Shown: positions 1 to 42,222, counted from the first letter of the stretch. The stretch: 42,222 nt of DNA from a virus (IMGVR_UViG_3300037294_000187:1-42222), one strand, 5' to 3'. The notes: generated by a model from the sequence alone, not told the origin. A program made the numbers and translations.

Positions 1-108
1 AAGGGTTGCAATATGTTTGGCATGACACAGAGCGATACCACCGATGTGGTGTTTACAGGCACAGTCTCTGAGTTGGTTGCATTTTGTACTGAGAAGGAAA
101 CAGCATGA
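1..108 (+). CDS. 3' end of an unknown small protein (cut by left edge)
   Basis: Frame 1 is open from the first base and stops at TGA 106-108, giving 35 visible residues ending in TEKETA. An in-frame ATG at 13 exists, so a very short complete protein is possible, but the frame is already open at the edge and the start probably lies outside. The stop overlaps the next start as ATGA, so the two genes are translationally coupled. No family is recognised. Confidence 0.55.
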   Translation, partial: KGCNMFGMTQSDTTDVVFTGTVSELVAFCTEKETA

Positions 109-317
109 AAGTCACAGTACAAACCCTACTCACACAAACACTTGAAGTGCCAGAAGGTTGGGATCGATACGATGTATTCGGCTTCCTAGCAGAGAACCAA
201 AGTTTCTGCACAGCCTTCCAAGGTGTTAGCAACGAAGATCAAACAGCCCGCATCACTAATGTGAGTGTAGTTGAAGAAAACGTAACAGAACTAGGAGAGG
301 TAGCATACGATGACTAA
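105..317 (+). CDS. Small acidic unknown protein, 70 aa
   Basis: The ATG follows an AAGGAA ribosome-binding site by about 6 nt and overlaps the upstream stop by 4 nt. The product is acidic and ends in VAYDD. It has no membrane segment and no motif I recognise. It closes the unit that enters from the left. After its stop, about 40 nt of non-coding sequence leads to the consensus promoter at 358. It is probably one of the many small early phage proteins; function unknown. Confidence 0.7.
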   Translation: MKVTVQTLLTQTLEVPEGWDRYDVFGFLAENQSFCTAFQGVSNEDQTARITNVSVVEENVTELGEVAYDD

Positions 318-357
318 GTTCACAGATTCTGTGGCGTAATTACAACAACCGCCGGGG

Positions 358-386
358 TTGACAGATTGGCTGATCCTTGCTATAAT
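358..386 (+). promoter_or_regulatory. Early sigma70-type promoter
   Basis: TTGACA at 358-363, 17-nt spacer, TATAAT at 381-386: a full consensus match. It is followed by a 34-nt A/C-rich leader with GGAGCGAA at 411-418, then the ATG at 421. Confidence 0.93.
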
Positions 387-420
387 ACTAGCATACAAAC
401 AAACAATTGGAGCGAACACC

Positions 421-1527
421 ATGTTGATTAGGTTTACACAAGGTTACTACAAGATACGCGGTAACGATGTTAACGTTGCAGGCATCGGCTTTGAGCTAGT
501 AGAAGACTACAAGACAGACAAGAACGGTGTTGGTTACATTACTGTTGACGGCAGTGCCACTCCAGGCTTTCCAGATCGTAAGATCCGTATCCGTTGTGCG
601 CAAGGCGCCTATACTGTTATGGGCGTGACCGATCAAACTACAGTACCAGAAGGGATGAGCATGTTGACAGCGTTAAAAACTAAGAACAAGGCCAATGCCA
701 CAGTGACAGACATGACACAGACTAAGATCAGCGATGCTACAGTAGCACAAGAAACAGATGAGCAGATCATTGAGCGCACTCGCATGCGTTTTGAAATCCT
801 CACTGAGATGACCAAAGCAGTCAAGTCAGGTGATGTACGTGCTATGATTGTCACTGGCCCTCCAGGTGTAGGCAAATCGTTTGGTGTTGAAGCAGTACTT
901 GAAAAGGATGACCTGTTCAATACACTAGGCGAGCGTAAACCCAAGTACGAGATCGTCAAAGGTGCTATGAGTGCCATTGGCCTGTACAGCAAGCTCTACG
1001 AGTTCTCAGACAGCAAGAGCATCATTGTGTTTGATGACTGTGACAGCATCCTGTTGGACGACGTCAGCTTGAACATTCTCAAAGCAGCCTTGGACACCAG
1101 CAAGAAGCGTACCATCAGCTGGAACACTGACAGCCGTGTGCTACGAAGCGAGGGAGTGCCAAACAAGTTCGACTTCAAGGGTGGTGCAGTGTTTATCACT
1201 AACTTGAAGTTCGAGAACGTTCGCAGTAAGAAACTGCAGGAGCACTTGGCAGCACTTGAGTCACGTTGCCACTACATTGACTTGAAGATGGACACTGATC
1301 GCGAGAAGGTTCTGCGCATTGAGCAGATTGTCAAGGACGGTATGTTGAACGAATACGACTTGTCAGACGAAGCCAAGACTGAAGTGGTTGAGTTTATCAA
1401 AGAGAATCGTGCTCACATGCGTGAGCTGAGCCTGCGTACTGTGCTCAAAGTAGCAGACCTGCGCAAGAGCTTCCCAAGCAATTGGGTCAACATGTGCAAG
1501 GTAACAGTTATGCGAGGTGTAGCATGA
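421..1527 (+). CDS. AAA+ family ATPase, 368 aa
   Basis: An NTPase with a Walker A P-loop GPPGVGKS at about residues 146-153 and a Walker B segment IIVFDDCDS at about 201-209. This core is preceded by about 140 residues of unassigned N-terminal sequence with a beta-rich look. The start at 421 is chosen because GGAGCGAA lies 2 nt beyond the usual SD distance and the consensus promoter at 358-386 ends upstream; longer readings would start inside the promoter. The C-terminal part after Walker B holds lid-like helices (LESRCHYIDL, then LSLRTVLKVADL). The stop overlaps the next gene by 4 nt. The family resembles phage AAA ATPases with unknown clients; the substrate cannot be inferred. Confidence 0.88.
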   Translation: MLIRFTQGYYKIRGNDVNVAGIGFELVEDYKTDKNGVGYITVDGSATPGFPDRKIRIRCAQGAYTVMGVTDQTTVPEGMSMLTALKTKNKANATVTDMTQTKISDATVAQETDEQIIERTRMRFEILTEMTKAVKSGDVRAMIVTGPPGVGKSFGVEAVLEKDDLFNTLGERKPKYEIVKGAMSAIGLYSKLYEFSDSKSIIVFDDCDSILLDDVSLNILKAALDTSKKRTISWNTDSRVLRSEGVPNKFDFKGGAVFITNLKFENVRSKKLQEHLAALESRCHYIDLKMDTDREKVLRIEQIVKDGMLNEYDLSDEAKTEVVEFIKENRAHMRELSLRTVLKVADLRKSFPSNWVNMCKVTVMRGVA

Positions 1528-1742
1528 TGATTACAGGGTGCCAATATTTTGGAGCAGAGCAGACCAGAGGCCCCTACAAGGTATGTGGTTGTACGAACCT
1601 ATGGCCGGGCAAGAGCTACTGTGACGAGCATGTTTGGCGGGTCTACCAGAAGAACACGGCCAAAGGCACGAGCCGTAAGAACAAGGCCATTGAACGAGAA
1701 ATGGCAGATATTAAACGATTGGAGAGTATTGATCATGAGTAA
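1524..1742 (+). CDS. Small Cys/His-rich protein, GcrA-like C-terminal motif, 72 aa
   Basis: It starts at the ATG overlapping the previous TGA (ATGA); a second ATG follows directly. Cysteines at about 6, 20, 22 and 32 plus a His three residues after the last one (SYCDEHVWRVYQ) suggest a small metal-binding fold. The CxxH followed by an aromatic-rich helix recalls the C-terminal end of GcrA-type regulators (YCxxHxxxAYQ), but the N-terminal HTH of that family is absent, so this is a loose resemblance. The C-terminal half is Lys/Arg rich. A nucleic-acid-binding role is possible; not established. Confidence 0.65.
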   Translation: MMITGCQYFGAEQTRGPYKVCGCTNLWPGKSYCDEHVWRVYQKNTAKGTSRKNKAIEREMADIKRLESIDHE

Positions 1743-1929
1743 TTTTATTAAATTGACATTAGGCATTGTGTTGATTGTGGTCCTACTGGCATTGGGTCCG
1801 TGGCTGATTATCTGGTCGTGGAACACGCTGTTCGGCACCTTGCATATGATCGACTTCAACATTTGGACGTGGTCAGCAGTAATCCTATTGGGCACATTCT
1901 TCCGTGCCAACGTCAGCATTAAGAAGTAA
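1735..1929 (+). CDS. Small membrane protein, two TM segments, 64 aa
   Basis: The ATG at 1735 lies inside the end of the upstream gene (8-nt overlap) with a GGAGAG ribosome-binding site about 8 nt upstream. Residues about 7-30 (GIVLIVVLLALGPWLIIW) and about 44-58 form two hydrophobic stretches separated by a short polar loop. The tail ends in SIKK. It probably inserts in the host inner membrane. Similar short two-TM proteins are common in T4-like phage early regions. Function unknown; it is third in the operon with the AAA ATPase. Confidence 0.72.
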   Translation: MSNFIKLTLGIVLIVVLLALGPWLIIWSWNTLFGTLHMIDFNIWTWSAVILLGTFFRANVSIKK

Positions 1930-1946
1930 ATTGGTAAGATTAGTTG

Positions 1947-1975
1947 TTGACTTAGACCACAGAGTATTGTATTAT
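1947..1975 (+). promoter_or_regulatory. Early sigma70-type promoter (weaker)
   Basis: TTGACT at 1947-1952, 17-nt spacer, TATTAT at 1970-1975: one mismatch in each box. It drives the gene at 2030. The leader differs from the other early leaders (GAGGAAA instead of GGAGCGAA). Confidence 0.8.
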
Positions 1976-2029
1976 TAATACATGCTGAAGAACAAGTAAT
2001 CAGCTACCTTAACTAACAGAGGAAACATT

Positions 2030-2302
2030 ATGAAAAGATTCAATAAAGAAACCAAGACATTCAAAGTTTTTACCGCATTGTACAATGGTGCAGTGTTGAC
2101 ATCTAGCCAGGCCAAGCATGATCTAGGCGTTGGCAACCTGTCAGCAGAAGTAAGCCGCATCAAGCAGAATGGCTATGCCGTGTATGCTCGTACCCGTGTA
2201 GCAGGCAATGGTGTCACAGTTTGTGAATACGAAATGGGTCAACCAAGCCGTGAAATCGTTGCGCTAGGTTACAAAGCCAAGTCATTAGGCATCACGCTCT
2301 AA
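2030..2302 (+). CDS. Putative HTH DNA-binding protein, 90 aa
   Basis: The ATG is preceded by AGAGGAAAC. Residues about 14-52 read as a compact helix-turn-helix or winged-helix: a helix (FTALYNGA), then LTSSQAKHDLG, a turn (VGN) and LSAEVSRIKQNGYAVY as the probable recognition helix plus wing. It is a single-gene unit with its own promoter and a strong terminator at 2355. The 3'UTR carries the 14-nt element at 2326. It is a candidate early transcription regulator. The fold call is from pattern only. Confidence 0.75.
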   Translation: MKRFNKETKTFKVFTALYNGAVLTSSQAKHDLGVGNLSAEVSRIKQNGYAVYARTRVAGNGVTVCEYEMGQPSREIVALGYKAKSLGITL

Positions 2303-2325
2303 GAGTAGTTTCAAACAGCTAATAC

Positions 2326-2339
2326 CGATTCGCTCCCGG
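2326..2339 (+). repeat. 3'UTR element, copy 1
   Basis: CGATTCGCTCCCGG, identical to 9432-9445. It lies between the stop codon of the HTH gene and the terminator. Its core TTCGCTCC is the exact reverse complement of GGAGCGAA, present in the ribosome-binding region of five other early genes. Confidence 0.8.
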
Positions 2340-2354
2340 GGTAGGCACGTTTGA

Positions 2355-2387
2355 GGGTGTGGCAGAAATGTCACATCCTTTTCTCTT
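2355..2387 (+). terminator. Rho-independent terminator with GAAA loop
   Basis: Stem GGGTGTGGCA / TGTCACATCC pairs over 10 bp (two G-U) around a GAAA tetraloop and is followed by TTTTCTCTT. It ends the HTH gene transcript. Confidence 0.88.
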
Positions 2388-2405
2388 GACCGGCACTTGA
2401 CCAGG

Positions 2406-2434
2406 TTGACAGTTTGGATATATAGTGTTATAAT
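2406..2434 (+). promoter_or_regulatory. Early sigma70-type promoter
   Basis: TTGACA 2406-2411, 17-nt spacer, TATAAT 2429-2434. The leader carries GGAGCGAA at 2458-2465 and precedes the GTG-started gene at 2468. Confidence 0.93.
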
Positions 2435-2467
2435 ACTCATATAGACAGCAACAACTAGGAGCGAACC

Positions 2468-2626
2468 GTGTACAGCAGACTATTCAACGAAATACGAATT
2501 GGCAGCATGTTTAGATTCAACGGCAATGACTACTTGAAGCAGAGTACTCGCACTGCCCGCAACCTAAATTTTGATCGTGTGTTCTACATTGGACAGACGG
2601 ATGTGGTACATCCAATCGCTTGGTAA
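2468..2626 (+). CDS. Small unknown protein, 52 aa, GTG start
   Basis: This reading frame starts with GTG 3 nt after GGAGCGAA at 2458-2465 and runs to TAA at 2624-2626. The start is supported by the promoter-leader-SD arrangement shared with neighbouring genes. The sequence MYSRLFNEIRIGSMF followed by FNGNDYLKQSTRTARNL and an aromatic-rich end looks like a small beta-strand domain of the kind found repeatedly in T4-like aquatic phages. It is first in a two-gene unit with the OB-fold-like protein. Function unknown. Confidence 0.72.
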   Translation: MYSRLFNEIRIGSMFRFNGNDYLKQSTRTARNLNFDRVFYIGQTDVVHPIAW

Positions 2627-2636
2627 GGAGCACTTG

Positions 2637-3275
2637 ATGAACTATTCAGCAGATCAAGTATGGGGATTGGCCGTGGCAGCCGATCGTGTCAACGGCGGCT
2701 ACTTCAAAGAAGATGTCTACGTGATGGAGAATCAGTGCACCAAGCGTATCACACAGGCCAACAAGCTCATGCTCAAAGAGTGGTTGCGTGACGGCATGAC
2801 TTCTGAAGCCACAGCTGAAGATCTAGAGCAAGGGCGTACAGTGCGTCACTTCTTCAACGGTTTCCTACTGAAAGAACTTGCAGGCAAGATCAACGACTTT
2901 GAACGACAGGCCCTGCGCATTGCACAGATAGACGAGTTCACTGGTCGCAACATGTTAGAGTTTGCCATTGTATCATGCTTACCTTCTGCTATGCTACGTG
3001 AACAGAGCCGCAAAGAGCTGGCCAGCGACATACGTAATAGCACACAGTTGACAGGCTCAGTAGGGGATCGGATCGAGGGCGAAGTAGAGATCATCAAGTG
3101 CTTCTACTCACAGGACTATGCCAAGTTCAGGATCACTGCACGACTAGTTGACAGTTTCGTTGATTTCTGGTATAATACCAGTATGGAAGCAGGCAGTCGT
3201 GTTAAGATTCGAGGCAAGATTAAAACATGCCGTAGCGATTTTACCACACAGTTAAACTATGTAAAAATAAGTTGA
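2637..3275 (+). CDS. Protein with C-terminal OB-fold-like domain, 212 aa
   Basis: The ATG at 2637 follows AAGGAG by 6 nt; upstream in-frame starts are not supported. The N-terminal two thirds are helical with no recognised motif. The last 65 residues (GDRIEGEVEIIKCFYSQ to TTQLNYVKIS) have the strand spacing of an OB fold, ending with a GSRVKIRGKI strand typical of nucleic-acid-binding OB domains. A role in RNA or DNA binding is inferred. A perfect promoter is embedded in the codons for VDSFVDFWYNTS. The stop codon sits next to the next promoter. Confidence 0.78.
   Translation: MNYSADQVWGLAVAADRVNGGYFKEDVYVMENQCTKRITQANKLMLKEWLRDGMTSEATAEDLEQGRTVRHFFNGFLLKELAGKINDFERQALRIAQIDEFTGRNMLEFAIVSCLPSAMLREQSRKELASDIRNSTQLTGSVGDRIEGEVEIIKCFYSQDYAKFRITARLVDSFVDFWYNTSMEAGSRVKIRGKIKTCRSDFTTQLNYVKIS
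3148..3176 (+). promoter_or_regulatory. Internal consensus promoter inside the OB-fold gene
   Basis: TTGACA 3148-3153, 17-nt spacer, TATAAT 3171-3176 lie entirely within coding sequence. No clear SD precedes the in-frame ATG at 3183. It would feed the MoxR-type gene together with the promoter at 3272, or give a transcript of the last 30 codons. Confidence 0.7.
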
Positions 3276-3300
3276 CACATTGAGCAAGTGGTGTTATAAT
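3272..3300 (+). promoter_or_regulatory. Early sigma70-type promoter
   Basis: TTGACA 3272-3277, 17-nt spacer, TATAAT 3295-3300. The -35 box uses the TGA stop codon of the OB-fold gene (3273-3275). It drives the MoxR-type ATPase at 3350. Confidence 0.92.
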
Positions 3301-3349
3301 TATAACACTGAGAGATTAGTTATAAACCCTGAGAAAGAGAAGGTCTAAA

Positions 3350-4432
3350 ATGGCAAAAGCACAAGATATTTCCACCCGCACAGTTGGTCCTAAGAGTGCC
3401 AAGAAGGCAATCAACTTCGCAATCAAGATGCGTCGTCCAGTGTTCCTTTGGGGCCCTCCAGGCATTGGCAAGAGTGACATCGTCAAGCAGATCGGCGACA
3501 GCGCTGGTCGTGAAGTAGTTGACGTTCGACTGGCCCTGTGGGAACCTACAGACATCAAAGGTATCCCCTACTACAATGCCGATCAAGGCAAGATGGTTTG
3601 GGCACCTCCAGCAGAATTGCCTACTGACCCAGAGTCTACGGCAATCATCTTCTTAGACGAGTTGAACAGTGCTCCGCCAGCGGTACAGGCAGCTGCCTAT
3701 CAGTTGATCCTTAACCGTCGAGTTGGTACTTACCACTTGCCCAAAGGTGTTGACGTTGTAGCCGCTGGCAACCGTGAAGGCGATCGTGGCGTGACATACC
3801 GTATGCCTGCTCCGTTGGCTAACCGCTTCGTCCACTTGGAAGCCAAGGTAGACTTTGACGACTGGCAGGACTGGGCTACGCTCAACAAGGTACACGCAGA
3901 GGTTGTTGGTTATGTAGGCTTTGCCAAGCAAGACCTGTATGACTTTGATCCCAAGAGTTCTTCAAAGGCCTTTGCTACTCCGCGCTCATGGAGCTTTGTA
4001 AGCGACCTGTTGAACGAGGACTGCGACAGCGAGACACTGACTAACTTGGTATCAGGTGCGATTGGTGATGGCTTGGCAGCCAAGTTTATGGCTCACCGCA
4101 AGATTGCATCCAAGTTGCCTCGTGCAGAAGACATTTTGGACGGCAAGGTCAAGGACTTGCAGATCAAGGAAGTGTCAGCAATGTACTCATTGACAGTGTC
4201 ATTGTGCTATGAGTTGAAGGATCGTGCAGAGAAGAAGGCCAAAGACTGGAACGGTATGGCAGATAACTTCTTTGCCTACATGATGGCGAACTTCCCAACT
4301 GAGCTGGTTGTGATGGGTGCAAAGACTGCGCTTACCAACTACGACTTGCCGCTGGATGCTACAAAGATGAAGAGCTTTGATGAGTTTCATCGTAGGTTTG
4401 GCAAATATGTGCTCTCCGCCATGGAAAATTGA
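3350..4432 (+). CDS. MoxR-type AAA+ ATPase, 360 aa
   Basis: ATP-dependent remodelling factor of the MoxR/RavA type. Walker A GPPGIGKS is at residues 35-42 and Walker B IIFLDE at about 99-104. NRREGDRG-like sensor sequence follows at about 140-150 (AAGNREGDRGVTYRMPAPLANRF), typical of MoxR proteins. The start has a GAGAAGG site about 8 nt upstream. The gene is followed by a terminator and then by a VWA-domain gene, the usual genomic partner of MoxR ATPases. In cells such pairs act as chaperones for metal-centre insertion or complex assembly; the client of the phage pair is unknown. Confidence 0.88.
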   Translation: MAKAQDISTRTVGPKSAKKAINFAIKMRRPVFLWGPPGIGKSDIVKQIGDSAGREVVDVRLALWEPTDIKGIPYYNADQGKMVWAPPAELPTDPESTAIIFLDELNSAPPAVQAAAYQLILNRRVGTYHLPKGVDVVAAGNREGDRGVTYRMPAPLANRFVHLEAKVDFDDWQDWATLNKVHAEVVGYVGFAKQDLYDFDPKSSSKAFATPRSWSFVSDLLNEDCDSETLTNLVSGAIGDGLAAKFMAHRKIASKLPRAEDILDGKVKDLQIKEVSAMYSLTVSLCYELKDRAEKKAKDWNGMADNFFAYMMANFPTELVVMGAKTALTNYDLPLDATKMKSFDEFHRRFGKYVLSAMEN

Positions 4433-4454
4433 TTTAGACCCAGTTTTCCATGAT

Positions 4455-4490
4455 GGGCTACGAGCTTCTCAGGGTTCGTAGCCCTTTTTT
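4455..4490 (+). terminator. Rho-independent terminator
   Basis: Stem GGGCTACGA (4455-4463) / TCGTAGCCC (4476-4484) followed by six T. It separates the MoxR-type gene from the promoter of the VWA gene. Confidence 0.93.
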
Positions 4491-4499
4491 ATCTAGTGG

Positions 4500-4528
4500 T
4501 TGACGTTTGAACAATCCCATGCTATAAT
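4500..4528 (+). promoter_or_regulatory. Early sigma70-type promoter
   Basis: TTGACG 4500-4505, 17-nt spacer, TATAAT 4523-4528, followed by the leader with AAGGAG and the ATG at 4554. Confidence 0.9.
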
Positions 4529-4553
4529 ATACACATACTAAGGAGAGCGACAG

Positions 4554-5759
4554 ATGGACCCAATTTTAGAGAAACTGACAACTGCCCGTATCGGGCTCTT
4601 GCTCAAAGCGCCGTTCTTCGGCAACATGGCAACACGCATGAAGTTGATTGATGCCAGCGATTGGTGTCCCACAGCGGCTACCAACGGTCGTGACTTTATG
4701 TATAACAAGGACTTCGTTACCAAGCTCAGTGTTAAGAAGTTAGAGTTCCTCTTTGCACACGAGATCTGTCATGGTATCTTTGATCACTTTGGACGCTTGG
4801 GCTCACGTGATGCCAAGCTGGCGAACATTGCACAGGACTACGCCGTGAACCAAATCCTTGTGGATGAGCGCATTGGTGACAAGATCACTGAAGTGCAGAT
4901 CTGTTTGGATCCCAAGTATCGTGGTATGGCTTGGGAAGAGATCTACGACGAACTGTTCGGCAAGTTGGAAAAGATCTCGATGGAAGACCTGTTGAAGATG
5001 CTGGGCGATCAGTTAGACGATCACATCAAGGAAGAAGAAGGACCTGGCAGTGGAGACAAGGACGGCAAAGGCGGTAAGCCTACACTGACCAAAGAAGAAG
5101 CACAGGCCATCCGTGATGAGATCAAGAACGCCATGATCCAAAGTGCCGCGGCAGCTGGTGCTGGCAAAGTGCCCGCAGGCATCATGCGTATGATCAAAGA
5201 CATCACAGAGCCCAAGATGGACTGGCGTCAGTTGGTGCAACAAGAGATCCAAAGCATTGTTCGCAATGACTACAGCTTCCAGCGAGTCAATCGCAAGAGC
5301 ATGCACTCAGGTGCGATCCTTCCGGGCATGAAAGAAGCCACTACCATTGATGTGGCCATTGCTATTGATATGAGCGGATCAATTGGTGAAGAAGATGCTT
5401 CTGCGTTCTTGAGTGAGATCAAAGGCATCATGGACCAGTACGAGGACTTCAGGATCAACCTGTGGTGCTTTGACACAGAGATTTACAATCATCAAGAGAT
5501 CACACACGACAATGATCACGACTTGATTGAGTATGTGCCCGAAGGTGGTGGTGGTACATTGTTCGAAGCTAACTGGACATTTATGGAAGAGATGGGCATC
5601 CAGCCTAAGAAGTTTATCATGTTCACAGACGGCTACCCAGGCAACACTTGGGGCGATGAAGATTATTGCGACACCATCTTCATTGTCAAAGGCAACGAGC
5701 GAGCAGTGGCTCCATTTGGACAAACTGTGATCTATGAGAGAGAAACGGCTGGAGCATAA
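4554..5759 (+). CDS. VWA domain protein with HExxH-type motif (DUF2201-like), 401 aa
   Basis: The N-terminal region has HEICHGIFDH at residues 69-78, a zinc-metallopeptidase-like HExxH signature with a third His. A linker rich in Gly/Lys/Glu (about 160-180) follows. The C-terminal von Willebrand A-like domain carries the MIDAS motif DMSGS at 272-276 and a later FTDGYPGN segment. This order matches the DUF2201/VWA-like family. It lies just after a MoxR-type ATPase, the family's normal partner, with its own promoter. The pair probably works together as an ATP-driven protein remodeller on a metal-dependent or multi-subunit host target. Whether the HExxH is catalytic is unknown. Confidence 0.87.
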   Translation: MDPILEKLTTARIGLLLKAPFFGNMATRMKLIDASDWCPTAATNGRDFMYNKDFVTKLSVKKLEFLFAHEICHGIFDHFGRLGSRDAKLANIAQDYAVNQILVDERIGDKITEVQICLDPKYRGMAWEEIYDELFGKLEKISMEDLLKMLGDQLDDHIKEEEGPGSGDKDGKGGKPTLTKEEAQAIRDEIKNAMIQSAAAAGAGKVPAGIMRMIKDITEPKMDWRQLVQQEIQSIVRNDYSFQRVNRKSMHSGAILPGMKEATTIDVAIAIDMSGSIGEEDASAFLSEIKGIMDQYEDFRINLWCFDTEIYNHQEITHDNDHDLIEYVPEGGGGTLFEANWTFMEEMGIQPKKFIMFTDGYPGNTWGDEDYCDTIFIVKGNERAVAPFGQTVIYERETAGA

Positions 5760-5766
5760 CTGAAGT

Positions 5767-5808
5767 GCCAGGGGTGTTGCATAAAAACGACACCCCTGGC
5801 CTAAGGCC
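5767..5808 (+). terminator. Strong hairpin after the VWA gene, no U-tract
   Basis: GCCAGGGGTGT (5767-5777) pairs perfectly with ACACCCCTGGC (5790-5800) over 11 bp around a 12-nt A-rich loop. A second overlapping hairpin GGCC-TAA-GGCC ends at 5808. There is no T-run, so it may be a processing or stability element instead of an intrinsic terminator. Confidence 0.65.
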
Positions 5809-5822
5809 CCGCTGTTAGCCGG

Positions 5823-5851
5823 TTGACATGACCCTAGTTTGGTTGTATAAT
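5823..5851 (+). promoter_or_regulatory. Early sigma70-type promoter
   Basis: TTGACA 5823-5828, 17-nt spacer, TATAAT 5846-5851. The leader has GGAGCGAA at 5874-5881. It heads a five-gene overlapping operon (5884-7028). Confidence 0.93.
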
Positions 5852-5883
5852 ACTTACATACAGACACACAATAGGAGCGAAAG

Positions 5884-6171
5884 ATGAACGTAGAAGAAAT
5901 TAACCGTGCTATTATCACTGGCACCTTTACTAACGAGCAACTGGTATCTGTGATAGATGCTGTCAAGTTTGCCCGAGCACAGTTGGGCCGTAAGACTAAA
6001 AACAGTCTGCAGGTTGGTGACAATGTGAACTTTACCTCGTCTAAGACAGGTCGCAATACTACAGGCGTGGTAACTAAGATCGCTATCAAGTATGTGACGG
6101 TAAAGACCATGACAGGCCTGTGGCGTGTTCCTGCTAGTATGTTAACCCGAGTAGAAGAGGAGTTTGCATAA
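5884..6171 (+). CDS. Unknown protein with SH3/KOW-like C-terminal half, 95 aa
   Basis: The first 35 residues are helical (EEINRAIITGTFTNEQL). Residues about 40-85 (LQVGDNVNFTSS...TGVVTKIAIKYVTVKT) look like a small SH3- or KOW-like beta barrel, as seen in many small nucleic-acid-associated proteins. The start follows GGAGCGAA by 2 nt. The TAA stop overlaps the next ATG by one base (TAATG). It is first in a tightly overlapped operon. Function unknown; fold suggestion from pattern only. Confidence 0.75.
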   Translation: MNVEEINRAIITGTFTNEQLVSVIDAVKFARAQLGRKTKNSLQVGDNVNFTSSKTGRNTTGVVTKIAIKYVTVKTMTGLWRVPASMLTRVEEEFA

Positions 6172-6344
6172 TGCAATACATTATCGGAATCGTTATTGGT
6201 ATCTGTATCTGGCATTACTGGCCCAATGAGGCTGCTGGTATTGCAGAAAAGACACAGGAAATCATTCACCAGGGTGCCGCAAAGGCAGCAGAACTCACAG
6301 CACCTAAATCAACATTAGATAAAATTAAGGAAGCAGTACAATGA
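6171..6344 (+). CDS. Small membrane-anchored protein, 57 aa
   Basis: MQYIIGIVIGICIWHYW gives one N-terminal membrane segment, followed by an amphipathic helix of about 35 residues rich in Ala, Lys and Glu. The ATG overlaps the upstream TAA (TAATG) and the stop overlaps the next ATG (ATGA), so it is coupled at both ends. A GAGG-type site lies about 10 nt upstream. It is likely an inner-membrane-anchored helical protein; role unknown. Confidence 0.68.
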   Translation: MQYIIGIVIGICIWHYWPNEAAGIAEKTQEIIHQGAAKAAELTAPKSTLDKIKEAVQ

Positions 6345-6520
6345 GCAAACTGGCAGAATTATCATACGATATCGAACAACTGTATATCGAAGGCTACTCA
6401 CCGCGTACCATTTCAGTTATGTTAGACTGTCCTATTGATATTGTATATGATTGGTTAGAAGAAATCAATATCGATACCGCTGAAGACACAGCTTCTGAAC
6501 AGGATACCTATTCATTATGA
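6341..6520 (+). CDS. Small HTH-like protein, 59 aa
   Basis: Residues about 8-42 (LSYDIEQLYIEG, YSPRTISVMLD, CPIDIVYDWLEE) form a three-helix pattern close to the sigma-70 region 4 or homeodomain-like HTH fold used in small phage regulators. The acidic tail is disordered (TAEDTASEQD). The start and stop both overlap their neighbours as ATGA. DNA binding is inferred. Confidence 0.68.
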   Translation: MSKLAELSYDIEQLYIEGYSPRTISVMLDCPIDIVYDWLEEINIDTAEDTASEQDTYSL

Positions 6521-6801
6521 GCCGACTCGAGTTCTTTGCACGACCATTGGTAGCATTTGATTGTGCCAACAAGGATCATCGTAGATTCTATGCAGAGTTC
6601 CTAAAATACAAGACCTGGGGCCGTTGCCCAGTTCGATTCATAGTGCCCGATGCAGTTGGCTATGATCTAGTCAGACTGATTCAGTTGGAGTTGATCGACT
6701 ACTACGCTGATCAGGAGTTCGGCAGAGAGAAACCACGGAAGCCAGTGCGTAGCCAGAAGGTTGGTATGACCCACGGCGGCCTTAGCCTGGTGATACTATG
6801 A
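6517..6801 (+). CDS. Unknown protein, 94 aa
   Basis: No family with a known function is recognised. The sequence begins MSRLEFFARPLVAFD, carries a central TWGRCPVRFIVPD segment and a basic stretch REKPRKPVRSQK near the C terminus. The pattern resembles a protein found repeatedly in aquatic T4-like phages. It overlaps both neighbours by 4 nt in the operon starting at 5884. Confidence 0.72.
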   Translation: MSRLEFFARPLVAFDCANKDHRRFYAEFLKYKTWGRCPVRFIVPDAVGYDLVRLIQLELIDYYADQEFGREKPRKPVRSQKVGMTHGGLSLVIL

Positions 6802-7028
6802 TCGCCACGGCCGCAGGCAGCTGGGTCCTGATCATTGCTCTGTTTAGCCCAGAAGGTGAATTCGTTGATAAGTACGCAGAAGGTCCTATGAGCAAGACTC
6901 GTTGCGAACAACAGGTTACAGAGCTGAATCAAATCAACACGCGAGTGACCTACCAGTTCCGTAGCATCTGCGTGACTCAAGATCATTGGTTGGGCAAAGC
7001 CCCTATGCCGGGTGTGGGTTTAGACTAA
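6798..7028 (+). CDS. Probably exported or membrane-linked small protein, 76 aa
   Basis: The first 17 residues (MIATAAGSWVLIIALFS) are hydrophobic without strong positive charge before them, so they may be a weak signal or anchor. Two cysteines at about 35 and 59 could form a disulfide if the body is periplasmic. It overlaps the upstream stop (ATGA) and ends the operon just before the promoter at 7034. Function unknown. Confidence 0.7.
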   Translation: MIATAAGSWVLIIALFSPEGEFVDKYAEGPMSKTRCEQQVTELNQINTRVTYQFRSICVTQDHWLGKAPMPGVGLD

Positions 7029-7033
7029 TTTGG

Positions 7034-7062
7034 TTGACTCCCTGGCAGTTTGGCAGTATAAT
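7034..7062 (+). promoter_or_regulatory. Early sigma70-type promoter
   Basis: TTGACT 7034-7039, 17-nt spacer, TATAAT 7057-7062. The leader ends in AAAGGAG before the ATG at 7093. Confidence 0.91.
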
Positions 7063-7092
7063 TAACACATACTGAAACACAAAGGAGCTGAT

Positions 7093-7314
7093 ATGGGATA
7101 CGCTGTTGTTGCTGATCGATACGAAACAGACTGGATGCGAGTCAAGTACGGTCCACGCAAAGGACTAGAAGGCCCGTTCAACTTCATGGGTCGAGTCCTG
7201 TACTACGATGTCAAGGAAGGCGCATACTACGATCCTACCACGGACTTCTATGTTGAGCAAGAGGAAATGGACACTTTGAACCGCAACCTTGCCAACTTGA
7301 TCAAGCGGGCTTGA
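7093..7314 (+). CDS. Unknown Tyr-rich protein, 73 aa
   Basis: A monocistronic early gene with its own promoter and an AAAGGAG site 6 nt from the ATG. The product is rich in Tyr and Asp (VADRYETDW, RVLYYDVKEGAYYD) and ends in a basic helix NLIKRA. No membrane segment and no known motif. The next promoter begins 4 nt after the stop. Confidence 0.72.
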   Translation: MGYAVVADRYETDWMRVKYGPRKGLEGPFNFMGRVLYYDVKEGAYYDPTTDFYVEQEEMDTLNRNLANLIKRA

Positions 7315-7318
7315 TTGG

Positions 7319-7347
7319 TTGACAGATTGGATAGATGACAGTATAAT
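7319..7347 (+). promoter_or_regulatory. Early sigma70-type promoter
   Basis: TTGACA 7319-7324, 17-nt spacer, TATAAT 7342-7347, directly after the upstream stop. It drives the 48-aa gene at 7378. Confidence 0.92.
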
Positions 7348-7377
7348 ATACACATACTGAAACACAAAGGATACGAA

Positions 7378-7524
7378 ATGCCCTACACACTGATCACAAA
7401 GACAGGCACAGTAATGCAATTCTATATCAAAGCCACAGCAGATCTATACCAAACGATCAACGGTGGTGTCGTTGTAACCGACGACGTTTTGGTTGACACT
7501 TTGGACGAAGTGCAGTATAATTAA
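7378..7524 (+). CDS. Short unknown protein, 48 aa, 3' end built from a promoter
   Basis: The ATG follows AAAGGA at the standard place after a consensus promoter. The frame runs 48 codons to TAA at 7522-7524. The last ten codons (VDTLDEVQYN) coincide with the next promoter: TTGACA encodes part of V-D-T and TATAAT encodes Y-N. So either this is a real gene whose tail is constrained by the promoter, or the upstream promoter mainly feeds the next gene. The body is a short beta-like protein with no recognised motif. Confidence 0.6.
   Translation: MPYTLITKTGTVMQFYIKATADLYQTINGGVVVTDDVLVDTLDEVQYN
7493..7521 (+). promoter_or_regulatory. Early sigma70-type promoter inside a gene end
   Basis: TTGACA 7493-7498, 17-nt spacer, TATAAT 7516-7521, wholly inside the last codons of the 7378 gene. 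The leader has GGAGCGAA at 7544-7551; it drives the gene at 7554. Confidence 0.92.
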
Positions 7525-7553
7525 CACATACAAACAAACAACTGGAGCGAACC

Positions 7554-7772
7554 ATGCGTAAACAAACAAGCAAGCTGATGGACATAATGGAAGACGGTAT
7601 GATCAGTGCTCAAGCAGTGGCAGACATGTGCCTTGCTTACATGAGCGAAGATGATGTTGCTGACATGATGCGCGACAACGACATCATCGAAGAAGAAGAT
7701 GAAGAAGCTGAAGAAGAGTGGACTCCAGAGAATGCCGACTTCAACGACAAAGGTTCAATACACCACTATTGA
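7554..7772 (+). CDS. Very acidic small protein, 72 aa
   Basis: After a helical, Met-rich N terminus (about 1-40), residues about 45-58 are an almost continuous run of Asp and Glu. Such acidic tails occur in DNA-mimic and host-takeover proteins, but also in many phage proteins without that role. The ATG lies 2 nt after GGAGCGAA. Monocistronic; the next promoter begins 5 nt after the stop. Confidence 0.75.
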   Translation: MRKQTSKLMDIMEDGMISAQAVADMCLAYMSEDDVADMMRDNDIIEEEDEEAEEEWTPENADFNDKGSIHHY

Positions 7773-7776
7773 TTGG

Positions 7777-7805
7777 TTGACAGTTTGAGCATTTGGTTGT
7801 ATAAT
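7777..7805 (+). promoter_or_regulatory. Early sigma70-type promoter
   Basis: TTGACA 7777-7782, 17-nt spacer, TATAAT 7800-7805. The leader has GGAGCGAA at 7825-7832. It heads the four-gene unit 7835-9042. Confidence 0.93.
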
Positions 7806-7834
7806 ACTTACATACAGACACAAAGGAGCGAAAG

Positions 7835-8098
7835 ATGGCAAAGACAGCACAAGACAAGTTTAGCGAATACCTAGATGAGTGCCGCGAGAACCGCGTGGCA
7901 GTAGACGAGTTTGCCCAGGCTGCGTATGCAGAGTACAAGAGCAATGCCTACATTGCCGGTTACCTACAGAGCTTTGTTGGTGGTTTGATTAGTGAACTGC
8001 CAAAGAAGCGCCGTGCAGAGATTCGTGAAGAGTTCCGCAAGTTGGCACAGAAGCACCTGAATGCGGCGCTGGTCAATACCATCAAGGAGACAGCATGA
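7835..8098 (+). CDS. Unknown helical protein, 87 aa
   Basis: Charged and alpha-helical throughout, with one mildly hydrophobic stretch (AYIAGYLQSFVGGLI) that is too short and interrupted for a sure membrane segment. The C-terminal half is basic (KKRRAEIREEFRKL). The start follows GGAGCGAA by 2 nt; the stop overlaps the next ATG (ATGA). Function unknown. Confidence 0.74.
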   Translation: MAKTAQDKFSEYLDECRENRVAVDEFAQAAYAEYKSNAYIAGYLQSFVGGLISELPKKRRAEIREEFRKLAQKHLNAALVNTIKETA

Positions 8099-8259
8099 TC
8101 AAAGAGCAGAAGATGTTCTACACACCCGAGACACAAGAAGAGCTGATGGAACGGATCGAAGAGATTGCCAAAGCATCCGATAATCCTGCGGCTGTGTGGA
8201 CTGCTGTGATGATGATGCATAACTACATCGCTGTTGAAATGTCTAAGGAGAATGCATAA
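8095..8259 (+). CDS. Small helical unknown protein, 54 aa
   Basis: It runs from the ATG overlapping the upstream TGA to a TAA that overlaps the next ATG by one base. An AAGGAG site lies about 6 nt upstream. The sequence is acidic and helical (ETQEELMERIEEIAKAS) with a Met-rich segment (VMMMHNY). No motif recognised. The tight coupling on both sides supports it as a real gene. Confidence 0.68.
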   Translation: MIKEQKMFYTPETQEELMERIEEIAKASDNPAAVWTAVMMMHNYIAVEMSKENA

Positions 8260-8879
8260 TGCCTAATTGGTGTTCGAATCATGTCACTGTGCGCGGCACA
8301 GACCCTGTAGAGATCGAAAGACTGAGTCAGGCATTTGCAGACGGCAAGTTCTGTAATGCGGTGAGACCTATTCCGGAAGAGCTGAACAATCCAGACACAG
8401 GCAGCTTTGGTGGTGACGGTGCCGAAGACAAAGACCAACGTCGTGCAGAGTTAACGGCCAAATACGGCTACAGTGGCTGGTATGATTGGTGCGTGGCCAA
8501 CTGGGGCACCAAGTGGGATGTAGGCGACGACAGCAACCTAGAGCTTGACGAAGATGGACTAGGTTTCAGCGGCTCGTTTGACAGTGCCTGGACGTCACCC
8601 ATTGGTGTTATGGAAGCTCTAACTGAGCAGGGTTTCGAAGTCACTCTTTACTACTACGAACCAGGTATGGGCTTCTGTGGTAAATGGCAAGACGGCGATG
8701 ACGAATGTATAGAATACGCAGGTGAGACCAGTGAGACTGTTCGAGCTGCCATTGGTGATGAGCTGGACGATATGTTTGGCATCAGTGAGTCAATGGCTGA
8801 ATGCGAAGCGGAGAATCCAGAAGAAGAACTCACTGAGTGGATCAAAGAAGGGATTGAATCCAAAAATGAGAACACTTAA
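8259..8879 (+). CDS. Api92-like / DUF1281-type ferredoxin-fold protein, 206 aa
   Basis: The opening MPNWCSNHVTVRG and the central YGYSGWYDWCVANWGTKWD are the signature of the Api92-like (DUF1281, YubB ferredoxin-like) family, known from plasmids, integrative elements and phages. Its biochemical role is unknown. The N-terminal half holds the conserved Trp/Cys-rich core, and residues about 100-160 continue the alpha-beta fold (SGSFDSAWTSPIGVMEAL). The C-terminal 30 residues are acidic. The start overlaps the upstream TAA (TAATG); the last 14 nt overlap the next gene. Confidence 0.88.
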   Translation: MPNWCSNHVTVRGTDPVEIERLSQAFADGKFCNAVRPIPEELNNPDTGSFGGDGAEDKDQRRAELTAKYGYSGWYDWCVANWGTKWDVGDDSNLELDEDGLGFSGSFDSAWTSPIGVMEALTEQGFEVTLYYYEPGMGFCGKWQDGDDECIEYAGETSETVRAAIGDELDDMFGISESMAECEAENPEEELTEWIKEGIESKNENT

Positions 8880-9042
8880 ATTTACATTTGAAGTCCTATG
8901 TGCAGGTAACGGTACCGCGGACGCCGCTCGAGTCGAAGAGATGATCGATTTGAGCATGCAAGAGCTCTGTTTTGATGACGAATTTATTTCAGCATTGGAC
9001 GAGAAGGAGAGTGTCACAATACAGGTCCAACGAATTGGATAA
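8866..9042 (+). CDS. Unknown protein, 58 aa
   Basis: The ATG at 8866 lies inside the 3' end of the Api92-like gene (14-nt overlap), after a weak GGGA site. The product alternates strands and a helix (MRTLKFTFEVLCAGNG, DLSMQELCFDDEF, VTIQVQRIG), resembling a small ferredoxin-like half. It is the last gene of the unit that begins at 7835. Function unknown. Confidence 0.65.
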   Translation: MRTLKFTFEVLCAGNGTADAARVEEMIDLSMQELCFDDEFISALDEKESVTIQVQRIG

Positions 9043-9050
9043 ATGATTGG

Positions 9051-9080
9051 TTGACACTTTGAGTTGAACGATGTTATAAT
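9051..9080 (+). promoter_or_regulatory. Early sigma70-type promoter (18-nt spacer)
   Basis: TTGACA 9051-9056, 18-nt spacer, TATAAT 9075-9080. The leader differs from the other units and lacks GGAGCGAA (AAAAGGTAATTTTAAA before the ATG). Confidence 0.9.
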
Positions 9081-9127
9081 TAACTGTCAATATTGACAAA
9101 CACACACACAGAAAAGGTAATTTTAAA

Positions 9128-9430
9128 ATGTCTACTACAAAAACTTTCGCAGTCGCCGGCGTTTCAACACTGGCTGGTTCAACCAAGATCCGCTTTGCCA
9201 ATGATACCATGCGCATCAAGATCTTGGCCAAGAACGGTCACACTGACATCGACTTGATCGAACTGCCACAAGCAATGACCAAAGGTGAGATTGCTCAGCA
9301 CATGATCGCCGCGGGTTTTGGCAAGGGTAATGCCGCTACTGAAGCCGCAATTGCCTACACAGTTAAAAAGAACCCTGCACCCAAGCAGGAGAATGCTACT
9401 GTCGAGATGACAGAAGCCGTTGCTGCCTGA
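9128..9430 (+). CDS. Unknown protein, 100 aa
   Basis: The ATG follows AAAAGG by 9 nt in a leader unlike the GGAGCGAA type. Residues about 1-45 look beta-rich (TKTFAVAGVSTLAG, IRFANDTMRIKIL), and the middle contains a helix pair (MTKGEIAQHMIAAGFG) that could be an HTH-like element. The C-terminal 25 residues are low complexity (Pro/Ala/Glu/Thr). It is monocistronic with a terminator, and its 3'UTR carries the second copy of the 14-nt element. That architecture matches the HTH gene at 2030, so a regulatory role is plausible but unproven. Confidence 0.75.
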   Translation: MSTTKTFAVAGVSTLAGSTKIRFANDTMRIKILAKNGHTDIDLIELPQAMTKGEIAQHMIAAGFGKGNAATEAAIAYTVKKNPAPKQENATVEMTEAVAA

Positions 9431-9431
9431 T

Positions 9432-9445
9432 CGATTCGCTCCCGG
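9432..9445 (+). repeat. 3'UTR element, copy 2
   Basis: CGATTCGCTCCCGG, identical over 14 nt to 2326-2339. It starts 2 nt after the stop codon and lies 16 nt before a terminator stem, the same arrangement as copy 1. Confidence 0.8.
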
Positions 9446-9461
9446 ACGTCAGTAACTTGAT

Positions 9462-9490
9462 GCCCTAGGCTTTCGAGTCTAGGGCTTTTT
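9462..9490 (+). terminator. Rho-independent terminator
   Basis: GCCCTAG (9462-9468) pairs with CTAGGGC (9479-9485) and is followed by five T. It ends the transcript of the 100-aa gene. Confidence 0.92.
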
Positions 9491-9504
9491 CTTATAAGAA
9501 CACA

Positions 9505-9885
9505 ATGACAGACATAACCATATTAGACCTGATCCTAACCTTTGCTCTTGGCTGTGCGATTGGACATGCTGTGACCAAGTGGATTATGAGTTGGACCACT
9601 GCTGAACTGTTGCGTGATTTGGGCGTGACTCCGGATCGATTAACCAACCTGCTTGATCAGTTAGAGCAGGATGGAACAGACCAACAAGACATTGTGATCG
9701 ACATGCGAGTGGAAAAACACGAAGAGATCCTGTATGCCTACAACAAGGACACTGGCAAGTTCATAGGGCAGGCCGCTGACAGAATCACTATGATCCAGCG
9801 ATTGACCGAAGAGTGCCGCGCAGTACGCAATGACGTTCGATACCGTATTGCAGAAGAAGACGGGGCGGAATACCTCAAAGAATAA
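9505..9885 (+). CDS. Membrane-anchored unknown protein, 126 aa
   Basis: The N terminus has one hydrophobic segment (ILDLILTFALGCAIGHAV, about 5-25) and then a soluble alpha-beta domain with Tyr/Asp-rich strands (EILYAYNKDTGKFIGQA) and a terminal charged helix. It has no visible promoter of its own: it lies 15 nt beyond the terminator at 9462-9490, so it may depend on read-through. The start has only a weak upstream A-rich site. Similar short anchored proteins occur in T4-like aquatic phages. Function unknown. Confidence 0.72.
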   Translation: MTDITILDLILTFALGCAIGHAVTKWIMSWTTAELLRDLGVTPDRLTNLLDQLEQDGTDQQDIVIDMRVEKHEEILYAYNKDTGKFIGQAADRITMIQRLTEECRAVRNDVRYRIAEEDGAEYLKE

Positions 9886-9918
9886 CCCTAGACAGTCTAA
9901 GGTCTTAGACAGCATTAG

Positions 9919-9947
9919 TTGACAGTTTTGGGTGTGTGCAGTATAAT
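9919..9947 (+). promoter_or_regulatory. Early sigma70-type promoter
   Basis: TTGACA 9919-9924, 17-nt spacer, TATAAT 9942-9947. The leader ends AAAAAGGAAACTAAAA before the ATG at 9979. Confidence 0.92.
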
Positions 9948-9978
9948 AGACACATACACACTAAAAAGGAAACTAAAA

Positions 9979-10221
9979 ATGTTTAACACAAATACACTAG
10001 CAAAAGCAAAATTAATTAAAAATGCAAAGTTAAAAACTCTGCGCTTGATTGTAGCATTTAATGTGTGTGAGACAACACAAGTATTTGGCAAAGAAGTGCC
10101 CAAGTTTCCTGTTAGCAAAAAATGTGATTATGTTAGCGGAGACTTACAAGTAGAAGATGTATTAGATGCAATTGAGATTGCTAAACTGCATCTGCGCACA
10201 AACAATATACAATTCGTGTAA
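9979..10221 (+). CDS. Unknown basic protein, 80 aa
   Basis: The start at 9979 is chosen because it follows the promoter and an AAAAAGGA site. The N-terminal 25 residues are strongly basic (LAKAKLIKNAKLKTLR), suggesting nucleic-acid contact. It has more AT-rich codons than its neighbours, so it may be a later arrival. The rest is alpha-beta with VEDVLDAIEIAKLHL as a clear helix. Function unknown. Confidence 0.72.
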   Translation: MFNTNTLAKAKLIKNAKLKTLRLIVAFNVCETTQVFGKEVPKFPVSKKCDYVSGDLQVEDVLDAIEIAKLHLRTNNIQFV

Positions 10222-10264
10222 CAAGTAATGACACTGCACACAGCAGGGCTATTGCACAGCCCAG

Positions 10265-10293
10265 TTGACAGTTTAGACGATCTTTGCTATAAT
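10265..10293 (+). promoter_or_regulatory. Early sigma70-type promoter
   Basis: TTGACA 10265-10270, 17-nt spacer, TATAAT 10288-10293. It drives the gene at 10320 with an AGGAGC site. Confidence 0.92.
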
Positions 10294-10319
10294 AGACACA
10301 TACAAACAAACAGGAGCAC

Positions 10320-10529
10320 ATGATGAGCAGATACTACAACGAAGATCCTGAGTATACTCAAATCAGCACCGAAGAAAAAGCTGTGCGAGACCGCATTGTT
10401 GCTATCATTGCCAGCTACACCCGGGAGATGGAAGGCTACGATTACTGTGGCTCAAACCCAGGTGTGGCCCAAGACGACTACGAAGATGTGGCTGAAGGCA
10501 TCATGCAGGAGTTTGGCATCCGGAGTTGA
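10320..10529 (+). CDS. Small acidic unknown protein, 69 aa
   Basis: It starts at the first of two adjacent ATGs, 4 nt after AGGAGC. Acidic, with a helical middle (EEKAVRDRIVAIIASYTREM) and a Tyr/Asp-rich second half. The TGA stop is the TGA inside the next -35 box (T-TGA-CA at 10526-10531), so gene and promoter share bases. Function unknown. Confidence 0.74.
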   Translation: MMSRYYNEDPEYTQISTEEKAVRDRIVAIIASYTREMEGYDYCGSNPGVAQDDYEDVAEGIMQEFGIRS

Positions 10530-10554
10530 CAGTTTGCCCAATCACTGCTATAAT
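10526..10554 (+). promoter_or_regulatory. Early sigma70-type promoter
   Basis: TTGACA 10526-10531, 17-nt spacer, TATAAT 10549-10554. The upstream stop codon is embedded in the -35 box. It drives the 33-aa membrane protein. Confidence 0.92.
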
Positions 10555-10584
10555 CAACACATACACAGCAACAAGGAAACCAAA

Positions 10585-10686
10585 ATGGATCAAGTAATCA
10601 ACGCCCTATACTCTACAATGGAACTGTGGATCTTTTTGGCTATCTTGTTGGCTGCGCTGATTGTGGAACCTTTTTTGGTTGACTGA
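10585..10686 (+). CDS. Single-TM microprotein, 33 aa
   Basis: It has a full promoter, an AAGGAAAC site and an ATG at 10585. The product is one transmembrane helix (LWIFLAILLAALIVEPFL, about 14-31) with a short acidic N terminus. The end VD-stop overlaps the next promoter's -35 (TTGACT 10679-10684). The private promoter and SD argue strongly that this tiny gene is real. It could act on a host membrane protein; function unknown. Confidence 0.75.
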   Translation: MDQVINALYSTMELWIFLAILLAALIVEPFLVD

Positions 10687-10707
10687 TTGAGCACGCAGTG
10701 CTATAAT
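10679..10707 (+). promoter_or_regulatory. Early sigma70-type promoter
   Basis: TTGACT 10679-10684, 17-nt spacer, TATAAT 10702-10707, overlapping the end of the 33-aa gene. It drives 10740-11314. Confidence 0.91.
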
Positions 10708-10739
10708 CAACACATACACACGCACACAAGGAAACGAAA

Positions 10740-10991
10740 ATGTCTAGCTACCCAAATATGTCATATTGCATGTGCTCGAACACCCTGGCTGCAATGAATC
10801 AAATTGTCAATGAGATGAATGAACAAGGTCCACAGTTCCTCAACAGCATAGGACGTGAAGAGAAGCGAGCTTTCCAAGCACTGTTCAACATGTGCGAAGA
10901 CTTTATGAGTTTAAGTGAAGAGATCACAGAGCAAGCTGAGAATGAAGGCGATGACTTTCCGCTGAGCATGGAATACGACGAGGGCGAATAA
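10740..10991 (+). CDS. Small acidic unknown protein, 83 aa
   Basis: The ATG follows AAGGAAACGAAA. Cys-containing N terminus (SYCMCSNT), a helical middle (AAMNQIVNEMNEQGP) and an acidic C-terminal tail. The stop shares its last base with the next start (TAATG), so it is coupled to the SWIM-motif gene. No family recognised. Confidence 0.73.
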   Translation: MSSYPNMSYCMCSNTLAAMNQIVNEMNEQGPQFLNSIGREEKRAFQALFNMCEDFMSLSEEITEQAENEGDDFPLSMEYDEGE

Positions 10992-11314
10992 TGGAAGCTG
11001 TATTAGAAACCACAGGAGGTCTGTTTCCAGCACACACCTACCTGCTGGACAGCAACAACCTAGTGGCCTACATCAAGTCAGGCACCACTGAGCCTTTTTA
11101 CTTTAAGAATCCAATCAAAGGATTCAGCAAGAGTGGACGTAAGTTTGCCGCCGCTGATCAATCACAATTTAAACAACCCGAGAAAGAATCAAATGCGATT
11201 ACAATCCAAGGCTCCAAAGGCCAAGCATACATCATCGATCCTGAAGCAAAGTCCTGTACATGCCCAGGATTTACCTACCGTGGCGCCTGCAAACACTTGG
11301 CAGAATATGTGTGA
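10991..11314 (+). CDS. SWIM zinc-finger protein, 107 aa
   Basis: The C terminus contains CTCPGFTYRGACKHL, a good match to the SWIM zinc-binding motif CxCx(n)CxH, preceded by the usual strand (AYIIDPEAKS). SWIM domains mediate DNA or protein contacts. The N-terminal 60 residues are unassigned. It is the second gene after the acidic protein, overlapping by one base. The frame ends 26 nt before the next promoter. Partner and function unknown. Confidence 0.82.
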   Translation: MEAVLETTGGLFPAHTYLLDSNNLVAYIKSGTTEPFYFKNPIKGFSKSGRKFAAADQSQFKQPEKESNAITIQGSKGQAYIIDPEAKSCTCPGFTYRGACKHLAEYV

Positions 11315-11340
11315 TCGATTAGTGTCAGGCAAGTGACAGA

Positions 11341-11369
11341 TTGACAGGTCGTCCAAAAGCTGCTATAAT
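11341..11369 (+). promoter_or_regulatory. Early sigma70-type promoter, spacer family copy 1
   Basis: TTGACA 11341-11346, 17-nt spacer ending TCCAAAAGCTGC, TATAAT 11364-11369. The spacer end is shared with the next two promoters. Confidence 0.93.
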
Positions 11370-11402
11370 ACACACTCGAACAGCAACACACAGGAGCATG
11401 AT

Positions 11403-11684
11403 ATGAGTCTAGCAGAACCCGGCATCAAACAGTTTCAAGACATGACTCTGATTGAACAGCTGAGAAACAATCTACAGCCCCTGGGCACTGCCAACACTGT
11501 GCTGCTGAAGCCACAACACAGTGTGGGCATAGAATTGAGTGCTGAATTTGTGAACAAGTGCATTGGGGAGTTGCAGCGCTGGCCCATCATGGCCAGTCTG
11601 GGACAACCACCCAGTAATCTGGAACGCTTGGCCTACATGCTGTTGTGTGACAGTGCGTACATTGAGCAAAGCCCCAAGACTTGA
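11403..11684 (+). CDS. Unknown protein, 93 aa
   Basis: The ATG follows AGGAGCATGAT. Predicted helical, with a central FVNKCIGELQRWPIM and a Leu-rich C terminus (NLERLAYMLLCDSAY). No motif recognised. Its TGA stop is inside the next -35 box (TTGACA 11681-11686). Confidence 0.73.
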   Translation: MSLAEPGIKQFQDMTLIEQLRNNLQPLGTANTVLLKPQHSVGIELSAEFVNKCIGELQRWPIMASLGQPPSNLERLAYMLLCDSAYIEQSPKT

Positions 11685-11709
11685 CAGGGTCTCCAAAAGC
11701 TGCTATAAT
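11681..11709 (+). promoter_or_regulatory. Early sigma70-type promoter, spacer family copy 2
   Basis: TTGACA 11681-11686, 17-nt spacer ending TCCAAAAGCTGC, TATAAT 11704-11709. The upstream stop codon is embedded in the -35 box. Confidence 0.93.
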
Positions 11710-11743
11710 TAACACTTGAACAGCAACACACTAGGAGAACTAA

Positions 11744-12109
11744 ATGATGCGTAAAGAAAAGAATGCACTAGCTGAGATAAACACAAATGCCTTAGGCGAT
11801 TACCTAGAAGACTACCAGAACGAAACCCTTAACCGGGCCATGGACAAGCTACTGGTCATGAATGAAGGTGAGATGAGCCTAGACTCAATCCTCAGCCAGT
11901 TCACAGAAGTGGAAGATGTCGACTACGATCTAGCCTTGGTAGCGGTCAATGAAACACTGAAGAGCGTGAATCAAGTGTTTAGAAACATGGGCATTGACCT
12001 AGAGTTCAAGAGTGCCGATTTCGTAGACTACGGCGGATTCATACTGACAGTACCCAGTGACACCCCTGCAGATATCGCACAACGGATCCGAAAATTGGTT
12101 GACATGTGA
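11744..12109 (+). CDS. Unknown acidic helical protein, 121 aa
   Basis: Two adjacent ATGs (11744, 11747) follow an AGGAG site; the first is taken. The product is acidic and largely helical (LNRAMDKLLVMNEGEM, LALVAVNETLKSVNQVF), with a C-terminal strand-helix (FILTVPSDTPADIAQRI). The last codons KLVDM-stop overlap the next promoter (TTGACA 12099-12104). Function unknown. Confidence 0.74.
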   Translation: MMRKEKNALAEINTNALGDYLEDYQNETLNRAMDKLLVMNEGEMSLDSILSQFTEVEDVDYDLALVAVNETLKSVNQVFRNMGIDLEFKSADFVDYGGFILTVPSDTPADIAQRIRKLVDM

Positions 12110-12127
12110 TCCAAAAGCTGCTATAAT
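12099..12127 (+). promoter_or_regulatory. Early sigma70-type promoter, spacer family copy 3
   Basis: TTGACA 12099-12104, 17-nt spacer ending ATCCAAAAGCTGC, TATAAT 12122-12127. It heads the last early unit (12166-12950). Confidence 0.93.
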
Positions 12128-12165
12128 TAACACTTAAACAGCAACACACACACTAAGGCAACAAT

Positions 12166-12531
12166 ATGCAAGCAATCAACACATCAACTACTGTACTCAA
12201 CGACTACACTGTAGAGGACCTCGAAACTATCAAAGCAGCGACGCTACAGCATGCACATGATGCTGCCAACGCATTCATTGCTGCCAATGGCGAGCAAGGC
12301 TACTGTGGCTTTGCTTGGGTTAACATCTACGGCATCCGAGGCAACACCAAGCTGGGCAAGCGTATGAAGGCAGCAGGCTTTAAAAAGGACTACACAGGTG
12401 ATTACTGCATATGGAACCCCAGCGGCCTAGGCACACAGTGTATGAGCACCAAGGAAGCAGGTGCGACAGCAGCCGCTCGTTTGCTCAAGGCAGCTGGCTT
12501 TACAGCATACGCAGGCAGCAGAGCAGACTAA
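12166..12531 (+). CDS. Unknown protein, 121 aa
   Basis: The start has a weak AAGGCA site after the promoter at 12099. Helical N terminus (VEDLETIKAATLQHAHDAA) and a Gly/Trp-rich central region (YCGFAWVNIYGIRGNTKLG, GDYCIWNPSG) followed by KEAGATAAARLLKAAGF. It resembles a conserved family of aquatic T4-like phages without known role. First of three genes in its unit. Confidence 0.75.
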   Translation: MQAINTSTTVLNDYTVEDLETIKAATLQHAHDAANAFIAANGEQGYCGFAWVNIYGIRGNTKLGKRMKAAGFKKDYTGDYCIWNPSGLGTQCMSTKEAGATAAARLLKAAGFTAYAGSRAD

Positions 12532-12538
12532 GGAACAC

Positions 12539-12757
12539 ATGATGATCACACTAACAGGACTTACACCCCAAGACACACTGATATGCGATCTGTTATGGTC
12601 ATGCCCTAGCAGGGCAGCAGTGGACGCTATGATCACTGCCATGCCCCTGCAGCACCAGACTCGTGCTGGACTCATGCTGGAGCTGATGATTGCCTCAGCC
12701 TTTGATGAGCACATGGAGGTTACAGATCATGTACGTGACTACATTGCTACGCTGTAG
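12539..12757 (+). CDS. Unknown helical protein, 72 aa
   Basis: Starts 7 nt after the upstream stop with AAGGAAC as ribosome-binding site; two adjacent ATGs (12539 and 12542). It reads MMITLTGLTPQDTLICDLLW and then helices rich in Met and Ala. No motif recognised. Its 3' end overlaps the lipoprotein gene by 29 nt in another frame. Confidence 0.7.
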   Translation: MMITLTGLTPQDTLICDLLWSCPSRAAVDAMITAMPLQHQTRAGLMLELMIASAFDEHMEVTDHVRDYIATL

Positions 12758-12950
12758 TCTAGCTGTAGTGTGCGCTGTGGCTGCTGCAGGCTGTGGCACA
12801 CAGGCCAGGGACCCGAGAGATGCACCCTGGGACAGCCCGGTACACACACGATTTGATCAGATCCCCGCATGGGAAGGTCATGCCCGGAGGCGGTGTGGTG
12901 GTCAGGTTAGACCAGAGTTGAGAACACCTGAGATGACCGACCGGTGTTGA
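12729..12950 (+). CDS. Small lipoprotein, 73 aa
   Basis: The ATG at 12729 follows GGAGG by 9 nt, inside the end of the upstream gene. The N terminus MYVTTLLRCSLAVVCAVAA with AAAGC ending at Cys22 is a good type II signal peptide and lipobox: a short basic region, a hydrophobic core and a Cys. The mature part is about 52 residues, Pro/Arg rich, with two further Cys. It would be lipid-modified and face the periplasm. Size suits an outer spanin or a superinfection-exclusion lipoprotein. No inner-spanin gene is adjacent, so the spanin reading is weak. It sits at the end of the early operon. Confidence 0.72.
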   Translation: MYVTTLLRCSLAVVCAVAAAGCGTQARDPRDAPWDSPVHTRFDQIPAWEGHARRRCGGQVRPELRTPEMTDRC

Positions 12951-13370
12951 TGGAGGGGTGGGCTATAGTGTAGTACTGTAGTAGTACTGCTGTAGCTAGT
13001 AGTGGTGTAAAATCACCACCCCAAAAGCCCAAGTACTCCACCACAATTTTTTAGCGCTGTAATTTTTTGCCTCCTCAAACTCTTTTTCTATTGTTCCCAG
13101 TCTGGAACTATTCTCTATAAATACTGCTCCACTGGGGAGTTCTCTATGTACATTTTACAGTTATCCAACGGTCAGTAGTTTGAGTTCTACGTTTTAGCCT
13201 GTGCAGAACTATATCAACAGGCACATGGAGGGACCATTACTCACGCTAGCCATATACTAGCTGCTGCGTAGAATCACCATGGGGGGTGTATTTGCCCATT
13301 TTAAAAAAATTTGCGCAGTATTTTTTCTCTCAGCTAGACCCTTTTCCACGCTAACACCACAGTCAACACA
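12951..13370 (+). other. Non-coding junction with hairpins and a late promoter motif
   Basis: About 420 nt without a convincing gene. It holds TAGTACTG-type short repeats at about 12968-12990, a hairpin GTGGTG-TAAAAT-CACCAC at 13002-13019, a GCCTGT/ACAGGC pair around 13197-13222, several T-runs, many CTAG tetramers, and TATAAATA at 13116-13123 with no ATG at the expected position. It lies between the early plus-strand block and the small late-type genes. It could encode a structured RNA or act as a regulatory or replication region. Confidence 0.55.
13116..13123 (+). promoter_or_regulatory. T4-late-type element, no gene directly downstream
   Basis: Exact TATAAATA on the plus strand, 248 nt before the next ORF. 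It would give a long untranslated leader or a non-coding transcript. Confidence 0.45.
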
Positions 13371-13478
13371 ATGACTCTAACCATTACTAGCCTACAGGAA
13401 TACTTCTTATGGGGCGCACTCTTTGGCTTTACCACAGCAGTGTTGTTGCTACTGTTGGTATGGATTGCCAACAAGTAA
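13371..13478 (+). CDS. Single-TM microprotein, 35 aa
   Basis: ATG at 13371 to TAA at 13476-13478. It encodes a short polar N terminus (MTLTITSLQEYF) and one strong transmembrane helix (AVLLLLLVWI) ending in ANK. No clear ribosome-binding site or promoter is visible directly upstream, which lowers confidence. Its stop codon lies inside the late-type element of the next gene (AGTAAATA at 13474). It could be a small membrane modulator; no family assigned. Confidence 0.5.
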   Translation: MTLTITSLQEYFLWGALFGFTTAVLLLLLVWIANK

Positions 13479-13481
13479 ATA
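13474..13481 (+). promoter_or_regulatory. Late-type element 5 nt before ATG
   Basis: AGTAAATA followed by CCAGT and the ATG at 13487. It matches the core of the T4 late element (TAAATA) with the 5-nt spacing found at four other genes here. Confidence 0.45.
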
Positions 13482-13486
13482 CCAGT

Positions 13487-13711
13487 ATGCTGCTAGTATA
13501 TCTCGAACCATTAGCTCTTACGCAGATACAGTTGCTCAACACCTGGAGCGAATATGTACGCTATTGGCCGCGTAGTCGCGTAAACACGCATGTTTACAGC
13601 GCCGCTATTCCCACTGACTATTGGCTCTTATTCAATCAACAGTTATTGGCCACACAATGGTTGCTACAGTATCCGGATCATACTAGAGTAGTACGCACCT
13701 TGTTTGACTAG
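13487..13711 (+). CDS. Unknown protein, 74 aa
   Basis: The start at 13487 is preferred to 13409 because a late-type AGTAAATA lies 5 nt upstream and because the longer frame would overlap the TM microprotein. The product is rich in Leu, Gln and Trp (LALTQIQLLNTW, LLFNQQLLATQWLLQ), without a recognised domain or membrane segment. No SD is present, consistent with leaderless expression. The next 125 nt (13712-13835) are non-coding and contain a GC-rich hairpin. Confidence 0.55.
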   Translation: MLLVYLEPLALTQIQLLNTWSEYVRYWPRSRVNTHVYSAAIPTDYWLLFNQQLLATQWLLQYPDHTRVVRTLFD

Positions 13712-13822
13712 ATTTACTGATGGTTTGAGACCCTGTTTATGGCTGTGTATAAACTGTGTAGTTAATTCTGTAAAAAATCTTGCGCGGTGCGCTTCGCGCT
13801 CTTGGACTCTGCTGCCGAATGG
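13712..13822 (+). other. Intergenic stretch with GC-rich GCGC repeats
   Basis: It includes a GC-rich patch (GCGCGGTGCGCTTCGCGC at about 13784-13801) inside AT-rich sequence, able to fold on itself through its GCGC units. There is no T-tract, so it is not a clear terminator. No gene is seen. Confidence 0.4.
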
Positions 13823-13830
13823 TATAAATA
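13823..13830 (+). promoter_or_regulatory. T4-late-type promoter, leaderless arrangement
   Basis: Exact TATAAATA, then TTATC, then the ATG at 13836. With the element centred near -10, transcription would start at the ATG. Confidence 0.7.
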
Positions 13831-13835
13831 TTATC

Positions 13836-14042
13836 ATGCAACAATATCTCATATCTAAAGCTCGCAACACTGTTACTGGGCAAACTGTAAAGACGCAGGA
13901 GCTAACAGGGGCACGTTTAGGGTTAAATCAGCGCAGTATGGCTGAGGAATTGGCTCAACAACTAGCTGACAAGATGACAGCACGTACTGGTGTTACATGG
14001 GTGGGATTTTGTGAAGCCTATACTCCTACAGTTCGTCGATGA
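13836..14042 (+). CDS. Unknown late-type protein, 68 aa
   Basis: The start is set by an exact TATAAATA 5 nt upstream; the longer frame from 13704 has no SD and would carry the promoter inside it. The product has a TGQTVKTQELTGARLG strand region, a helix (SMAEELAQQLADKMTARTG) and ends TVRR, like small conserved proteins of aquatic T4-like phages. It ends directly at the minus-strand gene (stops abut at 14042/14043), marking the convergence of the two halves. Function unknown. Confidence 0.68.
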   Translation: MQQYLISKARNTVTGQTVKTQELTGARLGLNQRSMAEELAQQLADKMTARTGVTWVGFCEAYTPTVRR

Positions 14043-14477
14043 TTATCGGTATTGGTAGTTGACGCTGTCGGCGTTTTCTCTGTAGGTCACCGCACCGTTC
14101 TTATGGTGGAATCGACGAGCCATGTCAGTTTTTGGACTTAGGGTAACGTAGGTAGTTACTTCGGGGTGCTGTGTTTTAATTGCAGCCTGAGCCTGTTCAA
14201 TTAACTGCCTTCCAGCACCAGCTGCATAACTCCAAATGGTGTAGAACACAGCAGTATTTGTATGTACCACTGTTTCTGCTAGATCGCTGACACTGGTAGG
14301 AACACTTCCTAGAAATTTTACACAGGTAACTGCAATAGGTTCATCTTGATCATTTTTTAGTACAAATATTCGACTATTGTTGTTTACACGTTCTTCAGCT
14401 GGAATTTCAGGACGAACAGGATCGTCTTTGATCAATGACATGAGATTATCGGATAAGTCTTGTATGATGTGTAACAT
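14043..14477 (-). CDS. GNAT-like acetyltransferase fold protein, 144 aa
   Basis: Residues about 35-60 (RIFVLKNDQDEPIAVTCVKF) look like the first beta strands of a GNAT fold. FYTIWSYAAGAGRQLIEQA resembles the acetyl-CoA-binding Gly-rich loop and helix. A final strand set (VTTYVTLSPKTDMARRFHHKNGA) matches the typical GNAT end, also seen in malonyl-CoA-decarboxylase-like domains. The substrate is unknown. A TATAAATA element (14506-14513) lies 28 nt upstream of the ATG, so late expression is likely. The leader has only a weak CAGGGC site. Confidence 0.68.
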   Translation of the reverse strand: MLHIIQDLSDNLMSLIKDDPVRPEIPAEERVNNNSRIFVLKNDQDEPIAVTCVKFLGSVPTSVSDLAETVVHTNTAVFYTIWSYAAGAGRQLIEQAQAAIKTQHPEVTTYVTLSPKTDMARRFHHKNGAVTYRENADSVNYQYR

Positions 14478-14505
14478 GGTCGTGCCCTGTTTAGTTTATA
14501 AAGTG

Positions 14506-14513
14506 TATTTATA
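14506..14513 (-). promoter_or_regulatory. T4-late-type promoter
   Basis: TATAAATA on the minus strand. The predicted start near 14500 leaves a leader of about 23 nt before the ATG at 14477. Confidence 0.7.
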
Positions 14514-14535
14514 ACCTAGAGAGAAAAATGCGCAG

Positions 14536-15249
14536 TTAATCCAATTGAGGAGTGAGCTGTTCTAGACTCAGCTGTTGATCTTCCAGCTCGCGAATCCGAT
14601 CAGCGAGGTCATCAATAAATCCATCATTACGCAGATTCTTAAACACTAGGTTTTCTGTTGACCACTCACCTGCACGTTCCAGCCCAGCTTTACGCATGGT
14701 AGTGATCTTATCTTTTACGGCTCGCAACTGATCAAGGTCGTCTTCATCGAGCGCCTTTTTGGTCATGCCAGCCAAGGCTGTCTGTTTGGCATCCACTGCT
14801 GAATCGTCTATTTTGGGTTTAATTTTTTTGGGTTTCACAATCCATTTATTTTGCATTAGACTGTAGACACCACTGCTGTGATGAGGATCTTGTTCGCCCT
14901 GTATGTAACATTCTACAGGAAGCCCTTTGATTGTGATCGTATGCTCTGCAGCCCATAGAGCTTTTTTGGCAGTGTACAGTTCTCGAGCACTATCGCTGAC
15001 TTCTCCACGTACAATAACGTGTAAATCTAAATCTGAGTGTTTATTCCAGGTATAATTAGCATTAGACCCGGTAAGAGTATAGTCGACAACGTTTAAGGGG
15101 ATTTTCACAAATTCCACAAAAGCGGTGGCAATTTCTTCAAGTTTATCAACGACTTGCGCGGCCAATTTTTCGTTTTTCCACAATATGGGGTTTAACTGCC
15201 TGTTGACGACAACATCCCGGGTTTCTAAAATAAGTTCTTTAACTCGCAT
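14536..15249 (-). CDS. Pol-beta-superfamily nucleotidyltransferase, 237 aa
   Basis: Contains LTGSNANYTWNKHSDLDLHV, the GS...DxD signature of pol-beta-type nucleotidyltransferases (minimal NTase, polyA polymerase, AadA and others), at about residues 59-78. A further helical region with basic clusters follows (KWIVKPKKIKPKIDD), and the C terminus is Gln/Leu rich. The start at MRVKELILE (15249) is set by GCTAAATA ending 5 nt upstream; the longer frame is not needed. The gene follows the helicase block. Target (nucleotide, RNA, protein or antibiotic-like substrate) is unknown; catalytic DxD appears intact. Confidence 0.8.
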   Translation of the reverse strand: MRVKELILETRDVVVNRQLNPILWKNEKLAAQVVDKLEEIATAFVEFVKIPLNVVDYTLTGSNANYTWNKHSDLDLHVIVRGEVSDSARELYTAKKALWAAEHTITIKGLPVECYIQGEQDPHHSSGVYSLMQNKWIVKPKKIKPKIDDSAVDAKQTALAGMTKKALDEDDLDQLRAVKDKITTMRKAGLERAGEWSTENLVFKNLRNDGFIDDLADRIRELEDQQLSLEQLTPQLD

Positions 15250-15253
15250 ATAC

Positions 15254-15496
15254 CTATTTAGCGAACAATAAGGTGAACTCGTTTCGAACAGCAAGATTGT
15301 AAAAATCTGCATATAGTCTCTGATATCCGTTAGGCGCTTTCTCTAATATCAATTGTACATCAATTGGGTCTTTGGATCGCACCCAATTGATAATATCATC
15401 ACCCACTACCTTATGCACCTGCGGCCACGGAATATCTATATAGCCCTCTGTACTGTCAGCCAGCCACTTGTGTAGGAATATTTTAGAGGTCTTCAT
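15254..15496 (-). CDS. Unknown protein downstream of gp41, 80 aa
   Basis: Starts inside the end of the helicase gene; candidate ATGs at 15496, 15499 and 15505 are in frame, and 15496 is chosen for its distance from GGTGGAG. The product has a helix (FLHKWLADSTEGYIDI) and WPQVHKVVGDDIINWV, with a PNGYQRLYADFYN region. It resembles small proteins found next to the helicase in aquatic T4-like phages; role unknown. The stop lies 4 nt before the start of the next gene. Confidence 0.68.
   Translation of the reverse strand: MKTSKIFLHKWLADSTEGYIDIPWPQVHKVVGDDIINWVRSKDPIDVQLILEKAPNGYQRLYADFYNLAVRNEFTLLFAK
15255..15262 (-). promoter_or_regulatory. Late-type element 5 nt before ATG
   Basis: GCTAAATA then GGTAT then the ATG at 15249 on the minus strand; the core TAAATA is conserved, the first two bases are not. 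Confidence 0.5.
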
Positions 15497-16922
15497 CATC
15501 TCCACCCATTTTGTTCAAGATATCTCGTAGCTTTGACGACTCTACTGTTCCTCGAACTTTGCCTATGCTAGCGCCTTGGGTCGGATTAATCTCACCGGTG
15601 GTTGGATCTATCTGCTGTACTTCTGTCTTGCGTTTAATGCTGTCGATGATGCTGCTAGTACCACGGCTTGTTGCTCCGTTGCTTTCTTGCTCGTCTTCTG
15701 GCAAGTCACTGATCTTAAGTGTTTCGATGTTAAACTCTAGATCAATCTTCATACCTACGCCACTCGAACTACGTGTTTTCATCAGCTGTAATTGATACCT
15801 ACCACGTTCACGCATGGCTCTGCTGGTAAAGATACCAATCACATTATCTGCTGTTTGAATCTTACTAAGTCCACCGGAAATGTGACTGTGATCAAATTCA
15901 ACTTCTTCTACTGCGCCTCGATTTAACTGTGCCGCTGTAACAAACACACACCTCTTTTCCATTGCCAAGTTACGCAGTTCTTCTGATACATACTTGTCTT
16001 TGACAAACAAGTTTTCTGCCGAAATCTTCTTACCGATGGGCATCAACAAGTCCATGTAGTCTAATAACAGCACGTCAACTTTCTTGCCACACTTAATTTC
16101 ATACTCTTTGAGATATGCACGAACATCGTTAGTGGTCTTGCCCGATGGCATATACTTGACCTGTAGCATGCCAGACTTCTTACCAATTATCTTGACTTTC
16201 ATTTCAACATCATCAAGATTCTTAAAGATATCTCTAGTGCTGACACCAGTGACCATTGAGTCGATACGCATGGACACTAATGCTTCTGAAAGTTCCAGTG
16301 TTAGATAAACTACATTCAATCCTTGTAGTGCAAAGTTCACACCTAGGTTGGCTAGGAACAAGGATTTACCTGCACCTGATCCACCTGCAAAGATGTTAAG
16401 CTCGCCTCGGTTGAATCCTCCAAACAGTCTACGATCCATGCCCGGCCAACCTGTACTCACTTGGCCGTTCTTGTCTTTGAGACTCATTAGTCGAGCTCTA
16501 GGATCTGCAAAGTAATCTGTACCCATATCACGGGCAAGGCCAATCTGTACAGCTTCTTTAATCAGTGCTTCTACTTCGCCATAGTTGTGCGTTTCTAATA
16601 GATCAGCCGAGGCAATGATAGCACGTTCCAGAGCCTTGTGACGTGTAAACGATTCAAACTCATCCATGAGCCAGTCCATATGGCCTTCTTTAGTCTCTTC
16701 AGGTCGTTTAAGTTCTGTCCTGCAACTTGCATTGACCATATCAAAGTCTGGCAAGACATTATAGCCTTTAGCATATTCATTGATAAACTCTGCTGCATCT
16801 TGTAACTTGCGATCAAATAATGTGTGATCAAAAATACCTTGACAGCGTACAAATACTTCTGCGTCTGCAAGCATTAGTTCAAGATATAATTTTTGTACTT
16901 CGTAACCGTAATCTTTTATCAT
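15483..16922 (-). CDS. 41: Replicative DNA helicase, gp41/DnaB type, 479 aa
   Basis: Hexameric 5'-3' replicative helicase that unwinds the fork and works with the primase. Walker A GGSGAGKS is at residues 180-187, the DnaB-like N-terminal region precedes it, and the RecA-like core continues with LLLDYMDLLM (Walker B) and the following DnaB-type motifs (ISGGLSKIQTADNVIGI). Its length fits the T4 gp41 family. The predicted -10 TATAAT at 16933-16928 lies 5 nt before the ATG, in the stop region of the carbamoyltransferase. The next gene overlaps its 3' end. Confident by sequence and by the primase nearby. Confidence 0.93.
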   Translation of the reverse strand: MIKDYGYEVQKLYLELMLADAEVFVRCQGIFDHTLFDRKLQDAAEFINEYAKGYNVLPDFDMVNASCRTELKRPEETKEGHMDWLMDEFESFTRHKALERAIIASADLLETHNYGEVEALIKEAVQIGLARDMGTDYFADPRARLMSLKDKNGQVSTGWPGMDRRLFGGFNRGELNIFAGGSGAGKSLFLANLGVNFALQGLNVVYLTLELSEALVSMRIDSMVTGVSTRDIFKNLDDVEMKVKIIGKKSGMLQVKYMPSGKTTNDVRAYLKEYEIKCGKKVDVLLLDYMDLLMPIGKKISAENLFVKDKYVSEELRNLAMEKRCVFVTAAQLNRGAVEEVEFDHSHISGGLSKIQTADNVIGIFTSRAMRERGRYQLQLMKTRSSSGVGMKIDLEFNIETLKISDLPEDEQESNGATSRGTSSIIDSIKRKTEVQQIDPTTGEINPTQGASIGKVRGTVESSKLRDILNKMGGDDEDL

Positions 16923-16927
16923 ATACT

Positions 16928-16956
16928 ATTATACATTAATTGTGATATGTTTCACA
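16928..16956 (-). promoter_or_regulatory. Possible gp41 promoter with CRP-like inverted repeat
   Basis: TATAAT (16933-16928) directly precedes the ATG by 5 nt, with only a weak -35 (TTGTGA at 18-nt distance). TGTGA-N6-TCACA at 16941-16956 overlaps this upstream region. Confidence 0.45.
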
Positions 16957-17879
16957 ACCCCAAGTTGTTTACTTTCAGTCCGTTGTTTTGTATGATATAA
17001 AACTGCTCCTATACTGCTGCTAGGATCACCTGGTTGTGGTAAACTCCAAATATAATCAAAGTGCGGTTCCACACAAGCCTTGTTCGCATCGCCGTTCATA
17101 GCACAGCCACCCATATAAACTAATGAATTGCTGCCAGTTAAATGTTGAGCAGTTAGCATTACCGAGTTAACGTTTTCTTGAAACACCTGTTGAACTGCGG
17201 CTGCAATATCTTGTTGAGTTTGAACATTGTCAATTTCGTCTTCCCAATCAACTACACCTTTGTGCAAATTTTGAGCTAACTCAACAGGCCCATTAAAGTA
17301 TTTGCATATTCGATGATAATACCGGTTAGGATCGCCCTGTCTTGCCATCTGTTGTAACATGTATTCGTCCTGTACTGGCGTTAGTCCTATTAGGTGTGTA
17401 AACGCACTGTAAAACAATCCTAGGCTATGTGGATAACTCTTACTCCATACTTTGCGTAGTTCTCCGTGTTTGCCTTCCCAGATAGATGCACATTCAAATT
17501 CGCCTATAGCGTCGAGAACAACAACAGCACAATGGTTAAACGAGCTAGTGTAATATCCTGCGGCTGCATGGCTTGCATGATGCGGAGTGTATTTTACTTT
17601 GGCACATCCTACACCTACAGACTTGAGATACCGACTAGGAATATCGTCAATAGCAAATGCTCTGTTCCACTGTCCTGCTCGCAATTGCCTTAGTTTTTTT
17701 ATGTAAGGACGTTCGTACCAATAAATTTTACTAGGCTTTCCTCCATGATCAAATGCTTGACGTAGAGTTTGAGCATCTAGCTCGTCAGATGTATGCGCTT
17801 CGGTAAACATCAACTCACTGTTGTTAAACACGGACAAACTAGATCCGTGGTTAAGCGCATTGATTCCCCATGTGATCAT
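16929..17879 (-). CDS. Carbamoyltransferase (NodU/CmcH-like), short form, 316 aa
   Basis: The N-terminal Kae1/ASKHA-like domain of NodU/TobZ-type O-carbamoyltransferases: MITWGINALNHGSSLSVF at the start, HHASHAAAGYYTS at about 103-115 (His cluster for metal and substrate binding), VVVLDAIGE, and YMGGCAMNGDANK near 253. It transfers carbamoyl from carbamoyl phosphate in the family. Full enzymes are about 550-600 residues with a separate C-terminal domain; here only the first domain is present. It is part of the replication-gene run between primase and helicase; the acceptor could be a modified base, sugar or other metabolite. Confidence 0.82.
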   Translation of the reverse strand: MITWGINALNHGSSLSVFNNSELMFTEAHTSDELDAQTLRQAFDHGGKPSKIYWYERPYIKKLRQLRAGQWNRAFAIDDIPSRYLKSVGVGCAKVKYTPHHASHAAAGYYTSSFNHCAVVVLDAIGEFECASIWEGKHGELRKVWSKSYPHSLGLFYSAFTHLIGLTPVQDEYMLQQMARQGDPNRYYHRICKYFNGPVELAQNLHKGVVDWEDEIDNVQTQQDIAAAVQQVFQENVNSVMLTAQHLTGSNSLVYMGGCAMNGDANKACVEPHFDYIWSLPQPGDPSSSIGAVLYHTKQRTESKQLGVVKHITINV

Positions 17880-17989
17880 CTGTAGATAAACGGATCGCGT
17901 TTGCGCAATTCTTCAATACGTTTTTTAAATTGTTTACGTTCTTGATATTTCCTGTAAGGATATGTAAGGAAATTAATTATTGTCTGCAT
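17876..17989 (-). CDS. Microprotein between primase and carbamoyltransferase, 37 aa
   Basis: ATG at 17989, TGA at 17878-17876, overlapping the primase 3' end by 17 nt and the next start as ATGA. It encodes a strongly basic helix (RKYQERKQFKKRIEELRKRD) ending PFIYR. The same kind of short protein with a KRDPFIY-like end is seen in aquatic T4-like phages, which with the coupling on both sides supports a real gene. Role unknown; perhaps a helicase- or primase-associated peptide. Confidence 0.65.
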   Translation of the reverse strand: MQTIINFLTYPYRKYQERKQFKKRIEELRKRDPFIYR

Positions 17990-19004
17990 CATATTCTAAC
18001 CTTTCTAATTTATGTTCTTGTCTGTTCTTTGCCATGTTAATCTTAATGGCGCCTTTTTGTGCTGTCTTAATAGCATCAACGATAACAAATAATTTCCCAT
18101 ATCGTTGAACTGCGTCAGCAACATCTTTAATATCGTTATCCCACGTAGGCATTGCTACTGACCAATTGAGTTCAGCTGCTCGATCAAATAATATTGTGCC
18201 TGCACGATCTTGATCTGGAATTACAATAACTTCTGCACCTAGACTATTAATTATCCTAGATTGCTGCTCTGCAATTTCATTGGTAAGTAGTGCAACTCCG
18301 CCTATTGCCAGTGCATCAAACGGACCTTCGCACACAAATATATATTTTTGATCTTCTTGTTGTTGATCAAAGTTGAAAACAAAATGTGGATGTTGATCTG
18401 ACAAATATTTAAGTTTTCCCGCTTTGACCTTGCGAGCAGTATTGCCCACAATACGGCCTTGCCATCGAAACGGAACAATTACTCGATCAGTGTATCCTGG
18501 GCTAGGGCTCCAAAAGAAGTTTTCGCTTAGTGCATCAAATCCTCTATTGTAGACATAATCAATGACAGGACCAATATCTTTGGAGATGTCAGGGAGGTAT
18601 GCACTGTTGATCCATTCTGCAATTGCCATAGAACCTTCTGGTAGTTCTTTATCAGTAAATGCTATATGTGTCTCTTGCTCTTCTGGACGATACGTATCGC
18701 CTTCTGTTTTAAGTGCTTCGAAAACTAGTTCTTTGATCGTATCATCACCGGCACCTAACCAGCGAGCAAGTGTTTTCATTTTCTCGCCAAACGGCGATCC
18801 GGGTTGCCAACCAGTGCTAAATTTACAATTGAAACAATTAAAGACAACTCCATTGCCGTCGAAGCGGATGCCGCCACGTTTGCGTGTATCGTTGCCGTGG
18901 CCTCGATGTTGGCAGCAGGGTGCATTGAATGATGTCCATCCTGAAGGAGAGCTTTTGGCTCTGGGAGGAAGTAAGGAACGGAATTTATCTACGACTAGTG
19001 TCAT
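17973..19004 (-). CDS. 61: DNA primase, gp61 type, 343 aa
   Basis: Makes RNA primers on the lagging strand, together with the gp41 helicase. N-terminal zinc-binding region: Cys30, Cys31 and His33, then Cys57 and Cys60. The TOPRIM-type core has FVCEGPFDAL with Glu226 and VIPDQDRAG with Asp264/Asp266, the metal-binding acidic residues. Length matches the T4 gp61 family. A consensus -35/-10 pair ends 6 nt before the ATG, so the mRNA should be nearly leaderless. The next small ORF overlaps its 3' end. Confidence 0.92.
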   Translation of the reverse strand: MTLVVDKFRSLLPPRAKSSPSGWTSFNAPCCQHRGHGNDTRKRGGIRFDGNGVVFNCFNCKFSTGWQPGSPFGEKMKTLARWLGAGDDTIKELVFEALKTEGDTYRPEEQETHIAFTDKELPEGSMAIAEWINSAYLPDISKDIGPVIDYVYNRGFDALSENFFWSPSPGYTDRVIVPFRWQGRIVGNTARKVKAGKLKYLSDQHPHFVFNFDQQQEDQKYIFVCEGPFDALAIGGVALLTNEIAEQQSRIINSLGAEVIVIPDQDRAGTILFDRAAELNWSVAMPTWDNDIKDVADAVQRYGKLFVIVDAIKTAQKGAIKINMAKNRQEHKLERLEYDADNN

Positions 19005-19010
19005 AGATTA

Positions 19011-19039
19011 ATTATACTATCTGTACAGTATCTTGTCAA
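19011..19039 (-). promoter_or_regulatory. Sigma70-type promoter of the primase gene
   Basis: TTGACA (19039-19034), 17-nt spacer, TATAAT (19016-19011), then TAATCT and the ATG at 19004: transcription should start on or next to the start codon. Confidence 0.88.
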
Positions 19040-19841
19040 CAGTTCCAGTGTTCGATAAACTAGGAATATGCTTGATTCTAAACCAATTCCAATGCCCGAT
19101 TATATTTTCGTAAGATTGGCTAGTTAAATCAGTAGTAGTGATAGTGACCCATTTATCTTTTCTAGGAGTAGCTCCTTGATAATCGAGACTACCTTGAATT
19201 TCAACAGTGCCTACATAATTTGTAGAGTAAAATTGAAATGTATGTAATGCATTACCTGTATTAATCTGTGGCTTGGCATCGATGATTGAACTTTCATACC
19301 ATGCAAGAGTATCATCACCTTGTGTGGATGGATTAGTGTAATTAAACGCATCAACTACTAAACTTTCTGTCACGGTGCCGTATACTTCACCGTTAATTTC
19401 CAATGTGCCAGAAGCGCCATACTGGCTGTCAACATACAATGGCATTCTAGATGTTACTGTATAATCAGTAGAGTCAACTGTTGACCTAACTTCTTTAGTA
19501 ACACTGTAAGAATAAAATCCGTTGTCAATGTTTAATAGTTCAGCATCTGTCAATATCACAGTTACCTTGCCAGTAGCTAGGTCCATTGCTTCGAAATCTT
19601 TCTGTAATATTAAATCTTCTGTAGCTTTCGACACAAGGTTAAATACCAATGTAGAGCCGGTAATGTTACTGGCTTTTTGATCAGGATTACGAACTTGTAT
19701 GTCGATACGATTATCAACACCTCTATATATTTTTAGATTACGATTGTACACTCTACGATACCTCTCAGTTGACCAAGTGTCCGAGGGACTAGTAAATACA
19801 TCTAACTTATTTGTGTATAAATAAACAGGATTAAATTGCAT
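19017..19841 (-). CDS. Beta-rich virion-like protein, 274 aa
   Basis: A late-type GATAAATA (19874-19867) lies 26 nt upstream, and a TTG-started longer reading is not needed. The product is beta-strand rich with repeated short strands (LVFNLVSKATEDLILQ, TGKVTVILTDAELLNI, FYSYSVTKEVRS), the pattern of baseplate, neck or fibre-associated proteins. The N-terminal 120 residues resemble BppU-type baseplate domains; the C-terminal half looks like another beta sandwich (TFQFYSTNYVGTVEIQG). Virion role is inferred from fold and promoter. Confidence 0.68.
   Translation of the reverse strand: MQFNPVYLYTNKLDVFTSPSDTWSTERYRRVYNRNLKIYRGVDNRIDIQVRNPDQKASNITGSTLVFNLVSKATEDLILQKDFEAMDLATGKVTVILTDAELLNIDNGFYSYSVTKEVRSTVDSTDYTVTSRMPLYVDSQYGASGTLEINGEVYGTVTESLVVDAFNYTNPSTQGDDTLAWYESSIIDAKPQINTGNALHTFQFYSTNYVGTVEIQGSLDYQGATPRKDKWVTITTTDLTSQSYENIIGHWNWFRIKHIPSLSNTGTVDKILYR
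19816..19823 (+). promoter_or_regulatory. T4-late-type promoter (plus strand)
   Basis: Exact TATAAATA inside the first codons of the minus-strand virion gene. Predicted start near 19829 and the ATG of the plus gene at 19877. Confidence 0.62.
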
Positions 19842-19866
19842 ATATATTATTAACGGACCTTTAGCA

Positions 19867-19874
19867 TATTTATC
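19867..19874 (-). promoter_or_regulatory. T4-late-type promoter (minus strand)
   Basis: GATAAATA, predicted start near 19861, 20-nt leader with AAGG before the ATG at 19841. It faces the plus-strand element at 19816. Confidence 0.65.
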
Positions 19875-19876
19875 GA

Positions 19877-20248
19877 ATGAGAATAACAACTAACATACAA
19901 GAAAACTTCCCGTTTATCAGCGTTATAACACATGTTACGCATGAATACGTGGGAATAATTATCAACCAAGATGCACAAGTAACCAGCTTCTATGACTACT
20001 CTGCAATACGTACAGAAGAAGAAAAGACTCACTTTTTAGAGTTGGGTGAAGTCTGGTGGTGGGAAAGTAATAGAATGATTCCTATCAACATCTTTCTTTC
20101 TAAAGAAATTTTTAAATTTAAATATATTATTAAAAACTTTGCCACTAAAGACGTTAAAGTATTATTAGGTCCCTGCACTAGCTTAAACGATATTATTGTC
20201 AAGCGTATCAAACGCAAAAGCATTACGCTTGTTAGAAAAAGTTCTTAA
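19877..20248 (+). CDS. Unknown late-type protein on the plus strand, 123 aa
   Basis: Lone plus-strand gene inside a minus-strand run, with TATAAATA at 19816 upstream. The sequence has TNIQENFPFISVITHV, HEYVGIIINQ, IRTEEEKTHFLELGEVWWW and a basic end (NDIIVKRIKRKSITLV). The same shape occurs in aquatic T4-like phages. It overlaps the end of the polymerase-like gene by 4 nt. No catalytic motif; no known function. Confidence 0.7.
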   Translation: MRITTNIQENFPFISVITHVTHEYVGIIINQDAQVTSFYDYSAIRTEEEKTHFLELGEVWWWESNRMIPINIFLSKEIFKFKYIIKNFATKDVKVLLGPCTSLNDIIVKRIKRKSITLVRKSS

Positions 20249-20820
20249 CTATATCCGTAACTAATACCTTCGCAGATTAAATTCATCTGCACAGTGATAG
20301 CAACTGCATATGCAGTAGCATGACTCTTCTTAAAATAGTACTCGTCACTCTCCGGTTTCATCCACACCTCGTTCATCACCGTGGTCCAATCTTTCCCAAT
20401 CAGATAACGTTTCGCAGGGCGAATCATTGCTAAAACTGCCGCTAGTTCTTGTATGCATCTCGGTTTCATCTGTCTGAGGATTGAGCCGTGTCCGTTAACG
20501 TGAAACAATAGATTGCAAAACTCGTCTTGTTCTAGTAGATCCCATAGTGGTTTAGTCTCCATAAGCTGAGTAAGATGTTCCTCGTTTTGAACACCTTTAT
20601 AAATTCCAACATTTAAAAAATCTACTTTAAAGTATCCTGCTTTGTCTGCTTGATCATAAGGTACTGCACACAATGCCTCGGGCGCACTCATTGGTACTTC
20701 GTGCAAGTACACTCCGGTATTATGTTTTACCAATTTACCATTGTCAACACGACTGGCCTTAACATGTTTGAATAATTTTAAAGCAGCATCACGATCTATA
20801 AAGTCTATATCAATATCCAT
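20245..20820 (-). CDS. Miniature DNA polymerase III alpha-like protein, 191 aa
   Basis: Core motifs of bacterial DnaE appear in the right order: MDIDIDFIDR at 1-10 (palm Asp pair), HNTGVYLH at about 33-40, AGYFKVDFLN at 61-70 (third palm Asp), MKPRCIQELAAVLAMIRP at 118-135, and YYFKKSHATAYA at 161-172 (the FNKSHAxAY motif). DnaE is about 1,100 residues; here the PHP domain, most of the thumb and fingers, the beta-binding and OB domains are all gone. The likely roles are a small polymerase-like enzyme, a regulator or a decoy. It lies with primase and helicase in the replication run. Its start has an A-rich site only. Confidence 0.85.
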   Translation of the reverse strand: MDIDIDFIDRDAALKLFKHVKASRVDNGKLVKHNTGVYLHEVPMSAPEALCAVPYDQADKAGYFKVDFLNVGIYKGVQNEEHLTQLMETKPLWDLLEQDEFCNLLFHVNGHGSILRQMKPRCIQELAAVLAMIRPAKRYLIGKDWTTVMNEVWMKPESDEYYFKKSHATAYAVAITVQMNLICEGISYGYS

Positions 20821-20881
20821 TACTTTCTTTTATTAAATTTACAGTTATTGCCATGCCATCTTGAATATGTCAACCTTAAAA

Positions 20882-21079
20882 TTAGGCATCTATATTCCAT
20901 TCTGCATTATAAAGTTTTTTCCATTGCAACGATCCAGCAGTATCGTGAGGCGCATATGCCTCCCCTGTTTCGCGATCAACCAGCAACCATTTCGCCGGAC
21001 ATTTAGTTTTAACTATTAACGTAACTGCTTGATCTAATTCTGGTACAGGTGTTCCGTCTTGTAATTTTCGTAGGTTCAT
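20882..21079 (-). CDS. Unknown protein, 65 aa
   Basis: Overlaps the upstream gene's stop (ATGA). Contains VTLIVKTKCPAKWLLVDRETGE and ends AEWNIDA. A small mixed fold; no recognised motif. It lies between the polymerase-like gene and a 60-aa gene in a minus-strand operon. Confidence 0.65.
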   Translation of the reverse strand: MNLRKLQDGTPVPELDQAVTLIVKTKCPAKWLLVDRETGEAYAPHDTAGSLQWKKLYNAEWNIDA

Positions 21080-21258
21080 TGTAATTTAGTTGTTTTAAAC
21101 AATAACAGAGGAAGTGTTTCTGATAAAAATTCTGCGTATTCTTCTGCGTCGTCTGCATCCGCAAAATTAGAAAATTTAACATAAACACCGGGATCGTTAT
21201 CAGAAGTAATCATGACTTCTATCTCAATGTCATCACTAGAAATGTATTTTTCTTTCAT
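21076..21258 (-). CDS. Unknown acidic protein, 60 aa
   Basis: Acidic product (SSDDIEIEVMITSDNDPGVY, then FADADDAEEYAEFLSE) with a hydrophobic end. Its start overlaps the upstream stop (ATGA) and its stop overlaps the next start (ATGA). Function unknown. Confidence 0.65.
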   Translation of the reverse strand: MKEKYISSDDIEIEVMITSDNDPGVYVKFSNFADADDAEEYAEFLSETLPLLLFKTTKLQ

Positions 21259-21938
21259 AATATTTTTGCCTCTTTAATAACATCTTTAACAAGTTCTGTG
21301 TCGGCTGGCAAAGATTTAAATCTACGCATCCAAAACTGAGGATCAATTATAGGTCCTACAATTTCTAGTTGCTCGTCGTTCATTTTTTGTAACATTGCCT
21401 TACCTTCGCGACTATTTAATAAAATCCAAGGACTAATGATTCCTTCTTTAATATTATGTGTTGCACGATTTAAATTAACATAAGCAAAATAATGTTCCCA
21501 AGGAGTATTGTTAGTATCACCCCATTCCATCATAGTGGCAATTGTACGCTGTATTGCTCCGTCTGCTGGCTCTATCTTGATAAGTTCTTTTGTATAAGTT
21601 TCGTACAATTCATCACGGCACCAGTGATCTAATTTAACTCCACTTTTAATCACAAACTCTACAAACTTCTCCGGATATATAGGAGCAGTATTAACCATAA
21701 AGCTGCCAAACTTTACAAATGCAGTATAATAAGGACTTGATGCAAAGTCGTCAAATGACTTTTGACTTTTCCCCTTTTGCACCATTTCATAAAACTTTTG
21801 ATAAGTCATTAGTCCCATCTGAACGTGCTTTTCGCTCTTACTCAAGTGACGACGCTTCTGCTCACATATATGAACAAACAGAGTCTTTTCTTTGGCAAAT
21901 AATTTGCCGCAGTATTCGCACTTATAGTTTAATTGCAT
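21255..21938 (-). CDS. C2H2 zinc-finger-like protein, 227 aa
   Basis: The start at 21938 (MQLNYKCEYCGKLF) is preferred over the longer reading, because it opens a C2H2-like finger CxxC...HxxxC at residues about 7-27 and overlaps the upstream stop by 17 nt. The rest is helical with conserved-looking segments (SPYYTAFVKFGSFM, HWCRDELYETYTKELI, ISPWILLNSREGKA). The same architecture is seen in T4-like aquatic phages. It lies in the replication and recombination operon; DNA binding is plausible, the exact role unknown. Confidence 0.75.
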   Translation of the reverse strand: MQLNYKCEYCGKLFAKEKTLFVHICEQKRRHLSKSEKHVQMGLMTYQKFYEMVQKGKSQKSFDDFASSPYYTAFVKFGSFMVNTAPIYPEKFVEFVIKSGVKLDHWCRDELYETYTKELIKIEPADGAIQRTIATMMEWGDTNNTPWEHYFAYVNLNRATHNIKEGIISPWILLNSREGKAMLQKMNDEQLEIVGPIIDPQFWMRRFKSLPADTELVKDVIKEAKIL

Positions 21939-22401
21939 TGACTTCTTTTTTATCCCACCCAAGAGATTCACAATACTGTTTGATTTCTTTGACTGTGGTA
22001 ATAACTGCAAGGGTTTCGACATCTGATCTCTTCATGTTAGGAAATAAATTTAGTAGGAATTCTTCTTTCTTGTTTTTTTCTTTCTTTAGAGGAATCCACT
22101 TGTGAAAATGTTTCTTCTTTTTTTTATGACTAGTAGCGCACAGGGTCTGCCATTGCAGCTTAGGATGTTGATTTATGTCATTCCAGTTTTTATTGTAGTA
22201 TTCATTTACTGCAAATAGATAATGTTCTTGAATTTCATTATCAGTAGTGTCAACACTACTGATGTAGCGATTTAAATTCCAAAGATCGCCTTTGATTTCT
22301 TTCTGCCCTTCTTCTGACACTGCATCCCACAATTCTTTTAATCCCACATCCACTGCCGGAATCATGTCATTAAAAAGGTCTACATGTTTATTCTTGCCCA
22401 T
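21922..22401 (-). CDS. Unknown conserved phage protein, 159 aa
   Basis: Begins MGKNKHVDLFNDMIPAVDVG and continues helical, with a Lys/His-rich centre (SHKKKKKHFHKWIPLKKEKN) and a C-terminal helix pair. Resembles a protein repeatedly found beside the finger protein in aquatic T4-like phages. It overlaps both neighbours. A DNA- or replisome-associated role is possible from context; no catalytic motif is seen. Confidence 0.72.
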   Translation of the reverse strand: MGKNKHVDLFNDMIPAVDVGLKELWDAVSEEGQKEIKGDLWNLNRYISSVDTTDNEIQEHYLFAVNEYYNKNWNDINQHPKLQWQTLCATSHKKKKKHFHKWIPLKKEKNKKEEFLLNLFPNMKRSDVETLAVITTVKEIKQYCESLGWDKKEVNAIKL

Positions 22402-22669
22402 TTTGTTTGTCTCTACTTAGATGATATAGTATTTTAACACGATCGAGAGCTTCTTGTAAAGAAGGATCTGTCCGAGAAGCTCTGCGGATTTCACCCCACA
22501 ATTTATCATCCATTATATGATTGTGTAACGGACGACCGTCTGAAGTTCTAGGATCGTAATCCCAACCAACTTCTACTCGTGTGCCTGGTTCTGAACCAAA
22601 TTCTCTAGCATATGTTATGCCATTGGCACGTTCGTAGATAAGACTAGCGTTTGTTTTTAGTGTTCCCAT
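22388..22669 (-). CDS. Unknown conserved phage protein, 93 aa
   Basis: The ATG at 22669 is favoured: AGGA lies about 10 nt upstream, while the alternative ATG at 22678 would be only one base from it. Product: TLKTNASLIYERANGITYAR, GWDYDPRTSDGRPL and HIMDDKLWGEIRRASRTD, then a helix. No known motif, but it looks conserved in T4-like phages. Its 3' end overlaps the next gene. Confidence 0.7.
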   Translation of the reverse strand: MGTLKTNASLIYERANGITYAREFGSEPGTRVEVGWDYDPRTSDGRPLHNHIMDDKLWGEIRRASRTDPSLQEALDRVKILYHLSRDKQNGQE

Positions 22670-23012
22670 CTTTTGCATGTCCTACAGTTTCTCTTTCGAT
22701 ATCGTCGTGATCAAATTCTGCCCAATACAATTCAAATGCCACTGTGTCTTTTACTGCTTCAAATTGGTGATATTCACCTGGAGCAACTTTGGTATATTGG
22801 CCGGCAGTTAATACTGTTTCGTCAATTAGATCGTAGTTGTTCTTCCACACTCGAATAATCATTTCACCTGACTCTACAAAGAAGCCATTCCATTTGTATT
22901 TGTGTCGATGCTTTGAGCATACGCCGCCCGACGCCGCTTCAATACGGTGAAATTCTAATACACCGTTTGCTTCAAGGAGTTCAGTGGCCCCCCACACTTT
23001 ACCTGCTTTCAT
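22644..23012 (-). CDS. Cupin-fold protein, 122 aa
   Basis: A single small beta barrel: SKHRHKYKWNGFFVESGEM contains the HxH...E metal-binding cupin motif 1, and APGEYHQFEA gives motif 2 His. Family members bind a metal and can be isomerases or sugar-nucleotide sensors. The start follows AAGGAGAAC. The tail overlaps the next gene. Likely a metal-dependent small-molecule enzyme or sensor of the phage's sugar metabolism; the reaction is unknown. Confidence 0.8.
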   Translation of the reverse strand: MKAGKVWGATELLEANGVLEFHRIEAASGGVCSKHRHKYKWNGFFVESGEMIIRVWKNNYDLIDETVLTAGQYTKVAPGEYHQFEAVKDTVAFELYWAEFDHDDIERETVGHAKDGNTKNKR

Positions 23013-23224
23013 TTTGTTCTCCTTAATTCATATAATAAAAATTCTGCCGGGTCACACCAATACGTTTCATATATCGCATCGCCAGGGCCAGTTAGTATTG
23101 TATATATTACTCGACACCGTTTAAGCCATAATTTCTTTCCACTGAGATAACACCGTCTAGGAAGCAGTGATGTTTTTACTTCGCTAGATATTCTCCGGTG
23201 ATCAACCATACATGATTGAGGCAT
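23009..23224 (-). CDS. Unknown conserved phage protein, 71 aa
   Basis: ATG at 23224 shares bases with the upstream TAA (TAATG). Cys at 5 and 25, SGKKLWLKRCRVIY and TGPGDAIYETYWCDPAEF are its notable segments. It resembles a small protein of T4-like aquatic phages. Its stop overlaps the cupin gene start. Function unknown. Confidence 0.68.
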   Translation of the reverse strand: MPQSCMVDHRRISSEVKTSLLPRRCYLSGKKLWLKRCRVIYTILTGPGDAIYETYWCDPAEFLLYELRRTK

Positions 23225-23730
23225 TAGAGTAATTTGTGCAGTTGAACAATCTCGCTCTGACGACTAACTTCTTTTACAAAATATACACACGGCGGATTCG
23301 GGCCGTCGTGTAAAGGAACTGTAAGTAACTGTCCGTTCTTCATCTTTGGGAAATACCAGCGCACATCTTGGAAAATATTAACAATTTCAATAGGTAAAAA
23401 CTCTACTCTAAATCCTTTGATAGGGTTGAACACCAATGCATCGAACCCACGTTCATTGATGCTGGTTAAGGGCAGCACTTCAGGATCTTGGCCGCACATC
23501 TGATCACCCACTACCATGCACCAATCTAATGGCATTTGCACCTCGTACTTGCCTACTTTTAATAAAATTGCAGGACTGTTAAATGACTCTAAAAATATCA
23601 GCGGCATAAAAAAGAAATCAGGCTCTTGCGGATTACTGTTATCTAGCACACTGAATCTTGTGTCTTCGTCAACCTCATCGGGCAATTCGTTTAAATCAAA
23701 TGCTTTATTTTCTAATGTTAAAATTTTCAA
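23224..23730 (-). CDS. Unknown conserved phage protein, 168 aa, TTG start
   Basis: It begins with TTG at 23730, because AAGGAGAG lies 6 nt upstream and no upstream ATG is available; the reading gives MKILTLENKAFDLNELPDE. Long beta-rich stretches follow (FSVLDNSNPQEPDFFFMPLI, KVGKYEVQMPLDWCMVVG), ending with YFVKEVSRQSEIVQLHKLL. It resembles a conserved protein of aquatic T4-like phages. The use of TTG is one of several non-ATG starts in this region. No known function. Confidence 0.72.
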   Translation of the reverse strand: MKILTLENKAFDLNELPDEVDEDTRFSVLDNSNPQEPDFFFMPLIFLESFNSPAILLKVGKYEVQMPLDWCMVVGDQMCGQDPEVLPLTSINERGFDALVFNPIKGFRVEFLPIEIVNIFQDVRWYFPKMKNGQLLTVPLHDGPNPPCVYFVKEVSRQSEIVQLHKLL

Positions 23731-23754
23731 AAAACTCTCCTTGGGAATTGTATA

Positions 23755-24456
23755 TTATGATACGCAAAATTTTATATGTCGCGATGTGACATTAGTTGCG
23801 CTACATGTAGGACACACAGGTGTCCGTTTTTGGGGACCTCGTTGTCCCTTCATATTTGCACTCATCTGAGTGCGTGTTGCATCGCTATGGACTTTACCAG
23901 TCATCCCGGCAGTATGTCCCATTTTACTAGTAGACATTTTTTCTTTAACTGCTGCTGCCTTAGTAGCACCATATCGTTCGACGAACGACTTATTACTGTA
24001 TAAATTTTTTAAGTTGTCCTTCGAAGCTTGTGGGTAATGTTGAACTCCTGTTAATCCTTTATTCCAAGGTATAGCACCTTTGTTCGCATCGGATATTTTT
24101 TTACGCATTTCAGCAGTATAAACCCTGCCTTTATTTGCTTCCGATATTGCTTGTCTTGCAACTTGAAATTGACGGCTTGTCATATTTCTCTGCTGTAGTG
24201 GACTGCATTGAACAAATTTACCTAATGCGTTTAACATTTTTTTCTTATAGAACGTTTCTGATATAAACTTAGTAAGCAGCCAATGACATACGAAATGCTC
24301 TCTAGCTGTTAACCCAACGATGTTTTCTTTGTCGTTTGATCCTCCTAAACTTTTAGGTATAATATGATGCTTTTCTACATATCCTTGTGTGTCTCTAAGC
24401 TGGGCTTTTTTAATTATTGCATCGTACCATTTTTTATATTTGTTTTCAATATACAT
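23755..24456 (-). CDS. HNH homing endonuclease with NUMOD-type tail, 233 aa
   Basis: A free-standing mobile endonuclease: EKHHIIPKSLGGSNDKENIV at 28-47 is the HNH core and REHFVCHWLL continues it. The C-terminal half has repeated short NUMOD3-like modules (SEANKGRVYTAEMRKKISD, DANKGAIPWNKG) followed by CPTCSATN, a zinc-finger-like end. CATAAATA (24482-24489) precedes it, with AAAGGAG in the leader. It lies between UvsW and the TTG-started gene and interrupts no gene. Such enzymes spread by cutting phage genomes that lack them. Confidence 0.87.
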   Translation of the reverse strand: MYIENKYKKWYDAIIKKAQLRDTQGYVEKHHIIPKSLGGSNDKENIVGLTAREHFVCHWLLTKFISETFYKKKMLNALGKFVQCSPLQQRNMTSRQFQVARQAISEANKGRVYTAEMRKKISDANKGAIPWNKGLTGVQHYPQASKDNLKNLYSNKSFVERYGATKAAAVKEKMSTSKMGHTAGMTGKVHSDATRTQMSANMKGQRGPQKRTPVCPTCSATNVTSRHIKFCVS

Positions 24457-24481
24457 GTAACTTACTCCTTTATGTTACATG

Positions 24482-24489
24482 TATTTATG
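24482..24489 (-). promoter_or_regulatory. T4-late-type promoter of the HNH gene
   Basis: CATAAATA with predicted start near 24476, then a 20-nt leader containing AAAGGAG before the ATG at 24456. Confidence 0.6.
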
Positions 24490-24515
24490 CCGCGTCCTAT
24501 TAAAACTTCTTTAAT

Positions 24516-25970
24516 TTAATAATTTACTTTTGTTATAGTAAACTTGTACCGAGCTTCGGCGTAAAACTTTTTTCTTTCTGTCAAATGTCGCTTAGAATAT
24601 TTGCATGCTGATGTAATGTCCCATATTTCTACTGAGTCTTTGTCTTGTGCTTTTCTAATACCTCGCCCAATACTTTGTATAACTCGGACAAAGCTCTTTC
24701 CGGGCTCCAAAAGAACCAGATTAAAAATACGAGGGATATTAATACCCACAGCGGCCACACCATAAGTCGCCACAATAATCTTGTCATCACTTGTTTTAAT
24801 TTCGTCATATTCTTCTTTCCTGTCGTCCAACTTCATGCCGCCAGAAACAAATACTGCCTGAGGCAAACGTTCTATCAGTTTGTTTCCAGTGTCAATTCTA
24901 TTGATCAACACCAAAGTATTTCCACTTAGACTAAGTTCTTGAATCTTATTTGCTATCCAAGTTAATCTGCTATCATCAGTGACTAAGAATTTGTACTCAT
25001 CTGCAAAACTGGTAAACACCTGCACTTCGTTAGTTTGTAGCACATTGATATTCAATTGTGCCAGCACACCCTTTTCCTGTAGGTCATGCGCACTTACTTG
25101 GTTGATCACTGGACCGATGCTGGCAAGGATACCTTGAAATTCCCAATTCTCTTTAGGAACAGTTCCTGTTAATCCCCAACGAATAGGACAGTTTTTAAAG
25201 TTCTGAGTGAGTAATTTGGTCAAGACCTCAGCCTTGGCTTGATGCACCTCGTCAATAATAATACCAACAACACCTTCACAAAATTCTGCTAATGACAGTG
25301 TTGCATCATCAAAACCTTTCTTGTCGAGCACGTTAAGGCTTTGCCAAGTACAAATTGTATGCGTCTTGTTTAATTCTTTACGATCACCAAAGTATACACC
25401 TACATCTAACCCAAGATTTCGATAATCTTCTTCTGTCTGTACCACAAGACTTTTATTAGGTACAATCACCATTGTACGTCCATACGGCTCGCACAAGTGG
25501 CTTAACGTTGCTGTGGTGATTGTCTTGCCGGCACCAGTTGCTACTTCTTGTAGGCTCTGTGGATTTTCTTGAAATTTGTTTACAACATCAAACTGATAGT
25601 CGCGCAGAACAATCGGCTGACCTTCTGCTGGATGACCTTTAGGCCAAGTCTTGCCTCTATCCGCCCAGTAGTTTTCTGTTACTGGTGCAAACTTAATACT
25701 ATGATGTTCACGTAGATCTTCAACATCGATTTCGTATCCAGCTTCTTCTATGATGGGTAATATGACATCCAAGTGTGCAAGATAACCAGTACCACCAATA
25801 CTAAAATAAGTTTTAGTCCCATCCCATCTCCCTAGTTTATATGAAGGCATGTGTCGTGCATATGGCAGATCAAATTTTAATTTGTTTACAATCTTCCGCC
25901 GCGTTTCTACACTAAGTCCGTCTACTTTTATGTTTACTTCATCTTTAATTGTTAGTTTACAACTCGACAA
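24516..25970 (-). CDS. uvsW: UvsW-type SF2 DNA helicase, 484 aa
   Basis: Recombination and repair helicase that unwinds branched DNA and R-loops in T4. ATGAGKT (motif I) is at residues 144-150, DEVH (motif II) at 240-243, LTGTVPKE follows, and an RGIRKA-type region (IQSIGRGIRKA) forms motif VI. The N-terminal region ahead of motif I (VETRRKIVNKLKFDLPYAR and WDGTKTYFSIGG) corresponds to the UvsW-specific domain. Length is close to the T4 protein. The start overlaps the upstream gene by 14 nt. A confident call. Confidence 0.93.
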   Translation of the reverse strand: MSSCKLTIKDEVNIKVDGLSVETRRKIVNKLKFDLPYARHMPSYKLGRWDGTKTYFSIGGTGYLAHLDVILPIIEEAGYEIDVEDLREHHSIKFAPVTENYWADRGKTWPKGHPAEGQPIVLRDYQFDVVNKFQENPQSLQEVATGAGKTITTATLSHLCEPYGRTMVIVPNKSLVVQTEEDYRNLGLDVGVYFGDRKELNKTHTICTWQSLNVLDKKGFDDATLSLAEFCEGVVGIIIDEVHQAKAEVLTKLLTQNFKNCPIRWGLTGTVPKENWEFQGILASIGPVINQVSAHDLQEKGVLAQLNINVLQTNEVQVFTSFADEYKFLVTDDSRLTWIANKIQELSLSGNTLVLINRIDTGNKLIERLPQAVFVSGGMKLDDRKEEYDEIKTSDDKIIVATYGVAAVGINIPRIFNLVLLEPGKSFVRVIQSIGRGIRKAQDKDSVEIWDITSACKYSKRHLTERKKFYAEARYKFTITKVNY

Positions 25971-27144
25971 TTTTATATCCTCTTTGTTCGGTTGGTTTTG
26001 TATTACCTAGGTATATTACAACAGGGTGACTGTTAAACCAATCTCGTGTCATAACATTTGTCTGTGGATAAATGTTATTTGTAATTAATAGTGTAACATC
26101 ATGCGGATCTTTAAACAACCACTTTGCTGGTTTAGATTCAAAAATTAGGATCTTTCCGGTTTCAACTTTGCCACCTACACCTGCAAGTTTAATCCATTCG
26201 TTGATACCAAATTTACCATCTTTTCCTTCTCTGAAACAGACTTTGATCTCATCCCGTGATACTAGCATTCGATCTGCTTCTGCAACAAAATTTTGTAACC
26301 ATTCTAATGTATTACTGGAACGATCTAATATAATACAAACTCGTTCTTTAAGTTGATTGTATATTCCAAAAAACATGCTGTAGTCTTTAATCCAAAATGT
26401 ATTTTCAGGAGATGCTGCAATTTGTTCTACAGTTCCTGTTTCTCTACCCTTGTACAAGTAACCCATTGATTTTGCCAACAGCAAGTTCTTAGCATAGCTA
26501 CTGCACTTGTGTTCTGAATAATAATTCTGTGCATCTTCCGGAGCATTAACTAGTTCAAGGCCGCTGAAGCTCCAGCGAGAATATGGAACAATATCGTCGG
26601 CATTAGCCCAAATTTCTTCTACTTCTGACACCACACTCATGAAACTATCATCAATTTCAAAATTATGTTTAACAGCAAATTCGTACAGAGTAATCAAATT
26701 AAATTCGTAAAATTCTAATCTTCTAATTCTGTTTTCAGGATCCCAAGTACTTGCCTTACGATTACCTGTTGACTGAGCTGTCTCGATTTCTGTTTCAAAT
26801 TCTTTTTTTAATTGATATGGAAATTTTATGCAAATTTCTAATTTGCCTTCAACTTCTTCTACATATATTTTTTTACTTAAATCAAGTTCTCTAAATGGTA
26901 ATTTCCATTTTAATGCTTTGATATTTTCTCGATAATCGATGCCTGCATCAGCTGATGCATTTTTATACTTGTCTAATAATTTTGTAATGTAATTGGCTTG
27001 ATTTTTTGTCAGTGGCTCGGCTAAAGATATTTTTGAGTAAAAACTTTGGATAGGCAACACATCTTGATGTTGTACAGAAATTGCATTTGTACACACAAGA
27101 AGGTAAAGTTGAGAAAGAATGTCTTCAGCATATAATGATAGCAT
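25957..27144 (-). CDS. Large unknown protein upstream of UvsW, 395 aa
   Basis: The ATG at 27144 lies 6 nt after a TATAAT, so this gene probably has a leaderless early transcript. No catalytic motif is recognised. It has acidic helices (DDSFMSVVSEVEEIWA), a Trp/Tyr-rich centre (NTFWIKDYSMFFGIYNQL) and a Lys-rich segment. It is coupled to UvsW by 14 nt overlap, as in other T4-like aquatic phages, so it probably works with the recombination system. Confidence 0.75.
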   Translation of the reverse strand: MLSLYAEDILSQLYLLVCTNAISVQHQDVLPIQSFYSKISLAEPLTKNQANYITKLLDKYKNASADAGIDYRENIKALKWKLPFRELDLSKKIYVEEVEGKLEICIKFPYQLKKEFETEIETAQSTGNRKASTWDPENRIRRLEFYEFNLITLYEFAVKHNFEIDDSFMSVVSEVEEIWANADDIVPYSRWSFSGLELVNAPEDAQNYYSEHKCSSYAKNLLLAKSMGYLYKGRETGTVEQIAASPENTFWIKDYSMFFGIYNQLKERVCIILDRSSNTLEWLQNFVAEADRMLVSRDEIKVCFREGKDGKFGINEWIKLAGVGGKVETGKILIFESKPAKWLFKDPHDVTLLITNNIYPQTNVMTRDWFNSHPVVIYLGNTKPTEQRGYKIVEL

Positions 27145-27150
27145 ACATTA

Positions 27151-27179
27151 ATTATACTACCTTCAACAGTTGATGTCAA
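27151..27179 (-). promoter_or_regulatory. Sigma70-type promoter, TGA of -35 is a stop codon
   Basis: TTGACA (27179-27174), 17-nt spacer, TATAAT (27156-27151), then TAATGT and the ATG at 27144. The TGA in the -35 box ends the 27176 gene. Confidence 0.9.
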
Positions 27180-28000
27180 GGAAATAGTCTTGCCAAAGGA
27201 ATGCCTTTCTCAATTTCCTCAACTGTCCATTCAGTATGACACAGTTTTAAAAACCATTCCTCTCTATTGGGCAACGTAGGATTTTCTAGTTGAGACCATT
27301 CAATACTCATAGGGGCTGCTAGGCTACTAGTGTCACATAATACAGGTATGCCTTGTATTGCTGCTTGTACTGCTGGTCCAGCATTGTGATTAATCACGCA
27401 ATGATAATTGTAAAATATATCAAAATCGTCATAGGTATCGGCTAGACGTTTTGGTTTTTCAACAATAATATTGCTCATCTTAAAGGTAAACGGTGATCGA
27501 GGATGCGGTCTTACAATAATTCTTCTATTGGTATATTGCTTAATTTTAGCAATGGTATCCTCGCACCATTGTCGCATGATTGGCATACCTTGCCATTGAA
27601 GACTTTCTTGATGTTGGCATGCTACTAGTATTTCGCCCCTGTGTCTCTCAGGCCTAGATTTCAAACTCACACCTAACATGTCGGGTCTGTTGGTATCTAA
27701 ATTTTCACTATTTCCAAAGTATCCTAAATTGTTAATATGGTCTAATGACAGTCGCCATGTCTCTCCACGTTTGAGATTTCCTACTTCAATAATAACGACT
27801 GGCTTGTTTATGCGCTTGCGGTGGTCGTAAATTGTTTTGTTATTTCTCATTCTCCCAGACCAAAGAACTGACCATATGACCGCAACATCTTCGTCACGAT
27901 CAACAACTGTGTGCCCGAGAGAAAGTAGTCCCTGTTCAACAGCGTCAAATATTGGCGGGCTATTAAGAGCACCGTACTCGCGATAAAGTTTGAATTTCAT
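27176..28000 (-). CDS. Polysaccharide-type paralogue A, 274 aa
   Basis: Member of a four-copy family in this window, with RIIVRPHPRSP, a C-terminal AIQGIPVLCDTSS and a conserved end NREEWFLKLCHTEWTVEEIE. The pattern recalls capsule polysaccharide or CDP-glycerol-type glycosyltransferases with a C-terminal Rossmann half. It lies at the edge of the glycan island beside a plus-strand operon. GTTAAATA (28029-28022) is upstream, so it may be late. Substrate unknown; family assignment from segment order only. Confidence 0.7.
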   Translation of the reverse strand: MKFKLYREYGALNSPPIFDAVEQGLLSLGHTVVDRDEDVAVIWSVLWSGRMRNNKTIYDHRKRINKPVVIIEVGNLKRGETWRLSLDHINNLGYFGNSENLDTNRPDMLGVSLKSRPERHRGEILVACQHQESLQWQGMPIMRQWCEDTIAKIKQYTNRRIIVRPHPRSPFTFKMSNIIVEKPKRLADTYDDFDIFYNYHCVINHNAGPAVQAAIQGIPVLCDTSSLAAPMSIEWSQLENPTLPNREEWFLKLCHTEWTVEEIEKGIPLARLFP

Positions 28001-28006
28001 ATGTCT

Positions 28007-28014
28007 AATAAATA
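28007..28014 (+). promoter_or_regulatory. Late-type element for the glycan operon
   Basis: AATAAATA, predicted start near 28020, 16-nt leader before the ATG at 28036. Confidence 0.5.
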
Positions 28015-28021
28015 ATATACG

Positions 28022-28029
28022 TATTTAAC
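28022..28029 (-). promoter_or_regulatory. Late-type element for paralogue A
   Basis: GTTAAATA on the minus strand, predicted start near 28016. It nearly faces the plus-strand element at 28007. Confidence 0.45.
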
Positions 28030-28035
28030 GAGACT

Positions 28036-28434
28036 ATGGACAAGTTTATAAAAAAGATTAATAAAATATCAAAGATTACAGAGAACGCACTAGTGATAGG
28101 TGACGGGTTTGGTAATCTGCCAAATATCTTATTAGCACACAACAGTGTGTTTATAGTTGATAGCAATGATATTAGCATGCGATCAAAGAAATTAATTTAT
28201 AGAGAGAATCTTAATAATTTAACATCGCTCACGCATGTTAGAGTTATATACATCGATTTGAATAAATTAAATAGACTAGAAGAATTAAAAATGTTTTGGT
28301 CAAATAATAAAGCCTGTGTGATCATTGAAGGTGGAGAACCTATTAGTAGAGAGTTCTCAAAACCGTTGTATGATACAGGATGGAATTGCACACGAGTTGA
28401 AAAACACTTTCACGTATGGGAACAGAAAAAATGA
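28036..28434 (+). CDS. Small methyltransferase-like protein, 132 aa
   Basis: First gene of the plus-strand glycan operon. NALVIGDGFGNLPNILLAHN resembles the Gly-rich motif I of class I methyltransferases, and VFIVDSNDIS follows as the second strand with its acidic residue. At 132 residues it is shorter than usual for the family, so it may be a partial or divergent domain. It is AT-rich, like its neighbours, and overlaps the next gene as ATGA. Confidence 0.6.
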   Translation: MDKFIKKINKISKITENALVIGDGFGNLPNILLAHNSVFIVDSNDISMRSKKLIYRENLNNLTSLTHVRVIYIDLNKLNRLEELKMFWSNNKACVIIEGGEPISREFSKPLYDTGWNCTRVEKHFHVWEQKK

Positions 28435-29243
28435 AGATAGCAGTAGTCACTACATTTCATGAAAAAGGTCTTAAATTGTACGGTCAGAAAATGATCGATT
28501 CATTTTGTGAAAATTGGCCAGAAGAAGTTACATTACACATATACCCCGAATTGTGTAATCCAGCAATTCGAAATCATAATCATATAACATTAAAGCGGTT
28601 AGAAGAAGTCGCAGAATTGATGGTATTTAAAAAACGATGGAAAGATGTTCCAAAAGCAAACGGGGATGTAAGTGCCGATCTTGTAAAAATTAAAAGAAAA
28701 GATGCAGGCAAAGGTTTTAAATGGGATGCTATTAGATTTGCTCACAAAGTTTATGCAATTTTTGACTGCGCTAGAACTACAGATGCTGATGTATTGTTTT
28801 GGATGGATGCTGATACCATATGCCACAGTCCTATTACTGTTGATCAACTAAAAAAGTTTTGTCCTGAAAATATTGATCTTGGTTATCTAGGCCGCGAAGG
28901 AAAATACACCGAATGCGGACTGTATTCTATGAATTTACGATCACCAGCTGTGCATAATTTTCTACGTGAATTTCAGCGTATGTATGATGATGCAGAAAAT
29001 GGAATATTTACATTAGCCGAATGGCATGACAGCTTTGTATTTGATGTAGTTCGAGCAAAATTTGGAAATCAATTAAAAGAATACAATTGGAGTGAGGGCA
29101 TAGTTAAAGGTGAAGGACATCCATTAATAAATAGTCAGTGGGGAGCTTATCTCGATCATTTAAAAGGTGACAGAAAAACTGCCGGACGAAGTCATTTAAA
29201 AGACTTAACAGTAAAAAGAACAGAGGCTTATTGGTCAAAATGA
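28431..29243 (+). CDS. GT-A-type glycosyltransferase 1, 270 aa
   Basis: Start at 28431 overlaps the upstream TGA. MKIAVVTTFHEKGLKLYGQK opens the fold and VLFWMDADTICHSPI carries the DxD-type metal-binding motif of nucleotide-sugar GT-A enzymes. A C-terminal FKGxxK-like end (LDHLKGDRKTAG) follows. It is clearly paralogous to the 30511 gene. It probably adds a sugar to a surface glycan or a modified base; the donor is unknown. AT-rich codons suggest recent acquisition. Confidence 0.78.
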   Translation: MKIAVVTTFHEKGLKLYGQKMIDSFCENWPEEVTLHIYPELCNPAIRNHNHITLKRLEEVAELMVFKKRWKDVPKANGDVSADLVKIKRKDAGKGFKWDAIRFAHKVYAIFDCARTTDADVLFWMDADTICHSPITVDQLKKFCPENIDLGYLGREGKYTECGLYSMNLRSPAVHNFLREFQRMYDDAENGIFTLAEWHDSFVFDVVRAKFGNQLKEYNWSEGIVKGEGHPLINSQWGAYLDHLKGDRKTAGRSHLKDLTVKRTEAYWSK

Positions 29244-29926
29244 TATTGCCATACGAAAAAAAATATTATAGTCAGCACGGTGAAGACGGAATTATAGAAT
29301 TTCTTTTAGGATTTCTTAATTTTTCTATTTTGGATAAAAAAACGTTTTTAGAAATTGGTTGGGGAAACGGTGCTGTAAATTGTTGTAGAAATTTAATAGA
29401 AAATCATAATTTTAAAGGTACTGGAGTTGATCTTAGAAAATCTAAATTTAAAAATAAAAATTTTGTTTCTGTTATTAAATTTTTAACAGTTGACGATATT
29501 GATTTTCTACTATCTCTAGAAGGGTCAGAACCTACAATGTTTAGTTTAGATATAGATAGCATCGATTGGCATATTTTAAACGGTATGCTCAGCAAAAATT
29601 TTCAACCAAAGATAATATGCCACGAATATAATTCCACGCTAGGTCCATCTGAACTATGGGTTAGATCAAATAAAGAGGGAACTATATATGATAAAAAATT
29701 TCGTTACGGGGCCAGCCTTTCTGCATATAAGAAAATTTTAAACCCGTTGTATAATTTTATAACTGTTGATTCTTCTGGTGTTAACGCATTTTGGTTAAGA
29801 AAAGATATTGTTGTTCCTTATGAGTTTCAAAAAAATGAGTTTTTATTTTTAAAAAATTATGGCGAAAATCATCAAGAAAAACTAGTGGAAATTTTAAATG
29901 TTGACGATAGATGGATTCAATTATAA
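29240..29926 (+). CDS. FkbM-like methyltransferase-type protein, 228 aa
   Basis: The ATG at 29240 overlaps the upstream stop; the TTG at 29231 is not needed. YSQHGEDGIIEFLL near the start is typical of a bacterial family next to sugar operons, followed by TFLEIGWGNGAVNCC (motif I) and GTGVDLRKSK (motif II). The fold suits an S-adenosylmethionine-dependent methyltransferase. It may methylate a sugar. Very AT-rich. Confidence 0.7.
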   Translation: MILPYEKKYYSQHGEDGIIEFLLGFLNFSILDKKTFLEIGWGNGAVNCCRNLIENHNFKGTGVDLRKSKFKNKNFVSVIKFLTVDDIDFLLSLEGSEPTMFSLDIDSIDWHILNGMLSKNFQPKIICHEYNSTLGPSELWVRSNKEGTIYDKKFRYGASLSAYKKILNPLYNFITVDSSGVNAFWLRKDIVVPYEFQKNEFLFLKNYGENHQEKLVEILNVDDRWIQL

Positions 29927-29945
29927 AAAAAAATAAAAATAACAA

Positions 29946-29953
29946 AATAAATA
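29946..29953 (+). promoter_or_regulatory. Late-type element inside the glycan operon
   Basis: AATAAATA with predicted start near 29959, a leader containing TATAGGAAC, and the ATG at 29975. Confidence 0.45.
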
Positions 29954-29974
29954 TTAACTTATAGGAACACCAAT

Positions 29975-30514
29975 ATGCCAGAAAAAAAATTAATCTTTCA
30001 TTATTCCCTCGGTCCAGCTGCTGAACAATACAAACCAAAAGTTATAGTCGAAACAGGAACCCATTCGGGTAGAACAGCTACATTTATGTGTAATATTGCG
30101 TTACAGTTTAACGACAATGTAGAATATTATGGTTTTGACTTATTTGATATGGCAAACGATGCAACTCATTCTCGTGAAATAAACGGCAAAGGAACAGGAT
30201 CGTACGAAAAAGCGGTTGGTCGATTAGAAAAACTTAAAGAGACTTACCCTAAATTCAAATATACCCTACGTAAAGGGTTTACTACTGAAACATTTACATC
30301 TCCTATAATTGCAGATTTAGTATATATCGACGGAGGTCATAGTACAGAAACAGTATTGCACGATTATTCTATGGTTAAAGGTAGCAAAGTTATTGTTTTT
30401 GATGATTATCAAATGGATAGTGTTATACAGGCAATTAAACATATAGGTATCAATGATAAAATTAAAATAATCGAAGTAGGAAAAACAAAACAGGCAATAT
30501 ACAAAAACTTATGA
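29975..30514 (+). CDS. Class I methyltransferase (Methyltransf_24-like), 179 aa
   Basis: VIVETGTHSGRTATFMCN is a good SAM-binding motif I and VYIDGGHSTETVLHDYSMV carries the acidic and His residues typical of Methyltransf_24. It probably methylates a sugar or small metabolite of the same pathway as the neighbouring transferases. It has its own possible late element and overlaps the next gene by 4 nt. Confidence 0.78.
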   Translation: MPEKKLIFHYSLGPAAEQYKPKVIVETGTHSGRTATFMCNIALQFNDNVEYYGFDLFDMANDATHSREINGKGTGSYEKAVGRLEKLKETYPKFKYTLRKGFTTETFTSPIIADLVYIDGGHSTETVLHDYSMVKGSKVIVFDDYQMDSVIQAIKHIGINDKIKIIEVGKTKQAIYKNL

Positions 30515-31242
30515 AAAATATTGCAGCAGTTACTACTATGAATAAAGAATATTATGACATAATTGGTCATAAGATGATTAAATCATTCATTAAATGGTGG
30601 CCCAAAGAGATTACGCTATATGTCTTTACAGAGGAGTTCGATCTTCCTGTTACATCAACTAATATTGTTAGTAAAGACATCTTCGAAGCATGTGACCCTA
30701 GCCTATCGGCATTTTTAAAGTGGCGGGGTGATCATTTTACTAAAAAGTTTGCATTTAAAGCATATACATGGATTACTGCTTGTAAAATTTTAAATGAAGA
30801 TATTTTAATATATCTAGATGCAGATACCGAAACAAAAAAAGAAGTTCCTATGTCCTTTGTGGAAAACATGCTAGAAGATAATTCTATTTTAGCATATATG
30901 TACGCAGCATCAGTTGATGAAAATAGTAACAATTTAAAAATTGTAGATAACGCTGAAACTTGCATATATTGGTTTGATAATAAACATAGCTTTTCTAAAG
31001 AGTTTATGAAACATTACGAAAACATTTACGAATCAAGAGAAATTGATAACAGAGAAATTTTTAAAAAGCCTCACGATACTTGGGTTATTACAGATTGCGT
31101 TAGATTAGCAGAAAATAATAATGTTAAAGTAAGAAATCTACACCCAGAAAAAAATAGCAGGAGCCCTATTAAGAAAACTATTCTTAACGAGTATTTTTCT
31201 CATTTTAAAGGTAAGAGTAAATTTATACAGGAAAGAATATGA
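30511..31242 (+). CDS. GT-A-type glycosyltransferase 2, 243 aa
   Basis: Paralogue of the gene at 28431: MKNIAAVTTMNKEYYDII and ILIYLDADTETKKEV (DxD) correspond to the same positions, and a similar end with HFKGKSKF. It overlaps both neighbours as ATGA. Two related transferases in one operon probably act on successive positions of a glycan. Donor and acceptor are unknown. Confidence 0.77.
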   Translation: MKNIAAVTTMNKEYYDIIGHKMIKSFIKWWPKEITLYVFTEEFDLPVTSTNIVSKDIFEACDPSLSAFLKWRGDHFTKKFAFKAYTWITACKILNEDILIYLDADTETKKEVPMSFVENMLEDNSILAYMYAASVDENSNNLKIVDNAETCIYWFDNKHSFSKEFMKHYENIYESREIDNREIFKKPHDTWVITDCVRLAENNNVKVRNLHPEKNSRSPIKKTILNEYFSHFKGKSKFIQERI

Positions 31243-32213
31243 AAAAAACTGCAATTGTAACAGGTATTACTGGACAAGACGGCCCTTACTTGTCAAAAAA
31301 TCTCCTAGAGAAAGGATACAAAGTTTATGGACTTGTAAAGAGATATTCAAATCCTAATTTAGACAACTTAAAATTTCTAGGAATCGAAAATGAGGTTGAA
31401 CTAATTACCGGCGATATAACCGACGATGCGTGTATTAATCATATGGTTAAGGCCATCAGGCCTGACGAATTTTATAATCTAGCGGCCCAGAGTTTTGTAG
31501 GAATAAGCTGGGATATTAATAAATTAACCACAGAAGTAAATTCATTAGGACCTCTAAATATTTTAAATGCATTAAAATCCAATAGTCCTGTTACTCGATT
31601 TTATCAAGCATCGACCTCTGAATTATACGGTAACAATAGCAATCAAGGCACACAGGATGAAAATACTAGCTTTAAACCTCGCAGCCCTTACGGTGTTAGT
31701 AAACTATACGCTTATTGGATAACGATTAATTTTAGAGAAAGTTATAGTATACATGCTTCTAACGGAATCTTGTTTAATCATGAAAGTCCGCTACGAGGAA
31801 AAGAATTTGTAACTAGAAAAATAACAGATGGAGTAGCTAAAATTAAATTAGGAATGGCTAATAACATTACATTGGGAAATCTTGACGCTAAACGAGATTG
31901 GGGACATGCTAAAGATTTTGTCGAAGCTATGTGGTTAATGTTACAGCAGGATGTGCCGGACGATTATGTAGTTTGCACCGGCAATCAGTACTCTATTAGA
32001 GAGTTACTAGATGTAGCATTTTCTGCTGCTGATATCTCTAATTGGGTCAATTATGTTGAAATAGATCCTAGATTTAAAAGACCGGCCGAAGTACACACGC
32101 TTGTTGGAAACTATTCAAAAATAAAAACAAAATTAGGTTGGACCCCTAAAATATCTTTTGAGGATATGATAACCGAAATGGTAAAAGAAGATATTATCCG
32201 ACTATCTAAATAA
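31239..32213 (+). CDS. gmd: GDP-mannose 4,6-dehydratase-like protein, 324 aa
   Basis: Extended short-chain dehydratase/epimerase: TGITGQDGPYLSKNLLEKGY is the NAD(P)-binding Gly-rich motif, followed by DEFYNLAAQSFVG, STSELYG and the YGVSK catalytic Tyr-Lys pair. GILFNHESPLRG is typical of GDP-mannose 4,6-dehydratase. The enzyme makes GDP-4-keto-6-deoxymannose, precursor of fucose, rhamnose or perosamine. It is a few dozen residues shorter than the usual enzyme. It ends the plus-strand operon and overlaps the opposite-strand gene by 8 nt. Confidence 0.87.
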   Translation: MKKTAIVTGITGQDGPYLSKNLLEKGYKVYGLVKRYSNPNLDNLKFLGIENEVELITGDITDDACINHMVKAIRPDEFYNLAAQSFVGISWDINKLTTEVNSLGPLNILNALKSNSPVTRFYQASTSELYGNNSNQGTQDENTSFKPRSPYGVSKLYAYWITINFRESYSIHASNGILFNHESPLRGKEFVTRKITDGVAKIKLGMANNITLGNLDAKRDWGHAKDFVEAMWLMLQQDVPDDYVVCTGNQYSIRELLDVAFSAADISNWVNYVEIDPRFKRPAEVHTLVGNYSKIKTKLGWTPKISFEDMITEMVKEDIIRLSK

Positions 32214-33144
32214 ATTGTCGCATATGGGCCCAACATTCACCCGACCGCAATTCGTTAAAGTTCCAGTGAAACATTGACAATCTCTCAACCCAGGCCTGTC
32301 TATCTTTTAACTCTGGGTTTTCTATCATTGATAGATCTGTATTAGCAACTTCTCTGCACTGACTCCGAATAGGATCCATAACAAAAATCGGTACGCCTTC
32401 TATAGCAGCGCCTACTACTGGGCTCGAATTATAGTTTACAGCAGCCCAACAATTTCTTAAATCATCAACTAGATTAACATTGGTACTTAACTTAACATCT
32501 TTTGTAAACGATATGCGACATCGGGAGTTCATAGGTTTAAAGATTTCTTTTGTAGCTTTATCTCCGGGGTGGGCTCGTATAACTATCGGTCTGTCCGAGT
32601 ATTGTCGAATAGTGTTAATGGTTTGTATCGCCCAGTCTTGTACATTAACACAACCCATGCTCCAGCCGCCGTTTCTCTGCAGTAGCAACAATATATGATC
32701 GCCGTTAGTCCTGTAATCTTTTAACGACAGATTTAAGTTTTTACTAATTTTCTGCCATCTGTTAGGATCAATTTCAGTATCGCAATAAATTCCAGTGTTA
32801 GGAAAAACTCCATTAAAACTATACCGCAAATAGTGTAAAGGATTGGCAGTGTTGGCATACAAAAATAAATTGCTATCTACTGCAACCACGTGCTTTTTAT
32901 TTTGTAACTGATTAGTAATAACAGTGTTTCTTAATTGTAAGTGTGGAGTAGTTATGTTTCCTTGGCCCAACCATCCCTGTATAACTCCTACATCGGCACC
33001 TTGATAAGAGAGAGAATTATTATCAACAGCTTGATCGCCTGCGATACGCACGCCTAACGAAAAATTCTTTAGCAATTCAACCTTCTCAAGATTCTTTGCA
33101 TTGGGAACTGTTTTATGATAAATTATTACTGATAGATTATTCAC
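32206..33144 (-). CDS. Polysaccharide-type paralogue B, 312 aa, GTG start
   Basis: The frame begins with GTG at 33144, overlapping the upstream stop region. It carries the family segments: RPIVIRAHPGDKA, AAIEGVPIFVMDP and AWVERLSMFHWNFNELRSGE. The first 150 residues differ from the other copies. It converges on the plus-strand dehydratase gene, with an 8-nt overlap. The family is probably a glycosyl- or polyol-phosphate-transferase type; no substrate known. Confidence 0.7.
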   Translation of the reverse strand: MNNLSVIIYHKTVPNAKNLEKVELLKNFSLGVRIAGDQAVDNNSLSYQGADVGVIQGWLGQGNITTPHLQLRNTVITNQLQNKKHVVAVDSNLFLYANTANPLHYLRYSFNGVFPNTGIYCDTEIDPNRWQKISKNLNLSLKDYRTNGDHILLLLQRNGGWSMGCVNVQDWAIQTINTIRQYSDRPIVIRAHPGDKATKEIFKPMNSRCRISFTKDVKLSTNVNLVDDLRNCWAAVNYNSSPVVGAAIEGVPIFVMDPIRSQCREVANTDLSMIENPELKDRQAWVERLSMFHWNFNELRSGECWAHMRQFI

Positions 33145-34135
33145 TATCTAATTCTTGTATAATAGGTTGCAAGTTTGTCCAAACAGTTCCAGATAGCATT
33201 TCTTGTTCAGTCCATTGGCTGTTAGCTATGTAAGTTAACCATTGTGTAATTTCAACAGCAGAAGCTAATTTTGGTTTTTCTAAATCATCTAGACGATGAC
33301 TAGAGATAGGATATGCTAAATTTCCTTCATCTGTAGCAATAACCGGAACACCTGCTAATACAGCATCAATAGATGACCCGCTTGAATATGTTATACATAT
33401 ACCCGAACTATTTAAATCTTCTTGTAATGTCGAGGCAACTCCGTCTGACCAAATTAAGTTTATATAATTACAAAACAATATCGAACCAATTTCGCTATAA
33501 AATTCTGCTCTTCCCTTAATACTCATTGCTGGGTGTAACCGTACTAATATATTCCTATCAGTTTTTTTTCTAATAACATTAATTGTATCTAATAGCCATT
33601 CACTCATACTTTGGCCACGAAGACTTGTATCGCCTGGAAGTTGACATAGTATTAAAATATTTCCAGAGGTATGCGATTTCCACCCTGTGATATCTGGAAT
33701 GTCTAATTGTTTTTTTATCGTAGCAAGTCTATTGTTATCTAAAGTTTTTTCATGATAAAATATTCCATCGTTATTTAAATAGCCGTTTACTCCTACACGA
33801 TAATAGGAATGATTGGTATTATTAACTATTTTTCTCCCCAATAACGGAGTTTCTATATATACTATATGTTTGGCTCTATCTAGTATACTTTGTTTAGTAA
33901 CATGGTGTTCTGCTGCTCTATTTTTTGCTGTTCCAAACTGCACTGCAATATCACATTTTTCAATTACTGGATCATAACTTAATCGTAAATCAATTGCATG
34001 TTTCCTTTTAAGTACTTTATGATCAGTAATATTAAATTTTTGAAAATAATATTTTTCAATGCCATCATAAAAAGAACGTAAAATGTTTCTTTCTGTATTA
34101 TTTGATCCCGAAGTAATGCTGACTAAGATTTTCAA
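33137..34135 (-). CDS. Polysaccharide-type paralogue C, 332 aa, TTG start
   Basis: TTG at 34135 follows a GAGGA site in the upstream gene's end; the frame overlaps that gene by 4 nt. Contains RNILVRLHPAMSI, AVLAGVPVIATDEGNL and ITQWLTYIANSQWTEQEM: the same C-terminal architecture as the other three copies. Largest of the set. Function inferred only from family and location in the sugar island. Confidence 0.72.
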   Translation of the reverse strand: MKILVSITSGSNNTERNILRSFYDGIEKYYFQKFNITDHKVLKRKHAIDLRLSYDPVIEKCDIAVQFGTAKNRAAEHHVTKQSILDRAKHIVYIETPLLGRKIVNNTNHSYYRVGVNGYLNNDGIFYHEKTLDNNRLATIKKQLDIPDITGWKSHTSGNILILCQLPGDTSLRGQSMSEWLLDTINVIRKKTDRNILVRLHPAMSIKGRAEFYSEIGSILFCNYINLIWSDGVASTLQEDLNSSGICITYSSGSSIDAVLAGVPVIATDEGNLAYPISSHRLDDLEKPKLASAVEITQWLTYIANSQWTEQEMLSGTVWTNLQPIIQELDSE

Positions 34136-34938
34136 AGTTGTTCCTCTAATATTTTTATAACAGATCCGTCTCTTATTTCATTTACATGAAATTGACCATA
34201 TGCTAAATGACAGGCCCATGCGTATAATTTATCACTATCTGCATAATACGGAGTCTCTATTTGACTTAGATCTCGACTAGCAACTGGACTTGCTGCATTA
34301 CACGGAGCCAAGGTAAATGCTGGATAACCATACAACACTGCCTCAGTTGCTGCTACACTGTTAAATGTAACCAATGCATGTACATCGGCGTCGAGTGCTT
34401 GCTTGAGTGTATTGTGTACAACTCGATCTATTCTAGACTTTGCTCGATCTCTAACGATTATAGGCCTATCGGTATATTTTTTTAAAGTTTCAACGGTGTC
34501 TGCGATCCACTGATCTTTATCAATGCCATAGAATTTGCAAGGTTTTTCATCAGGTGCTGCAATAATAATATTCTTACCTCCTTTTTTCCAGTTGTTAATT
34601 GATAACTTTAATTTTTCCCATCGATCCGAGGGTCTAGAAATTATTTCGCCGTGTTGAAGATTATTCTTTACAATTCTATGATAAAGTTTCCAACCGTAAG
34701 GATTTTTGGAATTGGGTTGATTACCAAAATATCCAGTATCCATATAATAGAAATTACGCTCGTCTTCCCAGCACTCTTTCATAATTTTATATTTGAGTAT
34801 GCCTCTCATAATAATAGGATCAGTTGAATCACTATAGACAAAGTCATCAGTTTTTACTACCCTACATCCTGTGGCCAAGGCAAACATATTAATATACTGA
34901 TCTTCACCATTTTTACTTAAACATATCCAATTATTCAT
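34132..34938 (-). CDS. Polysaccharide-type paralogue D, 268 aa
   Basis: The ATG at 34938 overlaps the stop of the GT8-like gene (ATGA); a TTG at 34956 is the only longer option. Segments RPIIVRDRAKSRID, AVLYGYPAFTLAP and AWACHLAYGQFHVNEIRDG match the same family, but the His-Pro of the other copies in the middle motif is replaced here. Shortest copy along with A. It may have lost activity or changed substrate. Confidence 0.7.
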   Translation of the reverse strand: MNNWICLSKNGEDQYINMFALATGCRVVKTDDFVYSDSTDPIIMRGILKYKIMKECWEDERNFYYMDTGYFGNQPNSKNPYGWKLYHRIVKNNLQHGEIISRPSDRWEKLKLSINNWKKGGKNIIIAAPDEKPCKFYGIDKDQWIADTVETLKKYTDRPIIVRDRAKSRIDRVVHNTLKQALDADVHALVTFNSVAATEAVLYGYPAFTLAPCNAASPVASRDLSQIETPYYADSDKLYAWACHLAYGQFHVNEIRDGSVIKILEEQL

Positions 34939-35615
34939 ATAATTCTCTGTTGACAATATTCTGTATGAATGCGTTCTCTATGCCATTCGTCTGCAAAATC
35001 TCCTTGATCTGCAAATTCATGAAAGCAAGGAGTACCTAATGTATAATGAACTAGTTTAGCCAAAGGGTTCCATTCATATTCAACATCTAACCAATTCCAC
35101 TCTGTAGGCAGTTCTCCAACTAAATCATCAGACAGCCAGGTAAATCTATGCACTTGCGCACCACTTGCTGATTGTACAACCTCCGGAGTTACTACTGCAT
35201 TGGCAGGATGCCCGCAATTCCAAAGTATCACACTAGACCAATTTTTGCAAGGGTAATCTTCATTCTTGCTACCAAGATACTTTTCAGCCATCTTAGTTTT
35301 ATACTCATGCTTGACAACCATTACAGCTTTTGATTCGTCGCGCAGTGCCCATAATTTTTCTATGTCATCACGTAGAATCATATCACCGTCAATAAAGATT
35401 GCCCAGCCTTTGTAGCCCATTAAGTGAGGTACAAGAAATCTACTATAGATAAAATGATTGCTACCATCTGTGTGCGTTTCTTTATAGTCGTTCATTGTGT
35501 TCAATGCTAGCGGACTAATTGCCACTGGCTGACTACTATGCCGAATGATACTATTAGTGCATACATGAAATGCTATTGCTTCTCTCGGATCGTATCCTAT
35601 AAAAATTGGAATCAT
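34935..35615 (-). CDS. GT8-like glycosyltransferase, 226 aa
   Basis: IFIGYDPREAIAFHVCTNSI opens the fold, AIFIDGDMILRDDIEKLW carries the DxD motif and NWSSVILWNCGHP the acceptor-side sequence typical of GT8 sugar transferases such as LPS galactosyl/glucosyl enzymes. ATG overlaps the upstream stop (ATGA). It probably adds a hexose to a phage or host glycan; the donor is not visible. Confidence 0.8.
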   Translation of the reverse strand: MIPIFIGYDPREAIAFHVCTNSIIRHSSQPVAISPLALNTMNDYKETHTDGSNHFIYSRFLVPHLMGYKGWAIFIDGDMILRDDIEKLWALRDESKAVMVVKHEYKTKMAEKYLGSKNEDYPCKNWSSVILWNCGHPANAVVTPEVVQSASGAQVHRFTWLSDDLVGELPTEWNWLDVEYEWNPLAKLVHYTLGTPCFHEFADQGDFADEWHRERIHTEYCQQRII

Positions 35616-36367
35616 TTTCTTTCAATGTCCTCTTCTTCGCAGCGTTCACCGTATTGAATTTCTACAATTCTACAAGGAACATCGTAAGGATTAATTAGTT
35701 GATGCCATTCGCCTGCAGGAATATCGTGTTCGTCATGTAACTTTAAGTGGATTGGCGACATTACATATCCGCTTGGCATAAGTCTATTAACGTCTGCTGA
35801 ACCTTCGCTGACAATCCAATACTCTGATCTAAACTTGTGCCGTTGCATTGATAGACTTTTACCAGGGTCAACAGTAAGTTCTTTAACCTTCATTCCTGGC
35901 ACATGATGTAGCACACGATAATATCCCCATTGACGAGTTGTTTTAGGTGCTTTCCATTCTTCAAGAATCCAACTGCTACTATTGCGTTTATCTTCTCCGC
36001 CTACTCCAAAAACAAATTCTACATCGGATTCTGTCATTTCTGGAATATTTTCTTTAGTGCGATCTCCGCCATTAGCAAATACAACTTGACTGTTGGGATA
36101 AAGCATTTTAACGTTACGGATGGCTTCACGAGCACTGTCGTCGCTGTCATCAAATAACAGGCAATGGTCTACCATTTTAAGATTCTGTATAATAGTAGTA
36201 CGCTCACTGATGGGCATAAAAGGAGCGCCCTTCTTACGAGTTAGCCAACTATCGCTATTAACACCGACTACTAAGATATCTCCTAGTTCTTTAGCTGCGT
36301 TGAAGTAGGCTATATGCCCAGAATGAAGGGGATCAAAACCCCCTGTGATTAGTACAATGCGTTTCAT
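35612..36367 (-). CDS. Nucleotidyltransferase-cupin fusion, 251 aa
   Basis: N-terminal half: VLITGGFDPLHSGHIAYF is the HxGH-type cytidylyl/adenylyltransferase motif (RfaE2/TagD type), with SDSWLTRKKGAPFMPISERT next. C-terminal half from about residue 150: SEYWIVSEGSADV and AGEWHQLINPYDVPCRIVEI form the cupin of the type II mannose-6-phosphate isomerase/guanylyltransferase family. The fusion would couple activation of a sugar phosphate with its isomerisation. The ATG at 36367 is set by GATAAATA ending 5 nt upstream. A second ATG at 36385 is the alternative. Confidence 0.82.
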   Translation of the reverse strand: MKRIVLITGGFDPLHSGHIAYFNAAKELGDILVVGVNSDSWLTRKKGAPFMPISERTTIIQNLKMVDHCLLFDDSDDSAREAIRNVKMLYPNSQVVFANGGDRTKENIPEMTESDVEFVFGVGGEDKRNSSSWILEEWKAPKTTRQWGYYRVLHHVPGMKVKELTVDPGKSLSMQRHKFRSEYWIVSEGSADVNRLMPSGYVMSPIHLKLHDEHDIPAGEWHQLINPYDVPCRIVEIQYGERCEEEDIERK

Positions 36368-36372
36368 GCAGA

Positions 36373-36380
36373 TATTTATC
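36373..36380 (-). promoter_or_regulatory. Late-type element 5 nt before ATG
   Basis: GATAAATA, TCTGC, then the ATG at 36367. The same region forms a small hairpin GCAGAT-ATTT-ATCTGC (36368-36383). Confidence 0.6.
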
Positions 36381-36400
36381 TGCATATATTATACCGTTAA

Positions 36401-36856
36401 TTAAAGACTGGCGTCTTCTAATCCGGCGACACGTAGTTTAACAATGTTGCTAAGATGCCATTGTTTTTGATCTAGTGCTTTGATAATGCCCAACCATTTG
36501 TTGCGTAACAGGGCAAAGTCATTGATGATCTTTTCAAAGTCTACAACGTCGGCTTCGCCTTCTACAAACTTTTCACAGTCTCTAGAAGACAAAGCTCGTT
36601 GATAACTTTCTAAATACTTTCGAAAATGCTGACTACGAAGTCTACGAAGTTCAATATTGAGATATTCTAAAATACCTTCAATCTCTTGTAATTGATTAAA
36701 TCGTTCTTCAACAATGCCAGGCATGCGCGAACTTGCTTTCTCGATGTTTCCTGCTATGCAGACATCTTGTTTTGCTGAAATTAATTCAGCTTCATAATAG
36801 GCCACAGCACCGGGGATATTCGAGATATCCTTTGAAACACGATCATACCAATTCAT
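36401..36856 (-). CDS. UvsY-like recombination mediator (tentative), 151 aa
   Basis: A small helical, charged protein (LQEIEGILEYLNIELRRLRS, SSRDCEKFVEGEADVVDF) directly downstream of the acidic protein and UvsX, the place of the UvsY mediator in related phages. T4 UvsY is 137 residues, so the length fits, and the C-terminal part (LLRNKWLGIIKALDQKQW, then NIVKLRVAGLE) resembles the end of that family in spacing. The call rests on context and weak similarity. It would load UvsX on gp32-coated DNA. Confidence 0.5.
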   Translation of the reverse strand: MNWYDRVSKDISNIPGAVAYYEAELISAKQDVCIAGNIEKASSRMPGIVEERFNQLQEIEGILEYLNIELRRLRSQHFRKYLESYQRALSSRDCEKFVEGEADVVDFEKIINDFALLRNKWLGIIKALDQKQWHLSNIVKLRVAGLEDASL

Positions 36857-37096
36857 TTAGTCTTCATCTTTATCATAGTCGTCATCTTCTTCTTCGGCAA
36901 TTGCCTCACCATCGATAACATAATCGATTGCATTATCGAGATAAGTGTCAACTCCTAACAGTCCGTCTAAAGTTGATTCTTTAATACCGTAATCCATTAA
37001 GGTGTTAACAAAGTCAGTAGCAACATCTGCACGTTTCTTTTCAGGAATATGCTCAACTACCACTGACCACAAGTCTGCAATTAAATCTTCTTTCAT
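36857..37096 (-). CDS. Acidic unknown protein next to UvsX, 79 aa
   Basis: MKEDLIADLWSVVVEHIPEK opens a helical protein; the last 15 residues are nearly all Asp and Glu. It overlaps the UvsX stop by 4 nt (ATGA) and abuts the UvsY-like gene. Similar small acidic partners of UvsX appear in T4-like aquatic phages. It may modulate UvsX or gp32 through its acidic tail; not shown. Confidence 0.78.
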   Translation of the reverse strand: MKEDLIADLWSVVVEHIPEKKRADVATDFVNTLMDYGIKESTLDGLLGVDTYLDNAIDYVIDGEAIAEEEDDDYDKDED

Positions 37097-38172
37097 TCAG
37101 TAATCTCCGTTTCAGGTTCAACAATAGTAGTTATCTCTGAAACGGTAATTTCGCCATTTTTAGAAATGTCTGCCATGACAATGTCTAATCCATCTTTGTC
37201 GTTACGTTCCCAAGCCTTGCGGAACTGCTTAATAATCTCACCATCACTGGTAGTATATACAAGACTGTTTCCTTCCTTCTTGAGCATCCCTTTGGCTTCA
37301 AACAGATCGACTAATCCACTATATGGACTCATACCTGTTTCGTAAGGAATTTCAACTTGTACACTTTCAAACGGCTTTGCGTACCGTGTTTTCATAATCT
37401 TACATGCTGCACGGATACCCTGCACAGTTGATGTCTTGTTGCCATCGGCATCAAGTTTCAACTTCAATTTACGCATGGCTACAACAATAGAACTAGCATA
37501 GATGAAACCTTGACCGCCTGAGATCTTGTCATCCGGATCAAACATGTCCTGACTAGCGTAGGTGTGATTGGTACATACCATGCCAATATTGTAGGCGCCA
37601 AACATATTAACACAGTTGCGAACGAGACTGGTCAGTGCCTTGGGCTTACGACCCATGTCGCCTTTCATATCCCCTGCCTGGAACTGATTAACGTCTGTAG
37701 GAGTTAACAACATGCCCAGCGAATCAATTACAAACAGAATCTTTGGACGATCTGCTTCATCCATAAGTTTGTATTCTGCAATAAATTCTGTGATAGTTTT
37801 TGCAACATCATCAATCATTGCCATATTCAACTTGAGCAACTTGTCTGGGCTTGTATCAACACCCAATGCTTCAAGCCATTTTTCGTCCAATGCATTTTCA
37901 GTATCAATTAGGATAGGGTAAATGCCTTGTGCTTGTGCGTTCTTGATAAGATTACCTGAACAGATAAAACTTTTACCTGCGCCGCTTTCTCCTGCAAATA
38001 CTGTAACTTTGCCCAGCGGAATACCACGATCAAAATATCCACTGATGAGATAGTTTAGTGCGTAGTTGTTTGTGCTGACCCAGTCTGTTGGGTCATTGAA
38101 GCCAATACTAAGACCTGCAATGCTTTTAGTAATTGATCTTCTAAATTTAGAAACGTCGAATGCTTTTGCCAT
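37093..38172 (-). CDS. uvsX: UvsX RecA-like recombinase, 359 aa
   Basis: Strand-exchange recombinase. Walker A GESGAGKS at residues 61-68, KILFVIDSLGML as Walker B, and SGGQGFIYASSIVV typical of UvsX. It begins MAKAFDVSKFRRSITKS, as in other UvsX proteins. Length matches the T4 protein (391) closely enough, being slightly shorter. The start follows AGGAGAAAA. It lies just after gp32 and before the possible UvsY. Confidence 0.95.
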   Translation of the reverse strand: MAKAFDVSKFRRSITKSIAGLSIGFNDPTDWVSTNNYALNYLISGYFDRGIPLGKVTVFAGESGAGKSFICSGNLIKNAQAQGIYPILIDTENALDEKWLEALGVDTSPDKLLKLNMAMIDDVAKTITEFIAEYKLMDEADRPKILFVIDSLGMLLTPTDVNQFQAGDMKGDMGRKPKALTSLVRNCVNMFGAYNIGMVCTNHTYASQDMFDPDDKISGGQGFIYASSIVVAMRKLKLKLDADGNKTSTVQGIRAACKIMKTRYAKPFESVQVEIPYETGMSPYSGLVDLFEAKGMLKKEGNSLVYTTSDGEIIKQFRKAWERNDKDGLDIVMADISKNGEITVSEITTIVEPETEITE

Positions 38173-38236
38173 AATTATTTTTCTCCTGGTGTGAAAGAGA
38201 GTACGAGCATGAGCCCGTACTCTGTTTTAGCAATTA

Positions 38237-39253
38237 TTACTTTTGACGATTGCGAATCATTGCAAGGATATCTTGCGCACGATTTGCAGAGTCAGTACCT
38301 GCTGCTGGAGCAGTTGCTGCCGGAGTTGCTGCTTTCGGTTCCCAAGGTGGATCTACGGCAACTGATTCTGCCACTGGAGCAGGAGTTGCCACCGGAGCAG
38401 GAGTTGCTACCGGTGATGCACGTGGAGTAGATGCCTTATTGGGATCACCAGTTGCCTGACCCATACCTGCTGGCTTGAAGTACTGACCCCAACGATCCAT
38501 ATCGTATGCTTCGCCGTCAACAGATGCTTCGAACATTTCTTTCATCACCTTAAGATCGATGTCACTTGGCTTCTTAGGAAGGAACCCACTTAGATCAAAC
38601 AAGTTGAACTGATCAATTGCTGCCTTGTCTGTATCTGAGATAGCACGTTCACGACGCGACCACTTTGAAGTAGAGTAATCTGCATAACCACCTTTAGATG
38701 TTTTTGCGATCTTAAAATCAACACCCTTAAAATAGTCTGTTGGCAATTCATCCAACTCGGGATCCATAAGAGCAGACTTAATAGTTTGGAAGATCTGAGG
38801 TCCGATAATAAATCTACGGATTGGGTTTTCTGGAAGTTTTTCTTCCTTCATTGGATCTTCTACCACAAAGCCTTGGAAAATGTATGAACGCTTTTTCCAG
38901 TACTTACGACCCATGTCTTCTAAGCTCTTGTCTTTGAACCACCCGCGAACTTCGCTGAGAATTGGGCAAACTGAACCATCGTTGTACATTTCAACGCAAG
39001 GAACTTGCACTTGAACTGGACGTGAATCTGTTTCACCTTTAATGCCTGCGAACGGGAGTTTGATCATTGCACGTTCAACCCAGAAGAACGTGTTATTTGT
39101 GTTGCCATCTGGTAGGAAACGAACTACTGCCTCTTTACCTTCTTGCATGTTCCAGTGTGGATAGATTGCGTTGTCGCCTCCACCTGTTGATTGTCCTGTA
39201 GACTTGCCTTGTGCTTCTTGAAGTTTCGCACGAATTTCTGCTAATGATGCCAT
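38237..39253 (-). CDS. 32: gp32-like ssDNA-binding protein, 338 aa
   Basis: The N terminus MASLAEIRAKLQEAQ and IYPHWNMQEGKEAVVRFLPDG match the T4-type gp32 OB-fold core start. A Cys-containing region (QVPCVEMYNDGSVCPI) stands where the zinc loop of T4 gp32 lies, with not all ligands obvious. The C-terminal 60 residues are not an acidic tail but Pro/Ala/Val repeats (SPVATPAPVATPAPVAES) and a conserved end AQDILAMIRNRQK. Essential for replication and recombination. SD AGGAGGC precedes the ATG; GATAAATA lies about 70 nt upstream. Confidence 0.9.
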   Translation of the reverse strand: MASLAEIRAKLQEAQGKSTGQSTGGGDNAIYPHWNMQEGKEAVVRFLPDGNTNNTFFWVERAMIKLPFAGIKGETDSRPVQVQVPCVEMYNDGSVCPILSEVRGWFKDKSLEDMGRKYWKKRSYIFQGFVVEDPMKEEKLPENPIRRFIIGPQIFQTIKSALMDPELDELPTDYFKGVDFKIAKTSKGGYADYSTSKWSRRERAISDTDKAAIDQFNLFDLSGFLPKKPSDIDLKVMKEMFEASVDGEAYDMDRWGQYFKPAGMGQATGDPNKASTPRASPVATPAPVATPAPVAESVAVDPPWEPKAATPAATAPAAGTDSANRAQDILAMIRNRQK

Positions 39254-39323
39254 TTTAAATGCCTCCTGTAATATGCCTAAAATGTTTTATATGCCTTATG
39301 CACATGTTTTATTATGCGCTTTT

Positions 39324-39331
39324 TATTTATC
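39324..39331 (-). promoter_or_regulatory. T4-late-type promoter of the gp32 gene
   Basis: GATAAATA, predicted start near 39318; a 65-nt leader with AGGAGGC follows before the ATG at 39253. Confidence 0.6.
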
Positions 39332-39372
39332 AAGGTCAATGATTATCTGTATATATTTTGATTATTTTAACC

Positions 39373-39398
39373 AAAAAGAAAGGGCTCGTAGAGCCCTT
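39373..39398 (-). terminator. Rho-independent terminator
   Basis: AAGGGCTC-TAC-GAGCCCTT stem on the minus strand (39398-39380) followed by TCTTTTT. It ends the transcript of the 578-aa gene ahead of gp32. Confidence 0.9.
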
Positions 39399-39416
39399 GT
39401 TGTAGCCTTGAATTTA

Positions 39417-41153
39417 TTACATGCCTGATAACTGTCTAATACGAGCTAGCTCGTTCATTGATTGATCTTGCTGTTCGGGTGCCATTCTTTCCACCATTTT
39501 ACGAGCAACGTTCTCTGCCTGTTCGCCAAATTTCTTGCCTACCATTGTGCATACACCTTCTGGACCTTTAGGGAATGTGCCCGAATCTCTATCATAGAAA
39601 GTGTGAATAAATTCTGCTAACTCTTGTACATTCATTTTGCCTTGATTTCTTTCTTCTGGGTCGTCACTGGCCATCTGTGGTTCTTCTGCAGGAACTTCTT
39701 CTGCACTCGCCTCTGGTGCTGCGGCTGGATCTTCTGTCGGTGCCTCACCTGCATCCATATCGCCAAAGTCTAGTTGTTCTGCAACTTCCGGAGCGTACAG
39801 TTCTAACCATTGCTTGACTACACTACGTAGGTCTGATTCTGGATCTGCATCAGCAGTGTCTTTAATGCCTTGCATTAGTTGTGGGTCGTCGATGATGCCT
39901 TTAAGACTTTCTATTGCGTTAGTGCCGTCAACACCCGCAACAAATGGTTGCCCTATTAGGCTTTGTAGTTGTTGAATTGCTGCCTGTTGTTCTTCTGGAT
40001 CTTGAGATGTAATAGCAGATTCTTCACCCAACGCCATTACCCAATTTTCAAACTTTGCCAGTGGGTCATATGCAGGTTGATCTAACTCGACATCTTCTTG
40101 TTGTAATTCTTCTTGCGTTAGGGCGACTATGTCGTCGTAGCCTATAGTATCATTTTCTTTCATCAATCTGTATAAGACTGGAAATACTGTTGCAATATCT
40201 TCTTTAAATGATTTTACTGTAAATTTTTCTTTGAAGTCTTCGACTACATCTTGCGGCACTTCACTACCATCATATGCTTCGAAGTTTTCTTTATATGCCT
40301 CATAATGACGCTGCTTTGACATTGCCTTAATCTGTTCACGTAGACCATTTAAGTAAGAACTTGAACGTTCTACTACGCTGTTAGTTTCGGAATTCATTAG
40401 ATCGTTACGAACAACATAATTACCAAAGCTCTTTAGCTGTGCAATTTCTTCGCTCATCTTAATAATGCTTTCACCGATTTCGTCGTACGGTACGCCGCCG
40501 TTAGCCACATGTCGTTGCATGGCACGGGCACCTGCTAAATGTATAAATGGATATTTGAATCGTTCTCCGTCTGCATTTTCAACAAACAATCCGCTGATGT
40601 TACGTGTTCTTGCACCTGGGTGTGCATCATCCATAACTGCTTGGTTGTGTTTGATAATCAAACGTGTATCCATTAATTTTTGGTAACTCACTGTCTTGCT
40701 GCCATACATTGTGCTTTCACTCATAACGCTTTCTCCGACTGGTGTTTGTATTGTGTTGTTTTTTGTCTGCTTTGGTTGAGCATTTTGTGCTAGAAATTGA
40801 TAATCTCTACGATCTAAATTATCCTTAGCAATATCTCGTGTGTCAAAACTCAGTAGTCTGCGTTTAGCAAACTCACGTAATTCTCGTAAGAATTTGTACC
40901 AATTGCCTTTTTGTCCGTCATCCATGCCTTCTGTAATTCCATTACTAAAATACACTTTCATTGAATTAGGTTCAGCTAGGCTAACACTTACGTGGCCAAT
41001 TGGTGTTGCTCCTTCCATATAATCAAAATCGAAAAAGCGAGCTTCCTCGGGATTGATAGTTAGTTGCCCAGTTTCAGCACCCAGTTTTAGGTTCTTAAAT
41101 CGGCTTCTAATTTTATAGAATAAATCTGTTGCGATATTGTTTCTTGCGTCCAT
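39417..41153 (-). CDS. Large unknown protein between terminase and gp32, 578 aa
   Basis: No family with a known role is recognised. N-terminal region MDARNNIATDLFYKIRSRF and FDYMEGATPIGHVSVSLAEP, a long helical middle with AHPGARTRNISGLFVENA and a Glu-rich stretch, an acidic/Ala/Pro segment near residues 480-510, then MNVQELAEFIHTFYDRDSG and a C-terminal helix (MAPEQQDQSMNELARIRQLS). Late element GATAAATA ends 5 nt before the ATG. Expression with terminase and its location suggest a virion or packaging-linked protein. The terminator at 39373 follows. Confidence 0.7.
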   Translation of the reverse strand: MDARNNIATDLFYKIRSRFKNLKLGAETGQLTINPEEARFFDFDYMEGATPIGHVSVSLAEPNSMKVYFSNGITEGMDDGQKGNWYKFLRELREFAKRRLLSFDTRDIAKDNLDRRDYQFLAQNAQPKQTKNNTIQTPVGESVMSESTMYGSKTVSYQKLMDTRLIIKHNQAVMDDAHPGARTRNISGLFVENADGERFKYPFIHLAGARAMQRHVANGGVPYDEIGESIIKMSEEIAQLKSFGNYVVRNDLMNSETNSVVERSSSYLNGLREQIKAMSKQRHYEAYKENFEAYDGSEVPQDVVEDFKEKFTVKSFKEDIATVFPVLYRLMKENDTIGYDDIVALTQEELQQEDVELDQPAYDPLAKFENWVMALGEESAITSQDPEEQQAAIQQLQSLIGQPFVAGVDGTNAIESLKGIIDDPQLMQGIKDTADADPESDLRSVVKQWLELYAPEVAEQLDFGDMDAGEAPTEDPAAAPEASAEEVPAEEPQMASDDPEERNQGKMNVQELAEFIHTFYDRDSGTFPKGPEGVCTMVGKKFGEQAENVARKMVERMAPEQQDQSMNELARIRQLSGM

Positions 41154-41158
41154 AAGTA

Positions 41159-41166
41159 TATTTATC
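41159..41166 (-). promoter_or_regulatory. Late-type element 5 nt before ATG
   Basis: GATAAATA (overlapping the terminase stop), TACTT, then the ATG at 41153. Same spacing as at 13823, 15255, 36373 and 13474. Confidence 0.6.
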
Positions 41167-42222
41167 AGTATCCCATACTAACAAAGATCGGCATTGGCAT
41201 GGAATCTTCGCTTAGTTTTTCGGTCATTTTATCGTATATTTGAGGATCCCAATCTGCTAGGACTTCTGCCATTCGTACTACTAACAGTGTAGAGCTTACT
41301 AAATCGTCATGCTCTCCACTTTTTGCTTTAAATCCTACTCCGCTGGCAATAAATGTTTTTAATTCGGATAATAAAGGTTTGCTGCACAACGTCATTTTGT
41401 TAGTTTCAACTAGATTTTTAAGTTGACTACATGCCGTAACTTTACTACGATGCGTAGTGTTGAAACCTTTACGGAACTTGCGTATATGTCCTTTACGGAT
41501 GGGTTCACTTAGGAACAATCCGGGAAAGTTCTCTTCTCCTAGATCACTAATAACAATTAATGCTGCTTCGCCCAGTGTATTATTCTCTACACTGTAATAT
41601 ATTTGTGGCATTGCACCTTTTTCTTCGCCGCGCTGCTGAATGTATTTCAAAATATCTCGCATTACTCTAACCTGCTGTTGCACGGGAGTAGTATTATGAT
41701 GCCATTCTGCTATCTGAGTCATACTAGGCATTTCGTACACTTGGATAGCAGCATAATCGCCACCTGTTCCTAAGCTAGGATCAAGTGCCAGCAAATATGT
41801 CGCCTTGGGATCAACGTCTTTGTACCAACGTGTTTGACCCATATTCATTATAGGATCAATACCTGCCAACTCCATTAACTTGACACTGTTAATTAATGTT
41901 TCTTCAAAAATCAAGAACTCGCATTCAAATTCTCGACGGAATCGTTCTTCACCAATTTTACTACGTTCTACGTCAGCCCACTCATCATCACGTAGAGGAT
42001 TTTCGCGCCAGTGTGCAAAGTACGGAAAGAATCCGTTAGGGCCTAATTTTGTTTCGTTTCCAAAATCATCAAACCGTTTGTTAGCTTCTTTCCAAATCAT
42101 AGCAAACTGATCTTCGTCTGAGTTTGGTGTGCTGGTAATAATTGCCTTACCACCAGTAGCTAATGTTGGTGATAATGCAGTCCAGAACTCTTTTGCCTTT
42201 TCAGGTGGTTGAACAAATGCGA
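41165..42222 (-). CDS. 17: Large terminase gp17, C-terminal part (cut by right edge)
   Basis: DNA packaging motor and nuclease. The frame is open to the window edge; upstream of the first ATG it continues with LSPTLATGGKAIITSTPNSD, the end of the ATPase domain. The nuclease domain follows: YLLALDPSLGTGGDYAAIQV (catalytic Asp), PQIYYSVENNTLGEAALIVI with the Glu, and HDDLVSSTLLV near the end (final acidic pair). Order and length match the RNase H-like nuclease of T4 gp17. Late expression with the head genes is expected. Confidence 0.94.
   Translation of the reverse strand, partial: AFVQPPEKAKEFWTALSPTLATGGKAIITSTPNSDEDQFAMIWKEANKRFDDFGNETKLGPNGFFPYFAHWRENPLRDDEWADVERSKIGEERFRREFECEFLIFEETLINSVKLMELAGIDPIMNMGQTRWYKDVDPKATYLLALDPSLGTGGDYAAIQVYEMPSMTQIAEWHHNTTPVQQQVRVMRDILKYIQQRGEEKGAMPQIYYSVENNTLGEAALIVISDLGEENFPGLFLSEPIRKGHIRKFRKGFNTTHRSKVTACSQLKNLVETNKMTLCSKPLLSELKTFIASGVGFKAKSGEHDDLVSSTLLVVRMAEVLADWDPQIYDKMTEKLSEDSMPMPIFVSMGY

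Follow-up and report, generated by a model that had tools for sequence, protein, structure and literature searches.

In an IMG/VR virus record, analysed here over its full 42,222 bp (the window), a 14-mer, CGATTCGCTCCCGG, is present at 2326-2339 and 9432-9445 and at no other place, with 0 copies predicted by shuffles. Both copies are located in the 3'UTR of a single-gene unit, and the two genes are designated here gene A and gene B. The initial annotation had reported this repeat, had noted that its core is complementary to the ribosome-binding sites of five other early genes, and had proposed that the two 3'UTRs give rise to small RNAs which block or tune these genes in trans. This raises the question of what the repeat is, and whether its complementarity to the leaders reflects base pairing between RNAs. 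By its UvsW-type DNA helicase and its AAA ATPase, the window is closest to large T4-like phages (PA5oct, Atu_ph07, Phosso). The evidence used throughout is sequence comparison, and since the related contigs are not mutually independent, p-values are to be read as indicative.

The 14-mer proved to be a real repeat, but its structure had been overlooked. As deduced from IMG/VR relatives, it forms the top of a hairpin, in which an inner stem CCG/CGG closes a 9-nt loop, AUUCGCUCC; it thus consists of stem plus loop, and the functional core is TTCGCTCC. For hairpin A, the apical loop ATTCGCTCC at 2328-2336 is closed by CCG (2325-2327) and CGG (2337-2339), and the outer stem is formed by 2310-2316 and 2349-2355. 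For hairpin B, the loop ATTCGCTCC at 9434-9442 is flanked by an inner stem (9431-9433 and 9443-9445) and an outer stem of GTTGCTG (9419-9425) and CAGTAAC (9450-9456). The terminator that had been described shortly 3' of each 14-mer was also identified, at a gap of 13-16 nt. The foot of the outer stem of hairpin A overlaps the terminator stem, and a competing fold of 2303-2395 favours the terminator; the window copy of hairpin B is weak by itself, its minimum free energy (MFE) fold being a different one. That neither hairpin B nor the longer fold round hairpin A is the MFE structure in the window counts against the reading given below. The loop contains UUCG, a presumptive match to YUNR, the U-turn motif known from the loops of antisense RNAs.

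Table 1. Coordinates of the features of the window discussed in the text.
Feature	Coordinates	Strand	Remarks
Target site GGAGCGAA	409..416	+	precedes gene 421-1527 (AAA ATPase)
Target gene, AAA ATPase	421..1527	+	phrog_1250; homologue in Acinetobacter phage AM101 annotated nrdC.10
Promoter, gene A	1947..1975	+	TTGACT-17-TATTAT, 10/12 consensus
Gene A	2030..2302	+	90-aa HTH_39 winged-helix protein (Pfam HTH_39, E=0.0002); loop in 3'UTR
Hairpin A	2310..2355	+	fold of 2310-2358, -11.7 kcal/mol; same hairpin in relatives
Intrinsic-terminator-like hairpin A	2353..2380	+	12-bp stem, then T-rich tail
Target site GGAGCGAA	2458..2465	+	precedes gene 2468-2626 (GTG start); predicted duplex -16.0 kcal/mol
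Target site GGAGCGAA	5874..5881	+	precedes gene 5884-6171; like protein (MNVQQINTALVTGSFTNDQL) shares leader in L207
Target site GGAGCGAA	7544..7551	+	precedes gene 7554-7772; protein resembles 'QTNKLLEM' family
Target site GGAGCGAA	7825..7832	+	precedes gene 7835-8098; L402 homologue (45% identity) with GAGGGCA leader
Promoter, gene B	9051..9080	+	12/12 consensus
Gene B	9128..9430	+	100-aa protein; loop in 3'UTR
Hairpin B	9419..9456	+	register set by homology to relatives
Intrinsic-terminator-like hairpin B	9462..9485	+	10-bp stem, then TTTTT

Two known kinds of element were considered for the repeat and rejected. The 14-mer resembles a T-arm, as a tRNA remnant or attachment site might; the window contains no tRNA, and none overlaps the 135 matches listed. 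A known Rfam RNA is not present in the window at gathering score, ten related loci gave only tRNAs, and a search of three loci at E up to 1 gave nothing convincing.

An exact scan of IMG/VR for the 14-mer identified at least 119 stretches, some of which are chance matches in coding DNA. Among the relatives, the hairpin occurs in three recurrent contexts. In context A, it lies about 20 nt 3' of an HTH_39 gene, in context B 1-4 nt past the stop codon of a gene for about 100 aa, and in context C as a tandem pair 3' of an AAA ATPase gene homologous to 421-1527 of the window, where the second hairpin is often the terminator itself. Most of the large records (n=20) contain exactly two copies on one strand, spaced by about 6-9 kb (A and B) or by 43-78 nt (C). 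No GTDB genome contains the class-A consensus 21-mer. For the isolates PA5oct, Atu_ph07, Phosso and Vibrio 2.275, which contain related helicase/AAA genes, the frequency of TTCGCTCC was close to that of the reversed control pattern, so that no cultured example was obtained from these four. A group of large environmental phages has such small hairpins at the 3' ends of a few early mRNAs, the loops being exactly complementary to the ribosome-binding sites of many other early genes.

In these relatives, the 9-nt loop and its inner stem are carried by an outer stem that varies, and a small internal loop often lies between the two stems. Inner stems around TTCGCTCC include CCG/CGG, CTG/CAG, TCG/CGA, GTG/CAC, CTA/TAG, TTG/CAA and others; a few copies have an altered core, for example, CTCGCTCC or TTCGCTCT. 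The stems covary around the invariant UUCGCUCC, with a score of 0.685 compared to 0.233 when shuffled and at most 0.165 when slid. This score was obtained for 44 distinct sequences, picked from 97 contexts with most of the plainly non-hairpin ones left out, in which 87.9% of cells were paired and 36 cells were altered on both sides; in the unselected set, at least three inner pairs were present in 101 of 141. For class C, a hairpin formed from its own arms had a mean of -16.9 kcal/mol, versus -8.6 after arms were swapped between loci. Own and swapped arms were not discriminated for classes A and B, where the close similarity of the sequences makes this test a weak one.

For genes A and B, no same-strand consensus promoter was found from the gene start to the hairpin, and loop and message are therefore transcribed together. 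Placed in a 3'UTR just 5' of an intrinsic terminator and lacking a promoter of its own, the site is organized like those of 3'UTR-derived sRNAs. The exact 14-mer is present in the 3'UTR of 73 of 76 gene A homologues and of 41 of 70 gene B homologues, with a compensated variant in most of the other gene B cases. The gene B protein had neither a Pfam nor a PHROG match, and tblastn against GenBank phages gave no match for protein A or protein B. That both genes are devoid of the target leader, as originally stated for the window, also holds for their distinct homologues (0/87 for A and 0/46 for B), which implies that any action exerted from genes A and B would be in trans.

The five leaders containing GGAGCGAA were all recovered, although the first lies at 409-416 and not, as earlier given, at 411-418 (off by 2). 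The window contains 8 matches to GGAGCGAA on both strands, compared to 0.77 expected, and in all five target genes the gap to the start codon is 2-4 nt. Each of these genes has its own sigma70-type promoter (TTGACA..TATAAT) and a short leader. The predicted loop-leader duplexes range from -13.7 to -16.0 kcal/mol for the five targets, and are at about -10 kcal/mol for two other GGAGC leaders. A further GGAGCGAA at 13545-13552, located 5' of a 9-codon frame, is probably there by chance.

In the leaders of the records first counted, the commonest tetramer after GGAG is CGAA (9 of 9 records), and the target genes cluster near the hairpins in the early region. At the loci of protein B relatives, GGAGCGAA leaders number 0.32 per 10 kb in the absence of the core versus 3.31 in the presence of two cores, the density of GGAG being similar in both. 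For relatives of the AAA protein, the values are 0.21 per 10 kb without and 3.22 with the loop; L404, an apparent exception, does in fact contain the loop. Related phages which have kept the leaders after losing the 14-mer had been named at the outset as the case that would speak against regulation. The relatives do not show this pattern, the leaders being nearly absent where the loop is missing.

In a sister lineage of more distant AAA relatives (L402, L406, L407, L408, L411 and also L448), the loops found in the same 3'UTR read TGCCCTC; as a rule there are two copies, one of which lies within the terminator hairpin. The 3'UTR of the protein B homologue in these phages has no TGCCCTC loop, which counts against the reading given below. 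At the TGCCCTC loci, GAGGGCA is in leader position in 23 of 39 cases and GGAGCGAA in 0 of 2, and at the TTCGCTCC loci GGAGCGAA is in leader position in 68 of 82 and GAGGGCA in 0 of 6. Fourteen of the 23 genes with a GAGGGCA leader are homologous to genes with a GGAGCGAA leader and represent about eight families. Among the switched families are that of window gene 7835 and that of the AAA ATPase 421-1527, homologues of which have the GGAGCGAA leader where the loop is TTCGCTCC and the GAGGGCA leader where it is TGCCCTC; window gene 7554 resembles a third, the 'QTNKLLEM' family, whose leader switches along with the seed. This is the compensatory change of seed and target expected of a trans-acting antisense sRNA, with GGAGCGAA/TTCGCTCC and GAGGGCA/TGCCCTC found on homologous genes. 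Since the loop UGCCCUC is matched by GAGGGCA leaders on homologous genes, loop and leaders evolve jointly, in the manner of base-pairing partners. An unguided loop search gave at least three complementary leaders for two seeds only, TTCGCTCC and TGCCCTC.

The pairing of loop and ribosome-binding site, as first proposed, is strongly supported by what the comparison reveals, namely a hairpin with a covarying stem and an invariant loop, its co-occurrence with the leaders, and the joint switch of loop and leaders. Action in trans agrees with the lack of the target leader in genes A and B. The joint change, the decisive piece of evidence, strongly suggests a virus-encoded RNA switch which tunes a whole gene set. 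The repeat is probably the seed loop of a family of phage antisense RNAs blocking the Shine-Dalgarno sequences of early mRNAs in trans, a reading limited by the shortness of the 8-nt match. The two transcripts would be the 3' ends of early single-gene mRNAs, each stopping at an intrinsic terminator and folding into a hairpin which displays 5'-AUUCGCUCC-3'. Each genome has roughly 4-12 early genes with GGAGCGAA as their Shine-Dalgarno region, with which this loop would pair in competition with the 30S ribosome, lowering translation of the targets; blocked 30S binding is the simplest effect because the pairing covers the Shine-Dalgarno region. The trans-acting form would be either a fragment processed from the 3'UTR or the whole mRNA end. 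In the sister design, the AAA ATPase gene, itself often a target, is followed by two tandem loops. We further infer that the targets are repressed, that a short RNA is released, that a chaperone takes part and that early genes are shut down or balanced at some stage of infection.

The pairing may be real but take place chiefly in cis, or from one full-length mRNA to another, with the loop reaching its own or a neighbouring 5' leader and setting stability or translation without a free sRNA, as in Staphylococcus aureus icaR. The co-transcription of loop and message would fit this, and in 11 of the 30 loop-bearing class C AAA cases the mRNA with the loop also has a target Shine-Dalgarno sequence. 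For genes A and B, self-pairing is impossible, since the target leader is lacking throughout their homologues, and the targets are separate transcription units, which makes this explanation unlikely as the main one. The direction of control might be reversed, the leader mRNAs serving as sponges or protectors governing the loop mRNAs (of the HTH gene, gene B and the AAA gene). The pairing evidence is symmetrical, and the loop-bearing mRNAs encode likely regulators; however, the paired site is the Shine-Dalgarno sequence of the target, so close to the start codon that pairing is expected to block initiation, and the tandem loops look stand-alone, are merged with terminators and resemble effectors. 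A reversed direction is thus regarded as improbable, more so than pairing in cis.

In T4, the translational repressor protein RegA acts at the initiation region of many early phage mRNAs and reduces their translation. With this precedent, loop and leader might be separate sites for a phage protein binding RNA or double-stranded DNA, their complementarity being incidental. The covariation of the stem arms as RNA, the fixed orientation of the sites relative to the transcripts and the joint move of loop and leaders to a new complementary pair argue against this, as does the failure to find RegA in the records tested, and such protein sites are considered very improbable. Least credible, to the point of being negligible, is a chance combination of a strong Shine-Dalgarno consensus with an unrelated short repeat. 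GGAG is indeed a common Shine-Dalgarno sequence and matches of 8 nt are short, but the exact core is conserved across many contigs, the leaders are lost in relatives without the loop, and the comparative data, together with the window expectations given above for the 14-mer and GGAGCGAA, refute chance.

Of the systems compared, the nearest in working principle is alpha-r14 (NfeR1) of Sinorhizobium meliloti, followed by the icaR 3'UTR. In alpha-r14, a conserved anti-Shine-Dalgarno motif is present on several hairpins with different stems and targets the initiation region of mRNAs to silence them (PMC10746234). A conserved loop, free stems and pairing to Shine-Dalgarno regions are shared with the phage loops. 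However, alpha-r14/NfeR1 is bacterial and has a stand-alone gene, its RNA presenting the motif CCUCCUCCC on three hairpins, whereas the phage loops are viral, are located in 3'UTRs on one or two hairpins, and have the core UUCGCUCC or UGCCCUC; the seed UUCGCUCC also matches a phage-specific extension of the Shine-Dalgarno sequence (CGAA) which marks the phage gene set. The phage loops thus appear to work like the alpha-r14/NfeR1 anti-Shine-Dalgarno sRNAs while standing outside that family. For icaR, the 3'UTR motif UCCCCUG pairs with the Shine-Dalgarno region and stops initiation (PMC3868564). Its action is on its own mRNA, whereas in the phage the target is missing from genes A and B and present in several others. 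In bacterial 3'UTR-derived sRNAs like SdhX, the regulator is located at the mRNA 3' end and is bounded by the terminator (PMC6393394). The phage case differs in that phage early genes bear the regulator, its seed is presented by a hairpin loop and processing is presumed. A term-based search of a 2025 review of phage sRNAs revealed no such system; coverage of the literature is partial, and an earlier description is possible.

RegA is a protein, whereas the switch proposed here is RNA. RegA (PF01818) was not detected in 14 IMG/VR records, one of them of 353 kb, a second tally being 0 of 18 records; this absence is suggestive only, because most of the records are fragments. The T4-like phage AM101, used as positive control, gave E=1.5e-41. 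With less confidence than for the antisense RNA itself, we lean towards a dedicated viral RNA regulon, in which an extended Shine-Dalgarno code on early genes and matching hairpin off-switches would take over the role of a repressor protein like RegA; loop and code would drift together and give each phage lineage a private seed. If this is true, the virus encodes an RNA regulator over a whole set of its own early genes, and the pairing is backed by naturally occurring compensatory changes in seed and targets on homologous genes. The turn-down of early genes in large T4-like phages without detected RegA would become directly testable, and a source of naturally evolved, orthogonal seed/leader pairs for the control of translation would be available.

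One record, L396, is a misfit that counts against the antisense reading, with TCGCTCC loops and mainly GGAGCA leaders. In L409 and L432, TTGCTCC loops occur together with GGAGCA leaders, which is suggestive of a third pair.

An 11-14-nt complement of the 14-mer at the top of the 3'UTR hairpin (CCGGGAGCGAA...) was identified in nine distinct leaders of related phage loci, where it is positioned between a T4-type late promoter (TAAATA) on its 5' side and the start codon on its 3' side. The complementarity to the 14-mer is longer in these leaders than in the early targets. For L178, the protein encoded downstream of this leader was found to match CsgF, and several of the other downstream proteins resemble it. 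Some late genes may also be within reach of the loop RNA.

In the related locus L396, TCGCTCC loops are present on two perfect tandem hairpins located 3' of the AAA ATPase gene. However, most leaders in this locus contain GGAGCA, a combination which is a misfit to the simple rule of loops complementary to Shine-Dalgarno leaders. The 3'UTR repeats in L393, at least four and hairpin-like with ATTCGCTCC or AATCGCTCC, represent an expanded array. In L413, L416 and L422, long hairpins 3' of the AAA ATPase gene contain TAGCTCC or AACGCTCC in their loops, which are possible additional seeds.

Positions of the features in the window and in related phage loci
Feature	Locus	Position
MoxR-type AAA ATPase	window	3350-4432
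DUF2201 metallopeptidase/VWA protein (Pfam)	window	4554-5759
Gene-poor stretch	window	12950-13380
Gene-poor stretch	window	13720-14040
Tandem hairpins	L396	9876-9950
Hairpin-like repeats	L393	1393-1620
Late-promoter leaders with 14-mer complement	L004, L015, L036, L039, L040, L047, L070, L074, L178	

The phage early region of the window holds a MoxR-VWA pair, with the VWA protein gene following that of the ATPase. The PHROGs name of the VWA protein, HNH endonuclease, was not supported by the Pfam result. Both gene-poor stretches are located where the plus-strand early region meets the minus-strand replication genes.
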